Shown here: one piece after another, positions 1 to 64,000 of the stretch
How positions within the stretch are numbered: position 1 is the stretch's first letter
Layout of the letters: every line of letters starts with the position of its first letter
NCBI GenBank assembly: GCA_039636775.1
Contig: CP143429.1
Coordinates: 3,410,001 to 3,474,000, forward strand
Source of the DNA: Micrococcaceae bacterium Sec5.8
GTDB taxonomy: Bacteria > Actinomycetota > Actinomycetes > Actinomycetales > Micrococcaceae
Direction of reading: 5' to 3'
DNA length: 64,000 bases
Notes under the pieces: generated by a model
The model's input: only the letters and a program-made list of their open reading frames with translations
Told to the model about the DNA's origin: nothing
Database searches by the model: none
Made by a program: the position numbers and the translations under genes

Positions 1-164
1 TCCTGCAGCCTTAGATGGGTGTAGCCCGCGAGGGACTCCAGATCCACCGCACCGACCCACAACGCTCCCGACCAGTCGGGGACGGCTTCGTTTGCCATTG
101 AAGGAGCGATATCCAACCCTGCGTCCTCGATATCCACCACAAACTCGTTTCCGACTGCAATCAC
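1..164 (-). CDS. Partial hypothetical protein of a glycosyltransferase operon
   Basis: A reading frame runs off the left edge on the minus strand. Its GTG start at 164-162 overlaps the TGA stop of the preceding glycosyltransferase in a GTGA junction, which indicates translational coupling. The visible 54 residues begin MIAVGNEFVVDIEDAG and carry the hydrophobic stretch SGALWVGAVDLESLAGYTH. I do not recognise a domain. Some actinobacterial glycosyltransferases carry an N-terminal segment of this style, so a third transferase is possible, but this is inference from context. Coding is supported by the overlap and by codon use. Confidence 0.5.
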   Translation of the reverse strand, partial: MIAVGNEFVVDIEDAGLDIAPSMANEAVPDWSGALWVGAVDLESLAGYTHLRLQ

Positions 165-1168
165 GTGGCTTCCCTCCAGGGCGGGCCGCTGAGGGGGACG
201 GGAGTGGAGCCGGCCAGGAGAGATCCGGCGCCGTGGGCAGAGCGGCGGCCCCGGAAGTATCCCGCCGCCGTAACCGCCAGAACGGCCACGTAGGTTCCTG
301 CCCTGCGCACACCCTGAGGGTCGGAACCACGGCCCCATGAGGACAGGGACGAAAAGACCGCCCGCGGCAGGACGCTGCGCACGTAGCGCCGCTCGGGGCC
401 CAGCGCCCGCTTGTGGCCCACAATGTGGCTGACCTGGGCTTTGGAAATTCCCTCCGACCAGGAACGTTCCAGCATGTAACGGAATGTGCCGCGCTGCAGT
501 GGGACGTAGTGATGGACCAGGGCTGCGGGTTCATACACGATCCGCGACCCCGGGGAACCGACCGCGGCCCGGATGCAGATCTCGGTCTCCTCGCACCCCA
601 GCGGTTTGGTGCCCTGGCGGCCAAGGGAAAGGTTGAAGCCGCCCACCTGCTGCAGAACCTGCAGCCGGAAGGACATGTTGGCGCCGATGACGTTCCTGAC
701 TTCGGAGGCCACCTTGGGCATGCCCCGGTGGCTGCACCCCACAATCCAGTCCAGTTCAGGGCCGAAGTGTCCGGGGCGTCCGCTTTCCCAGGAAGGTTCA
801 ACCTTGCCCCCAACAGCCAGGACATCGGAGTCGTCATAGAGCGCCGTCAGCTTTTCAAGCCAGTCCGGAGCCGCTACAGCATCGTCGTCCAGGAAGGCAA
901 CGATCTCCGAGGTGGCCAGGCCCACGCCGGTGTTCCGCGCCCCGGAAAGTCCCTGCAGCCCGGTGCTTTCCACCAGGGTGACGTCCTGAACAGCGGCAAC
1001 CAGCCGCTTATACAGGTCCTCGTTGTGGTCAACCACAACGATCACCTGTTTGGGCTGAAGTGTCTGGGCGTGGACCGAGTCAAGGACGTCCATGAGCAGG
1101 TCCCAGCGCTGCTCGGTGTAGGAGCAGATGACCACGGAGGCGTTGGGTCGGAAATTGAAGTCGAGCAC
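161..1168 (-). CDS. Family 2 glycosyltransferase (GT-A fold)
   Basis: This 335-residue enzyme probably transfers a nucleotide-activated sugar to a cell-surface glycan or a small acceptor. The N-terminus SVVICSYTEQR (11-21) is the usual first strand of a GT2 domain. DDD at 94-96 is the metal and nucleotide-sugar site, and GCEETEICIRA, further on, supplies the acidic region expected for the catalytic base. No membrane segment is convincing. The start is GTG with AAAGGAG six bases upstream, one base after the stop of the upstream GT2 gene, so the two are surely co-transcribed. Donor and acceptor cannot be read from sequence. Confidence 0.88.
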   Translation of the reverse strand: MLDFNFRPNASVVICSYTEQRWDLLMDVLDSVHAQTLQPKQVIVVVDHNEDLYKRLVAAVQDVTLVESTGLQGLSGARNTGVGLATSEIVAFLDDDAVAAPDWLEKLTALYDDSDVLAVGGKVEPSWESGRPGHFGPELDWIVGCSHRGMPKVASEVRNVIGANMSFRLQVLQQVGGFNLSLGRQGTKPLGCEETEICIRAAVGSPGSRIVYEPAALVHHYVPLQRGTFRYMLERSWSEGISKAQVSHIVGHKRALGPERRYVRSVLPRAVFSSLSSWGRGSDPQGVRRAGTYVAVLAVTAAGYFRGRRSAHGAGSLLAGSTPVPLSGPPWREAT

Positions 1169-1169
1169 C

Positions 1170-2033
1170 TTAGGCTCCTTTCACCGCGGTAAGCACGCTC
1201 CGCGGGTCCGTAGGTGTGCGGGCAAAGCGGACGTTTGGATAGGTGTACTTGACCCGACGGAGGGCCTCCGGCCTTGCCCCCGCGGTTGGCGCTTCCCACG
1301 CAGTGCACTCTTTCGCCAGGGTCCGGAGAACCCGCCATCCGTCGCGAAAGGTCTGCAAGTTTGAAACACCGGAGATGCGGTCAAGTTCGAAGCTCGGGAC
1401 TTCCGCGATCCGCAGACCCGCACGGGCGGCCCTGACGATCAGTTCTGTCTCAATTTCAAAGCCGTCGGACTCCAGCTCGAGAACCTCAAGGCACTCCCGG
1501 CGGAGTGCTATGTAGCCGTAGCACAGGTCCGAATAGTTGCTCCTGAGCACCGTGTTCGCGAGCCCTGTCAGCACCCGGTTTCCGGCGTTCCGCAACCAGG
1601 TCAGGTCCTCCGACCCGCCCCCCGTGACGTACCGGGAACCCTTGACGAAGTCATAGTCGTGCTGAAGCGGGGAGACGAACCAGCCGATTTCCTGCGGGTC
1701 CATGCTTCCGTCGGCGTCCAGCATGACGATGATGTCTCCGGACGCCGCTGCGAAGCCGGCGCGGACAGCGATGCCTTTGCCTTTGCGCGGTTCCGCCACG
1801 ACAACAACGTCCACCCTCAGTGCCTTAGCGACGTCGATCGTGTGGTCGTGGGACCGACCGTCGACGATGACCACTTCGTCCACATAGGACGGCATGCGCC
1901 GCAGCACCCAGGGTAAATTCATTTCTTCATTAAGAGTTGGAATTACCACACTCACCGAAGCTCTCGGCGAGCCGTCGATTCGCTCACTCGGCGAATCTGG
2001 GACTAAGTTTGGAATAGACAAAAGCCTCACCAC
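1170..2033 (-). CDS. Family 2 glycosyltransferase, dolichyl-phosphate-mannose-synthase-like
   Basis: At 287 residues this matches the DPM1/polyprenyl-phosphate glycosyltransferase branch of GT2. SVSVVIPTLNEEMNLP (27-42) opens the domain, EPRKGKGIAVRAGF (81-94) is a conserved block of the branch, and D106-A-D108 forms the DxD site. It probably loads a sugar onto a lipid carrier or a surface polymer. It has no C-terminal membrane anchor. It is the first gene of a three-gene minus-strand cluster with almost no spacing. The start is uncertain: GTG at 2033 is the longest choice and has no clear ribosome site. Confidence 0.85.
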   Translation of the reverse strand: MVRLLSIPNLVPDSPSERIDGSPRASVSVVIPTLNEEMNLPWVLRRMPSYVDEVVIVDGRSHDHTIDVAKALRVDVVVVAEPRKGKGIAVRAGFAAASGDIIVMLDADGSMDPQEIGWFVSPLQHDYDFVKGSRYVTGGGSEDLTWLRNAGNRVLTGLANTVLRSNYSDLCYGYIALRRECLEVLELESDGFEIETELIVRAARAGLRIAEVPSFELDRISGVSNLQTFRDGWRVLRTLAKECTAWEAPTAGARPEALRRVKYTYPNVRFARTPTDPRSVLTAVKGA

Positions 2034-2243
2034 TTCATGAAATTTCGGACGCTAACAGCATTGCCATCAGCGAATGAGAACCTAAAGGACGAATTCAGAG
2101 ATATTCGTCAAACTATGCGCGACCCCGAACCCCCAGCAGCCACCGGCGGGTGACCTGGTCTGAGCCTAAAGTTCACCCAATGTTGTGTCACGAGTGGCTA
2201 ATACTTGGTTGTCCGTTCAGCGGACTACGTTATCCCTGCACCT

Positions 2244-2504
2244 CTACTTGGGTGTCCGGGGCTGCCTACTCGGGAACCGGGACTGGCTCTTCGGCGGTGT
2301 ACTCACTCGATGGATTTGGCGCCGGTATTCGTTGAGTTTGAGAGCTTTTGTCCTGATACTGGAACCGTACGCCGCCCCCAGCACAAGGTCTAGGGCCGGC
2401 GCACCGCAGTCGAGGCAGCGCTTGCCCGCGGCTGCGACTTTTGGGGAAACGGGATGCCGGGTGCAGGTTGCCTGACACCCGGGGGGACATATCGCGTATT
2501 CCAT
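2244..2504 (-). CDS. Doubtful small Cys-rich ORF
   Basis: An 86-residue frame begins MEYAICPPGCQATCTRH and continues to RCLDCG, giving a C-x3-C, C-x2-H, C-x2-C spacing that could bind zinc. An AGAG stretch lies five bases before the ATG. Third-position G/C is clearly lower than in neighbouring genes and the C-terminal half is basic and featureless. It may be a recently acquired or decaying gene, or chance. I recognise no family. Confidence 0.25.
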   Translation of the reverse strand: MEYAICPPGCQATCTRHPVSPKVAAAGKRCLDCGAPALDLVLGAAYGSSIRTKALKLNEYRRQIHRVSTPPKSQSRFPSRQPRTPK

Positions 2505-2604
2505 GTCAGCTCTTTCTCCGCCACGAAAGACAGAAAACTCCACTAGCGAAGGAACCCTTTTCACTTCCGGGAAGAGTAGCTGGCATCACCGTAGTCGGGA
2601 GATA

Positions 2605-2634
2605 TTGGCAACTCATCATGCAAACCGCGATTAT
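2605..2634 (+). promoter_or_regulatory. Candidate promoter of the secreted-protein gene
   Basis: TTGGCA (2605-2610) and GATTAT (2629-2634) are separated by 18 bases and resemble the -35 and -10 elements of a housekeeping actinobacterial promoter. Transcription would begin near 2641, leaving a leader of about 18 bases that includes the AAGGA ribosome site before the ATG at 2659. This is a pattern call only. Confidence 0.35.
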
Positions 2635-2658
2635 GCGTATTAAGGAACGGCGATCACG

Positions 2659-4620
2659 ATGAAACAAACTGTCCGCTGGATTAGTCAAAGCCTGGTCATG
2701 GCCTTAATTGTGGCAGGAGGTCTGCTGGGAATCACCAGCAGTGCCTCGGCGGCTACCAACTACGGTTATCCGAGCATCAGTTACACCGGAGTGAGCAACC
2801 CGCCAACCTCGGATAAGCCGCAGAGCAAGCTGTGGTTCACGGGCGGGTCGTGGTGGGCCGATATGTGGACCTCCGGCAAGGGCTGGCAAATCTACCGACT
2901 GAACGTTTCAACGAAGACCTGGGTCAGCACCGGCCTCACCAACGACACCCGCGCCTCCACGCTGTCCGACACCCTGTGGGACGGCAGCCACCTGTACATC
3001 GCTTCCCATGTGGTCACCGTGTCCGGTGACTCTGCACCCAAGGCTTCTGTTTCGGGTCAGCCGGCCAAGCTGTACCGCTACAGCTTCGCTGCGGGGAAGT
3101 TCACCCTGGACAGCGGCTTTCCAACCACCATCACCAATAACAGCAGCGAGTCGATGACGATTGACAAGGACAGCACCGGAGCCATCTGGGCCACCTGGAC
3201 GCAGGTTGCCGGCAACTCCACCAGCGGCTTCACCAACACCGTCTACGTCAACCGATCCGCAGTGGGCGGAACCAGCTGGAGCTCTCCGTTCGTCCTTCCT
3301 GTCGCCAACCCCCGCCCTGCCCCGGATGACATCTCGGCCATTGTGGCCTTCGGCCGCAACAAGATCGGCATCATGTGGAGCGACCAGCGAGCGGGTGCCG
3401 TCCACTGGGCGACCCACACGGACGGGACGAGTCCGACCGCGGCGTCCGCATGGAAGGTCCAGGACGCCGTCAAGGGGAACAAGCTCGCCGACGACCACTT
3501 GAGCATCAAAACACTCCAGTCCGACAGCACCGGCCGTGTGTTCGCGGCGATCAAGACCGGCCTCAACGACACTTCGACCGATAAGACCCTGCCCCAGCTG
3601 CTGCTGGTGGTCTTCAAGCCGGCCACGGGCGCGTTCACGCGATCCACCGTCGCCACGCTCGGTGACTGCGTTTCCCGCCCGCAGATCGTCCTCGATACGC
3701 AGAACAACATGGTGCACGCGTTCTACACGGCGCCCGGCACCAGTGTCAGCGGCTGCGCCTACTCCGGCATCCCCGGCGCCATCTACGAGAAGACGGCCTC
3801 CATGGACAACCCCGTCTTCAAATCCGGACGCGGCACCCCGATCATCCAGGACGGGGCCAGCGCGAACATGAATGATGTGACCACCAGCAAGCAAAGCGTC
3901 AACAGCACCACCGGCCTGGTGGTGCTGGCCAGCAACAACGCCACCAAACGATACTGGTTCTCCTACCGGACGCTGGGCGGAGTCACACCCCCGCCGCCGA
4001 CGTCGAGTATCACCGTCGGCGCGTCCACCACCACGACCGCCAACACGGTCACCACGGCCGTGACGCTGAACAAACCGTCAGGTACCGCTGCCGGCGACGT
4101 CCTGGTCGCGTCCTTCACCGCGGACAAGAACCCGGCAGCCAGCGCCCCCTCGGGCTGGACCCCGATCGTGAACACCCTCAACATCAGCAGCGGCGCGCGG
4201 GTGTTTGCGTACTACCACGTGGTGGGTTCGGCTGACCCTGCCAGCTATCGCTGGACGCTGAGCGCCGCGGTTAAATGGGGCGGGGGCATGACGGCCTACC
4301 GGGGCGTCAACAAAACCACGCCACTGGACAGCAAGGTGGTGACAGCCACGAACACCACCTACACAGCCACCAGCATCACGGCTCCCAGCATCACCACAGC
4401 CAGCAACAAGGCGATGCTGATCGGCGGTGTCGGCTTCGACAGCTCCTCGCCCGCGGCAACCGCCCCGAGCGGCTGGACTGAGCGCTGGGAAGCCGCCAAT
4501 GCGCAGATTGCTGAACTGGCGGACAAGGTGCAAGCCACCGCGGGGGCCAGCGGCACGGCCACCTGGACGTTCAGTGCCAAGGCCGTCTCGGTGTGGCGGA
4601 CAGCCTTGAAGCCCGCCTAG
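2659..4620 (+). CDS. Large secreted protein, propeller-like region plus C-terminal beta-domain
   Basis: This 653-residue protein has a Sec signal peptide (basic MKQTVR, hydrophobic core, SSASA before a cleavage point near residue 32). Residues 35-435 hold repeated Trp/Ser/Asp-rich strands such as GSWWADMWTSGKGWQ and GTSWSSPFVLP, which look like a sialidase/BNR-style propeller, but I see no clear Asp-box array or catalytic set. A PPPPTSS linker near residue 445 leads to a Ser/Thr-rich C-terminal domain of about 200 residues of the kind found at the end of many actinobacterial exoproteins. The start is fixed by AAGGA and the signal peptide. Its position beside glycosyltransferases suggests a surface or glycan role (inference). 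Confidence 0.8.
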   Translation: MKQTVRWISQSLVMALIVAGGLLGITSSASAATNYGYPSISYTGVSNPPTSDKPQSKLWFTGGSWWADMWTSGKGWQIYRLNVSTKTWVSTGLTNDTRASTLSDTLWDGSHLYIASHVVTVSGDSAPKASVSGQPAKLYRYSFAAGKFTLDSGFPTTITNNSSESMTIDKDSTGAIWATWTQVAGNSTSGFTNTVYVNRSAVGGTSWSSPFVLPVANPRPAPDDISAIVAFGRNKIGIMWSDQRAGAVHWATHTDGTSPTAASAWKVQDAVKGNKLADDHLSIKTLQSDSTGRVFAAIKTGLNDTSTDKTLPQLLLVVFKPATGAFTRSTVATLGDCVSRPQIVLDTQNNMVHAFYTAPGTSVSGCAYSGIPGAIYEKTASMDNPVFKSGRGTPIIQDGASANMNDVTTSKQSVNSTTGLVVLASNNATKRYWFSYRTLGGVTPPPPTSSITVGASTTTTANTVTTAVTLNKPSGTAAGDVLVASFTADKNPAASAPSGWTPIVNTLNISSGARVFAYYHVVGSADPASYRWTLSAAVKWGGGMTAYRGVNKTTPLDSKVVTATNTTYTATSITAPSITTASNKAMLIGGVGFDSSSPAATAPSGWTERWEAANAQIAELADKVQATAGASGTATWTFSAKAVSVWRTALKPA

Positions 4621-4661
4621 TCCGGCCCGGCGGCTGACAAACAGCCGGACAAGCAGGAAGC

Positions 4662-4692
4662 GGACGACGGCGGGAAGCTCCCGCCGTCGTCC
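4662..4692. terminator. Strong hairpin between convergent genes
   Basis: A perfect 14-base-pair stem with a three-base AGC loop: the left arm is GGACGACGGCGGGA (4662-4675) and the right arm ends at 4692. It is followed on the plus strand by a T/C-rich tract. It lies between the convergent secreted-protein and SDR genes and so can stop transcription from either side. The same arm sequence recurs near 17892 and 25114. Confidence 0.75.
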
Positions 4693-4762
4693 TCTTCTGT
4701 TGTCCGACTGCGCCGTCCGGAGCGGTCCGTTCTTCCGGAACCGCCCGTTCGGCGGCCCGAGA

Positions 4763-5542
4763 TTAAACCGCCGACCAGCCACCGTCGGAGGCGAGAATTG
4801 CACCGTTGACATTGGTTCCGTCGTCACTGAGCAGGAAGGTGATCGAAGCCGCCAGCTGGGCCGCCGTGGCCGGAGCCGGGATGTTGGCGCCCATCAGCGG
4901 GCCGAGCCGCTCGGCCGCCAGCTGCGAGCCCCAGGTGGCCTCGATGTTGGTCAGGGTGGCACCGGGAGCCACGGCGTTGAAGCGCAGGCCGCGCGGCCCG
5001 TACATCACCGAGGAGTTCTTGGTGAGGCCGACGACGGCGTGCTTGGACGCCGTGTAGGCGGCGCCGGCGGCCGAACCGCGCAGCCCTGCCTCGGAAGCGA
5101 CATTGACCACGGAGCCGGAACCAGCCTCAAGCATCAATGGCACCACCGCGCGGGTGAGGCGCATCAGGGCTGTGACGTTGACGAGGAAGACCCGCTCCCA
5201 GGTGGCGTCGTCAACCTCATGGATCGGGGCGAAGTGGTCCATGATGCCTGCGACGTTCGCGAGGGCGTCGACCCGGCCGCCCGCAGCAGCGACGACGGCG
5301 GCGACGACGCCTTCATCCGCAATGTCACCGGCGACAGGAACCAGATCCAAAGCGCTGTTCCCGGCGACCAGTTCGTCCAGCCGTTCCGTGCTGATGTCGG
5401 CGGCGATTACTTTTCCGCCTTCCTTTGCGACGCGCAGGGCCGTAGCCAGACCAATGCCGGAACCGGCGCCCGTCACGATCACTGTCCTGCCGGCGAAGCG
5501 GCCCGCTGTGATGGTTTCCTGCCAAGTAGCTTCGCTGCCCAT
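4763..5542 (-). CDS. Short-chain dehydrogenase/reductase
   Basis: A 259-residue classical SDR that probably oxidises or reduces an alcohol/carbonyl with NAD(P). The cofactor motif TGAGSGIG is at 24-31, NVAG at 97-100, the catalytic Ser at 150 in NVASEAG, and YTASK gives Tyr163 and Lys167. D49 after the second strand (AADIS) favours NAD. I chose the ATG at 5542 because GGGAAGG lies six bases upstream; an upstream GTG would add 11 residues without a better site. It is divergent from a TetR regulator with a palindrome between them, so it is very probably that regulator's target. The substrate is not predictable. Confidence 0.88.
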
Positions 5543-5581
5543 AATGACCTTCCCGATGATTCCGCTGCCGATCACACCACC

Positions 5582-5602
5582 TTATGACACGCTGTGTCAC
5601 AA
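5582..5602. promoter_or_regulatory. Palindromic operator between SDR and TetR genes
   Basis: TGACACGCTGTGTCA (5585-5599) is a perfect 6-3-6 inverted repeat. Adding the flanking TT and AA extends the symmetry, with one mismatch, to 5582-5602. It is the only dyad in the short gap between the divergent SDR and TetR genes, the usual place for a TetR operator controlling both. Confidence 0.7.
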
Positions 5603-5609
5603 TGAAAGG

Positions 5610-6227
5610 GTGAATACTGGTGGGATGTCCCCGCACCGCCCCCAGGCCGCCGGCACGCGTGCCGCAGGGCGCCCGGCGACCATTGACCCGGACGCCATCG
5701 CCAGCCTGGCACTGCGCCTGTTCGCCGAGAATGGCTACGAACGGACCTCCATGGAGGACATCGCCCGGAAGGCCGGGATCGGGCGCAAGAGCCTCTACCG
5801 GTACTTCTCCAGTAAGGCTGATCTGATCTGGGGCGGTATGGAGCCGGTGATCCAGGCGTCGGGGCACGCCCTCGAGATGACCGGCAGCGGCCTTGACGGC
5901 GGCGGAGTCATGGCGGGCTTGCGAGCGGCCGCTGCCGCCGGCGTGGCGGTGATTCCCGATCTGTCGGTGTCGCGCGGACGGCTGCGGCTGATCGCCGAAC
6001 ATCCGGAACTGGCCAGCCGGAGCTACGAATCCCTCGCCTCCCAGCGCGAACGGGCACGGCTCCACCTCGTGGGTCTCGGCGTTCCCGAGGCCACGGCAGG
6101 CTACCTGTGCGCGGCCTATCTTGCCGCGACGTTTGAAGCGTGGATGCAGTGGGCGGCAGGCACGGACCCCGACCCCGTGCCGTACCTGCTGGCCGCCGTG
6201 GAGGTGCTGCGGGTGCCGGAGGCCTGA
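5610..6227 (+). CDS. TetR family transcriptional regulator
   Basis: A 205-residue TetR repressor. The helix-turn-helix is at about 47-66 ([20 protein letters not shown], followed by FSSKADLIW), preceded by the typical helix [12 protein letters not shown]. The remainder is the helical ligand-binding and dimerisation domain ending [15 protein letters not shown]. The N-terminal wording resembles the mycofactocin-associated subgroup, but no mycofactocin genes are present here. The start is unclear: GTG at 5610 and ATG at 5625 are both in frame and neither has a well-spaced ribosome site. It is divergent from the SDR gene over a perfect palindrome and probably represses both that gene and itself. 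Confidence 0.9.
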
Positions 6228-6264
6228 GGCCTGGTTCGAACCGCGTAGCAGGGGGAGGTCAGCG

Positions 6265-6849
6265 TTGTCATTTGACCCACGGGCCCAGATTGGCCACAGT
6301 GGGTCAGTGCCCGCCAACCCCAACAACAGCCTCCTGCGCCCCGCCCTGGCCGTAAGCGGCCCGCGGGGGCGGCAAAGCGTGGCCCTACTGGGCTTCCTGG
6401 CGGCGTCCGGGTGCGTGTCTGCGCTGGGCTCCCTGCCAATCCGAATAGCCGGAGACGGGTGGTACGCGGCCGCGGAGAAGGCGCCATGGACGCCGCCGGG
6501 ATGGATTTTCGGCTCCGTGTGGATGGTGCTCTATGCCGCCATGGCCGTCGCTGCGTGGCTCGTGTGGCGGCAGCAGGACGTTGCCCGCCGGCCGGCACTC
6601 AGGATCTATGCTGCGTTGCTGCTCTTGTGCCTGGTGTGGCCGCTGATGTTCTTCGGCCTGTACCCGGTGCTGGGGACCGCCGCCCTGTGGCTGGCACTTC
6701 TCGTCATTGGTGCCCACGCCGCGGCGGCGGCCGCCGCGGTCCTCCACTTCGGGCCCATCAGCAGGGGTGCCGGACTACTGATGCTGCCCTACCTCTCATG
6801 GCTTGTGTTCTCGGCGAGCCTGAATATGTATGCCGCCATTCACAACTGA
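6265..6849 (+). CDS. TspO/MBR family membrane protein
   Basis: A five-helix tryptophan-rich sensory protein, the bacterial relative of the mitochondrial translocator protein that binds porphyrins and is linked to stress responses. The family block KAPWTPPGWIFGSVWMVLYA is intact, and further membrane segments follow to SASLNMYAAIHN. I chose the TTG start because GGGGGAGG (6251-6258) sits six bases before it. This gives 194 residues with an N-terminal extension of about 30 beyond the usual family length. A GTG at 6307 would give the shorter form. It stands in the same orientation as the TetR gene upstream, but operon membership is uncertain. Confidence 0.88.
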   Translation: MSFDPRAQIGHSGSVPANPNNSLLRPALAVSGPRGRQSVALLGFLAASGCVSALGSLPIRIAGDGWYAAAEKAPWTPPGWIFGSVWMVLYAAMAVAAWLVWRQQDVARRPALRIYAALLLLCLVWPLMFFGLYPVLGTAALWLALLVIGAHAAAAAAAVLHFGPISRGAGLLMLPYLSWLVFSASLNMYAAIHN

Positions 6850-6911
6850 GGATCAGGGTCCGCAGCGGCAGAGTGTGGATTTAACCGGTTGAGTGACATC
6901 CTAAAAGCACT

Positions 6912-7346
6912 ATGAGCGCATCTGAAGACGCACACAACACACCCGGCCCTGTGGGTAGCGGTCCGGACCCCGGGCAGAGCCCGCGCGGACTGCTGGCGCG
7001 CGCCCTGGGCGGCGGCTCCGACCCCGACCCCCGTTTCACACTGGCCAATGAGCGCACCTTCCTGGCCTGGATCCGGACCTCGCTGGCCATGGTGGCCGGC
7101 GGCATCGCCGTCGAGGCCTTCACCCTGGAACTGTTCACCCCGGAACTCCGCAAGACGGTCTCTGTCCTGTTACTCCTGCTGGGCCTGGTCACCGGTGGTG
7201 GCTCGTTCTTCCGCTGGCTCAATGTGGAGCGTGCCATGCGCCGACAAATTCCCCTCCCCGCGCCGTTGCTCGCGCCGGTCCTGGCGGTAGGAGGCGCCAT
7301 CGTGGCTGCCGTACTGATCGTTTTTGTCCTCGGACGGGCTTCCTAG
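6912..7346 (+). CDS. DUF202 (YidH-like) membrane protein
   Basis: A 144-residue inner-membrane protein. After a Pro/Gly-rich N-terminus, the DUF202 signature DPRFTLANERTFLAWIRTSL is followed by three membrane helices. The molecular function of the family is unknown. It is immediately followed by a second, shorter DUF202 gene with only two bases between stop and start, so the two are translated together and probably form a complex. The ribosome site is weak. Confidence 0.88.
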   Translation: MSASEDAHNTPGPVGSGPDPGQSPRGLLARALGGGSDPDPRFTLANERTFLAWIRTSLAMVAGGIAVEAFTLELFTPELRKTVSVLLLLLGLVTGGGSFFRWLNVERAMRRQIPLPAPLLAPVLAVGGAIVAAVLIVFVLGRAS

Positions 7347-7348
7347 CC

Positions 7349-7696
7349 GTGGCCAGTGCCCGGCCCGCCAGGCTGCACCAAGATCCCGGCCTCCAGCCCG
7401 AGCGCACGGATCTCGCCTGGCGCCGGACCGCACTGACGCTGGTCACCGCGGCCTGCGTTTTCCTGCGCTGGGTTCCGCTCCATGGCTGGTTTGCCGGCAC
7501 CCTGGTAGCGGCCGCCCTCCTGGCCGCCGTAGGCATTGCCCTGACGCAGCGGCACCGCTACCACCACCACGCCGGCGGCATCGGCGGCGCCGCGATGGCC
7601 GCGAATATCAGGGGCACGGCAGCCATTGCCGGCTGCGTTGTGGTTCTCGCCGGGCTGGGGATCTTCACGGTGCTGTACCTGCCCCTCCAGCCCTAG
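7349..7696 (+). CDS. DUF202 membrane protein, second copy
   Basis: At 115 residues this has a shorter version of the same domain: LQPERTDLAWRRTALTLV and then three membrane helices with a histidine-rich cytoplasmic loop (RHRYHHHAGG). Such tandem large/small DUF202 pairs are common in actinobacteria. The GTG start two bases after the preceding stop implies coupling. The gene is convergent with galK, whose stop lies only 14 bases away. Confidence 0.88.
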   Translation: MASARPARLHQDPGLQPERTDLAWRRTALTLVTAACVFLRWVPLHGWFAGTLVAAALLAAVGIALTQRHRYHHHAGGIGGAAMAANIRGTAAIAGCVVVLAGLGIFTVLYLPLQP

Positions 7697-7710
7697 CAGA
7701 ACCGTCGTCG

Positions 7711-8877
7711 TCAGGACAGTCGCTCTGCGCCGGCAGCCGGCGTAACGGTGAAGATGTCCGGCGGGGTGAACCCGGCTTCCCCGAAGGCCCGCACGACGGC
7801 GTCCCGGACCTCCTGCTCGGCTTCGACCGGAGTCAGCGCGATGGCCGATCCGCCGAAACCGCCTCCGGTCATCCGGGCGCCGATGGCGCCGTGACCGCGT
7901 GCGGTATCGACGGCGAGGTCCAGCTCGGGGCAGGAAATCTCGAAATCATCACGCATGGAGGCGTGGCTGGCATCGAGCAGGCTGCCGATCTGGTCCGGAC
8001 CCTGGGACCGGAGGATCTCCACCGTCTGCAGCACACGGTCGTTTTCGGTGACCACGTGGCGGACCCGCCGGAAGGTGACGGGATCGAGGAGCCCGCGGGC
8101 CTCCGCAAGGTCGGCCACGGTGACATCCCGCAGGGCCGCGACTCCCAGGACATCGGCGCCGAGCTCGCAGGACGCGCGGCGGGAGGCGTATCCGCCGTCG
8201 GCGTGGGAATGCGCCACCTTGGTGTCGATGACCAACAGCACCAGACCGGCGTCCTGCGCTTGAAACGGGACAAGTTCCACGGACTGGTCCCGGCAGTCGA
8301 GGAAGACTGCGTGGCCGCGGGCGCCGCGCAGTGACGCGGACTGGTCCATGATCCCTGTGGGCGCGCCGACGAACGCGTTCTCGGCGTGCTGGGTCAGGGT
8401 GACCATGTCCTGGGCTGTCAGCCCCGCGCCGGTCAAGTCATTCAGGGCCGTGACGACGGCGCATTCGATCGCGTGCGAGGAGGACAACCCCGCGCCCGGC
8501 GGCACATCCGAATCGAGCAACAGCTCAAAACCAGGGACTGCAATACCGCGCTGCTGCAGTGCCCAGATGACGCCGAGGGGGTACTTGGCCCAGCCTTTGG
8601 TGCCCCCCGGGGCCAGGGCCGAGGCATCGGCTTCGACGATTCCCTGGTCGCCAAAGACGGAGAGCAGCCGGATGGCGCTGTCGCTGCGCAGTCGGACGGC
8701 CGTGCGGGCCCGCCTGTCGATGGCGAACGGCAGGACAAATCCGTCGTTGTAATCGGTGTGCTCGCCAATCAGGTTTACCCGGCCGGGGGCGGCCCAAACA
8801 CCGTCCGGGGCCGCCCCGAAGACGGCCTCGAATCGGTGCGCCAGGGCCCCGGCTTCGGTGCGTGGGGTGGTGTTCAT
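7711..8877 (-). CDS. galK: Galactokinase
   Basis: Phosphorylates D-galactose at C1 with ATP, the first committed step of the Leloir pathway in the cytoplasm. All three GHMP-kinase blocks are present in 388 residues: GRVNLIGEHTDYNDG near 32-46, the phosphate loop PPGAGLSSSHAIE, and the C-terminal GGGFGGSAIAL. Length is typical. Its ATG overlaps the galT stop in an ATGA junction, so it is the second gene of a galTK operon. The divergent DeoR gene is the likely regulator. Confidence 0.96.
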   Translation of the reverse strand: MNTTPRTEAGALAHRFEAVFGAAPDGVWAAPGRVNLIGEHTDYNDGFVLPFAIDRRARTAVRLRSDSAIRLLSVFGDQGIVEADASALAPGGTKGWAKYPLGVIWALQQRGIAVPGFELLLDSDVPPGAGLSSSHAIECAVVTALNDLTGAGLTAQDMVTLTQHAENAFVGAPTGIMDQSASLRGARGHAVFLDCRDQSVELVPFQAQDAGLVLLVIDTKVAHSHADGGYASRRASCELGADVLGVAALRDVTVADLAEARGLLDPVTFRRVRHVVTENDRVLQTVEILRSQGPDQIGSLLDASHASMRDDFEISCPELDLAVDTARGHGAIGARMTGGGFGGSAIALTPVEAEQEVRDAVVRAFGEAGFTPPDIFTVTPAAGAERLS

Positions 8878-10049
8878 GCGGGGGCGCCTTCCGGGGTTGA
8901 AGAGGTGCGGGGCCCGGCGCCGGCCGGTTCACTAGCGACGAAGGGGGCCGTGGCGCCCGCTACTTCGCGTAACCGGGCGGCAACGGATTCGGGGGTGGTG
9001 TCATTGATGAAGGCCCCCATTGCGGCCTCGGAGCTGGCCAGGTATTTGAGCTTGTCCGCCGCGCGCCGGGGCGAGGTCAGTTGCAGGTGCAGGTGACCGG
9101 CTTGACGCAGGGCCGGCTCCAGCGGGGCCTGGTGCCAGGCCGCGATGTAGGGCGTCGGCGTGGGATACAGGGCGTCGAAGCGCTTCAGCAGTTCCGGGTA
9201 CAGCTCTGCCAGTTCGTCGCGCTCGGCTCCGGTCAGGGCGGCCAGGTCCGGAATTTGACGGTGCGGGACCAGGTGGACCTCCAACGGCCAGCGCGCCGCG
9301 AACGGAACGTAGGCGCTGAAGTGCTCGCCCTCGAGCACCATGCGGCTGCCGTCGCTGCGTTCGGCCCGCAGCAAAGACGACGTGAGCGTTTCCCTGCCGG
9401 CCGACGCGTCCCGGTATGCGCCGGCCGCGGCGGCCAGGGCTGCCCCGCGGGGCGTCACGTAGGGGTAGGCGTAGATCTGACCGTGCGGGTGGTGCAGGGT
9501 GACGCCGATTTCTGCGCCCCGGTTCTCGAACGGAAAGACCTGTTTGATTCCGGGCAGCGCACCGAGGGCCTCCGTCCGGTGCGCCCAGGCGTCGATCACC
9601 GTGCGGGCACGGCGCCAGCCCAGTCCGGCGAAGGATGCGGTGTGCTGCGGGGTGAAGGCCACCACCTCGCAGCGGCCGATGGCGGGCGCAGTGGTTCCCC
9701 AGGCCGGCGCCGCGGGGATCCCGCCGGCGTCCGGGCCGAGGGAGGGGAACCGGTTTTCGAAAACGGCCACATCGTAGTCGGGGGCCGGAATTTCGGTTTG
9801 ATTAGCCGGCGTCGTCGGGCAGATGGGGCATTGGTCCGCGGGCGGCAAATGCGTGCGGGACTGGCGGTGCGCGGCCACGGCGACCCACTCGCGGCTTAGC
9901 GCATCGAAGCGCAGCTGAGCGGGCAGCGGCCGTTCGGGCAGTCCGCGGTGGTCCACAAGGGAGGCGGCGGTCCGCTCGACAGAGCCGGCGTCGTCGAAGT
10001 AGAAAAGTTCACGGCCGTCGCCCAGCCGGGTCTTCGTGATGCGCGTCAT
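8874..10049 (-). CDS. galT: Galactose-1-phosphate uridylyltransferase
   Basis: Exchanges UMP between UDP-glucose and galactose-1-phosphate. The active-site triad HPHGQ is present in LHHPHGQIYAYPY, with the second motif HLHLQLTSPRR near the C-terminus. The ATG at 10049 (MTRITKTRLGDG) gives 391 residues; the longer frame upstream has no homologous look and crosses the presumed operator. It is the first gene of the galTK operon, facing a DeoR regulator. The Zn-binding Cys pair in CPICP is intact. Confidence 0.94.
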   Translation of the reverse strand: MTRITKTRLGDGRELFYFDDAGSVERTAASLVDHRGLPERPLPAQLRFDALSREWVAVAAHRQSRTHLPPADQCPICPTTPANQTEIPAPDYDVAVFENRFPSLGPDAGGIPAAPAWGTTAPAIGRCEVVAFTPQHTASFAGLGWRRARTVIDAWAHRTEALGALPGIKQVFPFENRGAEIGVTLHHPHGQIYAYPYVTPRGAALAAAAGAYRDASAGRETLTSSLLRAERSDGSRMVLEGEHFSAYVPFAARWPLEVHLVPHRQIPDLAALTGAERDELAELYPELLKRFDALYPTPTPYIAAWHQAPLEPALRQAGHLHLQLTSPRRAADKLKYLASSEAAMGAFINDTTPESVAARLREVAGATAPFVASEPAGAGPRTSSTPEGAPA

Positions 10050-10063
10050 GGATTCATTTCTAC

Positions 10064-10093
10064 ACGAGAAAACATTATCAAACAATAGAGAAC
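10064..10093. promoter_or_regulatory. Three phased 10-base repeats, probable DeoR-type operator
   Basis: Read on the minus strand, three consecutive 10-base units each begin with GTT: GTTCTCTATT, GTTTGATAAT and GTTTTCTCGT. They occupy exactly three turns of one DNA face, between 15 and 44 bases upstream of the galT start. The middle unit includes GATAAT, a plausible -10 element for galT. DeoR-family regulators often bind tandem GTTT-rich repeats, so this is the obvious target of the divergent regulator. Confidence 0.55.
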
Positions 10094-10199
10094 AAAATGA
10101 AGCACTGGGCTGCGGAGTTAGGATGTGCAGGAGGAAGCTGGCGCTCATCCCGCACCCCGCTCCCCGCCCCCCACGTCAACACCCCACGAAGGATGCCCC

Positions 10200-10979
10200 A
10201 TGCTAGCCGCAGCCCGCCGCTCCGCCATCATCGCGGAAGTCCAGCGCGAGCGCATCGTTCGCGTCGCGGACCTTGCGAAACTGCTGGGCGTCTCCCTGAT
10301 GACTGTCCGGCGGGACATCGACGCGCTCGACGCCGCTGGCGCTGTGGAAAAAATCCATGGCGGCGCCAAACTGCCCGGCGGGGTGAGCACCCATGAACCC
10401 GGCTTTGACCTGAAGGTAACGCAGCTGCAGGACGAGAAGATGGCCATCGCCCACGAGGCCGCCGCGCAGGTCCGTGAGGGCATGGCCGTGGGGCTCAGCG
10501 CGGGCACCACCACCTGGGCGCTGGCGCAGCTGCTGTCCGCCGGACCCCGGATCACGGTGGTCACCAACTCGGTGCGCGTCGCAGATGTGTTCCACCAGAG
10601 TTCCTCCCCGTCCACGGTGATCCTCACCGGCGGCGAACGAACGCCCTCCGACGCCCTGGTGGGGCCGCTGGCCACATCCGCCCTGAAACAGCTCCACCTC
10701 GACGTGCTGTTCCTCGGCGTCCACGGCGTTGACGCCGACGCCGGCTTCACCACCCCCAACGTGCTGGAGGCGGAAACGGACCGCGCGTTCGTGGCCGCGG
10801 CCCGCCGCGTGGTGGTGCTGGCGGACCACACCAAATGGGGCACCCTGGGCATCAGCACCATTGCCGGCCTTGAGGACGCCGACGAACTCATTTCCGACGA
10901 AGGCCTGCCCGGCGAGGCCCGGCGGATCCTGGGCGAGCGGGTGGGCCGGCTGCGGCTTGCCGGCGGCCGGCAGCGGTAG
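10200..10979 (+). CDS. DeoR/GlpR family regulator of galactose genes
   Basis: A 259-residue sugar-phosphate-responsive repressor. The N-terminal winged helix contains VADLAKLLGVSLMTVRRDID and the family hallmark KIHGGAK. The C-terminal DeoRC sensor domain shows GLSAGTTTWALAQ, TVVTNSVRVADV and LADHTKWG. The ATG at 10200 has GAAGGA seven bases upstream. It is divergent from galT over the phased repeats and probably represses galTK until a galactose-derived phosphate accumulates (inference from position). Confidence 0.9.
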   Translation: MLAAARRSAIIAEVQRERIVRVADLAKLLGVSLMTVRRDIDALDAAGAVEKIHGGAKLPGGVSTHEPGFDLKVTQLQDEKMAIAHEAAAQVREGMAVGLSAGTTTWALAQLLSAGPRITVVTNSVRVADVFHQSSSPSTVILTGGERTPSDALVGPLATSALKQLHLDVLFLGVHGVDADAGFTTPNVLEAETDRAFVAAARRVVVLADHTKWGTLGISTIAGLEDADELISDEGLPGEARRILGERVGRLRLAGGRQR

Positions 10980-11031
10980 GCCGGCGGAGAGGACCCCGCC
11001 GGTGGCCCCGCCAGCGGATAGTTTTAAGCGT

Positions 11032-11604
11032 ATGACCCCCAGCTACAGGTATGACGTTGAGATCCTGCACCTTCTCGTCTCGCCGGCCCACGCGTACTTC
11101 GGCCGGGCCCGCGACGGCGCAGCCGATGTCCCAACGGCTGATGCGGAGAGCGTGGAGCTGGTCGCGGGCAAGGGCATCGTTGGGGACCGGTTCTTTGGCA
11201 AGGCCGCGCATCTGGATGCGGCCGTCACGCTGATTTCCGCCGAGGCTCTTGAGGCCATGGCCGCGGATCTGGGGACCGGAGAGTTTGATCCGCTGCTGAC
11301 CCGGCGCAATGTGGTCATCAGAGGCGCCCAGCTGGCCCCGCTGCTGGGCGGGGAGTTCGCCTTGGAATCGCGGGGCGGCCCGGTACGGCTCCATGCCGGG
11401 CGGCCTGCCCATCCGTGTGCCTGGATGGACCGGATGCTCGCCCCCGGCGCCCACGCCGCGATGCGGGGCCGGGGCGGCATCCGCTGCCGGCCGCTTTCGA
11501 ACGGCATCCTGCACCGCGGACCAGCGGTGCTCATCAGCCCCGTGCCCCTGGATCCCGGGCAGGCTGGTACCCCAACGTTGCTGCGGCCGTCCCGGCTGCC
11601 GTAG
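11032..11604 (+). CDS. MOSC domain protein
   Basis: A stand-alone MOSC domain of 190 residues, related to the C-terminal domain of molybdenum-cofactor sulfurases. VAGKGIVGDRFFGK and LLTRRNVVIRGAQL are the usual blocks, followed by HPCAWMDRML, which places the conserved Cys after a His-Pro. Family members are thought to carry or transfer sulfur or bind molybdopterin; the partner is unknown here. The gene stands alone, 52 bases after the DeoR gene, and may be read through from it. Confidence 0.82.
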   Translation: MTPSYRYDVEILHLLVSPAHAYFGRARDGAADVPTADAESVELVAGKGIVGDRFFGKAAHLDAAVTLISAEALEAMAADLGTGEFDPLLTRRNVVIRGAQLAPLLGGEFALESRGGPVRLHAGRPAHPCAWMDRMLAPGAHAAMRGRGGIRCRPLSNGILHRGPAVLISPVPLDPGQAGTPTLLRPSRLP

Positions 11605-11738
11605 CAAGCCGGCCGTCGCTCGGACGGCCAAACTCACCCTCCCCCGCCACTTGGGCACGCTGACGCGGGAGGACGCGGACGTCCTCGGTTGCCGGGAGGA
11701 CAAGATGCCCTTGCGCGGACTTCCTGTGCTCCGGCAAC

Positions 11739-11873
11739 GTGCGCGTGCCACCGCCAGTCAAGGAGATCAACCCGGACCCTGACGCGGTTGTTGAACGCCG
11801 GATCCACGGCCTGCGGCTTCGCGCAGGGCAGTTCCTGGACCGGGTCCAGGGCGGGTACCCCGGGATGTTATGA
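11739..11873 (+). CDS. Short ORF, possible gene remnant
   Basis: A 44-residue frame beginning at GTG (VRVPPPVKEINPDPDAVVER) and ending LDRVQGGYPGML has coding-like third positions and a sensible amphipathic composition, but no ribosome site. The same frame stays open upstream into sequence that no longer looks like protein. It may be the C-terminal scrap of a lost gene. Its stop codon overlaps the left arm of the hairpin at 11873. Confidence 0.25.
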   Translation: MRVPPPVKEINPDPDAVVERRIHGLRLRAGQFLDRVQGGYPGML

Positions 11874-11920
11874 CGGCCCCGCGCATAGAGCCCATCTATG
11901 CGCGGGGCCGTTATTATCTA
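11873..11920 (+). terminator. Sixteen-base-pair hairpin with T-rich tail, containing a LysR-type box
   Basis: A perfect 16-base-pair stem (11873-11888 with 11896-11911) encloses a seven-base loop and is followed by TATTATCTATT, so it reads as an intrinsic terminator for upstream plus-strand genes. The upper stem and loop are also the dyad listed at 11884-11900, so terminator and probable operator occupy the same bases. Confidence 0.7.
11884..11900. promoter_or_regulatory. LysR-type box upstream of the aromatic-acid transporter
   Basis: CATAGAGCCCATCTATG is a perfect 6-5-6 dyad containing T-N11-A, the classic LysR-family recognition form. The same arms, CATAGA and TCTATG with the same five-base spacing, occur at 14254-14270 beside the LysR gene itself. 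It lies about 115 bases upstream of the transporter start. Confidence 0.65.
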
Positions 11921-12013
11921 TTGGACATGTGTCGGGGGTCTCACCAGACTGGAGGAACAAAATTTTCGCCGGACGCTTCCGTGTCCGCTGTGTAGACCAA
12001 GGACGTTCACACT

Positions 12014-13261
12014 ATGCAAACGCAACGAAAATGGATCGTCATTCTTTGCTGGCTTACGGTTGTCTTCGAGGGGTTCGACCTCGTGGCCCTGGGCGCCTCC
12101 ATTCCCACGCTGCTGGACACCAAGCATGCGGGCATTGACCCGGCGGGCGCCACCTTCGTGGCCACGATTTCCCTCGTCGGCGTTGGAATCGGCGCGGCCC
12201 TGATCGGTCCCATCTCGGACCGCTTCGGCCGGCGCCTGCCCCTGATTATCTGCGTGGCGCTCTTCTCCGTCTTCACTCTGCTGTTCCCCCTGATGCCCAA
12301 CGTGGCCCTGATGGGCATTCTCCGGCTGGTGGCCGGACTCGGCCTTGGCGGATGCATGCCGGTCGCCGTGACGGCCATGCAGGAAGCTGCGGCCAGTAAC
12401 GGCAAAGCGCACTCCAGCACCATCACCATGACCGGCTACCACGTGGGTGCCGTCGCCGCTTCGCTGCTCGCGCTGCTGGTCGGCCGCCACTGGGAATGGC
12501 TTTTCTACGCCGGCGGTATTCTCGGGCTGCTCGCAGTACCCCTCATGTGGGCCAAGCTGCCGGAGACGTCCCCCATCGTTGCGGCCTCGAAGACCGCGGG
12601 CGCGCCGGCCCCGAAGGTCCGCATCGGCAGTCTGCTCCGCGGGCGTTACCTGCGCATCACGCTGGGCCTTTGGGTCGCTGCATTTATGGGCCTCATGCTG
12701 GTGTATGGCCTGAACACCTGGCTGCCGCAGCTGATGCGCGGTGCCGGCTACAACGTGGCTGACTCCCTCGTCCTGCTCCTCGTCCTGAATGTGGGTGCCA
12801 TCGCCGGACTGCTGGTCGGCGGCCGGGTCGCCGACCGCCGCGGCGTCAAGGGCACCACGATGTTCTGGTTCGCGGCTGCCGCCGTGCTGCTGGCCATCCT
12901 GAGCATCAAGATGGAGAACCAGCTGGTGCTGAACGGCATCGTCTTCGTCACCGGCTTCTTCGTCTTTTGCGCCCAGGTGCTCGTCTACGGCTTCGTGGGC
13001 TACCTTTACCCCCGTCACATCGTCGCCTCCGGTATGGGGTTTGTGTCCGCCGTCGGCCGCCTCGGCGCGATTTCGGGCCCTTGGATCACCGGCCTGCTGG
13101 TGGTCGCCGGCATCGCCTACCCCTTCAGCTTCTACGTCTTCGCGGCAGCCGCACTGCTGGGTGTCGCCGCGGTGGCTGTCATCCCGAAGGTCAAGCTCGG
13201 CGCCCCGGAGGTGACCGAGGAGTCCCCCGCCGGGTCGGCCAAGCCTGCCGGCATCTCCTAG
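12014..13261 (+). CDS. MFS aromatic acid:H+ symporter (AAHS family)
   Basis: A 415-residue, 12-helix permease. EGFDLVALG in helix 1 is the AAHS form of the D-G-x-D motif that distinguishes benzoate and hydroxybenzoate importers such as BenK and PcaK, and GPISDRFGRRLP is MFS motif A in the loop between helices 2 and 3. It should bring an aromatic acid in with protons. The LysR-type box upstream matches the box beside the LysR gene that faces benzoylformate decarboxylase, so the likely substrates are benzoylformate, mandelate or benzoate (inference). Confidence 0.9.
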   Translation: MQTQRKWIVILCWLTVVFEGFDLVALGASIPTLLDTKHAGIDPAGATFVATISLVGVGIGAALIGPISDRFGRRLPLIICVALFSVFTLLFPLMPNVALMGILRLVAGLGLGGCMPVAVTAMQEAAASNGKAHSSTITMTGYHVGAVAASLLALLVGRHWEWLFYAGGILGLLAVPLMWAKLPETSPIVAASKTAGAPAPKVRIGSLLRGRYLRITLGLWVAAFMGLMLVYGLNTWLPQLMRGAGYNVADSLVLLLVLNVGAIAGLLVGGRVADRRGVKGTTMFWFAAAAVLLAILSIKMENQLVLNGIVFVTGFFVFCAQVLVYGFVGYLYPRHIVASGMGFVSAVGRLGAISGPWITGLLVVAGIAYPFSFYVFAAAALLGVAAVAVIPKVKLGAPEVTEESPAGSAKPAGIS

Positions 13262-13301
13262 GCTGCGGCCGCGATGCCGGAGAACCCCGTGCGCCGCGGT
13301 C

Positions 13302-13336
13302 CGGTGCCCGGCCCCGCCACCCGGGACCGGGCACCG
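13302..13336. terminator. Hairpin between convergent transporter and LysR genes
   Basis: CGGTGCCCGG (13302-13311) and CCGGGCACCG (13327-13336) form a perfect 10-base-pair stem with a 15-base loop between two convergent stops. There is no T run, so termination is likely but not certain. Confidence 0.5.
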
Positions 13337-13348
13337 TCGCCAGAGGCC

Positions 13349-14245
13349 CTACTCCTCGGGTTCGGCCAGCGCATCAGCCACCAGTTCCAGGAACCAGGCC
13401 GCAGCGCCGGTGGCCGATACGGCCGCATCCCAGTAGAGGGTTACTTCGAACCGGGGCATATCGAATGGCAGCTCACGGATGGCGACGGGCCAGCGCTGCG
13501 CCATCCGGGTGGCCATCTGCCGGGGCAGGATGGCCACCATGCGACAGCCCACCACCACCTCCGCGAGCGCGGAGAAGTGCGGAACCCGCAGGGCAATGAC
13601 GCGCTCCACGTGCTGCGACCGGATCGCCTGTTCCACTTGGTCGTGGCCCGCAGCCGGGTCCATGGCCACATGCTTGAGGGCCAGGAAGTCCTCCCAGCCG
13701 ATGCGCGGCCCCGGAGCCGCCGCGTCGGTCGGCAACACACAGACGTAGCGGTCATCGGCCACGACGGTGCGGCGGCCGGACACCTCCAGCGGAATGCTCG
13801 CGATGGCGCCATCGATCTTACCGTGGGCAAGCCAGGTTCGGACGTGGGAGATCTGCATGGGGACCACTTCCAAGCTGGCGCCGGGTGCCTGGACCACCAG
13901 CTGTTTCATGATCCGCGGCAGGAACGCATTCTCGCCAATGTCCGTCAGGCACAGCCGGAATGTCCGGGTAGTGCGGGTGGGATCGAACACCCGGTTCGCG
14001 TCCACGGCGTCGTCAACGGCGAGCACCGCCTGACGGAACACCGCCGCCAGTTCCGAGGCTCGGGCTGTGGGCGCGTATCCGGCCGGGCCGCGGACGAACA
14101 GCGGGTCATGAAGGGCGCGCCGCAGCCGGCCGAGGGCATGGCTGACGGTGGGCTGTGTCAACGACAGTTCCTGCGCAGCGCGGGTCACCGAGCGGTGGTC
14201 ATAGATGCTTAGGAATGTCCGGATCAGGTTCAGGTCGAGGCTCAC
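13349..14245 (-). CDS. LysR family transcriptional regulator of the benzoylformate genes
   Basis: A 298-residue LysR regulator. The N-terminal helix-turn-helix is SVTRAAQELSLTQPTVSHAL within residues 1-60, and the rest is the periplasmic-binding-like effector domain. The start is GTG at 14245, only nine bases from the dyad CATAGA-N5-TCTATG, which fits autoregulation. It is divergent from the benzoylformate decarboxylase gene and convergent with the AAHS transporter, both preceded by the same box. It probably activates both in the presence of an aromatic acid; the identity of the inducer is inferred. Confidence 0.9.
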   Translation of the reverse strand: MSLDLNLIRTFLSIYDHRSVTRAAQELSLTQPTVSHALGRLRRALHDPLFVRGPAGYAPTARASELAAVFRQAVLAVDDAVDANRVFDPTRTTRTFRLCLTDIGENAFLPRIMKQLVVQAPGASLEVVPMQISHVRTWLAHGKIDGAIASIPLEVSGRRTVVADDRYVCVLPTDAAAPGPRIGWEDFLALKHVAMDPAAGHDQVEQAIRSQHVERVIALRVPHFSALAEVVVGCRMVAILPRQMATRMAQRWPVAIRELPFDMPRFEVTLYWDAAVSATGAAAWFLELVADALAEPEE

Positions 14246-14253
14246 CAGCCCAT

Positions 14254-14270
14254 CATAGAGAGTGTCTATG
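14254..14270. promoter_or_regulatory. LysR-type box between the regulator and the decarboxylase
   Basis: CATAGAGAGTGTCTATG is a perfect 6-5-6 dyad with T-N11-A. It shares 13 of 17 bases, including both arms, with the box at 11884. It sits next to the LysR start and 89 bases upstream of the decarboxylase start, the usual arrangement for divergent LysR control. Confidence 0.72.
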
Positions 14271-14346
14271 CGGGAGCATCGAATTATTTGTTTGTCGGCA
14301 TAGGGGCTCGGATCCTAGTTTTGTAGGACCAGCAGCCCCGGGATAG

Positions 14347-15963
<1,617 letters not shown>

Positions 15964-15986
15964 TCCACCCCACCGAAAGGCACGCC

Positions 15987-17468
15987 ATGACTGTCTCCCC
16001 CACCATTCCCGACACGTTCCTCGACACCGCCCGCTGGGACGGGAAAATCAACATCGCCGGCTGGATTGAAGGTTCCGGCGGAAACCAGGACGTCATCGAG
16101 CCGGCCACCGGTGCCGTCCTGGGCAGCGTCGGCGTCGCCACGGCCGCGGACGTGGGGCTCGCCGCCACTACGGCCGCCGACGCCCAGCAGGCGTGGGCTG
16201 CCGCGCGTCCCGAGGAAAGGGCCGCCGTCCTGCGCCGCGCCGGCCAACTCTGGGAGGAGCACGCCGAAGAAATCCAGGGCTGGATCATCCGCGAAAGCGG
16301 CGGCATTCCGGCAAAGGCGGCCTTGGAGACGCACATCGCTGCCAACGAATGCTACGAGGCCGCCGCGCTGCCCTCGCACCCGGCCGGGGAGGTCCTGACC
16401 TCCAATGACGCGCGGTGGTCGTTCGCGCGGCGCCGCCCGGCCGGCGTCGTGTCCGTGATTGCACCGTTCAACTTTCCCCTCATCCTGTCCATCCGCTCCG
16501 TGGCCCCGGCGTTGGCCCTGGGCAACGCCGTGCTGCTGAAGCCGGACCCGCGGACGGCAGTGTCCGGCGGCGTCGCGCTGATGCGGGTTTTCGAGGAAGC
16601 CGGCCTGCCCGCCGGGCTTCTCTCGCTCCTGCCCGGCGGCGCGGAAACGGGCGCCGCCGTCGTCGAAGCCCCCGAGGTCCGGGTGGTCTCGTTTACCGGG
16701 TCGACGGCGGCCGGCCGAAAGGTGGGCGAGGCGGCAGCCCGGCACCTTAAGCGGGCGCACCTTGAACTCGGCGGCAACAACGCGCTGATCGTGCTTCCGG
16801 GCGCCGACCTCGCCAAGGCCGCATCCGCGGGTGCGTTCGGCTCGTTTATGCACCAGGGCCAGATCTGCATGACCACCGGCCGGCACCTCGTCCACGAGTC
16901 GATCTACGACGCCTACGTGGCTGCGCTCAGCGACAAGGCCGCTCACCTTCCGGTCGGCGACCCGGCAAGCGGCACGGTGGCGCTGGGACCGATCATCGAC
17001 GAGACACAGCTTAAACGCATCCACGCAATCGTGGAGGCCGCTGTCCAGGCCGGCGCACGGCTATCCGCCGGCGGCACCCACGACGGACTCTTCTACCGGC
17101 CCACGGTCCTGGCTGACCTCAGCCAGGACAACCCGGCCTTCGCCGAGGAAATCTTCGGCCCCGTCGCCCCGGTCATCAAGTTCTCCACCGTGGACGAAGC
17201 GTTGGCGCTCGTCAACGCCAATGAATACGGCCTCTCCGTAGGAATCCTGGGCGACGTCGGGACGGCGATGAAACTCGCAGACCGGGTCCACTCGGGCAAG
17301 GTGCACATCAACGAGCAAACGGTGCTGGACGAGGCCAATGCACCATTTGGCGGTGTGGGTTCCTCCGGAACAGGGTCACGGTTCGGCGGTGCCACGGCGA
17401 ATATCGAGGCCTTCACCGAGGTCCAGTGGCTCACCATGCGCCCGGAGATTGCGCCGTATCCGTTCTAA
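15987..17468 (+). CDS. Benzaldehyde dehydrogenase (NAD+)
   Basis: An aldehyde dehydrogenase of 493 residues that oxidises benzaldehyde to benzoate. Catalytic Cys294 lies in HQGQICMTTGRH, general-base Glu260 in HLELGGNN, and the cofactor region has PFNFPL and FTGSTAAG. The wording across the protein, including the C-terminal PYPF, closely matches the xylC/mdlD benzaldehyde dehydrogenases as I know them rather than general aldehyde dehydrogenases. AAAGG precedes the ATG. It forms an operon with the decarboxylase and is controlled through the same LysR-type box. Confidence 0.9.
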   Translation: MTVSPTIPDTFLDTARWDGKINIAGWIEGSGGNQDVIEPATGAVLGSVGVATAADVGLAATTAADAQQAWAAARPEERAAVLRRAGQLWEEHAEEIQGWIIRESGGIPAKAALETHIAANECYEAAALPSHPAGEVLTSNDARWSFARRRPAGVVSVIAPFNFPLILSIRSVAPALALGNAVLLKPDPRTAVSGGVALMRVFEEAGLPAGLLSLLPGGAETGAAVVEAPEVRVVSFTGSTAAGRKVGEAAARHLKRAHLELGGNNALIVLPGADLAKAASAGAFGSFMHQGQICMTTGRHLVHESIYDAYVAALSDKAAHLPVGDPASGTVALGPIIDETQLKRIHAIVEAAVQAGARLSAGGTHDGLFYRPTVLADLSQDNPAFAEEIFGPVAPVIKFSTVDEALALVNANEYGLSVGILGDVGTAMKLADRVHSGKVHINEQTVLDEANAPFGGVGSSGTGSRFGGATANIEAFTEVQWLTMRPEIAPYPF

Positions 17469-17662
17469 CGCCGGCGGACATCCAGGTGGGGGCCCGGACC
17501 GGACTGTGAGGAGTCTCACCTGCAATAATCGCCACTTGGCTTGAGACCCGCTCCCGGCGCTGTGCATCATGAAATGACAAGGCCGGGACGGGAACGTCCC
17601 GGCCGGCAAGCCGCAACGGTGCGGCGCCCGGACCTCCGGATCACGAATGGAAGCACTGAACA

Positions 17663-17869
17663 ATGACGTTTGAAACTGCTAACTCATCAGTAACCCACAA
17701 GCTCTGGGACCGCGCAAGCATGCACAGCGAACTGGACGCCCTGGTTCACGACCTGTCGGTCCGCCACAACACCGCCAAGAGCAACATCGCCGTCCATGCC
17801 AGTGGACCCAACACCTTCACGCTGAGCCTGCATCACGGCGACGCGAACCTCGAAACGGTCAACCTTTAG
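17663..17869 (+). CDS. Small hypothetical protein
   Basis: A 68-residue protein, MTFETANSSVTHKLWD to HGDANLETVNL, with an N-terminal helix (HSELDALVHDLSVRHN) and two predicted strands. No membrane segment and no family I recognise. GGAAG lies nine bases before the ATG, and a strong hairpin follows the stop, which supports a real, independently transcribed gene. Confidence 0.6.
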   Translation: MTFETANSSVTHKLWDRASMHSELDALVHDLSVRHNTAKSNIAVHASGPNTFTLSLHHGDANLETVNL

Positions 17870-17891
17870 GACCTGCAGCACAGCTAACGGC

Positions 17892-17932
17892 ACGACGACG
17901 GCGGGAATCTCCTGCCGTCGTCGTTCTGTTTC
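17892..17932 (+). terminator. Intrinsic terminator of the ACGACGACGGCGGGA class
   Basis: A 15-base stem (17892-17906 with 17910-17924) with one G-T wobble and an ATC loop, followed by TCTGTTTC. It ends the small hypothetical gene and also lies before the convergent cyclase stop. The left arm is nearly identical to those at 4664 and 25114. Confidence 0.8.
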
Positions 17933-17964
17933 TGTTCGTCAGTTCCGATGCCGGGCCGCGCGGC

Positions 17965-18942
17965 TCAGCCAGCTCCCGGAGCCGCCACTCGCCGCATTGC
18001 GCTCTTCACCCGATACATGTCCTGGTCGGCGGCGATCAGCAGCGCTTTGGCCAGTTCCTGGTGCCCGGCCTCGCCCGCGTCCGCCGGCACGGCGGTGTCC
18101 GCCCGCCCGACGGACATGCCCAGCCGGAGCTCGGCGCCCGCGACGGTGAAAGCTTCAGCGAGGCAGTCCCGGACCCGTCCAGCCACTGCCTCCAACTCAC
18201 CGGGGCGCTCCAGCCAGGGAATGAGGACCACGAACTCGTCCCCGCTGTAACGCGTGACGGTGTCCGCGCTGCGCACCGCTCCGGAAAGCATCTGCGCCAC
18301 GTGTTCCAGTACCCCGTCCCCGGCTGCGTGGCCCAGAGTGTCGTTCACCTGCTTGAAATTGTTGACGTCGCAGAACAGCACACCCACCCGGTGCCGCTTG
18401 TCACCCGCACTGGCCAAGGCCGTCAGCAGGCTTTCCTGCAGCTGGCGCCGGTTGGGCAGACCGGTGAGCGGGTCGTGGAGGGCCCGGTGGTGCGCTTCCT
18501 GCAGGAGTTTGGCGCGCGCCGCCTCAGCATCCTCAAGCAGCCGGTGCGCACTGGCCAGCTCACGCTCATAACGCCGCCGCTCGGGGGCGCCGAAGAAGAT
18601 CATCAAGTCCCGCGGCTCCGGCCCGTCAGTGGTCCGGGTGACGGAGAGCAGCACCGGTCGGCGTTGCCCGTCGGCGCCCAGCAGCTCGATTGAGAGTTCG
18701 GCAACGTGGCCGTCGCGGTCCAGCTTCGGTCCGGCATGCGTGCGGTACATGAGCCGGTCCCCCGCCCGCATCAGGTCCAGCAGGCGCGTCCCGTCGAGGG
18801 CGCCGGCGTCGACGCCAACCCAGGCGCAGAGAGTAGCGTTCGCGGTGAGGATCGTTCCGTCGACGCCAGCCACGACGTACCCCGCGGGTGCCTGCTGGAA
18901 GAGCTGCCAGTAGTTGACCGCTTCCGCGGTCGCCTCGCTCAT
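17965..18942 (-). CDS. PAS-GGDEF diguanylate cyclase, partner of an RsbQ-like hydrolase
   Basis: A 325-residue cytoplasmic cyclase. A PAS domain covers about 10-118 (YWQLFQQAPAGYVVAGVDGT, ILTANATL), a coiled coil about 119-152, and GGDEF 153-325. The signature is RYSGDEF, a Ser replacing the first Gly, and the inhibitory site RSAD sits five residues upstream, so product inhibition looks intact. The ATG at 18942 overlaps the stop of the RsbQ-like gene in an ATGA junction. In Bacillus the equivalent hydrolase partners a PAS-phosphatase (RsbP); here the output is cyclic-di-GMP instead. Activity of the SGDEF form is probable but unproven. Confidence 0.9.
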   Translation of the reverse strand: MSEATAEAVNYWQLFQQAPAGYVVAGVDGTILTANATLCAWVGVDAGALDGTRLLDLMRAGDRLMYRTHAGPKLDRDGHVAELSIELLGADGQRRPVLLSVTRTTDGPEPRDLMIFFGAPERRRYERELASAHRLLEDAEAARAKLLQEAHHRALHDPLTGLPNRRQLQESLLTALASAGDKRHRVGVLFCDVNNFKQVNDTLGHAAGDGVLEHVAQMLSGAVRSADTVTRYSGDEFVVLIPWLERPGELEAVAGRVRDCLAEAFTVAGAELRLGMSVGRADTAVPADAGEAGHQELAKALLIAADQDMYRVKSAMRRVAAPGAG

Positions 18943-19754
18943 CCTTGCTTCAGGTACTCGAGGATGGCCGCAGATGTTTCCTCCGGCGCGCTGCTTTGGG
19001 GGAAGTGGCCGGTGGCCGCGAGCCGCACGAGGGTGCTGTTGGGGAGTTCCTGGTGCAGATACGTTCCGACGTGCTCCGGAGTGACGACGTCGTCGGTGCT
19101 CTGCAGGACCAATACGGGGATGGTGACGTCGCGGAGGAGGTGCCGGACATCGGACAGGAACGCCACCCGGGCGAAGTCGCGTGCCACCCGGGGGCTGATC
19201 CGGCCGAAGCTGCCTTGGATCTCGTGGTCCAATTCGGGAGCGCCCGGCGTGTTCATGTAGACGGGCGCCATCGACTCGGCCCACACGACGTAGTTGGCGT
19301 CGAGGGATTCAAAGACGTCGTCAAGGTCCTGTTGGGTGAACCCTCCGACGTAACCGTCCTTGGGGTGGTCCAGGTAGCCGGGCGATGCCGTGAGCAGGAC
19401 GAGGCGGCTGAACCCGAGCCCGTCGTCCCGGGCTGCTGCACTGACGGCCATCATGGACCCGACGCTGTGGCCTACAAGGGTCACGTCATGAAGGTTAAGT
19501 TCGGCACAGACCTCCAGGAGGTCATCGACGTAGGCGTCCAAGTTCGAATACTTCGTGGAACTGTAGGCTGACGGGTCGGATCCGCCGGAGCCCACATGGT
19601 CCAGCAGGACCACCCGGTAGCGGTCGGTGAACCATGGCAGGATCTTGCCCCACATGGACTGATCGGTACCGAAACCGTGGGCGAACACCAGAACCTGTCC
19701 GTCCGCCGGTCCGAACACCCGCACGTTGTTGCGGGCTGCCGCACCAGAGTCCAT
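18939..19754 (-). CDS. RsbQ-like alpha/beta hydrolase (KAI2/D14-type fold)
   Basis: A 271-residue alpha/beta hydrolase with the catalytic triad Ser97 (GHSVG), Asp221 or Asp222 (QSTDDVV) and His250 (ATGHFPQ), close to the triad of Bacillus subtilis RsbQ (96, 219, 247) in a protein of almost the same length. VGSGGSD, LDAYVDDLLEVC and GYLDHPKDGYVGGF follow the RsbQ pattern. RsbQ generates or senses a small hydrophobic signal for a PAS domain. The ATG at 19754 has GAGG six bases upstream. Its stop overlaps the start of the PAS-GGDEF gene, so the pair is a two-gene signalling module. Confidence 0.9.
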   Translation of the reverse strand: MDSGAAARNNVRVFGPADGQVLVFAHGFGTDQSMWGKILPWFTDRYRVVLLDHVGSGGSDPSAYSSTKYSNLDAYVDDLLEVCAELNLHDVTLVGHSVGSMMAVSAAARDDGLGFSRLVLLTASPGYLDHPKDGYVGGFTQQDLDDVFESLDANYVVWAESMAPVYMNTPGAPELDHEIQGSFGRISPRVARDFARVAFLSDVRHLLRDVTIPVLVLQSTDDVVTPEHVGTYLHQELPNSTLVRLAATGHFPQSSAPEETSAAILEYLKQG

Positions 19755-20185
19755 TGTTAACCTCATCCTTTTCAACCCGGCCGCTTGAACCCGCCAGTCG
19801 AGCCCGACGGCGGAAGCGTGTGTTTGCGCTTCTTCTGTTGCCGGATCCGGTGCGTTCCGAGGCCAATCCTGCTGGTGCTGTCCGGCGGCTGCCGGCGTGG
19901 CACGAGTGCACGCCGACTGGTTGGCTCAATAGTAGCCCGGCAGTCACGTATGGCTCTGGCTTCTCCATCCATCCCGCGGGGGTAGCACTCACCGGAACCG
20001 TCGAAAACCGCCAGATACCCGCGAAAGCAGAATCCTATGGATCGAATCTCCCGGCGGAACGGCGGTGAGCGCCCGGTGAGCGCGGTCAGGCATCCGCTGC
20101 CCGGCGCCGGCACCTGCCGGTGGGCGCGTGAACTGCGGGAGCGTGCCTGCGCCGCTGCCCGGGATCCGCGTCTGTGATGCTCCGC
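19755..20185. other. Intergenic region of about 430 bases without a supported gene
   Basis: This lies between the RsbQ-like gene and the YihY stop. A 47-codon plus-strand frame from ATG 20037 (MDRISRRNGG) has no ribosome site and I do not support it. The part next to the hydrolase must contain its promoter; I see no clear dyad or RNA gene. Confidence 0.5.
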
Positions 20186-21361
20186 CTAGCCGCCCTCGCA
20201 GGAACGGTCGATCGTGCTGGCCCCGCCGGATCGGGTGCTCTGCCCTCGTGATTCGGGGCTGTCGCCGTCTGTGGTGGTGTGGTGTTCGCGGAGTTCGCGG
20301 CCTTGGGTGATGTCTTGTTCTTCTTTTTCCTGGAGTTTGTCGCTTTTTTTGGTGTCGCGGGGTGGGAGTTGGATGGTTTCTTCGGCTTTGATGCCGGCTT
20401 GGAGTTGGCGGCCGCGTTCGGTTTCGGCGTCGAATTCGGCGCCGAAGAGCAGTGACATGTTCAGGATCCAGAGCCAGAGCAGGGAGATGATGACTCCGCC
20501 GATCGCGCCGTAGGTCTGGTTGTAGCTGCTGAAGTTCCCGACGTAGAACCCGAAGGCCAGGGACGCGAGGAGGAAAATGCCGAGCGCGATCAGGGATCCC
20601 AGGCTCATCCAGCGGAACTTGGGTTGTTTAACGTTCGGGGTGGCGTAGTACAGGACCGCGATCGCGATGACGATCAGGGCGATCATGACCGGCCACTTCA
20701 GGATGTTCCAGCCCGTGAGGAACGCGGTGCCCAGCCCGATGGTGTTCCCGACCGATTCCGCGACGGGCCCGGTCAGGACCAGCATCGCGGCGAGGACCAG
20801 GACGATGAGCAGGTTCACCAGCGTCACGGCCAGGATCGTGCCGCGGAGTTTCACAAAGCCCCGGCCCTCATCGATTTCATAGACCCGGTTCATGGCCCGG
20901 GAGAACGCCCCGACATACCCGGACGCGGACCAGAGCGCGGTCAGCAGGCCCAGGACCAGGGTGAACCCGGCGGTCTGAGAGGAACTGAGTTGTTCGATCG
21001 GGCCCCGGAGCGCGGTGACCGTCTCACCGGGAGCGAAGCCCTGAACGATGTCCAGCAGCGCGGAGGTGGTCTTCGCGGAATCCCCCACGATGCCCAGCAG
21101 CGATACCAGGGCCAGCAGGGCCGGGAAAATTGAGAGGACCGCGTAGTACGTCAGGGCCGCGGCGAGGTCCGGGCACTGGTCCTTGGTGAACTCCCGCAGC
21201 GTCTTTCGTGCAATGAATTTCCACGAGGGTTTGGAGAGCTCCGCGGGGCTCTCCACTTTCCGGGAGTCCTCCGGTGCCGGGGCCTGCCGGGCCTTGGCGG
21301 TGCTGCTCTCCGGGGTTTCAGCGTCAGCGCCGGGCGCTGCGGGGGCGGGATTCTTAGCCAT
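20186..21361 (-). CDS. YihY/BrkB-type inner-membrane protein
   Basis: A 391-residue YihY family protein. The family block DLAAALTYYAVLSIFPALLA opens the first of six membrane helices, and GFYVGNFSSYNQTYGAIGGV is the second conserved block. The early annotation of the family as RNase BN is known to be wrong; the role is membrane-related and undefined. Beyond the membrane core, a charged tail of about 80 residues contains KKSDKLQEKEEQDIT and is coded by visibly less G/C-rich DNA. The ATG at 21361 has GAAGGA eight bases upstream. It follows the DUF3618 and holin-like genes on the same strand. Confidence 0.88.
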   Translation of the reverse strand: MAKNPAPAAPGADAETPESSTAKARQAPAPEDSRKVESPAELSKPSWKFIARKTLREFTKDQCPDLAAALTYYAVLSIFPALLALVSLLGIVGDSAKTTSALLDIVQGFAPGETVTALRGPIEQLSSSQTAGFTLVLGLLTALWSASGYVGAFSRAMNRVYEIDEGRGFVKLRGTILAVTLVNLLIVLVLAAMLVLTGPVAESVGNTIGLGTAFLTGWNILKWPVMIALIVIAIAVLYYATPNVKQPKFRWMSLGSLIALGIFLLASLAFGFYVGNFSSYNQTYGAIGGVIISLLWLWILNMSLLFGAEFDAETERGRQLQAGIKAEETIQLPPRDTKKSDKLQEKEEQDITQGRELREHHTTTDGDSPESRGQSTRSGGASTIDRSCEGG

Positions 21362-21569
21362 CGACAAAGTCCTTCTCTCAAAATTTCACGAACACCCCCC
21401 CGGGTGGTGTCAGGGGCCCGGCCCGGTCAGGGCCGGTTTTAAGTGCCGCCGGCCGGCTGCCCGGCGCGTCAGCGCAGGAGAACCGGCCGGAAACAACCAA
21501 CGACAACACCCGGAACGCCTGAACCGGAGCAACGAGTGATACAGGCACACCAGGTGGTGCCGGGGCGGG

Positions 21570-22157
21570 TCAGGGCTGGCGGACGGTGTCCTTGGCCTGG
21601 GCCGTGCGGTCCTTGACGTCCGCGACCGCGTCCTGGCCCTCGGCCTTGACGTTCCCGGCCGCGTCGGCCGCGGTGGCCTTAACGTTCTCCATCGCTTCCT
21701 GGGCCGGTTCCTTCAAGCCCTCCGCGACGTGCTTCGCGGCGTCGGTCAGTTCCGTCGTCAACGGCCCGGCCGCGGTCTTCAACGCATCAGCGGCTTCGCG
21801 TTCCTTCTCGCTCGCCGGGATCAACGAGGACACCAACAACCCGGCACCGAACGCGATCAGGCCCGCCGCCAACGGATTGCCCCGGGCCCTGGTCTTCAGC
21901 TGCGCGGGCGCGTCCCCGAGAGCGGACCCGGCCGTGCCCGACGCGGACCCGGCCGTGCCGGGTCCGTCCCCTGCTGCTCCCATGACTTTCTCCTTCACAC
22001 CAAAAACCGCGTCCTTGACGCCTTCTTTGACCTTGTCCGTTTGCCGGGCAACGATATGGGACGGGGTGACCTTATCGGCCACAGCGTCCACGTTCGTACC
22101 CAACCGGGCACGGGTAGCTTCAATATCTGCACGGATAGCATCCGGGTTTTCACTCAT
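21570..22157 (-). CDS. DUF3618 protein
   Basis: A 195-residue protein. The N-terminal DUF3618 segment is PDAIRADIEATRARLGTNVD and is followed by Ala/Gly-rich helices. One short membrane segment (AAGLIAFGAGLLVSSLIP) lies near the middle, and the C-terminus is an Ala/Lys/Glu amphipathic helix resembling LEA or apolipoprotein repeats (ENVKATAADAAGNVKAEGQD). It probably associates with the membrane under stress. The ATG has AGGA eight bases upstream. It is co-oriented with the holin-like gene 20 bases upstream. Confidence 0.85.
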   Translation of the reverse strand: MSENPDAIRADIEATRARLGTNVDAVADKVTPSHIVARQTDKVKEGVKDAVFGVKEKVMGAAGDGPGTAGSASGTAGSALGDAPAQLKTRARGNPLAAGLIAFGAGLLVSSLIPASEKEREAADALKTAAGPLTTELTDAAKHVAEGLKEPAQEAMENVKATAADAAGNVKAEGQDAVADVKDRTAQAKDTVRQP

Positions 22158-22177
22158 CGTGGAATTCCTCACAGGTC

Positions 22178-22600
22178 TTAGATAGTGGGTTTAAGCGTGG
22201 GCGGAATAGCCTGCAACGTCTCCGCGGTCTGGGGCAAACCCTTAACCGCGTTCAGCTCCTTGCGGCCCTTCGCAGCCAAAACCGCCGCGACAACACCCCA
22301 CAGAACAGCAACAACAACACCGGACCAACCCAGGCCCATCAAATTCCCCAACGCCCACCAGAGCGCCAAGGACAAAAACAACAACACAAAATGACCCGCC
22401 ACACCCGCACCGGCCAACATCCCGCCGCCCTTACCCGCACGGGAAACGGACTGCTTCAACTCAACCTTCGCGAGCTCAACTTCCTGCCGCATCAACATCG
22501 ACATATCCCGGGTCACATCACCCAACAAATCACCCAACGACGACGACTCAGCCTTCGCCTGCGCCGGCGTCAACGGCACCCCAGGTACTTCGTGGCTCAC
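22178..22600 (-). CDS. Holin-like membrane protein (YqjE type)
   Basis: At 140 residues, an N-terminal amphipathic segment (GDVTRDMSMLMRQEVELAKV) leads to two membrane helices separated by a short turn, the pattern of the Phage_holin_3_6/YqjE family. In actinobacterial chromosomes this family is typically a partner of DUF3618 proteins, not a phage lysis gene, and no phage genes are nearby. The ATG overlaps the stop of the upstream gene (22597-22600), which shows co-translation. Confidence 0.85.
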   Translation of the reverse strand: MSHEVPGVPLTPAQAKAESSSLGDLLGDVTRDMSMLMRQEVELAKVELKQSVSRAGKGGGMLAGAGVAGHFVLLFLSLALWWALGNLMGLGWSGVVVAVLWGVVAAVLAAKGRKELNAVKGLPQTAETLQAIPPTLKPTI

Positions 22601-23352
22601 AGCCGGCCACCTTCTCGGTTCGGGAAGGGGACTTCGTCCCTCAGTGCGGTGTCGGCAGACGTCCCGGACGGCAGCTTCTGGGTGGAGACCGGACCTGCAG
22701 TGCCGGGAAGGACCGGCTCGTCGAAGAACCTGTCGCCGGAGCCTGCAACAATGACCGTCTCCTGGTGGGCGGGTACCGCAGCGGGAACGGTCGGGCGCGG
22801 CGAGGCAGACGGCGGCCGCTGCACGTCGGGGGCACCGGCCTGCAGGCTTCGCCCCAAGCGGCCGGCAAGGATTCCTGCGCCGGCAGCGATCATCAAAAAG
22901 GTGCCGGGACGCTGGCGGGCGAAGGACTTGACGTCTTCCATGACAGATCCCGGGTCCCGGTTTTCGAGCCAGGTGGCCACGGACCGGGTCCGGTCCGCTG
23001 CCTGGCGAACGAGGTCCGCGGCAACACCGGGCTCCGCAGAAGCGTCGGCCATGGTGCTTAGCTGCGAGGAGACGGCATGGATCCCCTCGGCGGCCCTTTG
23101 CTGCTGCGTGCCGGCCTGATCCGTAAGATCCGACTTCGCCTGGTTCAGCAGGTCAAATGCGTTGGACTTTGCCTCGGTCGCGACGTTGGCGGCCTCTGCT
23201 TTGGCGGTGCCAGCGACATTCTTCGCTTCCCCTGCGGCGTGTTCTGCCACTGCCGATGCTTCATCCTTCACGGCATCCTTGGTGGACACAGTGCCGGCGT
23301 GGTGCCCGCCAGCGGAGACCGGAGTTGTCTGGGGCCATTGGTTCTCTGTCAT
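22597..23352 (-). CDS. Helical stress-associated protein with one membrane segment
   Basis: A 251-residue protein. The N-terminal 90 residues are an Ala/Glu/Lys-rich helical repeat (EASAVAEHAAGEAKNVAGTA) typical of LEA or apolipoprotein-like proteins. QRPGTFLMIAAGAGILAGRLG forms a hydrophobic segment near 145-165, and the C-terminal 90 residues are Pro-rich and probably disordered. No enzymatic motif. It is first in the minus-strand membrane-stress operon (this gene, holin-like, DUF3618, YihY) and is divergent from the PRC/DUF2382 gene across four repeated boxes. Confidence 0.8.
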   Translation of the reverse strand: MTENQWPQTTPVSAGGHHAGTVSTKDAVKDEASAVAEHAAGEAKNVAGTAKAEAANVATEAKSNAFDLLNQAKSDLTDQAGTQQQRAAEGIHAVSSQLSTMADASAEPGVAADLVRQAADRTRSVATWLENRDPGSVMEDVKSFARQRPGTFLMIAAGAGILAGRLGRSLQAGAPDVQRPPSASPRPTVPAAVPAHQETVIVAGSGDRFFDEPVLPGTAGPVSTQKLPSGTSADTALRDEVPFPNREGGRL

Positions 23353-23412
23353 CGTTGCTCTCTTTCAGGAAGGGCCTGCCAGTGGTTCGGGAACCACGGC
23401 GCCGGTGAATTG

Positions 23413-23595
23413 GTAAGCACGGTTACTACCTAGATAATAAGCACACTTACTGTCCATGCCGCAAGCCTAAACCGCTTGGCGGTATTGCCGGCCCGGAACC
23501 CCGCGGCAGTGCAGCTCCGGAGCGAGGCTTCGGATCCGAAGGTAAAAAAAGAAAAATACTAAGCAGGCTTGCCAAGTGCTTACTAAGCATGCTTA
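23413..23595. promoter_or_regulatory. Four TAAGCANNCTTA-like boxes in two 24-base-spaced pairs
   Basis: The 313-base divergent gap holds four related 12-base dyads: TAAGCACGGTTA (23414), TAAGCACACTTA (23438), TAAGCAGGCTTG (23560) and TAAGCATGCTTA (23584, perfect palindrome). The first two are 24 bases apart and so are the last two. One pair is near each divergent gene. A regulator binding as two dimers at each promoter would fit; the nearby MarR protein is the best candidate (inference). Confidence 0.65.
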
Positions 23596-23665
23596 TGGTG
23601 TAGTCATGCGGCAATCCAAACGGAGTGGCTGCTACCCCACCGATTACCAGATCCAAGGAGACACC

Positions 23666-24499
23666 ATGCTCGCCAAGGAAAATATCGACGACCTGCTGCA
23701 GCACAATGGAAACGTTTTGTCCTCCGACGGGAACAAAATCGGTTCCATCGGACAGGTGTACGCAGACGACGACAACGGTCAGCCCACGTGGGTCACAGCC
23801 AAGACCGGGCTGTTTGGCGCCTCGGAATCCTTCGTCCCGCTGGAAGGAGCCCGCACTGAAGGGGGCGACGTCGTGGTCCCTTACACCAAGGAACAGGTCA
23901 AGGACGCCCCCCGAGTGGAGACCGACGGACACCTCGAACCGGCCGAGGAAGACCGGCTCTATGCCCACTACGGCCTGGGCGACGGCAATGCCCGGAGCTA
24001 CGCGGACCCCGCGTCCGGTCCGGACACCGACACACGCGGCGCTGACCACGACACCGCTTCCCACGGCAACGGCAACGGCAACGGCCACGGCACTGTAGGA
24101 CACGACACCTCGGGCCCCACCACGGACGACGCAATGACGCGTTCCGAGGAGCGCCTGAACGTCGGCACGGAAAAGCAGGCCACCGGCCGCGTCCGCCTGC
24201 GCAAGTACGTCACCACCGAGAATGTCACCCAGACCGTGCCGGTACAGCGTGAAGAGGTCCGGATCGAACGTGAACCCATCACGGACGCGAACCGTGGGGC
24301 GGCCATGTCCGGCCCCGGCATCAGTGAGGAAGAGCACGAAATTGTCCTCCATGAAGAGCGCCCGGTAGTCCAGAAGGAAACGGTCGCGGTCGAACGCGTC
24401 CGCCTCGGCACGGAAACCGTAACCGACGAGGTAACTGTCGATGAGCAAGTCCGCAAGGAACACATCGAAACGGACGGCGACGACACCACGCGCCGCTAG
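23666..24499 (+). CDS. PRC-barrel and DUF2382 stress protein
   Basis: A 277-residue soluble protein. The PRC-barrel is at about 8-85 (VLSSDGNKIGSIGQVYADDD, SFVPLEGARTEG), followed by a hydrophilic linker with alternating Gly-Asn and His (HGNGNGNGHG) and then DUF2382 at about 155-270 (RSEERLNVGTEKQATGRVRL, YVTTENVTQTVPVQREEV). The combination is common in actinobacterial and cyanobacterial stress loci and its molecular role is unknown. AAGGAG lies seven bases before the ATG; in-frame codons upstream run through an operator box. It is divergent from the membrane-stress operon. Confidence 0.88.
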   Translation: MLAKENIDDLLQHNGNVLSSDGNKIGSIGQVYADDDNGQPTWVTAKTGLFGASESFVPLEGARTEGGDVVVPYTKEQVKDAPRVETDGHLEPAEEDRLYAHYGLGDGNARSYADPASGPDTDTRGADHDTASHGNGNGNGHGTVGHDTSGPTTDDAMTRSEERLNVGTEKQATGRVRLRKYVTTENVTQTVPVQREEVRIEREPITDANRGAAMSGPGISEEEHEIVLHEERPVVQKETVAVERVRLGTETVTDEVTVDEQVRKEHIETDGDDTTRR

Positions 24500-24506
24500 C
24501 CCCAGG

Positions 24507-24547
24507 GGCAGGTCAGGGTAGCGGCTCACGCCGGTCCCTGGCCTGCC
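24507..24547 (+). terminator. Hairpin after the PRC/DUF2382 gene
   Basis: GGCAGGTCAGGG (24507-24518) pairs with CCCTGGCCTGCC (24536-24547) at 11 of 12 positions across a 17-base loop; a T/A-rich stretch (CCTGTTAAATTT) follows. A moderate terminator between this gene and the MarR gene. Confidence 0.5.
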
Positions 24548-24589
24548 TTCCCTGTTAAATTTCGTTCCACTTACGGAAGGCCGTCCTCG

Positions 24590-25039
24590 ATGCCCCTCGA
24601 CCCCCAGGACCATGTCCGGGAGGGCTACCTGCTTCTCACCACAGCGGCCCGGTTGGTACAACGCCGCTTCGATGACGCGCTCGCACCATTGGGCCTGACC
24701 CGGGCCGCGGTCATCGCCCTCAAGGCCGTGGCCCCCCGGCCCTTGAACCAGGAACAGCTCGCCGCAGCAGTCTTCGTGCAGAGCCAAACGCTGGGCCGTG
24801 TGCTGACGCGCCTGGAGGGAGAGGGCCTCGTAACGAGGAAACGCGACCCGCATGACCGCCGCCAGTTCCAGGTGGAAATAACCGACAGCGGCGAGGCGGC
24901 GCTTCTGGCAGCCACCGACGCTGAGAGAGCCGCGTTTCCTCCCACCTTCGATGGATGGGACATCCTGCGCGAACAGCTCTCCCGATTCGTGAGTTCGTTT
25001 CCCAATCCCCCGCAGGGACGGACTCCGAGCCCCAACTGA
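24590..25039 (+). CDS. MarR family transcriptional regulator
   Basis: A 149-residue MarR regulator. The winged helix shows LNQEQLAAAVFVQSQTLGRV as the recognition helix region and KRDPHDRRQFQVEIT as the wing with its D-x-R-R core. Flanking helices would dimerise. GGAAGG lies nine bases before the ATG. It follows the PRC/DUF2382 gene on the same strand and is the only regulator of the stress locus, so it may bind the four dyads in the divergent promoter; no copy of that box is evident directly upstream of the MarR gene. Confidence 0.88.
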   Translation: MPLDPQDHVREGYLLLTTAARLVQRRFDDALAPLGLTRAAVIALKAVAPRPLNQEQLAAAVFVQSQTLGRVLTRLEGEGLVTRKRDPHDRRQFQVEITDSGEAALLAATDAERAAFPPTFDGWDILREQLSRFVSSFPNPPQGRTPSPN

Positions 25040-25103
25040 TCCAGGCACTCCGGCCCCAACGCCGGTGCGACCAGCCGTGAATCATTCCCCGCGTCCCCAC
25101 AGC

Positions 25104-25289
25104 GTGAGAGTGCACGACGACGGCGGGAATCCCCGCCAGCCGCCGCTGGTGGCGGATTTGGTGGCCCGCGCCGCTCCGGGCACATCCACCAGGTTCGTCG
25201 CCATCAGTTTGGATGAAGCCCTGGAAGCGCGCAGGGAACTTGCCGAACGCGAGCAGAACGCGCGTGCGGCACTCGGCGTCAGCAGCTGA
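25104..25289 (+). CDS. Small hypothetical protein, N-terminus over a decayed hairpin
   Basis: A 61-residue frame from GTG: VRVHDDGGNPRQPPLVADLV and then a helical segment SLDEALEARRELAEREQNAR. The C-terminal 45 residues look like real protein. The first codons are written over the left arm of the ACGACGACGGCGGGA terminator repeat, whose right arm is lost. The gene could start later, at GTG within LVADLV. No family recognised. Confidence 0.45.
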   Translation: MRVHDDGGNPRQPPLVADLVARAAPGTSTRFVAISLDEALEARRELAEREQNARAALGVSS

Positions 25290-25301
25290 TCCGCGGCCCA
25301 G

Positions 25302-25334
25302 CGGCAGGACCCGGGATAGTCCCGGCTCCTGCCG
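25302..25334. terminator. Strong hairpin between convergent genes
   Basis: An outer CGGCAGGA/TCCTGCCG stem of eight pairs, a C-C mismatch, then an inner CCGGGA/TCCCGG stem of six pairs around a TAG loop. It lies between the small hypothetical gene and the histidine kinase stop. Confidence 0.7.
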
Positions 25335-25349
25335 CCCTGCGGACCGTTC

Positions 25350-26345
25350 TCAGCGCCGGACCAGCGGAAGCGTAAGTTTCATCTCCGTACCCCCCGGCCC
25401 GGTCCTGGCCACCTCGACCGTGCCACCGGCCGCCGTGGCGATTTCCCGGACCAGCGCCAGGCCGATGCCGAAGCTCCGCTGGGCCCGGGCACCCTCCGGG
25501 CCGGGGGTCCTGACGAAGCGCTCGAAGATCCGATCCTGGTCCACGCCCGTAATCCCTGACCCCGTGTCGGTCACGCGAACAACGGCCCGGGCGCCGTCGA
25601 TTCCGGTGCCGATGGTGATGCTCCCGCCCGTCTGCGTGTGGGCCAGCGCATTGTCGGCCAGGGCGAGCACGGCCCGGCGCAGGGCGTTCCGGTCGATGCG
25701 CGCCAGCGGCCTGCCACTGTCGGAGAAGGCGAGCCGGACGTCCTGCCCCGCCGCAATCTCCTGCAGGCTTTCCGTGACGGACCCGGCGACGTCGGCAAGT
25801 TCCACCGGCTCCGCGGCGGGATCCGGCGCGGCCCCGGTTGCCGCCAGCAGGAGTTCGTTGACGATCCCGGAGAGGGCTGCGGCGTCTTCACGGATCCTGG
25901 CCAGATCCCTGCCCGGTTTGGAGTCGGGAGCCGCGTCGCGCTGGGCGAGCTGGATGCGCGCGTCCAGGATGGTCAGCGGCGTGCGCAGTTCATGGCTGGC
26001 ATCCTGGACGAAGCGCCGTTGCAGGGCCAGCGCTTCCCCGAGCGGCCGGATGGCGCTGCGGGCGCTGAGCCACCCGACGACGCCGGCCAGTACGATTCCC
26101 GCAACCCCGGCGATGATCATCGCCTCAAACAGGTCCCGGGAATCAAGGTAGGTATAGGCCTTTCCGGCCGCGGAGCCAGGCAGATCGGGGTGCGCCAGCT
26201 TGTTCATCAGGTAAATGGTCGCTGCGGAGAGGAGGCAGAGCACCAGCACCGCGCAGGCGGCGCTGATCCGCACAGCGACCTTGAGCGATGCACGCCGGAG
26301 GGTATCGCGGTCTGGTTCGCTTGACCCGGGAGAGCCCCTATTCAT
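25350..26345 (-). CDS. Sensor histidine kinase of an envelope two-component system
   Basis: A 331-residue membrane kinase. Helix 1 is about 24-46 and helix 2 about 74-96, enclosing only 27 extracytoplasmic residues, so the sensor is compact and may work within the membrane. The H-box FVQDASHELRTPLT puts the phosphorylated His at 118. The N-box LADNALAHTQ and the G boxes VTDTGSGI and SFGIGLALV complete the ATPase domain. The ATG at 26345 overlaps the response regulator stop. Downstream of PAP2, DedA and the regulator, it completes a four-gene operon and probably senses membrane damage or cationic compounds (inference). Confidence 0.9.
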   Translation of the reverse strand: MNRGSPGSSEPDRDTLRRASLKVAVRISAACAVLVLCLLSAATIYLMNKLAHPDLPGSAAGKAYTYLDSRDLFEAMIIAGVAGIVLAGVVGWLSARSAIRPLGEALALQRRFVQDASHELRTPLTILDARIQLAQRDAAPDSKPGRDLARIREDAAALSGIVNELLLAATGAAPDPAAEPVELADVAGSVTESLQEIAAGQDVRLAFSDSGRPLARIDRNALRRAVLALADNALAHTQTGGSITIGTGIDGARAVVRVTDTGSGITGVDQDRIFERFVRTPGPEGARAQRSFGIGLALVREIATAAGGTVEVARTGPGGTEMKLTLPLVRR

Positions 26346-27012
26346 GAGCGTCACCAATCTGATAGCCGACGCCGTGGACCGTGCGGACCACGGACTTGGA
26401 GATCTTCCTGCGCAGGTGATGGACGTACGTGTCGATCAGACCCGGCTGGTCGGCGGCTTGGAAGTGCTCGCCGAGCAAGTCTTCCCGGAGGAATACCCTG
26501 CCGGGTTCGGCGGCCAGGGCGGCCAGGAGTTCGGCTTCCTTGGCCGTCAGGGACACCAGCCGCCCGTAAATCGAGCGCACGGACCGGGACGCCGGATCGA
26601 GTTCCCAGTCGCCAATGCTGACGGGCGCTGGTGCCGGGGTGAAGGTGCGCGTCAGGGCGCGCAGGCGCGCCGCGAGTTCGCCGGCGTCGAACGGCTTGGT
26701 CATGTAGTCATTGGCGCCCGCGTCCAGGCCCCGGACCTTTTCGTCCGTAGCCCCCAGGGCCGTGAGAATAAGGATCGGCGTGGAAACCCCCCTGGACCTG
26801 AGCGCCGCGATCAGTGCTACGCCGTCCATTACCGGCAACCCGCGGTCGATCACCAGCACATCCCAGGTCCGGGTCAGCGCCAGGTGCAGGCCGTCGCGGC
26901 CGTTGGTTGCCAGCTGGATCCGGTAGTCCGGGTCCAGCAGTTCGGCGATCAGCGGTCCCAGCACGACGTCATCCTCCACCAGCAGCAAGGAGGGACGGCC
27001 ATCAGTTGTCAT
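26338..27012 (-). CDS. OmpR/PmrA-type response regulator
   Basis: A 224-residue regulator. The receiver domain has acidic ED at 13-14, phospho-acceptor Asp56 (DVLVIDRGLP), Thr84 and Lys106 (MTKPFDAGEL). The C-terminal winged helix ends IDTYVHHLRRKI and RTVHGVGYQIG. Regulators of this class bind direct repeats, and one of PmrA form lies upstream of the operon at 28601. It overlaps the kinase gene by eight bases and lies two bases after the DedA stop, so all four genes are coupled. Confidence 0.93.
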   Translation of the reverse strand: MTTDGRPSLLLVEDDVVLGPLIAELLDPDYRIQLATNGRDGLHLALTRTWDVLVIDRGLPVMDGVALIAALRSRGVSTPILILTALGATDEKVRGLDAGANDYMTKPFDAGELAARLRALTRTFTPAPAPVSIGDWELDPASRSVRSIYGRLVSLTAKEAELLAALAAEPGRVFLREDLLGEHFQAADQPGLIDTYVHHLRRKISKSVVRTVHGVGYQIGDAHE

Positions 27013-27013
27013 G

Positions 27014-27754
27014 TCAGCTATTCTCGCCCGCCAGGCTCTCCGCCGGCAGGTTCCCCGCAGTGTCGTCGCCCGGCTCAGCCGTCGCTTCGGCCCCGGGCTT
27101 CCGGTTCCGACGCCGGCGCTTGAGGAGCTGGATGCCCCCGGGCAGGACGGAGGCGAGCACCAGGACGACGGCGATCACGTCGATGTTCTTGGCAATGATC
27201 TCGTAGTGACCGAGCCAGGTTCCCAGCAAGGTCACGGAGGCGGCCCAGGCCAGGGCCCCGGCAACGTTCCAGAGCGTGAACGAGAGGTACCCGTAGCGGC
27301 CGATGCCGGCGCTCAGGGGCGCAAAGGTCCTGACCATGGGCACGAAGCGGGCCAGCACGACGGCGGCGCCGCCGTGGCGTCGGAAGAAGTCCTCGGTGGT
27401 GGCCAGGTGCGCTGTCTTCAGGATCCGCGCGTCGTCCTTGAACCAGCGGCGGCCGAACTTGCGTCCGATCATGTAGCCAACCTGGTCTCCTGCCACGGCA
27501 GCGGCGGTGACGACGCCGATGAGCAGCGGCAGCGTCACTTGCAGTTGTTCATGCAGCAGTCCCGCGGTGAAGAGCAGCGAATCCCCGGGCAGGAAGGGGA
27601 ACAGCACGCCGGATTCGATGAATACCATCACGGCGATGATGCCGAGCGCCGCCGGGCCGAGGCCCTCCAGCAGGCTCGCAGGGTCAAGAAGGGACGGACT
27701 TCCGGCCGCCGCGGACAACACCGGGGCGAGGCCGGTAGCGAAAATGGCGTGCAT
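27014..27754 (-). CDS. DedA family membrane protein
   Basis: A 246-residue DedA/VTT-domain protein. ESGVLFPFLPGDSLLFTAG is the membrane-embedded loop with the conserved acidic and Pro-Gly-Asp residues, and LARFVPMVRTFAPLSAGIG is the second hallmark with its essential Arg residues. Some family members return undecaprenyl phosphate or phospholipids across the membrane and support resistance to cationic peptides. The basic tail RRRRNRK is cytoplasmic. It stands between a PAP2 phosphatase and the two-component genes, which fits a lipid-carrier or envelope-stress role. Confidence 0.92.
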   Translation of the reverse strand: MHAIFATGLAPVLSAAAGSPSLLDPASLLEGLGPAALGIIAVMVFIESGVLFPFLPGDSLLFTAGLLHEQLQVTLPLLIGVVTAAAVAGDQVGYMIGRKFGRRWFKDDARILKTAHLATTEDFFRRHGGAAVVLARFVPMVRTFAPLSAGIGRYGYLSFTLWNVAGALAWAASVTLLGTWLGHYEIIAKNIDVIAVVLVLASVLPGGIQLLKRRRRNRKPGAEATAEPGDDTAGNLPAESLAGENS

Positions 27755-27764
27755 GGGCGCGTCC

Positions 27765-28538
27765 TTAGGTTTGGGGTGAACGGGCTGAACGGGACGCAGC
27801 GGCGGTCGTCAGGCGGTTCAGGGCGCACGGAGCGAACCGGTTCCACAGCCCGCCAAGGAGCAGGACTGCAGCACTCGCAGCGAGAAACGACGCCGCAACA
27901 TCAGTGGGGTAATGGACTCCGATATACAGCCGGGACCAGGCCACGAGCAGTGCCAGCAGCATCGCGGCGGCGGCTGCGGGTTTGGCCCAGCGCGTGCCGC
28001 GGGCCAGGAAATAGACCGCAAAACCCAAGGCGACCGCGAAGGAGACGTGCCCGCTGGGAAAACTGTTGGACCCCGTCTCGGGTGCGAGGGGATCGAAGAG
28101 CAGGGCCGGGTTGGGCCGCTGTCGGGCGATGATGAGCTTGAAGACCTCACTGGCCACCCAGCCTGAGCCGGCGACGAGTCCGAACGCGACGGCCGTACCG
28201 ATGGAGCGGCGGACCAGCCAGAGATACAGCGCAAGGACGGCGACGAGGACGGCCCCGAACACCGGGCCGAAGACGACGTTCAGGATCATTGCTACACCGG
28301 TCAGAAGCGCGGCATGGTGCAGGCTGAGGTTCTGGTCCACGCCGAGTTCGGCTGCGTTGCCGCCGGGTGCAAGCTGAACCGTCAGGCCCAGAACGAGCAC
28401 GGCCGCCGACAGCAGCAAACCCCACAGCAGCCAGTGGCGGGCCTGCGGAATGGGCCGGAACTGCTGACCGGCGCCCGGGCTCGTGCCGGCGGGTTTCGGT
28501 GGTGCTGTTCCGCGGTCTACAAGGGCTGGTGCAGGCAT
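27765..28538 (-). CDS. PAP2-type membrane phosphatase
   Basis: A 257-residue, six-helix phosphatase. The three PAP2 signatures are intact: KLIIARQRP (C1), FPSGH (C2) and SRLYIGVHYPTDV (C3). It probably hydrolyses a lipid phosphate such as undecaprenyl pyrophosphate or phosphatidate at the outer membrane face. The ATG at 28538 has GGAGG upstream; a longer frame begins inside the leader and lacks that site. It is the first gene of the PAP2-DedA-regulator-kinase operon, about 60 bases downstream of a PmrA-like repeat. Confidence 0.92.
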   Translation of the reverse strand: MPAPALVDRGTAPPKPAGTSPGAGQQFRPIPQARHWLLWGLLLSAAVLVLGLTVQLAPGGNAAELGVDQNLSLHHAALLTGVAMILNVVFGPVFGAVLVAVLALYLWLVRRSIGTAVAFGLVAGSGWVASEVFKLIIARQRPNPALLFDPLAPETGSNSFPSGHVSFAVALGFAVYFLARGTRWAKPAAAAAMLLALLVAWSRLYIGVHYPTDVAASFLAASAAVLLLGGLWNRFAPCALNRLTTAAASRSARSPQT

Positions 28539-28600
28539 GGAGTCCTCCGGGTCGGCGCAAGGGCGCTGTCCGGCGCCTTCTTCCACTCTCGCGGGGGGCT

Positions 28601-28617
28601 CTTAAGAATGGCTTAAG
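28601..28617. promoter_or_regulatory. PmrA-like direct repeat
   Basis: CTTAAG-AATGG-CTTAAG repeats the hexamer with 11-base periodicity, the arrangement bound by PmrA/BasR regulators. It is upstream of the PAP2-DedA-regulator-kinase operon and downstream-facing to the glyoxalase-fold gene. The operon's own OmpR-type regulator is the expected binder. Confidence 0.65.
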
Positions 28618-28672
28618 AAGTTGCGGAGCCGGGCAGCGGCACATTGCTTGACGCGGCGGTACTCTAAGGCCC

Positions 28673-29074
28673 ATGGAAATGCGCCTGGAAGTCGTGCAAG
28701 TACCGGTGGCCGATGTCGACCGGTCCAAGTCCTTCTATATGGAGAAGCTGGGCTTTGTCCTCGACCACGATGTCGAGTACATCCCCGGGATGAGGGTGGT
28801 GCAGCTGACGCCGCCAGGTTCGGCTGCTTCGATCGTCATTGGCACGTCGATGACGGGCATGGCGCCGGGCAGCCTTGAAGGACTGCAGCTCGTGGTCCCT
28901 GATTTGGCTGCCGTGCGGGCGGAGCTGCTGAGGCGCGGCGCCGATATCAGTGATGTCCAGGATATGGGCGGGGTGCACTTCGCTTTCTTCGCTGACCCGG
29001 ATGGCAACCGCTGGGTCGTCCAGGGCGCCACGGCTCCTGCCGTCCGGGATGCCCACCTGGGTGCACCCGCGTAG
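28673..29074 (+). CDS. Glyoxalase/VOC-fold protein
   Basis: A 133-residue vicinal-oxygen-chelate protein with two beta-alpha-beta-beta-beta modules. VVQVPVADVDRSKSFYMEKL is the opening block and HFAFFADPDGNRWVVQGA the closing block with the D-P-x-G-N motif. Metal ligands are not obvious at all four positions, so it may be a binding or resistance protein instead of a lyase. It is divergent from the PAP2 gene, with the CTTAAG repeat between them. Confidence 0.85.
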   Translation: MEMRLEVVQVPVADVDRSKSFYMEKLGFVLDHDVEYIPGMRVVQLTPPGSAASIVIGTSMTGMAPGSLEGLQLVVPDLAAVRAELLRRGADISDVQDMGGVHFAFFADPDGNRWVVQGATAPAVRDAHLGAPA

Positions 29075-29102
29075 CACCGCGGGTTCGGTTGGGTGCGTCG
29101 CT

Positions 29103-30725
29103 TCAGTAGGTGGCCGCGTTCTGCAGGATCAGCGGCTTCAGCGGTGCCTGGTTGAAGTCGAAGGCCAGGGACAAGTCGCCCAGGATCGGGCTGGTTTCCC
29201 GGACCCCGGGGCGGGCGTCGGGCCGGCCGTCCGTGGCGGGATCCAGGCGCTGGCCGTGCAGGAAGTCGTCCTCGATGAACTTGATGTAGGCGTCGTGGCT
29301 CAGTGTCTGGTGGTCAATGTACCCCTTCTTGGCGTAGGGGCTGATGATCAGGCCCGGGACCCGGAAGCCGTAGCCGTTGGCATCGGCCACGGGTGGCGCC
29401 ACGTGGTCGTAAAATCCGCCCCAGTCGTCCCAGGTGAGGAATATGGCGGTGCTTCCCCAGTCGGGGCCGTTCATGATGGCGTTAATGAGCCCGGCAACGT
29501 ACGCCTGGCCGGTGCTGATCCGGGCGGGGGCATGCTCGCTGACTTTATCGGTCGGTGCCACCCAGCTGACGGCGGGCAGAGTGCCCTGGCGTGCGGCGTC
29601 GTAGAAGTTCTGTTGGGATTGGATGTTGCCCAGCTCGCCGTCCTCCTTCACGGTGTCGAAATAGCGGAGCGGATTCCACAGCCCGGGGGTTTTGGCGTTC
29701 TGCTTCACCGGGGCGCAGGTGGCGGTGTCGTTGCGGCAGTCGGGTTCAGTGCCGTCGAAGACATAGTAAGCCCAGGGGACGTGCTGCTGGTGGAGCAGGT
29801 AGGTCAGATCGGTCCAGGCGTAGTCGGGCAGTTCAAGTTTTTTGGCGGCCTCGATGAGTTTTTTCTTCAGGTCTTCGGGCACCGGGGCGGCGTCAACGGC
29901 GGCCTGGCAGGTGGGATACGAATCGGCGGGCTTGCAGCTGGCGCTGACGAGCTGGTCAATCTCCGTGGCGAGATCCGGACTGATGCCTGCGGACCGGAGG
30001 GCTTCCTGGCACGGCTGGAGATCGAGGCCGGCCCGGCATTTGCCGATCAGGGTGTGGTTGATCATCTCCGGATCCGGGCCGCTGTCAGGATTCTGTAATG
30101 CGTTCACGCACGACGCCGGGTCGCCCGCTTTGGCGCACTTGGCGGACCATTCCGACACCAGATAGAGGTGGGCCGGCAGGCTCCAGGACGCGGCCGCCGC
30201 AAACATGTGGTCCTGAAGGGTGAAGTTTTTCGCATAGGCCCAGTAGTTGGGCAGGTCGCGCCCGTCGTGGTATCCCATGACGTCGGTCTGTTGGGTCCCG
30301 AAAGAACAGGTGGTTGCTGCCGGTTTGCAGCCGGCCAGTCCCTTTTCCGCCTGCGCAACGAAGCCGTCCATGGCGCCGTGGTGGGCGTCAGCGTTCTCAT
30401 CGGCGTGGCTGTGTGGTCCACCGGCGTTTCTGTCTGCGGCGTTGTAGAACGGCCGGACACAGCCGCCGTGGCCGGGATCCGGAAGACAGGCCACCGGTAC
30501 CCCGTTGTTCATTGCAATCCCGTCAACTCCGGGAAACGTGCCGAAGTAGCTGTCAAAAGATCTGTTCTCTTGCATGATGATCACGACGTGTTTGATCTGG
30601 GAGATGTCTCCTTGGACCCGCCGCCCGGCAGGAGGCCCCTCACCGGACGGGACCACGGCCACCAGCCAGAGAATGAGGACGGACACGGCAGCCACGAGGG
30701 CATGGCGGGCCTTCAGAAACTTCAC
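29103..30725 (-). CDS. Secreted phosphoesterase (phospholipase C/acid phosphatase family)
   Basis: A 540-residue extracytoplasmic enzyme. An N-terminal hydrophobic segment ([20 protein letters not shown]) acts as signal or anchor. [20 protein letters not shown] is the diagnostic metal/nucleophile motif of the phosphoesterase family that includes bacterial phospholipase C and AcpA, and [17 protein letters not shown] near the C-terminus gives the second metal site. Eight or more Cys in the middle suggest disulphides. The ATG overlaps the stop of the upstream phosphoesterase gene in an ATGA junction. It may release phosphate from lipids or organic esters. Confidence 0.88.
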
Positions 30726-31825
30726 GGTCGGGCCCGATACACGTCGGCGCCGAAGGCGTTGACTCCCGGTTCGCTGGCGCCGGCAAGCCGGGGAAGGGAA
30801 AAGATGTCCTCGATGCTGGCCAGGAGACTGTAGTGGTTGTACTGCCTATCGGAGGTTGTTCCAGCCTGCGTGAACGGTGAAATGACCAGGGCGCCGACTC
30901 GTCCCCCTGCCGTTCCTCCCGCCACGCCCTCAGCGGGGCCGGCGGCGCCGCCGTCGGCCTCATCGAAGGTAATGACGAGCAACCCGTCCTGCTGGAATGC
31001 CGGAGAGGCAAGAATTGCCGGTACATTCGCGCCGAGCCATGTGTCCGCCGCCGCCAGCCCTCCCCGGCTGCCGTCCGCGCAAGGACTGTCGTGCCCGTCG
31101 TGGCAAAGATTAGGAGTGATGTACGAGAGGTTCCGAGTGGTGTCCACAGACCGCAGGTCCGGCTGCAGTGCCGAAAAGTCGACGACATTTTTCTCGCAGT
31201 CTGCGGATGAGGTGATGGATTCGAAATAGACGAAGGGGTTGTGGCGGGTGGCGTACTGGTTTCCGGCGGAAGCCTTTACGTGGTTATCGTCAGCACCGAG
31301 GACAGGGTGCTGGCAGGGCGACGGCATATCTTCCATGTAGCCCCGCCACGACTTCCCCGCCGACGTCATTTGCCCGGCAAGGGTGGGAACCACGGCAGGG
31401 TAAACGCACCCCTCACCCAGCACCCGGCCCTGGGCATCGGTGCCGGACAGGGTCAATCGGGTGAAAGTGTGGCAGTCCTTGCGGGTGCTCCCGTTGGGCG
31501 GTTGGCCGGAGATTTGGGCAAGGTAGTTCGGCAGTGAGTTGTGGGCGATGCCGTAGTAGGTCGTGAGCAGCACCCCCTGGGACCGCAGCGGCCCGGCCAG
31601 GTAAGGGGCTGCCGACACGGTGTCCCACACCCGGCTGTAGCCCTTGTTTTCAAGGTTGATCACGAACACGTGCCCGGGGGTGCCGGGCCGGGCCGGCACC
31701 GGCTGCGGGTGGCAGCCGGCAGTACTGACCACTACCGCTGCCAGGAAAAGCAATGTTCCGGGCCCTCGACTGAAGCGCCGCCGCCATAGTGGCCGTGATT
31801 TTCTCAAGCGTACTGGGAAGAACAT
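30722..31825 (-). CDS. Phosphoesterase-family lipoprotein
   Basis: A 367-residue protein. The arginine-rich N-terminus, hydrophobic core and VVSTAGC give a lipoprotein signal with Cys at about 38. [16 protein letters not shown] replaces the MQENRSF motif of its neighbour by the LENK form of the family, and [12 protein letters not shown] is the second metal block, so metal-dependent phosphatase or phosphodiesterase activity is likely at the outer face of the membrane. It is translationally coupled to the second phosphoesterase and 62 bases downstream of the calpain-type gene. Confidence 0.85.
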
Positions 31826-31887
31826 GATGGTGTTCCCGTCTGCCGGGCGGCAGCTCTACCCGCCAGCCGCCCGGGAACATAAGGTGT

Positions 31888-32805
31888 TCAGGGGTAGGTC
31901 GGGATGGCGATGTACTGGTTGATGTTCGTGGACTGGAAGGTCGCAAAACGCAGCGTGGATTGACCGCCCTCCGGGTTCCCCACCACCACGGTCTGGTCGG
32001 CAGAGTTTACGCCCAGCAAGGCGTATGAATGGTTCGCTACCAGCTTGCCTTTGGAATTGGAGGTGCCCAGGGTCACGAGGCCGTTCGTGAAATCCTGCTG
32101 CACCTGCTCGAAGCTCACTCCCGTCATGGGTCCGCCGGGATTGCGGTCGACGCCCACTTTTCCCGTGATGGCGTAGAGGGCGTTGTGCACATCGTGGTCC
32201 TGGGCATTGCTGAGGTCGGTGCCTTCGATGCCCTTGTAGCTGTTGCCATTGGCGGCCGCCCAGGCCTTCTCGATGATCGCCGCCCAGGAAACGTTCTTGC
32301 CGCCAATGTTTTCGACGCCGTTTTCGAGCGGCTTGTTGCGGCGGTAGGGAAGATCTCCGTTGACCGTCACCGTCACCGGATTGGGTTTACCGTCGTATTT
32401 GCTGTGGAAGGACACGGTGTAGGTGCCGTTACCGTTGTCGTGGAGCATATTCGAAATGGTCTCGGGTGCCCGGGCGGCGACTGTCAGCAGGGCTGCCAGA
32501 AAATAACAGTCCCCTACATCTCCCTGGGCAATGTTCGTGAGGTTGCCGGAGATGTCCGGGTTGCCGTCGCTGTCGAGGGCGAAGAGGACCTGATTCGGGA
32601 TCTTTTGGAACGTCCCGTTTTTTACCGAGGGATTCTTCACGGAAGGCACGGCTCCTCCCACAGCCGGCGGGACGGTCGGATCGGGCAGGAAAGTGGCCCG
32701 GGAATTCAGAAGCGACATTATCCCAACCATCACGACCACGGCAATGAGTGAGTAGATGCCGATGGCGCGAAATCTGGACCGCCTGGGGTCTGCACGTTTA
32801 AACAT
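31888..32805 (-). CDS. Membrane-anchored calpain-type cysteine protease
   Basis: A 305-residue protein with a single N-terminal membrane helix (about 14-33) and an extracytoplasmic catalytic domain. NIAQGDVGDCYFLAALLTVA places oxyanion Gln94 and nucleophile Cys100, NHSYALLGV gives His259 and VVGNPEGG gives Asn277, so the full calpain (C2) triad is intact. The ATG at 32805 with AAGGGA eight bases upstream removes a 14-residue false extension. The calcium-binding domains of animal calpains are absent. It heads a run with two secreted phosphoesterases; the substrate is unknown. Confidence 0.87.
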   Translation of the reverse strand: MFKRADPRRSRFRAIGIYSLIAVVVMVGIMSLLNSRATFLPDPTVPPAVGGAVPSVKNPSVKNGTFQKIPNQVLFALDSDGNPDISGNLTNIAQGDVGDCYFLAALLTVAARAPETISNMLHDNGNGTYTVSFHSKYDGKPNPVTVTVNGDLPYRRNKPLENGVENIGGKNVSWAAIIEKAWAAANGNSYKGIEGTDLSNAQDHDVHNALYAITGKVGVDRNPGGPMTGVSFEQVQQDFTNGLVTLGTSNSKGKLVANHSYALLGVNSADQTVVVGNPEGGQSTLRFATFQSTNINQYIAIPTYP

Positions 32806-33011
32806 CTGCGCCGTCCCTTCTACGGGCTGTTGCAGGAACAACAACATCGCGGAGGCATCTGCCGACGGCGCCTTCGCCGACCGGTGTGGCTGACTTCTTA
32901 TTCATCAAGTCACCAACAGCTTGTCGCAGGCAACCAGACTCGTGCAAGAAGATGCGAACGATTCACAGGCAAATGCTGGGGAAGTCACAGGGACGGGGCA
33001 CTTTTGTAAGA

Positions 33012-33605
33012 ATGGACAGTATGACCCTCACAACGTTCGCCCTTGTCCGCCATGGCCAGACGGATTGGAACGCCCAGCGCCGTTTGCAGGGGTCCACCGA
33101 TATTCCACTGAACGACGTCGGCCGCGGCCAGGCGCACGACGCCGTCGCCGTCCTGGCTGGTTACGGGTGGGACGCGATCGTGTCCTCGCCGCTGAGCCGG
33201 GCCGCAGAAACGGCCGACCTCATCGCGGCGGGCCTGGGGCTGACCGTGACCCGGCGGGTACCGCAGCTCACCGAGCGTTGCTTCGGGCCCGCGGAGGGCA
33301 TGCAGAACGGTCCTGAACTGGACGCCCTGCGCATACCCGGTGGCTTTCGCGGCGCCGAGGAGGAGGACGGGGCCGCCAAGCGCGGGTTGACGTCGCTCGA
33401 AGCCCTCGCCGGGGAGTTCCGTGGCCGCCGCGTCCTGGTGGTCACCCACGGCTCGCTGCTCCGAGTGAGCCTCAGCCTTGCCACCGGCCGCGCACTGCCC
33501 AGCATCGACAACGCTGTTCTCAATCTGGTCCACCACCATCCGGTCGACGGCTGGCAGCTTGAGTACTTCAACGGGGAGCGGGTTGCCGCCGGCATTCCCG
33601 GCTGA
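33012..33605 (+). CDS. Histidine phosphatase family protein
   Basis: A 197-residue phosphoglycerate-mutase-like phosphatase. FALVRHGQTDWNAQRRLQG contains the RHG phospho-histidine motif, SSPLSRAAETADL the second Arg, and VTHGSLLRVSL the second catalytic His. RCFGPAEGM supplies the acid, with Phe where most family members have Glu-Gly. It probably removes phosphate from a small metabolite. ATG codons at 33012 and 33021 are both possible. It stands alone and is divergent from the calpain-type gene. Confidence 0.9.
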   Translation: MDSMTLTTFALVRHGQTDWNAQRRLQGSTDIPLNDVGRGQAHDAVAVLAGYGWDAIVSSPLSRAAETADLIAAGLGLTVTRRVPQLTERCFGPAEGMQNGPELDALRIPGGFRGAEEEDGAAKRGLTSLEALAGEFRGRRVLVVTHGSLLRVSLSLATGRALPSIDNAVLNLVHHHPVDGWQLEYFNGERVAAGIPG

Positions 33606-33688
33606 CCTTTGGAGAGTCCGCCAACCGTTGAAGAACCGCAACAGGAACGGGACCGTGCGCATCGTCCGCTGGCCGCAGAAGGCGCCGG

Positions 33689-33925
33689 TTAGCCGGGTTC
33701 GGGCACTTCGCCGTTCCCGGCTGCCTCTATCCACTCCACGCCTTCGTCCGAGAAATAGAAGCCCGTGGGCTGGCTCCCACCAGCCCACCAGGAATCGGCA
33801 GCGACTGATCCACCAGCCCGCGTGATCTCGGCGATGATTTCCTCCGGCACGGCATCTCCGTTGTTCTCGATGAGCCAGTCCTGCGTCGAGGGTTTCAGTT
33901 TCGGCCACCATTGTTCGATACTCAT
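33689..33925 (-). CDS. Small hypothetical protein
   Basis: A 78-residue acidic protein, MSIEQWWPKLKPSTQDWLIE to EVPEPG, rich in Trp (six) with no membrane segment. The frame has the G/C-rich third positions of real genes, but no strong ribosome site is visible. No family recognised. It is convergent with the histidine phosphatase. Confidence 0.6.
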   Translation of the reverse strand: MSIEQWWPKLKPSTQDWLIENNGDAVPEEIIAEITRAGGSVAADSWWAGGSQPTGFYFSDEGVEWIEAAGNGEVPEPG

Positions 33926-34158
33926 GGCCGCATTGTGCCACTTCGGGCGTCAGGTCCTCGACCCCCCAACACCTAAGTCAGCGCCACGAGCGGTCCGGCC
34001 AAGGACTGGCGGCCCTTCTAATTCCAAAAGCTGCTGTGTAGTCTCGGACGCAGTAGACAGACGTGTCCAGTCTGGTGGTCCTCAGAGACCATATTCCGTG
34101 CGGCGACTCCGTGCAGCGACCGGGAGCATTGCTTCACCAGCTGCAGAAGGCCGCCAAC

Positions 34159-34488
34159 ATGGAACCGTTCACCGATCCAATCACTCCCCCGCTATCGATC
34201 GCCCAGGTGGAGCCGACGGTCTTCGGAGAACCCCAGCTGTCGTCACCGGGCTCCAACCAGGCAACCACTGACATGTTGGCGTTGCAAGAGACCCTGCTGG
34301 CCGCAGTGGTAACCCGCGTCGGCGAGGTCGAGGCCGCGGAATGGGCCCTTGACCAGGCGAAAGCCGCCTGTGAAGTGCAGATTGCTGCCGCCCTTGCCGC
34401 CGGGGTGCCGGCCGATCAGATCGCTGATGCCGCGGGAGTGCAGGCGCCGGCAGTGGACGACGCCGCCGAAGACCGCGGGCCCGCGTAG
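34159..34488 (+). CDS. Small hypothetical helical protein
   Basis: A 109-residue protein. After a Pro-rich N-terminus, residues 40-95 form a single Ala-rich helix (LQETLLAAVVTRVGEVEAAE, KAACEVQIAAALAAGVPADQ) ending in a segment that resembles a helix-turn-helix (DQIADAAGVQ). GAAGG lies nine bases before the ATG. Helical proteins of this kind sometimes accompany DNA-binding functions, but I do not assign one. Confidence 0.6.
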   Translation: MEPFTDPITPPLSIAQVEPTVFGEPQLSSPGSNQATTDMLALQETLLAAVVTRVGEVEAAEWALDQAKAACEVQIAAALAAGVPADQIADAAGVQAPAVDDAAEDRGPA

Positions 34489-34653
34489 ACCTGATAACCC
34501 GCGGGAGCTGGCGGGCCTCCCGTGCGAAACGTCCGGGAGCGGGACGTGCTTCGCGGGCCACCTAACCGCCACGAATGGCCGCTGCCCCACCCGGACCAGC
34601 GGCCATCCTCGTCAACTAGGTGCAGCCTGGCGACGACGCAGCATTGCTGCGCG

Positions 34654-35583
34654 TTACACGGCGTCGTCGACGGTGATGACGATCTTGCCGCGGGTGTGAC
34701 CTTCCATATTGAGGCGGAAGGCTTCGGCCGCCTCCGGCAAAGGGAAGGTCCGTGCGACTTCCACCCGGATGTTGTGCCGGTCCACCAGATCGGCGAGGTC
34801 CTGCAGCTGGGCGCCCACGGGGTTGACCCACATCCAGGTGCCGCCGTGCTGCTCGACGTCGCTGTCCGCGATGGAGGCGTGGCGGCCCCCGTCAGCCAGG
34901 ACCGCCAGGGTGGCATCGAGGTTGCCGCCAACGAAGTCTGCGACGATATCGACGCCCCCGGGGCATAAGGCGCGCACCCGGTCCGCGAGCCCTTGACCGT
35001 AGCTAACGGGCTCGGCTCCGAGGGACCGCAGGAAGTCGTGGTTCTTTTCTGACGCGGTGGCGATGACCCTCGCGCCCAGTGCTGCGGCGATCTGGATGCC
35101 CAGGGATCCGACGCCGCCGGAGCCGCCGTGGATCAGCACTGTCTCGCCCGTCTTGAGGCCCAGCCGGGTGAGGACCTGATAGGCCGTGAGGCCGGCGAGG
35201 GGAAGACCGGCAGATTCATTCCACCCCAGGGATGCGGGCCTGCGGGCGAGAAGTCGTTCGGGCAGGGCAATATACTCGGCGAAACTTCCGCCGTGGACGT
35301 AGTTTTTCCGGCCGTAGGAAATGACTTCATCGCCGGGCTGGAAGTGCGGCGCGTCGATCCCAACGGACTCGACGACGCCGGCCACGTCCCAGCCTGGTAT
35401 CGCCGGGAACTGCAGGTCCATGACCTGGTCCAGGTGCCCGGCCATGATCTTCCAGTCGACCGGATTCACCGAGGACGCCTTGACCTTGACCAGGACCATT
35501 CCGGGCCCCACCTTGGGCGCTGCTTGCTCAGTGAGTTCAAGGACGTCGGGGTTGCCGTATTCGCTGTAAGTCATTGCTTTCAT
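34654..35583 (-). CDS. NADP-dependent zinc-free alcohol dehydrogenase/quinone reductase
   Basis: A 309-residue medium-chain reductase of the quinone oxidoreductase branch. MTYSEYGNPDVLELTEQAAP opens the GroES-like domain. LIHGGSGGVGSLGIQIAAAL is the nucleotide-binding motif with the extended Gly pattern, and ATASEKNHDFLRSLGAE follows. The structural and catalytic zinc ligands of alcohol dehydrogenases are absent. It probably reduces quinones or enones with NADPH. No operon partner is evident. Confidence 0.9.
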   Translation of the reverse strand: MKAMTYSEYGNPDVLELTEQAAPKVGPGMVLVKVKASSVNPVDWKIMAGHLDQVMDLQFPAIPGWDVAGVVESVGIDAPHFQPGDEVISYGRKNYVHGGSFAEYIALPERLLARRPASLGWNESAGLPLAGLTAYQVLTRLGLKTGETVLIHGGSGGVGSLGIQIAAALGARVIATASEKNHDFLRSLGAEPVSYGQGLADRVRALCPGGVDIVADFVGGNLDATLAVLADGGRHASIADSDVEQHGGTWMWVNPVGAQLQDLADLVDRHNIRVEVARTFPLPEAAEAFRLNMEGHTRGKIVITVDDAV

Positions 35584-35767
35584 AAAGAGCAGAACAGCCC
35601 AACCGGGGACGCTATTCCGGAACCTGCCGGCAGGTGCGTCAGATCACCGAGCGGCGGCAGGAGCTCTGATCCGGTCAGCCCTTGGAATCGACGGCACGGG
35701 CGTCGTTGGCATGGGAACGTCGGCGGCCAACTCTGCCGGAAGAGCGGGCCTTTCCCCGGGCCGCGCC

Positions 35768-36508
35768 CTAGACGGGCAAGTGGAAGCCGCCGTCGGAATG
35801 CAGGAGCTGGCCGTTGATCCAGCCGCCGCGTTCGGAGAGGAGGAAGGACACCAGGTTTGCCGCGTCCCGCTGGGTGCCAAGCCGGCCAAGCGCTGTCTCG
35901 CTGCGCAGCGTCTCTGCGACGTCCGGACTGATCCAGCCGGTGTCTACCGGGCCAGGATTGACCAGGTTCGCCGTGATACCGAGGTGCCCCAGTTCGCCGG
36001 CTGCTGCGATGACAATTCGATCAAGCGCGCCCTTACTGGCTCCGTACGGAAGGTTGCGGGTGGTGTGGTCGCTCGTCAGCGCCACTATGCGCCCCAGCCC
36101 GGGCGCCGCCGAATATTGCTGTGCAAAGGCCCTGATCAACAGCCAATTGGCACGGGTGTTGACTGCGAAGTGTCGGTCGAAACTCTCGACGGACGTGTTG
36201 AGGATGCTGCTGTCCACTGACTCTGCGTGGCTGGCAATCAGCGCCCGGACCGGCCCGAACCGGGCTGTAACGGCGTGCACCAAGGCCGCGGGCGCCATCG
36301 GATCTGCCAGGTCGGTCTCCACTGCGAAGATCCTGGCCCCCCGTTGGTGCAGCTCAAGAGTGAGGTCCGCCACGAAGCCCTGTTCCGGACGGTGGTTAGC
36401 GACGGCGATATCCCATCCGTCCGCGGCAAGTTGGCGGGCGATTTCCGTCCCGATGGAGATCGGACGCCCGACGCCGGTGATCAATGCTATGGGGCGCGGC
36501 TCAGTCAT
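35768..36508 (-). CDS. Short-chain dehydrogenase/reductase
   Basis: A 246-residue SDR. The dinucleotide loop is atypical, TGVGRPISIGTEIA instead of TGxxxGIG, a spacing seen in 3-oxoacyl-ACP-reductase-like and enoyl-reductase-like members. Ser is in ALTSDHT, and YGASK supplies catalytic Tyr and Lys. The closing LLSERGGWINGQLLHSDGG is usual for the family. Substrate unknown. It is on the same strand as the quinone-reductase-like gene upstream in sequence, but 184 bases apart. Confidence 0.87.
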   Translation of the reverse strand: MTEPRPIALITGVGRPISIGTEIARQLAADGWDIAVANHRPEQGFVADLTLELHQRGARIFAVETDLADPMAPAALVHAVTARFGPVRALIASHAESVDSSILNTSVESFDRHFAVNTRANWLLIRAFAQQYSAAPGLGRIVALTSDHTTRNLPYGASKGALDRIVIAAAGELGHLGITANLVNPGPVDTGWISPDVAETLRSETALGRLGTQRDAANLVSFLLSERGGWINGQLLHSDGGFHLPV

Positions 36509-36736
36509 TCGCCGATCCTACGGCATCTTCCCCACTGCTCCTGGCGGGCGTACCTACGGGCCTGGCGGCGACCATGCCCGCCTGGTTGCTGCAGACGCGG
36601 CCGGTACCCCCTGGGACAAGCACGCCGTCGGGCAGACCCTGCACGTCACCGAAGGGCCGGCTACGTTCAATCACGCGCGGAGGAGCGAATCGAACTGCAT
36701 TCGTCCGACACCGGGTACCCGGCCGGGACGTAGAAA

Positions 36737-39064
36737 TCACGCCCTCGGAAGGGGCTTCTCCGGGAGGCGGCCGGGGACGGCGTACCTGTCCGGGGACGGT
36801 AGGAGGGCACGGCTGATGAGCCAGGCGTCCAGTTCAGCAGGGGGAACCGGCCTGGACATAAAATAGCCCTGAGCGAGGTCGCAGCCGTAATCGCTCAGTG
36901 CCCGGAAAGCTTGCGCGTCCTCAACGCCCTCGGCCGTCATCTCCAGGCCCAGGCTGTGGGCCAGATCGATCGTCGAGACCACCAGGGCCGTGGCCCGCGC
37001 GTCATCCATCATGGTCAGGATGAAGGACTTGTCGAGCTTGAGCTCGTCGATGGGCAGCTCCCGCAGGTAGGACAGTGAGCTGTAGCCCTTCCCGAAATCA
37101 TCCACCGCAATCCGAACACCCATATCCCGAAGCTCAGAAAGGATGGTGCAGGCCCGGTTGCGGTCGGCGACCAGAACGTCTTCGGTGATTTCGAGGACCA
37201 GCACGGAGGGTGACAGCCCGCGGGCAGCGGTCATCGCTGCCACCTGGGCCGGCAACCCGGAGTCCATTACCGAACTGGCGGAGAGGTTGACAGCCACGGA
37301 GAGGGGCCGCTCCCGGGCCGCCCAGATCGCGGCCTGGTCCAAGGCCTGAGCGAGGACGACCCCCGTCAACGCGGGCATGAGCCCGGCTTCGTCGAACCGC
37401 TTCAAGAAGGTGTCGGGTTGCAGCAGACCCAGCGCCGGGTGTTCCCAGCGGACCAGGGCTTCCACTCCCCGAATATCCCCTGATGCGAGATTAATCTTCG
37501 GCTGAAAATGAAGGACCAGTTGATTCTGGAGGAGCGCGTCATTCAGCGCCTGCACGCTGTGGAACTGGCTGGGGACGACGTCGATCGCACCGTCCGCATA
37601 GAGACAGTGGCCGCTGTGCATGGTCTTGGCGGAGTACATGGCCAGGTCTGCTTTGCGCAGCAGCAAGCTCAGGTCCCGGCCCTGCTCCGGGTAACAGGAA
37701 ATGCCGATGCTTGCGTTGACTTGGACCGTTACCCCGTCCAGGTCATAGGGCTCTGCGAGCGCGGCCCGGAGTTTCAGTGCGACCGCCTGCGCGTCGGCCG
37801 GCCCGCAGTTCGCAACGTGGACCACAAACTCGTCACCGCCCATCCGCGCGAGGAGATCGACGGCGCGGAGTTGCCCCGACAGGCGTTCCGCGACCTGGAT
37901 GAGGAGCCGGTCCCCCACATCGTGGCCGAGTCCGTCGTTGATTTCCTTGAATTTGTCGAGGTCCAGCAGCAGCACCGCGCTGGGGTGCCGTGCGTCGGCC
38001 GCCAGCCGCCGGGGAAGGTCGGTGTAGAGGGCCCTCCTGTTTGATAGACCGGTCAGTTCATCAGTTCTGGCCTGCCGGTTGGCGTCCGACAGGCGGAGCC
38101 GCTGACGGAACACCAACGGCAGGGCGGCCATGGCCAGGGTGAGGCTGGCGAGCACCACGGCGAGGACTACCACCCGCTGCTGGGAAGCCAGGATCAGGAC
38201 ACCCAGACCGGCGGCTGTTGCGAGCGCCGGAACGGCCTGCGCGGGAACTGCGGCCCCCAGACCGCCGTCGGATCTCTCTGCTCGGCCCTGGAACACAATC
38301 CAGGAACCGATGAGCGCCGTACCGGCTCCCCACGCGGCATCCAGCGGCGTGCCGATGACGTACATGCCGCTAATTTCCAGCAGGGCGTAAGCGATGTCAG
38401 CGCCCGCAAAAGTGATGAGTCCCAGGACCAGCAAGCTCCATCCACCTGCCAGCGCCGGCCGCGCGGTCGCCGCAATTCCAATGACGGCCGCCACCAGCAG
38501 AAGATCCAGGAGCGGGTAGGCCGCCCCGACCGTAACCGTCCAGGCCCCCGTACCGTCGAGTGCCGAGTTCAGGACCGGGCTAAGCACCACTGTGAGAACA
38601 GCGGCGGCACCAAGGGCTCCGACGGCGCTGTCCAGGATCACGGGCCACCTCATGTCACGCGAACGGTCACGGACAATGACGGCCAAGGCCGCCAGCATCA
38701 GGACATAGAAACCCAGATAGCCGATGTCCGCCGGCGACGGCAAAGGAACGTCCTCGCCGGCTGCCGACTGCAGGACGTAGTAGGTATCACCCGCGGCCTG
38801 GCAGGACAGCGCCCCGGCGGACAGCAGAATCTCCGTCTGCCGGCCCTTCAGCCAGCCGACCGTCCACCAGCCCACTGCGGCCGGAAGCCATACCACCAGC
38901 AAGGCGAGGAAACCATCAACGAAGAAATCGAAGTCGGCCGAATTCCGAAAGGTCACTCCGGCCGCGTACGCACCGGCTACGGCCAGCAAGGCGCCAGGTA
39001 CCAGCCAGATTTTGCGGTCCCCGCGTCGGAGGCCGTGGCTCGTTATGAGTTGTTGGAAGACCAT
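36737..39064 (-). CDS. Membrane GGDEF-EAL cyclic-di-GMP protein
   Basis: A 775-residue protein. About ten membrane helices cover residues 15-320 and form a possible sensor. GGDEF follows at about 330-490 (ARMGGDEFVVHV with RAVD five residues upstream as the inhibitory site), then EAL at about 510-755 (VEALVRWEHP, VLEITEDVL, DDFGKGYSSLSYL). Both catalytic signatures are intact, so synthesis and hydrolysis are both possible. The start at 39064 is seven bases after a 35-residue ORF with a very good ribosome site, suggesting translational coupling. Confidence 0.92.
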   Translation of the reverse strand: MVFQQLITSHGLRRGDRKIWLVPGALLAVAGAYAAGVTFRNSADFDFFVDGFLALLVVWLPAAVGWWTVGWLKGRQTEILLSAGALSCQAAGDTYYVLQSAAGEDVPLPSPADIGYLGFYVLMLAALAVIVRDRSRDMRWPVILDSAVGALGAAAVLTVVLSPVLNSALDGTGAWTVTVGAAYPLLDLLLVAAVIGIAATARPALAGGWSLLVLGLITFAGADIAYALLEISGMYVIGTPLDAAWGAGTALIGSWIVFQGRAERSDGGLGAAVPAQAVPALATAAGLGVLILASQQRVVVLAVVLASLTLAMAALPLVFRQRLRLSDANRQARTDELTGLSNRRALYTDLPRRLAADARHPSAVLLLDLDKFKEINDGLGHDVGDRLLIQVAERLSGQLRAVDLLARMGGDEFVVHVANCGPADAQAVALKLRAALAEPYDLDGVTVQVNASIGISCYPEQGRDLSLLLRKADLAMYSAKTMHSGHCLYADGAIDVVPSQFHSVQALNDALLQNQLVLHFQPKINLASGDIRGVEALVRWEHPALGLLQPDTFLKRFDEAGLMPALTGVVLAQALDQAAIWAARERPLSVAVNLSASSVMDSGLPAQVAAMTAARGLSPSVLVLEITEDVLVADRNRACTILSELRDMGVRIAVDDFGKGYSSLSYLRELPIDELKLDKSFILTMMDDARATALVVSTIDLAHSLGLEMTAEGVEDAQAFRALSDYGCDLAQGYFMSRPVPPAELDAWLISRALLPSPDRYAVPGRLPEKPLPRA

Positions 39065-39070
39065 CAGTCG

Positions 39071-39178
39071 TCACTGCCCCTGATTTTCGCCAGACGTCGG
39101 CGACCCGGGGTCCTGCTCGACCCCGGCAAACTCGTTGCTGACGGGGGCGGCGCGCACCCCGGTGTTGCTGCGGGTCAT
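39071..39178 (-). CDS. Leader-like 35-residue ORF before the GGDEF-EAL gene
   Basis: MTRSNTGVRAAPVSNEFAGV and a Gly/Ser/Pro-rich tail. GAAGGAG stands four bases before the ATG, one of the best ribosome sites in the window, and the stop lies seven bases before the GGDEF-EAL start, which itself has a weak site. It may be a real micro-protein or a leader that delivers ribosomes to the next gene. No family recognised. Confidence 0.5.
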   Translation of the reverse strand: MTRSNTGVRAAPVSNEFAGVEQDPGSPTSGENQGQ

Positions 39179-39307
39179 GGTTCTCCTTCGAGCGGGACGG
39201 TGCGCCCCAGTATCCTTATCGGCCGGGAACAGGAGCGCGTAATGCACAGCGGCCAGGAATCCGTGATTGTGATCGAACGGCAACACCGGCCGGCGCCGTG
39301 CCGGCTT

Positions 39308-39796
39308 TCAGAGCAAGAGTTTGAACCCTACGTGCGACGCCTCAAACCCCAGACGCTCATAGAACCGGTGCGCTGCGACCCGGGAACCGTCCGAGGTCAG
39401 CTGCACCAGTTTTGCGCCGCGTCGACGCCCTTCCGCGACCGCCCACGCGATCATCGCCCCTCCGAGGCCGTTGCTCCGCAGGTCCGACCGGACGCGCACC
39501 GCCTCGATCTGCAGCCGTGTTGCCCCTGCCCGGGCGAGTCCGGGTATGAAGGTCAGCTGCATGGTCGCGACCACGTGAGTGTCGGCCGCGACGGCAACAA
39601 CCAGAAGCTGGGCGGGATCAGCGCTGATTGCCTGAAAGGCATGGTCGTAGGGGCCGCGGTCCTCTGGAGCGGCGGAGTCGACGGCGGACCTGAGTTGATC
39701 GTCCGCCAGAAGCCCCAGGATAGGGCCGACGTCGGAAGCTTCGGCCTTCCGCAATATGAAGGGGCGGCCGGCCAGCTTGAGTTCTGCGGGAATCAT
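39308..39796 (-). CDS. GNAT family N-acetyltransferase
   Basis: A 162-residue acetyltransferase. FILRKAEASDVGPILGLLAD starts the fold, LQIEAVRVRSDLRSNGLGGA is the acetyl-CoA pyrophosphate loop (R-S-N-G-L-G-G), and AAHRFYERLGFEASHVGFKL the closing motif B. Substrate unknown. The ATG at 39796 removes an unrelated 60-residue upstream frame. Downstream is the leader ORF of the GGDEF-EAL gene, so the three may be co-transcribed. Confidence 0.87.
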   Translation of the reverse strand: MIPAELKLAGRPFILRKAEASDVGPILGLLADDQLRSAVDSAAPEDRGPYDHAFQAISADPAQLLVVAVAADTHVVATMQLTFIPGLARAGATRLQIEAVRVRSDLRSNGLGGAMIAWAVAEGRRRGAKLVQLTSDGSRVAAHRFYERLGFEASHVGFKLLL

Positions 39797-40121
39797 CCGC
39801 CCAGTATTCCAGCCACTGGCGTCGGCGCCGTCGGCTGGTGGATGCAGCGCACCGGCAAGCCAGTGGATCTGGCCGGAGCCGGCGTTCGCCTGGGTGATCG
39901 CGGGACCGATCCGGCCCCCGCCCGCCCGACGGTGCCGGCACGGCTCCGGGTGCTGGGCACGGCCATCGCCGGGCACGCCATGATTTCCCAGCTTCTCTAT
40001 GCCGGATTATTCGTCCAGGTTTCGGCGCCGATCGGAGAGCTGCGCCAGGCGGGCGAGCTGATGTACTGCGCCGGCAGGGCAGGCCGGGTCCCGTGACGAC
40101 GGGAACCCGGCCACACCTGGA
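39797..40121. other. Intergenic region of about 325 bases
   Basis: Between the acetyltransferase start and the MHS transporter stop I see no convincing gene on either strand, although a plus-strand frame stays open through it as an antisense shadow of the acetyltransferase. The only structure is the GC-rich hairpin at 40082-40112. Confidence 0.5.
40082..40112. terminator. Hairpin after the MHS transporter
   Basis: GGCCGGGTCCCGT and ACGGGAACCCGGCC pair except for one unpaired base, around a four-base GACG loop, ten bases beyond the transporter stop. No T run follows. Confidence 0.45.
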
Positions 40122-41444
40122 TCAGGCCTGGCGGTACACCTTGCGTGCAATGGTCAGGCTGACCGTTGCGATGACCGCGATGGCCACCAGGTAATACCCC
40201 GGCACCAGCAGGGAGCCGGTGCTGCCGATCAGCCACGTCAGGATGAACGGGGCAAAGCCGCCAAAGACGGTGACCCCGATGTTGTAGCCCAGGGAGAGTC
40301 CCGTGGACCGGATCCGGGCCGGGAACATCGAGGACATGATGGCCGGCAGCGGCGCGAAGTAGGCGGTGGCCAGCACCGACAGTAGGAGTTCGACCACGAT
40401 CATGGTGGGCAGCGCCGGCGCCGCGATGAGCACCAGGAATGCCGGGATGCCGACGACGATGGTTCCGGCGGCCGCCCAGGTCATGACCCGGGCCGGACCC
40501 ACCTTGTCTGCCAGCATGCCGATGAACGGCGACCCCAGGCTCATGACCACCCCGAAGATCAAGGTGGAGAGGAAGCCTACGGACTTGGGCATTCCGAGGT
40601 TGACGATCGCGTAGGTGGGCATGAAGAGGGCGATGTAGACGCCGACGGATCCGAGGGAAACGACGCCGACGATGGCCCAGAGCCGGCCGCCGTTGCCGAT
40701 GAATGTCTCCCGCAGGGGCGAGGCGGACCGTTCCGTGGCCAGGAATTCCGGCGTTTCCTCCATCTTGGACCGGATGTACCAGCCGACCGGTCCGATGGCC
40801 AGCGCAAAGATGAACGGCAGCCGCCAGCCCCAGGAGTCCAGTGCCTGCGTGCTGAGGTACGTGTTCAGAACGAATCCAAAGATTCCGGCCAGCAGGATGC
40901 CGCCGCCCTGGGTGGCCACCTGCCAGCTGCCATAGAACGCCTTGCGGTTGGGGGCGTATTCGATCAAGTAGGCCGTGGCCGTGCCAAACTCCCCGCCGGT
41001 GGCGAATCCCTGCAGCAGCCGGGCGACCAGCACCAGGATGCTCGCTGTGACCCCGATGGCGGCCGCTGTGGGTGCAACGACAATGAGCAGGGTGCCGGCG
41101 AACATGACGAGGATGGACACCAGCATGCCCGCCTTGCGGCCGGCCCTGTCGGCGTAGCGGCCGATGATGATGCCGCCGAGCGGCCGCATGATGAAAGAGA
41201 CCCCGAACGAGGCGAAGGCCAGCAGCAACGACGCCGTCTCGTTCGTCGTCGGGAAGAACAGCTTGGAAATGGTGACGGCGAACGTGCCGTAGACGATCAG
41301 GTCGAACCATTCGAGTCCGTTGCCGATGGAGGCAGCGACGACGGCTTTGCGGGCGTTGCTTTGTTCCAGCGCAAGTTCCGCTGCCGAACGCGGCTTGGTG
41401 ACGGGGTCGTTGGACCCGATGCTGGGGGCGGTTTGATGGCTCAT
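40122..41444 (-). CDS. MHS family MFS transporter
   Basis: A 440-residue, 12-helix metabolite:proton symporter. GNGLEWFDLIVYGTFA in helix 1 and GRYADRAGRKAGM (motif A) are typical of the MHS branch that imports carboxylates, betaines and similar compounds (ProP, KgtP, CitA). Its ATG overlaps the deacylase stop in an ATGA junction. It should import the substrate of the M20 deacylase encoded just upstream, probably an N-acyl amino acid or related carboxylate (inference). Confidence 0.9.
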   Translation of the reverse strand: MSHQTAPSIGSNDPVTKPRSAAELALEQSNARKAVVAASIGNGLEWFDLIVYGTFAVTISKLFFPTTNETASLLLAFASFGVSFIMRPLGGIIIGRYADRAGRKAGMLVSILVMFAGTLLIVVAPTAAAIGVTASILVLVARLLQGFATGGEFGTATAYLIEYAPNRKAFYGSWQVATQGGGILLAGIFGFVLNTYLSTQALDSWGWRLPFIFALAIGPVGWYIRSKMEETPEFLATERSASPLRETFIGNGGRLWAIVGVVSLGSVGVYIALFMPTYAIVNLGMPKSVGFLSTLIFGVVMSLGSPFIGMLADKVGPARVMTWAAAGTIVVGIPAFLVLIAAPALPTMIVVELLLSVLATAYFAPLPAIMSSMFPARIRSTGLSLGYNIGVTVFGGFAPFILTWLIGSTGSLLVPGYYLVAIAVIATVSLTIARKVYRQA

Positions 41445-42676
41445 GGCTGTGCAGTCCGTTCGGTCGTAGCGAGGTGGGCAGCGAGAGCCTGCAGGAAATG
41501 CTCGCAGGCGGCAATCTGGGTCAGTTCGATGTATTCGTTGGCGGTGTGGCCTTGGTCCATGGAGCCGGGTCCGCAGACCACGGTGTCGATGCCGGCCCGC
41601 TGGAAGAGCCCGGCCTCGGTGGCGTAGACCACGGTTTCTTCGACCGCGTGGCCGGTGAGGCGCTGCGCCAGTTCGAGGGCGGCGCGCGGGCTCTCGGGGC
41701 TGAGCCCCGGGACTTTGCCCAACGGGACCATCCGGATGTCCGCGGCGGGGTTCTCTTGCTGGATGGCGGCCCGGAGTTCGGCCAGGTTGTCCTCGATACG
41801 GGCGATGACGGCCTCCGGGTCGTCACCGGGAATGGTCCTGAACTCGAACTCGAAGTCGCACCTTTCGGCAACCGTGTTCACGGCGGCCCCGCCGCTGACG
41901 ACGCCGACGTTGGCGGTGGTGTACGGCACCACAAAGGTCGCATCGAACGGGCCGGACAACCGGCGTTCGTCAGCAAGTGAGCGGATGAAGGCGATGGACC
42001 GGGCCGCATATTCGATGGCGTTGACGCCGGTGGAGGTCATGGCGGAGTGGGCGGCAATTCCACGGACGCTGACGCGGTAAAGCTGGCTGCTCTTATGCGC
42101 CGAGACGGGATTCATGCTGGTGGGCTCACCGACAAAACACAGCCGGGGACGGATTCCGCGGGCCGCAAGCTCGTCCAGCAGGACGACGGCGCCGTGGCAG
42201 CCGACCTCTTCGTCGTACGTCCAGGCGAAGTGCAGCGGTTCCGCCAGCGGACAAGACAGGAACTCGGGCAGGAGGGCCAGGATGGCGCCGCTGAAAGCCT
42301 TCATGTCCGTGGTACCGCGGCCGTAAAGCCGCCCGTCGCGGATCTCGGGCGTGAAAGGGTCACTGTCCCAGTCCTGGCCGTCCACCGGGACGACGTCGGT
42401 GTGCCCGGCGAGCATGATGCCGCCAGTGACGGTGCCGTCGAGGGCGGGAATCGTGGCGAAAAGGTTGGCCTTGTTGCCGTCAGGGCTGGGGACGATCACC
42501 GGGGTGATGCCGTGGGCGGTGAGCTCCTCGGCCATGCTGGAAATCATCGCAAGATTGGAATTGCGGCTGGTGGTGTCGAAGGTGATCAGCTTCTCGGACC
42601 ACGCGAGCGCGGCGGCGCTGGGGGCGGGGCCGGCGGTTGTTGGAACGGCGGCTGCCGGTGCGGAGGTGGGCGTCAT
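41441..42676 (-). CDS. M20 family deacylase, acetylornithine-deacetylase-like
   Basis: A 411-residue zinc peptidase-fold deacylase. Metal sites are in GGIMLAGHTDVVPV, GRGTTDMK and YDEEVGCHGA, and VNTVAERCDFEFEFR is a further family block. It most resembles ArgE, which cleaves N-acetylornithine, but no other arginine biosynthesis gene is nearby. Coupling to an MHS importer and a cupin-type regulator points to catabolism of an external N-acyl or N-carbamoyl amino acid. The ATG start has weak SD-like GGATTC upstream. Confidence 0.9.
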   Translation of the reverse strand: MTPTSAPAAAVPTTAGPAPSAAALAWSEKLITFDTTSRNSNLAMISSMAEELTAHGITPVIVPSPDGNKANLFATIPALDGTVTGGIMLAGHTDVVPVDGQDWDSDPFTPEIRDGRLYGRGTTDMKAFSGAILALLPEFLSCPLAEPLHFAWTYDEEVGCHGAVVLLDELAARGIRPRLCFVGEPTSMNPVSAHKSSQLYRVSVRGIAAHSAMTSTGVNAIEYAARSIAFIRSLADERRLSGPFDATFVVPYTTANVGVVSGGAAVNTVAERCDFEFEFRTIPGDDPEAVIARIEDNLAELRAAIQQENPAADIRMVPLGKVPGLSPESPRAALELAQRLTGHAVEETVVYATEAGLFQRAGIDTVVCGPGSMDQGHTANEYIELTQIAACEHFLQALAAHLATTERTAQP

Positions 42677-42812
42677 GGGCAGAATCCTCGGGATGGTGGA
42701 TGGGCCGGCGCTGGTGGCTGGCTGCGGCAGGCCTGGCAGCCTGCTGGCTCCACGCGCTCCCCTCAGTATTTGGCGGACCCGCCACCCCTGTCAACACTTT
42801 GAACGCGATTTA

Positions 42813-42826
42813 TTCATTTTATTGAA
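42813..42826. promoter_or_regulatory. TTCA-N6-TGAA inverted repeat upstream of the deacylase operon
   Basis: TTCATTTTATTGAA is a 4-6-4 dyad in an AT-rich patch that contrasts sharply with surrounding G/C-rich DNA. It lies about 137 bases upstream of the deacylase start and next to the XRE-cupin stop, and is the probable promoter/operator of the deacylase-transporter operon. Confidence 0.45.
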
Positions 42827-42871
42827 CTTTTGATGCCGGTGCCCGCCGCAGCATCCCTGCGGCAGCGAGAG

Positions 42872-43504
42872 CTAGAACGACGGCGGCGTCATGGCCCCGA
42901 TAAGCACCGCATCCTCCGACGTGGAGTTGCGGTACCAGTGCGGCAGCGAGGAGTCATAGGTCAGCGAATCGCCTTCCGCGAGGTCATATCCCACACCATT
43001 GACACAGACGTGCAACCGGCCCTGCAGCACGGTTACGCATTCCTCACCGGCGTGTTTGAAGGGGGCATCCTCGTTGTCCCAGCCCGCCGCGATTTGGGCC
43101 CGGAGCATGCCCAACTGCCCGCTCATGTGCGGCGTCAGGAGTTCGTAGATGAGGTTGTCCTCGGCAACCTCCAGTCGCCGCCGGTCCTCGCGCCGCACCA
43201 GCGCGCCGCCCTGGTCTTTTGTGTCGAAGAACCGCCCTACCGGCACTTTCAAGGCCTGGGACAGCTTAATCAGTGTGGTCAGCGACGGATTGCCTTGGCC
43301 GCGCTCAATTTGGCTGAGCAGGCCGGGGCTGAGGCCGGCTGCTGCGGCCAGGTTGCCGATGCTGTATCCGGCCTCCCGCCGCAACTGCAGGACCAGCGCC
43401 CCCACGGCAGTCATCGCCCGTTCGGCCTGGCCCTCCACACCGGAAAATTCCATGTCCAAGCCGAGGCCGAAGCCGTGATTCTCCATCCCACGATCGTCCG
43501 CCAT
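42872..43504 (-). CDS. XRE-cupin transcriptional regulator
   Basis: A 210-residue regulator. The XRE helix-turn-helix covers about 38-90 (GYSIGNLAAAAGLSPGLLSQ, IERGQGNPSLTTLI), and the C-terminal cupin barrel covers about 130-205 (HAGEECVTVLQGRLHV, YDLAEGDSLTYDSSLPHWYR). Such regulators, like PuuR, respond to small amines or amino acids bound in the cupin. The start is uncertain between ATG 43504 and 43486; neither has a good ribosome site. It lies upstream of the deacylase-transporter operon on the same strand and is its likely regulator. Confidence 0.88.
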   Translation of the reverse strand: MADDRGMENHGFGLGLDMEFSGVEGQAERAMTAVGALVLQLRREAGYSIGNLAAAAGLSPGLLSQIERGQGNPSLTTLIKLSQALKVPVGRFFDTKDQGGALVRREDRRRLEVAEDNLIYELLTPHMSGQLGMLRAQIAAGWDNEDAPFKHAGEECVTVLQGRLHVCVNGVGYDLAEGDSLTYDSSLPHWYRNSTSEDAVLIGAMTPPSF

Positions 43505-43625
43505 AGTGAAGATATCGTCAAGATAATGAAGCTCCGGCCGCTGGCTGGCCGCCGGAGCTCCGGGGCAGCCCTGCCTGCCGGCCGGGTGCGTCAGCAACTA
43601 GGCTTGGCGCAACGAGGAGGAACTG

Positions 43626-44357
43626 ATGAGCAGCATATTCATCACGGGTTCGAGCGACGGACTGGGCCGGGCCACCGCAGAATCTCTTCTTGAGAGGGGT
43701 CATCAGGTGATCGTGCATGCACGCAATGCTGACCGTCTGGCCTCGCTGCAGGATCTCCTTGACCGCGGGGCGGAAGGCGTGGTGGGGGACCTGTCCGACG
43801 CCGGGCAGACGCGCGACGTCGCCGACCAGGTGAACCGGGTCGGCCCCGCGGGTGTGGTGGTCCACAACGCCGGGGTGTTGAACGGCCCGCATGTCTTTCA
43901 CGTCAACGTCGTGGCCCCGTACCTTCTCACCGCCCTGCTCGGCCGGCCCAGCAGGCTGATCTACCTCAGCAGCGGCATGCACCGCGGCGGCCACACTCGC
44001 CTCGCCAGCATCGACTGGAACGGACCGGGGCAGAGTGCGTCCTACTCAGACAGCAAGCTTTACGTCACCGCCCTCGCGGCAGCCGTCGCCCGGCTGTGGC
44101 CGGACGTCCTCAGCAACGCTGTGGACCCCGGGTGGGTGCCCACGAAAATGGGCGGCCCGGGAGCGCCGGATGATCTGCGGCTGGGCCATCTCACCCAGGA
44201 ATGGCTCGCCACCAGCAATGACCCGGAGGCGCTGACGAGTGGCGGCTACTGGCACCATCAACGCCTGGCGAAAGCCCACCCCGCCGTCCACGACGTGCAT
44301 TTCCAGGATGAACTGGTGGACCATCTGGCCCGGGCCACCGGAGAGCGCCTGCTCTAG
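43626..44357 (+). CDS. Short-chain dehydrogenase/reductase
   Basis: A 243-residue SDR. The cofactor loop is TGSSDGLGRATAE. HNAGVL lacks the usual N-N-A-G spacing but is similar, Ser is in YLSSGMHRGG, and YSDSKLYV provides Tyr and Lys. The N-terminal RN in VHARNADR favours NADP. GAGGAGG lies five bases before the ATG. The C-terminal ALTSGGYWHHQR is common in SDRs annotated as daunorubicin C-13 reductase-like. Followed by an alpha/beta hydrolase 77 bases later. Confidence 0.87.
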   Translation: MSSIFITGSSDGLGRATAESLLERGHQVIVHARNADRLASLQDLLDRGAEGVVGDLSDAGQTRDVADQVNRVGPAGVVVHNAGVLNGPHVFHVNVVAPYLLTALLGRPSRLIYLSSGMHRGGHTRLASIDWNGPGQSASYSDSKLYVTALAAAVARLWPDVLSNAVDPGWVPTKMGGPGAPDDLRLGHLTQEWLATSNDPEALTSGGYWHHQRLAKAHPAVHDVHFQDELVDHLARATGERLL

Positions 44358-44434
44358 GTCCGCCGGGACGCCAAGCCGGGCGCGTCGCCGGGCGAATTCG
44401 AAGGTCACCGTACCGGCAGGGTCAGAATGGCTGC

Positions 44435-45328
44435 ATGAGCTTTACCTCCTTCGGCCGCATCAAGACCCCCGTCCTGGATATCGGCTACGAATCTGCAGGC
44501 GATCCGGGCGGAACCCCGGTCATCCTCCTGCACGGGTTCCCGTACGACGTGCGGGCCTTCGACGACGTCGCCCCGATCCTCGCGGACCAGGACGCCTTCG
44601 TACTCGCCCCGTACCTGCGCGGCTTCGGTCCGACCCGTTTCCTCGAGGAAACGACCATCCGCTCCGGGCAGCAAGCCGCTCTCGGGCAGGACCTCCTCGA
44701 CTTCATGGATGCCCTCAACATCGAACAGGCGGTCTTGGCCGGCTACGACTGGGGCGGCCGGGCGGCGTGCATCGCGGCTGCGCTGGACCCCGGACGCGTC
44801 GCCGGCCTCGTCTCCGTCGGCGGGTACAACATGCACAACCTCGCGCGTTCCGGCGAACCCGCCTCCCCGGAGTGGGAGCGAAGCTACTGGTACCAGTACT
44901 ACTTCCACTCGGAGCGGGGGCGCCGCGGGCTGGAACATAACCGGGACGAACTGTGCGAGCTGCTGTGGCGGACCTGGTCACCCACCTGGGCTGCTGCAGG
45001 CCAGGCGTTTCCTGCGAGCGCCCCGAGCCTGCACAATCCCGATTTCGTCGACGTCGTCATCCACTCCTACCGGCACCGCTACGGACTGGCTGACGGCGAC
45101 CCCCGGTACCAGCGGTTCGAGGACCTGATCGCGCAGGAGCCGCGCATCACGGTTCCGACCGTGGTGCTCGAAAGCGGGGACGACGGCGTCGGCGGCCCCG
45201 GGGCGATGGCAGGCAGGGACAAGTTCACCGGCCCCTACAGCCAAAGCGTCCTTCCCGGTATTGGACATAACGTTCCCCAGGAGAATCCGGCTGCGTTCGC
45301 ACGGGCCGTGGTCAGCCTTTTCGGCTAA
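44435..45328 (+). CDS. Alpha/beta hydrolase, epoxide-hydrolase/dehalogenase type
   Basis: A 297-residue hydrolase. HGFPYDVR gives the oxyanion loop (H-G-x-P). The nucleophile elbow GYDWGGRAA has Asp, not Ser, at the nucleophile position, the form used by epoxide hydrolases and haloalkane dehalogenases. GIGHNVPQENP supplies the general-base His, and ESGDDGVGG the third acid. The cap region is Trp/Tyr-rich (ERSYWYQYYFHSERG). The substrate cannot be fixed from sequence. It may share transcription with the SDR upstream. Confidence 0.87.
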   Translation: MSFTSFGRIKTPVLDIGYESAGDPGGTPVILLHGFPYDVRAFDDVAPILADQDAFVLAPYLRGFGPTRFLEETTIRSGQQAALGQDLLDFMDALNIEQAVLAGYDWGGRAACIAAALDPGRVAGLVSVGGYNMHNLARSGEPASPEWERSYWYQYYFHSERGRRGLEHNRDELCELLWRTWSPTWAAAGQAFPASAPSLHNPDFVDVVIHSYRHRYGLADGDPRYQRFEDLIAQEPRITVPTVVLESGDDGVGGPGAMAGRDKFTGPYSQSVLPGIGHNVPQENPAAFARAVVSLFG

Positions 45329-45329
45329 G

Positions 45330-45636
45330 TCAGCGGGCCGGGAGATCGTCGAGGTAGACATTCAGGTTCCGGGCGCTGTTGACAGCCTCGACATCGATCT
45401 CAATGACCGCCACAGACTCGCTCCTTGGGAGGAGCGCTGCGTTGCGGCCGAACGGCGTGGCCACACAGCTGTGGCCGGTAAACCCGGGACCACAGTGATT
45501 CGCGTAAGCGATGAAAACCCCGTTCTCCGGCGCACGGGCCGGGACTTGGAGGGTGGACGTCGCCGTCGCGGAATAGCCCCACGCCGCCGGGCACGGCTGC
45601 CGCCTGCACAACGCCCACTAGAACTGGCTTACTTAC
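45330..45636 (-). pseudogene. Carbon-nitrogen hydrolase (nitrilase) remnant
   Basis: The downstream part reads in one frame as the C-terminus of a nitrilase-superfamily enzyme: QVPARAPENGVFIAYANHCG followed by SCVATPFGR and VAVIEIDVEAV. Just upstream, another frame reads SKPVLVGVVQAAAVPGG, like the first strand of such an enzyme, preceded by a GGGAGG ribosome-like site, with GTA where a start codon should stand. The Glu-Lys-Cys catalytic core is missing. A large internal deletion with a frame change explains the layout. The reconstruction of the N-terminal piece is inference. Confidence 0.6.
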
Positions 45637-45714
45637 GGTGCCTCCCGAACGTCCATCGCGCGGGGCGGGACGCACGGACGCACGACTGCGGGCGCGCAAC
45701 GGCCGGGGTGAGGT

Positions 45715-46017
45715 TCAGGAGGCCAAGCGCTGACGCGCGTTCCCACTTGAGCGGGCCGGGTCGACTCCGCGTTCCGGAAGGCTGACCTCGGCCCACACCT
45801 CGTCGAGGGAGAGGCCGAGGACGTCAGCGATTGCCGCGATCGTCGAAAAGGCAGGAGTCGCTACCCGACCGGACTCGATTTTCCGGAGGGTCTCGGGCGA
45901 GACACCCGCATCCAGCGCCGTGTGGAGCATGGAACGTTCCCCCCGGGCCAGACGCACGAGGGCACCCAGGCGTTGTCCGCGTTCGACGTCTGCGGGCGTG
46001 AGCGGCAATCTGACCAT
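45715..46017 (-). CDS. XRE family regulator
   Basis: A 100-residue single-domain repressor. Residues 12-75 hold the lambda-repressor-like fold with TALDAGVSPETLRKIESGRV as the helix-turn-helix, and a short C-terminal tail follows. It is divergent from a methionine aminopeptidase gene across two nested dyads. Antitoxin function is possible for a protein of this size, but the neighbour is a housekeeping-type enzyme, so it is more probably its repressor. Confidence 0.87.
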   Translation of the reverse strand: MVRLPLTPADVERGQRLGALVRLARGERSMLHTALDAGVSPETLRKIESGRVATPAFSTIAAIADVLGLSLDEVWAEVSLPERGVDPARSSGNARQRLAS

Positions 46018-46028
46018 GCCAACGATTC

Positions 46029-46056
46029 TAGTACCGGGATACTATTACCGGGATAG
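46029..46056. promoter_or_regulatory. Double operator between XRE and methionine aminopeptidase genes
   Basis: TAGTA-CCGGGA-TACTA (46029-46044) and CTAT-TACCGGG-ATAG (46042-46056) are two overlapping perfect dyads. Each contains TACCGGGATA, repeated directly with a 14-base step. They lie 12 bases from the XRE start and about 30 bases before the aminopeptidase start, so a bound repressor would block both promoters. Confidence 0.7.
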
Positions 46057-46085
46057 TTATTGGTTATGCGCAAGGAAGGTGCCAC

Positions 46086-46868
46086 ATGATCGAAATCTTG
46101 AACCAGGCCGAAATGTCACGAGCCCGCGAGGCCGGGGCGCTGGTGGCCGGGATCTTGCAGACGGTGAAAAGCCGCTGCACGGTCGGCACCAACCTGCTGG
46201 AGATCGACCGGTGGACCAAGGCCATGATCGCCGAGGCCGGAGCGCTGTCCTGCTACATCGACTACGCACCTTCCTTCGGACGCGGACCGTTCGGCCACTA
46301 CATCTGCACGGCCGTCAACGACGCGGTGCTCCACGGGCTGCCCTACGACTACGCGCTGGCCGACGGCGACCTGCTGACACTCGACCTGGCCGTCATCAAA
46401 AGCGGAATCGCGGCCGACTCCGCCATCAGCTTTCTGGTGGGCGACTCGAGACCCCCGGAGAGCGTCGCCATGATTGATACGACGGAGCGGGCATTGAGCG
46501 CGGGCATAGCCGCCGCTGCTCCGGGGGCGCGGATCGGCGACATCTCACATGCCATTGGCTCGGTCCTCAGCGAAGCGGGATATCCGGTCAACACCGAGTT
46601 TGGCGGTCATGGCATCGGATCAACAATGCATCAGGACCCGCACATCGCAAACACCGGGCGGCCGGGCCGCGGATACACACTGCGCCCCGGATTGCTGCTC
46701 GCGCTGGAGCCGTGGGTGATGGCCGACACCGCCAAACTCATCACCGACGCCGACGGGTGGACGCTGCGAAGCGCCACCGGCTGCCGGACGGCACACAGCG
46801 AACACACCATTGCCATCACGGACGACGGCGCCGAAATTCTCACTTTGCCGGAGCGGGTGCAACCGTGA
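46086..46868 (+). CDS. map: Type I methionine aminopeptidase, regulated copy
   Basis: A 260-residue metalloprotease that removes the N-terminal Met from nascent proteins. The five metal ligands are readable: Asp in LTLDLAV, Asp in AADSAIS, His in FGGHGIGSTMH, Glu in LALEPWV and Glu in AHSEHTI. AAGGAAGG lies six bases before the ATG. Actinobacteria normally carry a housekeeping copy next to adk or rpl genes; this one stands beside its own XRE repressor, so it is probably an accessory or resistance-type enzyme. Gene symbol follows family name only. Confidence 0.9.
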   Translation: MIEILNQAEMSRAREAGALVAGILQTVKSRCTVGTNLLEIDRWTKAMIAEAGALSCYIDYAPSFGRGPFGHYICTAVNDAVLHGLPYDYALADGDLLTLDLAVIKSGIAADSAISFLVGDSRPPESVAMIDTTERALSAGIAAAAPGARIGDISHAIGSVLSEAGYPVNTEFGGHGIGSTMHQDPHIANTGRPGRGYTLRPGLLLALEPWVMADTAKLITDADGWTLRSATGCRTAHSEHTIAITDDGAEILTLPERVQP

Positions 46869-46920
46869 CGCCAGCCGAGCGGCCCTCCCTGGGCGGCTCC
46901 CGCGGGGCAACCACGCAGCA

Positions 46921-47700
46921 TTAAAGCGTCGCGGCTTCTTCCTGCGCCAGCCGGATCAGCCGGAGTTCGTCTTCCACGGCGCGTGCCGGCCAGTAATCCT
47001 TTGCCATCTCGTCTGCGCGAACCCTGTCCGCTGCGGGAAAGAGCTTGCCGAACAGCCCGGCCGCCTGAAGCAGCGCTATCAGCGCGGCGGTCCTGTCATC
47101 GAGCTCCCGGGAAGCGGAGTCGGCGTTCCCGGGTTTCGCGGCGTCAGGGCCTTGATCCAACTCCGGCTTCCCGGCGTCGACGGCTTTGGACTCGGCCTCC
47201 GCAGGCTCAGGTGGTGCGGGGTCAGTCCTGGCGGCTTCGGGCGGTGCGCCGCTGAGCGCCGCTCTGAGCTTCTCCAGGAGCGCAGCTTCCGGGCCGTGGT
47301 CCTTCTCCGGATACCGGGTGGACCTGAACAGGCCGAGGCGCTTCTCGCCGATGCGTTCCACGATGCCCTGGGACGCCATCCCCTCATAGACGCGCTGCAC
47401 TGCGGCCCGGCCCTCCAGCATGGAAACCCAGCGTTTGGGAGTGTGCGGCCGGGATTTGCCTCGGATGAGCTCCAATTCGTGCTGGAGATCCGTCGCCGGG
47501 GCTGCGCCGGTTGCCCGGACGTGCTTTCCCTGCAGTTCGATGGCACCGATCAGGTCCAGCTCCGCCAATATGGCTCCGGCCAGCGTGGTTCTGAGTGCAA
47601 ACAGCGGCACTTCCGGTTTGCCGTCTTTGTCGTTTGTTGCGAGAAGGAGCAAAGCCTGGGGAAGGCTCAGCTCCGCGGTCGTCGGCGTGTCAGCGTCCAT
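46921..47700 (-). CDS. GPP34 (GOLPH3/VPS74-like) family protein
   Basis: A 259-residue helical protein. LSLPQALLLLATNDKDGKP and LAGAILAELDLIGAIEL are the N-terminal GPP34 blocks, and DDRTAALIALLQAAGLFGKL the C-terminal one. A Pro/Ala/Glu-rich insertion at about 150-195 (PPEAARTDPAPPEPAEAE) separates the two halves. In eukaryotes the family binds phosphatidylinositol-4-phosphate and sorts glycosyltransferases; the bacterial role is unknown. No operon partner on this strand within 100 bases. Confidence 0.87.
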   Translation of the reverse strand: MDADTPTTAELSLPQALLLLATNDKDGKPEVPLFALRTTLAGAILAELDLIGAIELQGKHVRATGAAPATDLQHELELIRGKSRPHTPKRWVSMLEGRAAVQRVYEGMASQGIVERIGEKRLGLFRSTRYPEKDHGPEAALLEKLRAALSGAPPEAARTDPAPPEPAEAESKAVDAGKPELDQGPDAAKPGNADSASRELDDRTAALIALLQAAGLFGKLFPAADRVRADEMAKDYWPARAVEDELRLIRLAQEEAATL

Positions 47701-47808
47701 AAGATGATCGTGGCGCAGTTACGCCGTCACCACCACGGGATTAAGACCCGTCCGCGCCGCCTGGCGAATCCGAGGAATGCTCAGCGCCTGGGTGCCAGTG
47801 CCGGTTCA

Positions 47809-49812
47809 CTAAGTCGCCCAGTCGGCATCGTCGTAGGGGCGGCCGCGGAAGTGGGCGCGGAGGTACTCCCCCACCACGGCTGCGCCCAGGTCCCCGGTCT
47901 CGGGCGCCGCCACCCGGCCGTCGATGCGGCGGGCCATCCTCTGGATGAACCGTTCCAGGCCCGGGTCTTCGCCCAGCCGGAAGAACGTGGCCTGCGTCCC
48001 GGACCGCCAGAGGCGGTCCAGTTCGGCGACTGTGACCCGGATAGTCTCCGGATCCGGCGGATACGAGAACCATGACTCGCCGTCGGCCAGCAGGTGGGCG
48101 GTGGGTTCGCCGTCGGTCACCACCAGCAGGACGGGTTGCATGGACGGGTGCTGGCGGAAGAACCGGCCGGCCAGCAGCAACCCATGGTGCAGGTTGGTGC
48201 CCTGCTCCCGCAGCGTGGGAAGGGCCGTGAGCTCGCCGATGTCCATGGACTGCGCGTACCGGCCGAACGTGATCAGCTGCAGCCGGTCGCCGCGGAACCG
48301 GGTGGAGACGAGGTGGTGGACGGCAAGGGCCGTGCGTTTCATGGGCACCCAGCGTCCCTCGGCGGCCATCGAGAAGGACACGTCCACGAGCAGGGCAACG
48401 GCGGCCTGCGTGCGTGCCTCCGTCTCGGTCACCTCAATGTCATCCATGGCCAGGCGCAGCCCCTGGCGCGGATCACCGCCGTCGGCAATGGTCCGGCGGA
48501 TGGCGTTGGTGATGGTCCGGGTGACGTCCCATGGTTCGGCGTCGCCGAACGCCCACGGGCGGCTGGAGCCGGTCTGCTCCCCGGCCGCCCCGGCAACCCT
48601 GGTGTCCCGGCGCCCCTGCCGGCCGGAGAGCTGTTTGGCGGTGTCGCGCAGCAGCGACCTGCCGAGCCGGCGCATGGCCTGCGGTGAGAGCCGGAGGTCG
48701 CCGTCGGCCCCGCGCCGGAGGTAACCGCCGTCCTGCATGGCCTGCTCAATCTCCGCGAGGGTACGGGCGGACACGGCAGCATCCTGTCCCAGCTGGCGGG
48801 CGAGGGCGTCCAGGTCCAGATCGTCCAGACGAGAGCCGTTGTAGGACTGGGAGAGCTGCTCGGCAAGTCCGTCCAGTTCGGCGAGGTCCTGGATCACGCC
48901 GGTCCCGTCACCGAGCCCGAGCCCCTCCTCCCCCTCGAAGTGCTCGGAGCCGTTCCAGTCCTCGCCGGGGCGCAGGGCGCGGAGGTTGGCGTCCATTTGA
49001 CCGAGCTGGGCCATGAGTTCGGGTGAGCCGAAGGCCTGGGCGGAGAGCTGCATCAGCTCCTCGCGCTGCCCGGGGGTCATGGACTGCAGGAGCCGCTGGG
49101 CGGCGGCCGCGCGCTGGGCGAGCGCGTCCACCAGCTCCTCCACGGATTGCGGGTTCTCCGGAAAGAACTGGCCGTGCTTGGCCATGAACTCCCGGAAGCC
49201 CGCGTCGGTGTCCTCGCCGCGCCGGTGTTTGTCGAGGAGCTCGTTGAGGTCCCCCAGCATCCCGGCCACGGCCGCGCGGTCCTCCTCCGTGGCACCCTCG
49301 AGTGCTTCCTTCATGCCGGCGAACCGCTGGTCCAGGACTTCCCGGCCCAGCAGGTCCTTGATCCGCTCGTAGGCCTCCCGGGCCGTGCTCGACCGCCAGT
49401 CGTAAGAGGCCAATTCGTTGACCGCCGCCGCCGTGGACGAGGGCAGGTTCTGCAGTTGCATCTCCCGGATCGCGCGGTCGGTGTCCTCTATCCGGAGGTC
49501 GCGAGCCAGCTGTTTGCGCTCCTCCAGCACCGCCGTGTCCAGCAGCTTCCGGACCTCGTTGAGGGTGCCGTCCAGCCGGTGGCGGCTCAGCAGTTCGCTG
49601 CGGCGCTGCTGGACGCGGCCGGCGAGGTCATCCAGGCCCTCCCGGTTGCGGCTGCCGCGCCGCAGGAACTCCTGCAGGGCGTGCCGGGGCGAGTAGCCGG
49701 CCATGACGTCCTCTGCGACGGCGTCCAGCGCCTCCGCCAGGTCCACCGGCGGGGCGAGCGGATCCGGTCCGCCCGTGTACCGGCCATACCGGGACCGGTT
49801 ATGAACGCCCAT
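47809..49812 (-). CDS. VWA domain protein partnered with a MoxR-type ATPase
   Basis: A 667-residue protein. The first 440 residues are helical and charged, with repeats of Arg/Glu/Leu (EERKQLARDLRIEDTDRAIR). The C-terminal von Willebrand A domain covers about 465-655, and its metal site has ALLVDVSFSMAAEG (D-x-S-x-S) and VVTDGEPTAH. The AAA+ protein gene ends 26 bases upstream, so the two are one operon. Such pairs act as metal- or substrate-insertion chaperones; magnesium-chelatase-like and MoxR-VWA systems are the models. The client here is unknown. Confidence 0.88.
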   Translation of the reverse strand: MGVHNRSRYGRYTGGPDPLAPPVDLAEALDAVAEDVMAGYSPRHALQEFLRRGSRNREGLDDLAGRVQQRRSELLSRHRLDGTLNEVRKLLDTAVLEERKQLARDLRIEDTDRAIREMQLQNLPSSTAAAVNELASYDWRSSTAREAYERIKDLLGREVLDQRFAGMKEALEGATEEDRAAVAGMLGDLNELLDKHRRGEDTDAGFREFMAKHGQFFPENPQSVEELVDALAQRAAAAQRLLQSMTPGQREELMQLSAQAFGSPELMAQLGQMDANLRALRPGEDWNGSEHFEGEEGLGLGDGTGVIQDLAELDGLAEQLSQSYNGSRLDDLDLDALARQLGQDAAVSARTLAEIEQAMQDGGYLRRGADGDLRLSPQAMRRLGRSLLRDTAKQLSGRQGRRDTRVAGAAGEQTGSSRPWAFGDAEPWDVTRTITNAIRRTIADGGDPRQGLRLAMDDIEVTETEARTQAAVALLVDVSFSMAAEGRWVPMKRTALAVHHLVSTRFRGDRLQLITFGRYAQSMDIGELTALPTLREQGTNLHHGLLLAGRFFRQHPSMQPVLLVVTDGEPTAHLLADGESWFSYPPDPETIRVTVAELDRLWRSGTQATFFRLGEDPGLERFIQRMARRIDGRVAAPETGDLGAAVVGEYLRAHFRGRPYDDADWAT

Positions 49813-49838
49813 CGGGTTCTCCTTAGCCGTAGTGCCGC

Positions 49839-51227
49839 TTACCCGTAGACCGTGGCCTCGTCGTCGGATTCCTTGGAGATCCGGCGGGCGAGGTAGAGAC
49901 CTTCCAGTGCCAGTTCGACGGCGGCGGCGCGCTGCCCGTCGTTGGTGGCGCCCAGGCGCTCACCGATGTCCTCGTACAGACGGGATCCGTTGAGCGACGG
50001 GAGGTTGGCGAGGAACTCCCGCGCGGTGACCAGTTCCCCGGTGGTGACCGTGGAATGACCGTCGAGCGCGGCGACGAGGTCGCCCATATCGATGCCGTGA
50101 AAGTGCGCGCGGACGGCTTCTGCGGTGGCCATGCGCAGCAGGTGGTCCAGGATCTCCTGTTCCCGCCCTTCTTCCCCCGACTCGAATTCGATCTTCCCGG
50201 CGAGGACTTCCACGGCGGCGGCCAGGTCGATGATCCGGGCGACGGCCTCGTCCTCACCGCGCACACTGGCCCGGCGCAGGGCCGCGGCGGCCACCGTTTC
50301 GGCGCCCGCGATGGCGAACCGAGCGGACACCCCGGAGGTCTGGTTAATCGCCGCGGACTGCCGCAGCGCCCGGGTGTAGCGGGCCAGGATCTCGAGGATG
50401 ACGGGCGGGACGCCGGCCACCAGCTGTCCCTCCTGGCGGATGACGGCCACCTCGTCGTCGAGCTCGATCGGGTAGTGGGTGCGGATCTCGGCGCCAAAGC
50501 GGTCCCGCAGCGGCGTGATGATCCTGCCGCGGTTGGTGTAATCCTCCGGGTTCGCGGACGCGACCACCAGGACGTCCAGCGGCAGCCGCAGCACGTAGCC
50601 GCGGATCTGGATGTCGCGCTCTTCCATGACATTGAGCATGGAGACCTGGATCCGCTCGGCGAGGTCCGGCAGTTCGTTGATGGCGATGATGCCGCGGTTG
50701 GAGCGCGGAACCAGGCCGTAGTGGATGGTTTCCGGGTCGCCCAGGCGGCGGCCCTCGGCTACCCGCATCGGGTCGACGTCGCCGATCAGGTCCGCGACGG
50801 AGGTGTCCGGCGTCGCGAGTTTCTCGACGTACCGTTCCGAGCGGTGGCGCCACGCCACCCGTAGGCGGTCCCCCTCGGTGAGGGCACGGGCCCTGGAGTG
50901 CTCAGTGAGGGGTTCATACGGGTGTTCGTTCAGTTCCGAGTCCTCGATCACCGGCGACCACTCGTCCAGCAGCCCGGCGAGGGTGCGCAGCAGCCGGGTC
51001 TTGCCCTGCCCCCGTTCGCCGAGCAGGACGACGTCGTGCCCGGCGAGCAGTGCCCGCTCGAGCTGGGGCAGGACGGTGCGGCGGAAACCGAACATGCCGG
51101 GCCAGGGATCCCGGCCGGCGGCAAGCGCCGCGAGCAGGTTGTCGCGGATTTCGCGGCGCAGGTCCTTCTGGACGTGGCCGGAGGCACGCAGTTCACCAAC
51201 TGTGAAGATATCGGGGCGGTCATTCAC
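49839..51227 (-). CDS. MoxR/ChlI-type AAA+ ATPase
   Basis: A 462-residue ATPase. Walker A is GERGQGKTRLLRTL, Walker B is GIIAINELPDL (hydrophobic residues then N-E, where most have D-E), and sensor-1 is VVASANPEDYTNRG. The insert RDIQIRGYVLRLPLDVLVVA is typical of the chelatase clade. The GTG at 51227 (VNDRPDIFTVGEL) has AAGAGG directly upstream; the longer frame to 51383 has no support. It is the first gene of the AAA-VWA operon, and an inverted repeat 26 bases upstream of the start may be its operator. Confidence 0.9.
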   Translation of the reverse strand: MNDRPDIFTVGELRASGHVQKDLRREIRDNLLAALAAGRDPWPGMFGFRRTVLPQLERALLAGHDVVLLGERGQGKTRLLRTLAGLLDEWSPVIEDSELNEHPYEPLTEHSRARALTEGDRLRVAWRHRSERYVEKLATPDTSVADLIGDVDPMRVAEGRRLGDPETIHYGLVPRSNRGIIAINELPDLAERIQVSMLNVMEERDIQIRGYVLRLPLDVLVVASANPEDYTNRGRIITPLRDRFGAEIRTHYPIELDDEVAVIRQEGQLVAGVPPVILEILARYTRALRQSAAINQTSGVSARFAIAGAETVAAAALRRASVRGEDEAVARIIDLAAAVEVLAGKIEFESGEEGREQEILDHLLRMATAEAVRAHFHGIDMGDLVAALDGHSTVTTGELVTAREFLANLPSLNGSRLYEDIGERLGATNDGQRAAAVELALEGLYLARRISKESDDEATVYG

Positions 51228-51603
51228 CCTCTTACCGTAGACCTCTACCCGGCCGGGAATCGAGGAATTTCTAGAGATTCCCGGGCATTGGGTCGCAGTC
51301 AGGGAGCCGCCCGGGGTCCCTGGCCGAGCCTGTGAAGGCACGGGGAGGCACCGACGACGGGCGGGTTGCGGGCGTCCTGACATGGAGCAGACGGTGAGTT
51401 GTGACCAGTGGTGTCCGGCCGGGAACTGACCCTCCTGGCCGAGGGCAGCGTGGAACTGCTCGCGAGGGTATTGCCGGTTGACCGCACCGGCCTGCGCTAC
51501 CCGTGGCCGCTGGTGTTAGCGCCGGTCTCCTGGCCGGACGCAGGGAGCTGCCGGGGCTGACAGACCAGCCCGAGGCACCCGGACTGCAAACTAAGCTTGG
51601 TGG
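51228..51603. other. Divergent region between the AAA-VWA operon and cardiolipin synthase
   Basis: About 376 bases with the inverted repeat at 51253-51284 and a 49-codon plus-strand frame from GTG 51411 to TGA 51560 (VSGRELTLLAEGSVELLARV) that has coding-like composition but no ribosome site and ends in nonsense. I leave that frame as a possible remnant. No RNA gene seen. Confidence 0.5.
51253..51284. promoter_or_regulatory. CCGGGAATC inverted repeat upstream of the AAA-VWA operon
   Basis: CCGGGAATC (51253-51261) and GATTCCCGG (51276-51284) are perfect complements across a 14-base AT-rich spacer with GAATTTCTAGA. The position just before the AAA start fits an operator, or a hairpin in the leader. 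Confidence 0.5.
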
Positions 51604-52860
51604 ATGGTTGACTTACTCCCGGAGCCCGTTGCGGCCATCGCCCGAAAGACCGTGGGCCGTTCACTACTGACTCTTGCGGCGGTTCAGGGAGCGGTGATCG
51701 CAGGGCTCGTCCTTCTGGACGTGGTCAAGAAACGGCGCCGGACCAAGCGCAAGGGGTTCCCCCGCCCCGGCACTTTTGACAGTACGGTCTCGGACACTCC
51801 TGTCACGACGTACACCTACGGGGCTGATCTCTACCGTGACATGATCCAGGCGATTGACGAGGCGAAAGACCGGATCTTCATTGAAACGTTCATCTGGAAG
51901 GATGACGACACCGGACGCCGGTTCAAGGACGCGCTTAATGAAGCCGCCGGCCGCGGCGTCGAGGTCTCCATCATGTATGACGGGTTTGCCAACCTGGTGG
52001 TGCCATCCTCCTTCTTCCGGTTCCACCAGGACATACGCGTCTACCGATTCCCGGTGGTCCGCCCGTCAATGCTCTTCCAAACCCTTCGCGGCACAGGGCT
52101 GGACCACCGCAAGCTCCTGGTGGTCGATGACCACATCGGTTTCGTGGGCGGCTACAACATCGGCTCCCTGTACGCCACGGAATGGCGGGACACCCACCTC
52201 CGGCTCGTAGGTCCATCGGTGTGGGATCTCCGCCAGGCGTTCGTGAACGTCTGGAACGACCACGCTGCGGGCTCCCCGGCCGAGATTCCGCACACGACCC
52301 CGGCCGTGTGGGAGCCGCGGATCCGTGCCGTGAACAACATTCCGGCGGATCTCGTCTACCCGATCCGCGGCATCTATTTGGACGCCATCAACCGGGCCCG
52401 GGACCACATCTTTGTCACCATGGCGTACTTCATTCCGGACCAACAGATCCTCAAAGCGCTGCTTGCCGCGAGCAGCCGGGGTGTGGACGTCCGGCTGATC
52501 CTCCCCGAAGATTCAAACCACATCCTGTCGGACTGGCTCTCGCACGGGTTTTACCGGTCCCTGCTGGAGGCGGGAGTGACAGTCCTGCTCTACCGGAACG
52601 CGATGATCCACGCCAAGACGGCGACTATCGACGGCAGCTGGTCCACCGTGGGCAGCGCCAATATCGACAGGCTGAGTCTGACCGGCAACTATGAAATCAA
52701 TCTCGAAATCCATGACGACAATTTCGCCTCGGACATGCAGAAGATTTTCGCGGTGGACAGCGGGAACTGCAGGGTACTGACGCTGGAGGAATGGCGGGAC
52801 CGGCATTCGCTTGCCAGGTTCAGCGAGGCAGTACTGGTCCCGCTCCGGCCGTTGCTCTGA
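51604..52860 (+). CDS. Cardiolipin synthase/phospholipase D family
   Basis: A 418-residue membrane-associated enzyme. An N-terminal hydrophobic helix (about 20-38) precedes two phospholipase D domains with intact HKD motifs, HRKLLVVDDHIGFVGGYN and HAKTATIDGSWSTVGSAN. It probably joins two phosphatidylglycerols, or a phosphatidylglycerol and CDP-diacylglycerol, to form cardiolipin. Actinobacteria usually have a eukaryote-type synthase, so this PLD-type copy may be conditional. The ATG follows TTGGTGG closely. A PAP2 phosphatase gene follows on the same strand. Confidence 0.9.
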   Translation: MVDLLPEPVAAIARKTVGRSLLTLAAVQGAVIAGLVLLDVVKKRRRTKRKGFPRPGTFDSTVSDTPVTTYTYGADLYRDMIQAIDEAKDRIFIETFIWKDDDTGRRFKDALNEAAGRGVEVSIMYDGFANLVVPSSFFRFHQDIRVYRFPVVRPSMLFQTLRGTGLDHRKLLVVDDHIGFVGGYNIGSLYATEWRDTHLRLVGPSVWDLRQAFVNVWNDHAAGSPAEIPHTTPAVWEPRIRAVNNIPADLVYPIRGIYLDAINRARDHIFVTMAYFIPDQQILKALLAASSRGVDVRLILPEDSNHILSDWLSHGFYRSLLEAGVTVLLYRNAMIHAKTATIDGSWSTVGSANIDRLSLTGNYEINLEIHDDNFASDMQKIFAVDSGNCRVLTLEEWRDRHSLARFSEAVLVPLRPLL

Positions 52861-52928
52861 GTCCGGTCCTGCCAGTATCACCTCGCCGTCGATTTGGCGG
52901 GAAGGGGCCCGACTGCACGGCCAGATGC

Positions 52929-52940
52929 TAAGCTTACTTA
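52929..52940. promoter_or_regulatory. TAAG-N4-CTTA box upstream of the PAP2 gene
   Basis: TAAGCTTACTTA matches the outer arms of the boxes at 23414-23595 and is followed by an AT-rich stretch (TTATTATTTGTATC) that could carry a -10 element. It ends 33 bases before the PAP2 start. A single copy is present here. Confidence 0.35.
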
Positions 52941-52973
52941 TTATTTGTATCTGTCTTGAGAAGGGCGCCGAGC

Positions 52974-53846
52974 GTGACGCTGGAAAATAGGCAACCGTCC
53001 GAGGCCGGCGTGCAAGGCGAAGTCCGACAGGACCGCTTCATCGGCGGAAATGACTTGACGCGCTGGCGCACCCGGCTCGGCCGGTTCCTGGCGTTCGTCG
53101 TCGGGCATGTCAGCCGTGTTCTCGGCCCGCATGCGGCATTGATCCTGACGCTGGCGATTGGTGCGGCCCTGGCCGTTTCCCTCACCGCTGTCTTCGCGCA
53201 GGTCTACGAAGCCGTTGTCGATGCCGACGGAGTCGCCGGCCTGGACCATCCCGTCCTGGCTGCGGCCAAGACGGTCCGCTCCCCCGCGTTGGACATTATC
53301 GCCACCGGGTACACCGACGTGGGCGGGACCGTCGGCATGCCTATCCTGGCGCTGGCTGTCATGACCGTGCTGGCCCTGCGACGCCGCTCCTGGACCCCGG
53401 TCATCCTCATTGTCATTGCCGCCGCCGGCTCCTTGCTGATGACCATCGCGGGCAAGTCACTCATAGGGAGGACCCGGCCCCAGTTGACCGACGCAGTTCC
53501 GCCCTACGAGTACTCGGCGTCCTTCCCCAGCGGCCATTCGCTGAACTCGGTTGTCATTGCCGGCGTCGTCGCCTACCTGATCATTCTCCGGTTGCAGTCT
53601 GCCCGGGCCAGGGTGGTCACGGCACTGCTCGCAGGTCTCTTCGCCGCGACCATCGGCCTGAGCCGCGTGTACCTGGGTCACCACTGGCTCACCGATGTCC
53701 TGGCCGCCTGGGCCCTCGGCGCTGCATGGCTCGCACTGGTGATCACAGCGCACCGGCTCTACCTCACCACGCGTACCCACCGCGTTGAAGCACCGACGAG
53801 GCACTCCCCCGAGGGCAAGCGGGAAACCGACGTCATCGACGTGTAG
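52974..53846 (+). CDS. PAP2-type membrane phosphatase, second copy
   Basis: A 290-residue protein with six predicted membrane helices and all three PAP2 signatures: KSLIGRTRP, FPSGH and SRVYLGHHWLTDV. It probably dephosphorylates a lipid phosphate or pyrophosphate at the outer membrane face, like the copy at 27765. The GTG at 52974 has GAAGGG eight bases upstream; an upstream TTG is a weaker choice. It lies downstream of cardiolipin synthase, but a TAAG-N4-CTTA box and AT-rich region between them suggest a separate promoter. Convergent with the CsbD gene. Confidence 0.9.
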   Translation: MTLENRQPSEAGVQGEVRQDRFIGGNDLTRWRTRLGRFLAFVVGHVSRVLGPHAALILTLAIGAALAVSLTAVFAQVYEAVVDADGVAGLDHPVLAAAKTVRSPALDIIATGYTDVGGTVGMPILALAVMTVLALRRRSWTPVILIVIAAAGSLLMTIAGKSLIGRTRPQLTDAVPPYEYSASFPSGHSLNSVVIAGVVAYLIILRLQSARARVVTALLAGLFAATIGLSRVYLGHHWLTDVLAAWALGAAWLALVITAHRLYLTTRTHRVEAPTRHSPEGKRETDVIDV

Positions 53847-53865
53847 CTGAACGCCGTTGCCGGGG

Positions 53866-54042
53866 TCAGTGCTTCTTGAAAGCGTCCTTTACCTTTTCAG
53901 CAGCCTGCTTCAAATCCGCCCTAACCTGGTCGCCCCTGCCTTCGTTCTTGAGATGGTTGTCACCGGTTGCGCTCCCGGTGGCCTCTTTGGCCTTGCCGGT
54001 CAGCTTTGTAACCGCATTCTGAATCTTGTCACCCAGACCCAT
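53866..54042 (-). CDS. CsbD family stress protein
   Basis: A 58-residue hydrophilic protein with the CsbD pattern: MGLGDKIQNAVTKLTGKAKE, then EATGSATGD and repeats of Lys/Glu/Asp to KVKDAFKKH. The family is induced by general stress (sigma-B in Bacillus) and has no known catalytic role. AAGGAGG lies immediately upstream, and this start is much better than the longer frame from 54087. Confidence 0.9.
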   Translation of the reverse strand: MGLGDKIQNAVTKLTGKAKEATGSATGDNHLKNEGRGDQVRADLKQAAEKVKDAFKKH

Positions 54043-54519
54043 GGCTTCCTCCTTGGGATACCACCCGGCAGGCTGCCGAGGGATCACAAATTCATGCTAT
54101 CCGCCGCCCGACGCGACGGCCATCCCCACCGCAGCAACTCCGTAAGGGCCACGCACACCTGCCCGTTCAGAGCTCCCGATTGTAATAGAACATGGGCTCT
54201 GTCTGGTTGGGTCCGGTGCTAGTGAACCCATGTGCGGATCCGCCCTGAAATGGGTCCGATGAGGCCGCCGTTCCCGCCCCAAGCGCGCTCACATGAAATT
54301 GACATTCTCACGAGCCAAAGACCGGCCGCAGACATCGGTCCAGAGGATTCCCTCATCGCCCTTGCGGCGGAAACTGCGTGGAGAACCTGCCCTTGTCATC
54401 TCAACTGAAAACGTTTACAGTATTCAAATGCCGGCGTGAGTTGATTCACAGCCGGCGCCTCATGCCGGTCCGTAAGGGCCGGTCCAGCCAGACCCGGCGA
54501 CTCAAAGGAGAGGGCATCC
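54043..54519. other. Intergenic region of about 480 bases upstream of the ribose operon
   Basis: Between the CsbD start and the LacI gene. Apart from the LacI-type operator listed separately, I see only scattered short inverted repeats (CATGGG with CCCATG around 54190-54235) and no gene with a ribosome site. The left part must hold the CsbD promoter. Confidence 0.5.
54406..54419. promoter_or_regulatory. LacI-type operator of the ribose operon
   Basis: TGAAAACGTTTACA is a near-perfect 14-base dyad centred on CG, the core form recognised by LacI/GalR-family repressors (one mismatch from TGTAAACGTTTACA). It lies 101 bases before the LacI start, the first gene of the operon, so the regulator should repress its own operon. 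Confidence 0.72.
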
Positions 54520-55545
54520 GTGGCGAACATCCATGACGTGGCAAAACATGCCGGCGTGTCGATCGCCAGCGTCTCACGCATGCTGGCAGGGCAAAACGTC
54601 CGGAGCGCCGAAGCGATCCGGCGGGCGATCGACGACCTCGGCTACCGGCCCAACGCCAGTGCCCGCGGGCTGCGCCTGGGTAAACATCACAGCATTGCCG
54701 TGATTGTTCCCGACATCTCCAACCCCTACTTCGCCGCCCTGGTGCGTGGCATCGAGGAACGGGCCATGACGCAGGGTTTCCACATCGTCGTGGCTAGCAG
54801 CGATGAGCAGTTCAGCGCGGAATCGGAGGTTCTGGGAAACCTCATCGACGCCGTCGACGCCATCGCGATTGTCCCGGCCGAGGAAGGCGACCGCACCCGC
54901 AGGATGCTGGCAGACCTCAACAAGCCGGTAGTGCTAATCGACCGGACCGTCGGGGAAGAGCCGGGCTTCGACCTGGTCCATGTGGACAACGCCAGCGGCG
55001 CCCGGGCCGCCGCGGATTATCTCCTGTCCCTGGGGCACCGCAGGATCGGCATTATCAGCGGACGCCAGGACACCGTTCCGGGACGGGTCCGGCACCAGGT
55101 CTTCGTACAGGCCCTAGCCGACGCCGGCATCCAGATTCCGGCAGAAGCCGTCAAAATCGGCGAATTCAGCCGTGACTTCGGGCACCGCGCCGCCCAGGAG
55201 CTGATCGAACAGCAACTGATCGGCCGGCCCGCCGGAATCACTGCCCTGTTCGTTGGCAACAACACCATGGCCCAGGGTGCCCTCCTCTCCCTGCACGCCG
55301 CAGGGGTATCCATCCCCGGGCAGCTCTCCTTCCTTTGCTTTGACGACTTCGACCTTGCGGAACTGCTCCCCGCGCCCGTCACCGTGATCTCACGGCCTGC
55401 CATTGCGGAGGGCCACGCGGCCGCGGACCTCCTGCTTAAGCGGATTGAACATTTCGGCAGCCCCAACCAGCCACCCCTGGAGCACAAAGTCCTGCCGGTG
55501 AGCCTGACCATCCGGCAGTCCTGCGCCTCTCCTGCCTCCAACTGA
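54520..55545 (+). CDS. LacI family ribose operon regulator
   Basis: A 341-residue repressor. The DNA-binding head is IHDVAKHAGVSIASVSRML with the hinge RPNASARGLRLG. The rest is the periplasmic-binding-like core (IAVIVPDISNPYFAALVRGI, VVLIDRTVG, HVDNASGARAAADYL). The GTG start has AAAGGAG upstream. It is the first gene of a run with ribokinase, RbsD, RbsA, a permease-binding fusion and DeoC, and a LacI-type operator is upstream, so it is an RbsR-like regulator by context. Confidence 0.9.
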   Translation: MANIHDVAKHAGVSIASVSRMLAGQNVRSAEAIRRAIDDLGYRPNASARGLRLGKHHSIAVIVPDISNPYFAALVRGIEERAMTQGFHIVVASSDEQFSAESEVLGNLIDAVDAIAIVPAEEGDRTRRMLADLNKPVVLIDRTVGEEPGFDLVHVDNASGARAAADYLLSLGHRRIGIISGRQDTVPGRVRHQVFVQALADAGIQIPAEAVKIGEFSRDFGHRAAQELIEQQLIGRPAGITALFVGNNTMAQGALLSLHAAGVSIPGQLSFLCFDDFDLAELLPAPVTVISRPAIAEGHAAADLLLKRIEHFGSPNQPPLEHKVLPVSLTIRQSCASPASN

Positions 55546-55566
55546 CCACATCATTTAAGGAACCCC

Positions 55567-56541
55567 ATGACCACAACTGTGCCCGGAAACGGGAATGTCC
55601 TGGTGATCGGCAGCATTACCTGCGATCTGACCAGTTTCAGCGACCGCCTGCCGCAGCCCGGGGAAACCGTCCTCGGCAACGCCTTCACCATGGTTCTCGG
55701 CGGCAAAGGCGCCAACCAGGCCCTGGCGGCGGCTCGCGCCGGGAGCCAGGTCTCCCTGATCGGAAGCGTGGGCAACGACGGCTTCAGCGAGCTGGTCCTC
55801 CGGACCCTGGCCGAGGAACACATCGACACCACGCACGTGATGCGCACGGAAGGACCCACCGGAATCGCCCACATCCGGGTAGACGCCTCAGCGGAGAACG
55901 ACATCGTGATGATCCCGCTCGCCAACTCCCGGCTGAGCCCCGGGCACATCAGGGATGCCCTTAACCAGTCCCAGCGTCACGCCAACGTGGCCCTGATCCA
56001 GCTGGAAATCCCGCACGAATCCGCGCTGGAAGCGGCACGTGCGTGCAAGGCCCGCGGCATCACCGTGATTCTTGACCCCGCCCCGGCCCCGGCCGCGCCC
56101 CTGGACGAGGACTTCTGGCCCCACGTGGACATCGTCACCCCCAACGAGACCGAAGCGCGCCTCATCACTGGAATCGCGGTTTCCGACCACGAATCCGCCA
56201 CCGCGGCCGGACGCTGGTTCACCGACCGCGGCGTGCGGCGCGCCGTCGTCACGCTGGCCGGGGCCGGCGCCGTCGTCGTCGAACGGACTTCCGCGGACAG
56301 CACGGCCGTGACCCTGCAGGAACCCTTCCGTGTCACGGCGGTGGACACCACAGCCGCCGGCGATGCCTTTGCCGGTGTGCTGGGCAGCGCGCTTGCCGAC
56401 GGGCTGGACTGGGATGAGTCGCTGCGCCGCGCCATGGCCGGCGGCGCGCTGGCGGTCACCGTGGCCGGCGCCAGCCCGAGCCTGCCCCGGCGCGACGTCA
56501 TCGACTCGTTCCTCGCCGCCCGGACGGCCACATCCCGCTGA
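55567..56541 (+). CDS. rbsK: Ribokinase
   Basis: Phosphorylates ribose with ATP. In 324 residues, GETVLGNAFTMVLGGKGANQ is the N-terminal PfkB signature. DTTAAGDAFAGVLGSAL, near the C-terminus, holds the anion hole and catalytic Asp, in the A-A-G-D form typical of ribokinases. ILDPAPAPAAPLDEDF is a further ribokinase block. The ATG follows AAGGA by eight bases. Second gene of the ribose operon, 21 bases after the regulator. Confidence 0.93.
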   Translation: MTTTVPGNGNVLVIGSITCDLTSFSDRLPQPGETVLGNAFTMVLGGKGANQALAAARAGSQVSLIGSVGNDGFSELVLRTLAEEHIDTTHVMRTEGPTGIAHIRVDASAENDIVMIPLANSRLSPGHIRDALNQSQRHANVALIQLEIPHESALEAARACKARGITVILDPAPAPAAPLDEDFWPHVDIVTPNETEARLITGIAVSDHESATAAGRWFTDRGVRRAVVTLAGAGAVVVERTSADSTAVTLQEPFRVTAVDTTAAGDAFAGVLGSALADGLDWDESLRRAMAGGALAVTVAGASPSLPRRDVIDSFLAARTATSR

Positions 56542-56597
56542 CCGCGGGCAACCACACCACCCTAAAGTCCCATCCTCTACAACGCAGTGGAGCAACT

Positions 56598-57002
56598 ATG
56601 CGCAAAAACAGCGGTACCCTCAATGCAGCCCTCGCCCGGGTCATCTCAGAACTGGGCCACACGGACGAACTCGTCGTGACCGACGCCGGCCTGCCGATCC
56701 CGGCCGGAGTGGAACGGATCGATCTCGCCCTGACGGCCAACGTCCCGCGGTTCCTCGAGTGCCTGGACGTGGTCCTGGCCGAAGTCGAGGCGGAAGGCGC
56801 CATCGCGGCGTCGGAAATAGCCGAGCACAGCCCTGAACTCCTTGAGGCCCTCAAGGAACGGCTCGACAACCACGGAATTCCGCTGGAACTCGTCCCGCAC
56901 ACAGAATTCAAACAGCGGACCAGGAACTCCAGGGCCGCCGTCCGGTCCGGCGAATTCACCCCCTACGCCAACGTGATCCTCGTCGCCGGAGTGGTGTACT
57001 GA
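56598..57002 (+). CDS. rbsD: D-ribose pyranase
   Basis: A 134-residue enzyme that interconverts beta-pyranose and beta-furanose ribose before phosphorylation. MRKNSGTLNAALARVISELG and GHTDELVVTDAGLPIPAGVE are the two conserved N-terminal blocks with the catalytic His, and the C-terminal FTPYANVILVAGV closes the family pattern. Length is normal. The stop is one base before the rbsA start. Confidence 0.93.
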   Translation: MRKNSGTLNAALARVISELGHTDELVVTDAGLPIPAGVERIDLALTANVPRFLECLDVVLAEVEAEGAIAASEIAEHSPELLEALKERLDNHGIPLELVPHTEFKQRTRNSRAAVRSGEFTPYANVILVAGVVY

Positions 57003-57003
57003 C

Positions 57004-58494
57004 ATGACAGTCACCCTCAGCGGCATCACCAAGTCTTTCGGGCCCAACCGCGTGCTCCGCGGGGTGGACCTCAGCATCGAACCCGGCGAAATTGTGTCCC
57101 TCGTGGGGGAAAACGGCGCCGGAAAATCCACCCTGACCCGGATCATCGCCGGGGCCTACCAGCCCGATTCCGGCCAGATCACCCTGGACGGCGAGGAGCG
57201 GAAGTTCAGCGGCCCGCAGGACGCCATGGCGTCCGGCGTCCAGGTCATCTACCAGGAGCTGAAGAACAACCTGTTCCCGCAGTTGGACGTCGCCTCGAAC
57301 ATCTTCGCCCACGACGGCGCCGGCGAGTTCGGCCGGATGTTCGTCAACAAGGACAAGATGCATGCCCGCGCCGCCGAGCTCCTGAGCCAGGTGGGGATCG
57401 ACGTCGACACCCGTCTGCCCGTGGGGAAACTCAGCTTCGGCCAGCAGCAGCTCGTCCAGCTCGCCCGCTGCCTCAACCACTCGGTCAAGCTGCTCATCCT
57501 CGATGAGCCAACGGCGGCCCTGGACGACCGCGAATCGGAACTCCTGTTCGCCCAGGTCCGCAAGATCCAGGCCGCCGGTGTCGCCGTTATCTACATCAGC
57601 CACCGGCTCCCGGAAGTCTTCGCCCTCTCCGACCGCATCGTGGTGATGCGCGACGGCCGCGTGTCCAAGACCGGCACTGCCGCCGAACTGACCGAAGCCG
57701 CCGTCGTGGCGGCCATGGTGGGCGGCGAAGTGGAGAACTTCTACCCCAAGGAACACCACGCCACGGACCGGGTGCGGCTCGACGTCCAGGGCCTGGAATC
57801 GGCCGGCGTCAACGGGGTGTCCTTCAAAGTCCACGCCGGCGAAGTCCTCGGCATCGGCGGGGTCATGGGCAGCGGGAAGGGGGATGTCCTTCGGGCCCTC
57901 TTTGGCCTGGACGACGCCGCGGGCACCGTCAGCATCGACGGCAAACCGCTCACTTTGAAGTCGCCCCGGCATGCCATCAGCGCCGGCGTGGCCTACCTGA
58001 CCCCCGACCGGCAGGCTGAGGGGCTCACCCTCGCCCAGCCGATTTCGCACAATGAGTCCCTGGCCACCCTCGGGGCCATCACCCGCAACGGGATCGTGGC
58101 ACTCAAACGCGAGCGGGACCGGTGCCAGGAAATTTCCACCCGGCTCAGCGTCAAATGCAACAGCATTGGCGATGCCGTCGGGACGCTGTCCGGTGGCAAC
58201 CAGCAGAAGGTGCTCCTGGCCCGCTGCCTGCTGGGCAACCCGGCGATCCTGCTAATGGAAGAACCCACCCGCGGCGTCGATGTCGGCGCCAAGGCGGAGA
58301 TCTACTCCATCATCAACGACGTCGCCGCCCAGGGCGTCGCCGTGGTCCTTGTCTCATCAGACCTTCCCGAACTTGTCGAAATGTCGGACCGGGTGCTGGT
58401 CATGCGCGGGGGCAGCATCAACGCTGAACTGTCCTCCGACGCCCTGACCCAGCAGTCCGTCCTGGAACACGCAATGGAGACCGTATCCCGATGA
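57004..58494 (+). CDS. rbsA: Ribose ABC importer ATPase
   Basis: A 496-residue duplicated ATPase. Domain 1 has Walker A GENGAGKSTLTRII and Walker B LLILDEPTAALDD with signature LSFGQQQLVQLARCL. Domain 2 has a degenerate Walker A (GVMGSGKGDVLRAL), signature LSGGNQQKVLLARCL and Walker B ILLMEEPTRGVDVG. This degenerate second site is normal for carbohydrate importers of the RbsA/MglA class. The stop overlaps the start of the permease fusion in an ATGA junction. Confidence 0.93.
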   Translation: MTVTLSGITKSFGPNRVLRGVDLSIEPGEIVSLVGENGAGKSTLTRIIAGAYQPDSGQITLDGEERKFSGPQDAMASGVQVIYQELKNNLFPQLDVASNIFAHDGAGEFGRMFVNKDKMHARAAELLSQVGIDVDTRLPVGKLSFGQQQLVQLARCLNHSVKLLILDEPTAALDDRESELLFAQVRKIQAAGVAVIYISHRLPEVFALSDRIVVMRDGRVSKTGTAAELTEAAVVAAMVGGEVENFYPKEHHATDRVRLDVQGLESAGVNGVSFKVHAGEVLGIGGVMGSGKGDVLRALFGLDDAAGTVSIDGKPLTLKSPRHAISAGVAYLTPDRQAEGLTLAQPISHNESLATLGAITRNGIVALKRERDRCQEISTRLSVKCNSIGDAVGTLSGGNQQKVLLARCLLGNPAILLMEEPTRGVDVGAKAEIYSIINDVAAQGVAVVLVSSDLPELVEMSDRVLVMRGGSINAELSSDALTQQSVLEHAMETVSR

Positions 58495-60482
58495 AAAAAA
58501 TATCCCTCTTCAACGACCAGCTCCGCGCGGTGTGGATGCTGGCCTTCGTGGCCATCGCGCTTGTGTTCGCCACCCCCTTGTTCCTGCAGCCCTCCAACAT
58601 GCTCAACGTGCTGCTCACGGCCGCGGTCGTCGCCCTGATCGCCGCAGGCCAGACCTATGTGATCATCCTCGCCGAGATCGATCTGTCCGTCGGCGCGGTC
58701 CTTGGCTTCAGCGCCATCACCACCGCGAGCGTCATCAGCCAGTACGGTGTGGTCGCCGGACTCGCCGCGGGCCTCGCGGTCGGCGCACTGGCGGGCCTGA
58801 TCAACGGTGTACTGGTCACCAAAGCCAAGATGCCCTCGTTCATCGCCACCCTGGCGACCATGTCCATCTTCGCCGGCCTCACGCTGCAGTTCTCCCAGGG
58901 CAACCCCGTCAAGGTGACGGACGCAGCATTCCTGGCACTGGGCCAGGGCAACCTCCTCGGCATCCCCACACCCATCTGGATCATGCTGGTCCTGGGCGTG
59001 CTGTTCGGCTACATCCTGGCCCGCACCCGCTTCGGCCGCGAACTCTACGCCACCGGTGATAACGCCGACGCCGCGCGCCTCGCCGGCATCAGCACGGACC
59101 GGGTCAAGATCCTGGCCTTTATGATCTCCGGTGTCCTCGCCGCCACCGCCGGGTTCATCCTCACCGCCCGTCTTGGAACGGCGCAGCCCACCGCGGGCAC
59201 GGGCCTGGAACTCGCCGCCATCGCCGCCGTGATCATCGGCGGAACCAGCCTTGCCGGCGGGCGCGGGGCGCTGCTGGGCACCCTCGTCGGCGCGGTGCTG
59301 CTGGCAATGATCGACAACGGGCTCAACCTGCTCAACGTTTCCCCGTTCCTGCAGAGCGTCGTCAAGGGCGCCGTGATCCTGCTGGCCGTGTTCGTGGACC
59401 GGAACTCCGGTCTCCTGATGCGGATCTTCCGGTCCGGGCCGGCCAGGACTGAAGCTCCCGGGACGGCGACTGCGGCCGGCCCCGGCGCCCCGGCGCCGCT
59501 CCTGCCGAAGGTTGCCATGATCTCCGTGGTGGCCCTCCTGCTGGTCGGCGCCGGCGTCACCACAGCCGTGCGCTCCACGGACAACGGGAGCGCGGGGGCA
59601 CAGCAGAAGTCAGCCACCCTTGTCATCTCCACACTGAACAACCCGTTCTTCGTCTCCGTGGGGGACGGCGCCAAGGACCAGGCGGCGAAGCTGGGCATGG
59701 CCCTTGATGTGCAGAACGCCAACAACAACGACACGTCCTCGCTCAACCAGGCCACCACCGCGCTGGTAAAGAAGCCCGGCGTGCTGCTGCTGGACCCGAC
59801 GTCGAGCGAAGCCGGCGGATCGATCACCGTCAAAGCCAACCAGGCGAACGTTCCCGTTGTCGCGTTCGACCGCGTTCCTGATCAGGGCGAGCTGGCAGCG
59901 TTCATCGGTTACGACGCCGTCCAGGCCGGCAAGAACGGTGCCAAGGCCCTCTGCGAAGCGGTCGGCGGCGCCGGCAAAGTGGCCGAACTCCAGGGCCTCC
60001 TCGGCACCAGCGTCGCCCGGGACCGGTCCGAGGGTTTCAAAGCCGGAATGAAGGAATGCCCCGGCGTCGAGGTGGTGGCCGTGCAGTCCGCGGACTTCGA
60101 CCGCGGGAAGGCACTGGATGTCACCACCAACATCCTCCAGGCGAACCCGGGCATCACCGGGATCTACGGCGCCAACGACGAAATGGCGCTCGGAGCAGTG
60201 GCGGCCGTCAAGTCCCGCGGCCTGCTGTCCACCATTAAGATCGTCGGCAACGACGGCATCGGCGATGCCCTGTCCGCCGTGAAGAGCGGGGAGATGTACG
60301 CCACGAACGCCGAATCCCCGTTCGCCCTGGGCCAGGAAGTCGCCAAGATCGGCCATGCCGTGGCCAGCGGCGAGAAAGTCGAAGAGTCCCGCGTGTTGCA
60401 GGGCAAGCTCGTCACCGGCAGCGGCGTCGAGGAGTTCTGCTCGTACCTTCGCGGCATCGGCGACACGGCAACCTGCAAGTAG
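58491..60482 (+). CDS. Fused ribose permease and substrate-binding protein
   Basis: A 663-residue natural fusion. Residues about 10-305 are the RbsC permease with its family blocks ([39 protein letters not shown]). A Pro/Ala/Gly linker (about 315-338) leads to one extra membrane helix (340-360), and 374-663 is the RbsB binding domain ([34 protein letters not shown]). The frame is continuous with no ambiguous codon, so it is not a missed stop. The binding protein is tethered outside the membrane and no free rbsB is in the operon. Confidence 0.93.
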
Positions 60483-60517
60483 CGCCACCCACCTTCCCCG
60501 CACTTCCAAGGAGAATC

Positions 60518-61186
60518 ATGACTGAACTGAAAGCGGCCGGCCTGGCCGCGATGGTGGACCACACCTTCCTGAACTCCACGGGGACCAGGGCCGAGGCGGA
60601 GCACGCGGCCGCCGAAGCCACCCGGCTGGGCGCGTACTCAGTGTGCGTCTCGCCGTCGATGCTGCCCCTGGCCGGCCCGGGCACCCGGATCACAGCCGTG
60701 TGTGGGTTCCCGTCCGGCAAGCACCACAGCAGCGTCAAAGCCGCCGAAGCGGCCGAGGCCGTGAGCAACGGCGCCCACGAGATCGACATGGTGATCGACG
60801 TCGGAGCGGTCCGGTCCGGTGACTTCGCCGCCGTCGAACGCGACATCGCGGCCGTCCGCGGGGCCGTCCCGGCACCCACGGTCCTCAAGGTCATCCTCGA
60901 AACGGCGGCGCTGACGGACGAGCAGATCGTGCGCAGCTGCGCCGCCGCCGAAAGCAGCGGAGCCGACTTCGTCAAGACATCCACGGGTTTCCACCCGGAC
61001 GGCGGAGCCACGGTGCACGCAGTTGAACTGATGGCACGGACGGTGGCGCCGCGTCTTGGGGTCAAAGCATCCGGCGGCATCCGGGACTGGGCCGCAGCGC
61101 AGGCGATGATCGCGGCGGGCGCCACCCGGCTGGGGCTGTCCGGCACGGCAGAGGTCCTCAGCGGCGGACGCAGCACCGGATACTGA
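60518..61186 (+). CDS. deoC: Deoxyribose-phosphate aldolase
   Basis: Cleaves 2-deoxyribose-5-phosphate to acetaldehyde and glyceraldehyde-3-phosphate by Schiff-base chemistry. In 222 residues, [14 protein letters not shown] opens the barrel, [11 protein letters not shown] carries one conserved Lys, [13 protein letters not shown] the Schiff-base Lys, and [12 protein letters not shown] the assisting Lys. CAAGGAGAATC upstream gives a good ribosome site. It is last in the ribose operon, which implies that deoxyribose or nucleosides share the regulation. Confidence 0.94.
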
Positions 61187-61192
61187 CCCCAA

Positions 61193-61227
61193 CCCCCTGC
61201 GGGCAGCCGGGACTGGCCCGCAGGGGG
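61193..61227 (+). terminator. Hairpin after the ribose operon
   Basis: CCCCCTGCGGGC (61193-61204) and GCCCGCAGGGGG (61216-61227) form a perfect 12-base-pair stem around an 11-base loop, beginning seven bases after the deoC stop. A T run is lacking. Confidence 0.6.
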
Positions 61228-61304
61228 CAGCACCTTACCCGGCCGCCCGGAGGTCCTCTGCTGACGATCGCGGGCACTCGTTTCCGGCCGCCCCGCTCTC
61301 CGGC

Positions 61305-61415
61305 GTGCTCGAACTCGACGAAACCGACATCGTGGACGAGCTCACACGCAAAGGCGCGACCCTTAACATTGGCGCCAGCATCGACCCGGAAACCGGGGGT
61401 ACCTTTGAGGAGTAG
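61305..61415 (+). CDS. Possible 36-residue ORF or gene remnant
   Basis: A GTG-initiated frame reads VLELDETDIVDELTRKGATL and ends DPETGGTFEE. The composition and third positions look like real protein, but no ribosome site precedes it and the frame stays open upstream without a start. It could be the C-terminus of a lost gene before the STAS-like gene. No family recognised. Confidence 0.3.
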   Translation: MLELDETDIVDELTRKGATLNIGASIDPETGGTFEE

Positions 61416-61448
61416 CCGAAACGTTCGGCAACCCATTCAGGAGGCGAC

Positions 61449-61829
61449 GTGGTCGTAGCACCGGAGACCGTTGACGGCGGAAAAGGCAGCGTCGAGCTCA
61501 GCGACGACGGCGTCGTCCACTTGCAGTGGTTGTCCGGGATCAACATTGAGGTTGAGGACGCCAGAGCCGCAATGTCGAAAGTCAACGAGGTATGCCACGG
61601 GGTGCCCCACCCGATGCTGGTCGACATGGCTGCCGTCGCTTCGATCAGCCGGGATGCCAGGGGCATCTGGTCCATTCCCTGCGATGCCTCCCGTATCGCC
61701 CTACTGGGAAGATCCCCGGTAGACCGGGTACTGGCGAACTTCTTTCTCGGCGTGCATATACCTCCCTGCCCCACCCGGTTCTTCACCTCCCGCAGCGATG
61801 CTATGGACTGGCTCAATGCCGTCCGGTAA
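61449..61829 (+). CDS. STAS-like protein of the DUF7793 type
   Basis: A 126-residue protein with an alternating strand/helix pattern: GSVELSDDGVVHLQWLSGIN, MLVDMAAVASISRDARGIW and ALLGRSPVDRVLANFFLG. The family lies near STAS/SpoIIAA-like folds that relay signals. AGGAGG five bases before the GTG is one of the strongest ribosome sites here. It is followed 75 bases later by a GGDEF-EAL protein on the same strand, a common neighbour, so the pair may act together in cyclic-di-GMP control (inference). Confidence 0.75.
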   Translation: MVVAPETVDGGKGSVELSDDGVVHLQWLSGINIEVEDARAAMSKVNEVCHGVPHPMLVDMAAVASISRDARGIWSIPCDASRIALLGRSPVDRVLANFFLGVHIPPCPTRFFTSRSDAMDWLNAVR

Positions 61830-61904
61830 GCGCCGAGATCTATCTGGTCGACCGCAGTCCACGCCGAGCCCAATTCCACGGCGCCAACCCGTAGTGCCGG
61901 ACGC

Positions 61905-63443
61905 ATGAGTCCAGGGGAATGCGTTGAGGACCCGCGCCTGGAACAGCTGGTTGACGGCATTGTCCGGCTGGCCGCCGGGGAGCTGAACGCACGCATCGAA
62001 CCCTCGGAACAAAGAGATGCCATTGACGCAGTCATTACCGGAGTCAACCTTCTAGGGGAGGAGCTCGGGCATATCTATGCGGATCTGGAGGAACGCGTGG
62101 CCGCCCGGACGGCCATGTTGCGTCGAACGCAGGTGGAGTTGGAGCATATGGCCAAAACGGACGCCCTCACCGGTCTGGCCAACAGAACCTTGCTTAGCGA
62201 GCGGATTCACGACGCCATCCGGTCCGGCACAGACAGCGGACACGCCCCGGCCGTGCTCATCCTGGACCTGGATTCGTTCAAAGCCATCAACGACACCCTG
62301 GGCCACAGCGCCGGCGATGCCGTGCTGGTCGAGGTTTCCCGTCGCCTCCGCTCCGTCGTCCGGGCCTCGGACACTGTGGCCCGCCTCGGCGGAGATGAAT
62401 TCGCAGCCCTCATCACCGGAGCGAGCGCGGACGAAGTCATGCTCATTGCACACCGGGCGTGGGAAGCCCTGCAGGAAGGCGTGGACATCGGAGCAGAAAC
62501 GGTCTGGACCACGGGAAGCATCGGCATTTGCCTCCACAACCCGGGACGTTCGGCAGAGGACCTGATGCGGGGTGCCGATATTGCCATGTACCAGGCCAAA
62601 GCCCAGGGCCGGAACGGGGTCCAACTTTTCCACCCTGACATGCTCAACGCCGTCCAGGAACGCGCCCGAATCACCGGCGAATTGCGAAAGGCAGCTTCCA
62701 GCGGTCAGCTGGCGTTGCACTACCAACCGGTGGTTGAACTGGCGTCCGGCAAGATCGCCGGGGTCGAAGCACTCGTCCGGTGGCACCACCCCGTCCACGG
62801 AACACTCATGCCGGACAGCTTCATAGGCATTGCGGAAGAAACAGGTCTGATCCTGGAACTGGGACGGTGGGTCCTCCACGAGGGAATAGCTCAGCTAGGC
62901 CAGTGGAAACAAGAAGCCCCCCAGCTGACGGACTTCCGCTTGCACATCAACCTCTCGGCAGCCGAACTCCTCCGCAGCGACCTGCTCGCAGACGTCAACA
63001 AGACCCTGACCAAAAACGATATCGACCCCTCCCGCTTGGTCCTGGAGATCACCGAGAGCGTCCTGATGTCCCGGAAGACGGGCGAACAACAGGTACTTGA
63101 AAAACTCCGCGCCCTCGGCGTCGGACTACAGATCGACGACTTCGGCACCGGCTATTCATCCATCAGCTATCTGCGGGAAATCCCCGCCGAGACAGTCAAA
63201 GTCGACCATTCCCTGATCAAAAACCTCGAAACCGACCCCCGGCAACAGAAATTCGTCTCTGCCATCCTCCAGCTGATATCAGCAGCCGAACTCGAAGCAA
63301 TCGTCGAGGGCATCGAAACCGCCGAACAGGCCGCCCGGCTGCAAGCTATGGGCTGCCTTTACGGACAGGGCTACTACTTCGGGCGCCCCGCCCCCGCCGC
63401 GGCAATTCTCGACCGAATCAGCCGCTCCCAGCCCCGGTTGTAA
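61905..63443 (+). CDS. Soluble GGDEF-EAL cyclic-di-GMP protein
   Basis: A 512-residue protein without membrane helices. An N-terminal helical segment (LVDGIVRLAAGELNARIEPS, AVITGVNLLGEELGHIYADL) resembles a HAMP or coiled-coil module. GGDEF covers about 80-240 with RLGGDEFAALI and the inhibitory site RASD five residues upstream. EAL covers about 260-505 with VEALVRWHHP, VLEITESVLM and DDFGTGYSSISYL. Both active sites look intact. Located between the STAS-like protein and a methyltransferase gene. Confidence 0.92.
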   Translation: MSPGECVEDPRLEQLVDGIVRLAAGELNARIEPSEQRDAIDAVITGVNLLGEELGHIYADLEERVAARTAMLRRTQVELEHMAKTDALTGLANRTLLSERIHDAIRSGTDSGHAPAVLILDLDSFKAINDTLGHSAGDAVLVEVSRRLRSVVRASDTVARLGGDEFAALITGASADEVMLIAHRAWEALQEGVDIGAETVWTTGSIGICLHNPGRSAEDLMRGADIAMYQAKAQGRNGVQLFHPDMLNAVQERARITGELRKAASSGQLALHYQPVVELASGKIAGVEALVRWHHPVHGTLMPDSFIGIAEETGLILELGRWVLHEGIAQLGQWKQEAPQLTDFRLHINLSAAELLRSDLLADVNKTLTKNDIDPSRLVLEITESVLMSRKTGEQQVLEKLRALGVGLQIDDFGTGYSSISYLREIPAETVKVDHSLIKNLETDPRQQKFVSAILQLISAAELEAIVEGIETAEQAARLQAMGCLYGQGYYFGRPAPAAAILDRISRSQPRL

Positions 63444-63452
63444 GGTGTGATT

Positions 63453-64000
63453 ATGTCTAAACTATGGGACCGGATGCTGCTCGTCCCAACAGTTGTACGC
63501 CTTGCCTCCCACGCGCCAAGAAACCCGCATGCCGCTTGGGAAAAATACTGGACCGGCATACAAACCACCGGTCATGACGGAGACGTGCTCTGGGATTCCG
63601 ACTCCCCGGCCGAGCGCAAACAGTACACGGACATGGTTCTCGCGCACTTTGATCCGGCCCTTCCCGTCGTTGACATCGGCTGCGGTAACGGCACCTACAC
63701 CCGGTGGCTTGCCACTCTGTTTCCGACGGTTCTGGGCATCGATGTTTCTGCGGGCGCCATCGCGAGGGCCACCCGGGAAGCCAGGGACATCCGCAATTGT
63801 TCCTTCACAGTCCTGGACGCCACAGAGGCGGACGCCGGGGACCGCCTCCTGGAGCAGATGGGACCCGCGAACGTCTTCGTCCGCGGAGTGTTCCACGTCC
63901 TGAAACCAGGCAAACAGGCTGCGATGGCGGCAAACCTCAAAACAGTAGTCGGCAGAGCCGGACACGTGTTCCTGGCGGAAACCAATTTCCCCGGAAACAG
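63453..64000 (+). CDS. SAM-dependent methyltransferase, cut by the window edge
   Basis: A frame open to the last base, with 182 residues visible. PVVDIGCGNGTYTRWLATLF is motif I of a class I methyltransferase, VLGIDVSAGAIARA places the acidic residue that binds ribose, and FVRGVFHVLKPG a later motif. The start at ATG 63453 follows the GGDEF-EAL stop by nine bases, so it probably belongs to the same transcript. Substrate cannot be predicted. Confidence 0.87.
   Translation, partial: MSKLWDRMLLVPTVVRLASHAPRNPHAAWEKYWTGIQTTGHDGDVLWDSDSPAERKQYTDMVLAHFDPALPVVDIGCGNGTYTRWLATLFPTVLGIDVSAGAIARATREARDIRNCSFTVLDATEADAGDRLLEQMGPANVFVRGVFHVLKPGKQAAMAANLKTVVGRAGHVFLAETNFPGN

Follow-up and report, generated by a model that had tools for sequence, protein, structure and literature searches.

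Nadezhdin, Brody and Price (2011; PMC3183031) described RsbQ and an RsbP-type PAS domain as a two-part sensor, encoded in 45 adjacent pairs. Three outputs were distinguished: PPM phosphatases in Gram-positive bacteria, histidine kinases in Gram-negative bacteria, and diguanylate cyclases in both, three of the cyclases also having a C-terminal phosphodiesterase. In Bacillus subtilis, RsbQ interacts with the PAS domain of RsbP, and the substitution F55A in the F-alpha helix inhibits RsbQ binding. Two models were put forward, product delivery (Model 1) and RsbQ as receptor (Model 2); earlier work cited in the same paper had found that B. subtilis RsbQ no longer signals once its triad is substituted. 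This description of the two-part sensor was restated in eLife 2025, and PMC12143880 cites PMC3183031 again. Moorella MtG, as cited in PMC12143880, uses a coiled coil to join a sigma-B-type regulator module to a diguanylate cyclase, as the locus described here presumably does, but has RsbT and the RsbU N-domain in place of RsbQ and PAS.

The window analysed here, a stretch of 64,000 nucleotides, comes from an Arthrobacter-type genome. An RsbQ-type hydrolase gene on its minus strand directly precedes a gene encoding a PAS-GGDEF protein (Table 1). The pair is an ordinary member of the module class described in 2011. It had originally been predicted to be a module not described as a standard system; that claim fails, since the cyclase output is among the three types given for the 45 modules in PMC3183031. 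The locus shares with the class an RsbQ gene directly upstream, an N-terminal RsbP-type PAS domain, a helical linker, a GGDEF output, and a PAS domain free of the DIT motif. It differs in having Ala20 in place of Cys and in equalling RsbP only at E82 and P96, and nothing tested places it outside the class. Compared with RsbQ-RsbP of B. subtilis, the energy-stress branch of sigma-B control, the hydrolase family, triad, gene order, and PAS type are the same, whereas the output there is a phosphatase of the PPM type with RsbV as its target and here a cyclase.

Table 1. Coordinates of the gene pair and its features within the window; residue numbers refer to the encoded proteins.
Feature	Position	Strand	Basis or remark
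RsbQ-type alpha/beta hydrolase, 271 aa, Ser97-Asp222-His250	18939..19754	-	Upstream gene; Pfam, relative of 1wom, triad alignment; read from ATG at 19754, alternative TTG start at 19775
PAS - long helix - GGDEF protein, predicted diguanylate cyclase, 325 aa	17965..18942 (stop codon included)	-	Pfam, AlphaFold2 model
ATGA overlap: hydrolase stop and cyclase start	18939..18942	-	TCAT common to both frames, ATGA on the coding strand; consistent with translational coupling
RsbP-type PAS domain, model residues 11-118	18589..18912	-	Class positions and AlphaFold2 model
Predicted F-alpha helix, residues 60-69, with M65 and H69 (RsbP F55 and Y59)	within PAS 18589..18912	-	Model
Predicted single long helix from PAS to GGDEF, residues 121-155	18478..18582	-	AlphaFold2 model
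GGDEF domain, residues 154-317; RxxD 224-227, SGDEF 233-237	17992..18483	-	Pfam, alignment
15-pair inverted repeat between convergent genes	17892..17924		Terminator-like on the plus strand only

The ATGA junction foreseen in the original prediction was confirmed. A 4-nt overlap was present in 16/16 same-genus group A loci, the window included (12 ATGA, 4 GTGA; in one of the 16 the cyclase frame is broken further on), and because it is kept throughout, the layout of the pair is not a matter of chance. Between the window and nine relatives, omega (NG86) was 0.12-0.22 (hydrolase) and 0.15-0.32 (cyclase), values that show purifying selection on both genes. Broken cyclase frames were observed in the group A copies L017/L050 and L008/L051, and related genomes carry intact ones. 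Inverted repeats near the pair were no more numerous than in shuffles (1, compared with a shuffle mean of 1.3), and a promoter scan for the pair did not find a sigma-70-type site.

Pfam placed the hydrolase in Abhydrolase_1 (E 3.4e-24). Its closest solved chain was B. subtilis RsbQ (1wom, E 6.1e-67), followed by a chain at 2e-55; the proposed analogy to RsbQ and RsbP holds. KAI2, D14, DAD2, and HTL chains gave E 1.7e-53 to 1.3e-40 among the 60 matches listed. The plant KAI2/D14 receptors belong to the same hydrolase family by sequence, RsbQ being closer to the window hydrolase, and their partners are F-box/SMXL proteins, not PAS domains. In an alignment of 92 RsbQ rows the window triad was Ser97, Asp222, and His250. 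The serine and histidine were as first proposed; the acid, then given as 'Asp221/222', settles as 222, which is Asp in 92/92 rows, while position 221 varies.

In the partner protein, Pfam recognized PAS_4 at residues 15-106 (E 1.1e-5) and GGDEF at residues 154-317 (E 5.8e-39). The AlphaFold2 model (52 sequences; mean pLDDT 84, pTM 0.61) comprises PAS-type strands and helices, one helix, and then the GGDEF domain, in the order of Table 1. The PAS blocks had pLDDT values of 59-88, with only 64 at residues 61-70 (F-alpha), and structural details there are therefore uncertain; in the linker helix, pLDDT was 70 at residues 121-130 and 92-95 at residues 131-160. The class has a helical linker to the output with a minimum length of 21 residues; in the model this helix takes that place, and it is presumed to be a signalling coiled coil.

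Nine positions define the RsbP-PAS class (C10, L13, L48, Q53, F55, C56, Y59, E72, and P86), the first being Cys in 80% of the class; the text of PMC3183031 gives the class letters without assigning each to its position. The window equivalents are A20, V23, M58, R63, M65, Y66, H69, E82, and P96, in a register (RsbP n = window n+10) that was set from published residue numbers, not an RsbP sequence, and that the motif hPhG, P62, E72, and P86 all fit. Apart from E82 and P96, which equal B. subtilis RsbP, the other seven residues differ, mostly being similar in kind, although A20 is not the Cys typical of the class. The letters of the window recur at class positions in other RsbQ-paired PAS domains. 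The PAS domains of 80 partner proteins were aligned, excluding the frame-broken readings L008 and L104, and class positions vary even within these RsbQ-paired proteins. Position 82 was Glu in 17/17 diguanylate cyclases (DGC), 14/14 cyclase-phosphodiesterases (DGC-PDE), 25/25 histidine kinases (HK), 10/20 PPM phosphatases, and 3/4 others; position 69 was His in 17/17, 10/14, 16/25, 20/20, and 2/4 of the same groups, and position 96 was Pro in 16/17, 3/14, 24/25, 18/20, and 4/4. The DIT motif (D[IV]T), a mark of unpaired PAS relatives according to PMC3183031, was found at the PAS end in 0/80 aligned partner proteins, the window included. The seven differences from RsbP count against the explanation we prefer, in particular that at the equivalent of F55, needed for RsbQ binding in B. 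subtilis, which is Met65 in the window and Met in 16/17 DGC-group rows. A further point against it is Arg59 of the window PAS (18766-18768): the remaining 16 rows of the DGC group all carry Pro at this position, and the Arg could mean drift in this copy. The low model confidence at F-alpha also counts against it.

That explanation, drawn from sequence and from analogy with described systems, is that the pair is quite probably a cytoplasmic small-molecule sensor of the RsbQ-PAS type, controlling c-di-GMP synthesis by contact between hydrolase and PAS domain. In the cytoplasm a small molecule would enter the hydrolase, which would contact the PAS domain at its F-alpha helix; the PAS dimer would relay the change through helix 121-155 to the GGDEF dimer, the signal would set the rate of c-di-GMP synthesis, and the RxxD site may subject the cyclase to product inhibition. 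We infer the physical contact, the dimerization, and the control of the cyclase from what is known of RsbQP in B. subtilis and of PAS-GGDEF proteins in general. A butenolide-like ligand is our guess from the literature on RsbQ and KAI2; as Melville reportedly found in 2024, B. subtilis perceives butenolides through RsbQ. The genome contains 12 GGDEF and 10 EAL matches. A search of the genome for PilZ gave no match, and this too counts against the preferred explanation.

Two further GGDEF-EAL proteins are encoded in the window (GGDEF at 37619-38071 and 62151-62615; EAL at 36848-37552 and 62679-63389), which thus carries 3 of the 12 GGDEF matches of the genome. Beside the pair, positions 12014-17468 encode a transporter-like protein, a LysR-type regulator, and benzoylformate-decarboxylase-like and aldehyde-dehydrogenase-like enzymes (names assigned by eye), possibly an aromatic-acid pathway. 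A guess at the signal from the two enzymes was rejected, this set of genes not being common to the other group A neighbourhoods.

Within this explanation the role of RsbQ can be read in two ways. One, held with less than even confidence, is that RsbQ in the module is a receptor, not a signal-making enzyme, and that the PAS domain reads its occupancy; the same would apply to the window, where hydrolysis would be the reset, and the sensing half would have moved among outputs in the family. Under product delivery, which seems to us rather unlikely, the hydrolase would turn over a substrate and pass the product to the PAS pocket, the real sensor. In its favour, the Ser-Asp-His triad is intact in the window and in 84/92 aligned RsbQ rows overall, and the triad substitutions reported for B. 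subtilis (cited in PMC3183031) abolish signalling. Against it stands an RsbQ clade that has lost the catalytic histidine and has been kept by purifying selection beside PAS-histidine kinases.

This second RsbQ clade was found in a sister genus (29 genomes), at 17 loci in 15 genomes; named relatives are Arthrobacter sp. zg-Y238, zg-Y769, and zg-Y844, A. zhaoxinii, and A. yangruifuii. At the 17 loci the catalytic His is replaced by Asn in 12, Ser in 3, and Thr in 1, and is kept in 1; two loci also have Thr for the catalytic Ser. The loci lacking His are L129-L138, L140-L143, L157, and L158, and the named copies are L159-L162 and L164, the last from Arthrobacter sp. zg-Y238 with Asn for His. In 17/17 the next gene downstream encodes a protein of PAS type in which a HisKA motif is present. 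The alignment to 1wom is gap-free at the catalytic His (GHCPH in RsbQ, GNMPH in the clade). Of 5783 homologues of one triad-less RsbQ over threshold, the best 120 were examined. Fifty-seven of these carry QG for HG and form the triad-less clade, in which 55/57 are without the His (41 Asn, 12 Ser, 2 Thr; 19 have Thr for Ser) and two keep it; Ser-Asp-His is kept in 63/63 of the homologues outside the clade. With the His absent from 55 of the 57 clade members among these best 120, it is unlikely that the signal there comes from turnover by the usual triad. Comparison of the five named copies gave omega values of 0.22-0.31 (hydrolase) and 0.20-0.27 (kinase), so that selection maintains the triad-less RsbQ proteins and their kinases. 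The triad-less hydrolase, modelled from five sequences, shows its strands and helices in the order usual for hydrolases, at modest confidence (mean pLDDT 74, pTM 0.78). It is possible, on the sequences, that another residue has taken over catalysis in this clade. The clade thus favours the receptor model for its own members and is not proof for the window, where the triad is intact. A further clade copy, L163, has a broken frame.

Two candidate arguments concerning this clade were rejected. The change from HG to QG was dropped as a catalytic argument and taken as a clade mark only, B. subtilis RsbQ having P there. PAS position 69 (RsbP Y59) is Tyr or Phe in 8/9 triad-less-clade rows, as against His in 17/17 DGC and 20/20 PPM rows; a link to the hydrolase His was rejected in favour of a clade trait, for the one clade member with intact His also has Tyr at 69, and in B. 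subtilis Tyr occurs together with a complete triad. In a full-text literature search for an RsbQ pseudoenzyme, mostly outside the subscription papers, the only pseudo-enzyme met was RssB, and RsbQ-PAS-kinase modules of the Arthrobacter clade without the catalytic His were not found in the literature searched.

Whether the two genes belong together at all was addressed by searching 198 same-genus genomes (that of the window included) with the hydrolase and with the PAS domain plus linker. At E 1e-6 the PAS query gave 35 rows at 34 loci, one PAS being split into two rows, in 33/198 genomes; RsbQ directly adjoins 34/34 of these loci (35/35 rows). RsbQ rows of at least 75 bits numbered 75 in 61 genomes, fragments included (three G131 rows, one each of G093 and G168): 34 were paired, and 41, in 38/198 genomes, were not. 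Rows below that score (at most 30% identity among those listed, a G168 piece apart) and, for the split genes G093 and G168, the second piece of each were excluded from the count. Ten genomes have both paired and solo RsbQ, and 28/198 have RsbQ rows and no PAS match, 'solo' meaning that the window PAS as query gave no match there at E 1e-6; nine such loci of the genus were read directly. In this sample, therefore, PAS implies RsbQ and not vice versa, and with about half of the same-genus RsbQ copies unpaired, RsbQ may act without PAS, a point against the preferred explanation. The original prediction had staked itself on frequent adjacency of the two genes; this survey does not refute it, although the solo copies of RsbQ lack such a PAS.

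It is improbable that the genes are mere neighbours, with the hydrolase serving metabolism as an esterase while the PAS-GGDEF protein senses alone (light, redox, a gas, or a metabolite). Many PAS-GGDEF proteins do work alone, and the unpaired RsbQ rows fit such an arrangement; the pairing of every PAS locus in otherwise differing neighbourhoods, the conserved 4-nt overlap, and the lack of a DIT motif argue against it. When 10 group A neighbourhoods were compared, the RsbQ-cyclase pair was the common element; the other matches comprised those linking the closely related strains L044 and L050, two genes common to L041 and L043, a 72-aa ORF common to L042 and L051, and hits at 25-36% identity that reflect superfamily membership. 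Gene calling in this comparison missed the cyclases of the window, L043, and L051, which were read separately (that of L051 is frame-broken). Hydrolase and PAS identities were correlated (r = 0.80 over 3160 pairs, uncorrected for common descent). An apparent natural fusion of an RsbQ piece and a PAS domain in one frame (P0007) was rejected: its reading frame begins within the hydrolase and no longer follows the GGDEF sequence at the end, which we read as a metagenome frame error.

The solo copies form a clade of their own (SH-aLRT 99) of nine genus copies and one at a contig end from another genus, beside the GGDEF-EAL modules of the genus. The nine (L019, L021, L024, L026, L028, L031, L034, L047, and L048) have Ser-Asp-His intact, varied neighbourhoods, and no PAS protein behind them.

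The SGDEF variant and intact RxxD site foreseen for the cyclase were borne out, in the arrangement R224-SAD-TVTRY-S233-GDEF with RxxD five residues ahead of SGDEF. That the GGDEF domain is a receptor for c-di-GMP or GTP and not an active cyclase, as the Ser in place of the first glycine might suggest, is very improbable given that the metal-site and substrate motifs (FCDVNNFKQVND, SGDEF, RxxD) are present, that D192, F196, K197, N200, D201, R224, D227, and S233-F237 are invariant in 52/52 aligned sequences (the window included), and that a change of the first glycine is not unusual, an AGDEF cyclase that makes c-di-GMP being in print.

Beyond the genus, RsbQ matches at E 1e-40 occurred in 31/245 genomes of a family sample and 24/396 of a phylum sample (the genome of the window counted in both, and five more same-genus genomes in the former). 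All listed out-of-genus matches were taken, giving 58 loci with 59 RsbQ copies. By motif, the downstream protein was a HisKA-type kinase in 26, a GGDEF protein in 9 (5 with EAL), and a PPM phosphatase in 20; in 4 (L074, L104, L107, and L108) it had none of these motifs. In the GGDEF cases L106 and L109 the RsbQ copy is a remote one, and in the L109 partner a PAS domain of the RsbP-type class was not seen. These output labels come from motif searches; a Pfam check on 10 proteins besides that of the window confirmed kinases (L054, L057, L075, and plasmid L127), GGDEF-EAL proteins (L032, L060, L072, and plasmid L126), a phosphatase (L087), and a cyclase (L041). In a hydrolase tree of 92 rows, built by a quick method, the 67 rows of the family form one clade (support 99), within which the DGC (18 rows, 96), DGC-PDE, HK, and solo types lie together. 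The six labels, in which L104 was called a phosphatase by eye and L105 (HisKA motif) was put under 'other', need 7 changes on this tree, compared with a shuffled mean of 55.4. Since DGC, DGC-PDE, and HK types share one family clade, different outputs have been attached to the sensing half in the course of this family's history. Such switching among cyclase, cyclase-phosphodiesterase, and histidine kinase within one family was not found in the literature searched.

At eight loci (L018, L020, L022, L023, L025, L027, L029, and L030) RsbQ is followed by a PAS-GGDEF-EAL protein without the RxxD inhibition site; from its sequence this partner may serve c-di-GMP breakdown. RsbQ modules also occur on mobilizable Arthrobacter plasmids, with a GGDEF-EAL protein on AP018698.1 (L126) and a histidine kinase on NZ_MH067970.1 (L127). 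Histidine kinase outputs in a Gram-positive family and plasmid-borne RsbQ modules go beyond the portion of the text of PMC3183031 available to us.

The pair is a small, testable case of a hormone-receptor-like hydrolase that would set c-di-GMP. The choice between product delivery and receptor was left open in PMC3183031, and a similar debate concerns the strigolactone and karrikin receptors of plants; naturally triad-less RsbQ proteins beside PAS-kinases make that question directly testable.
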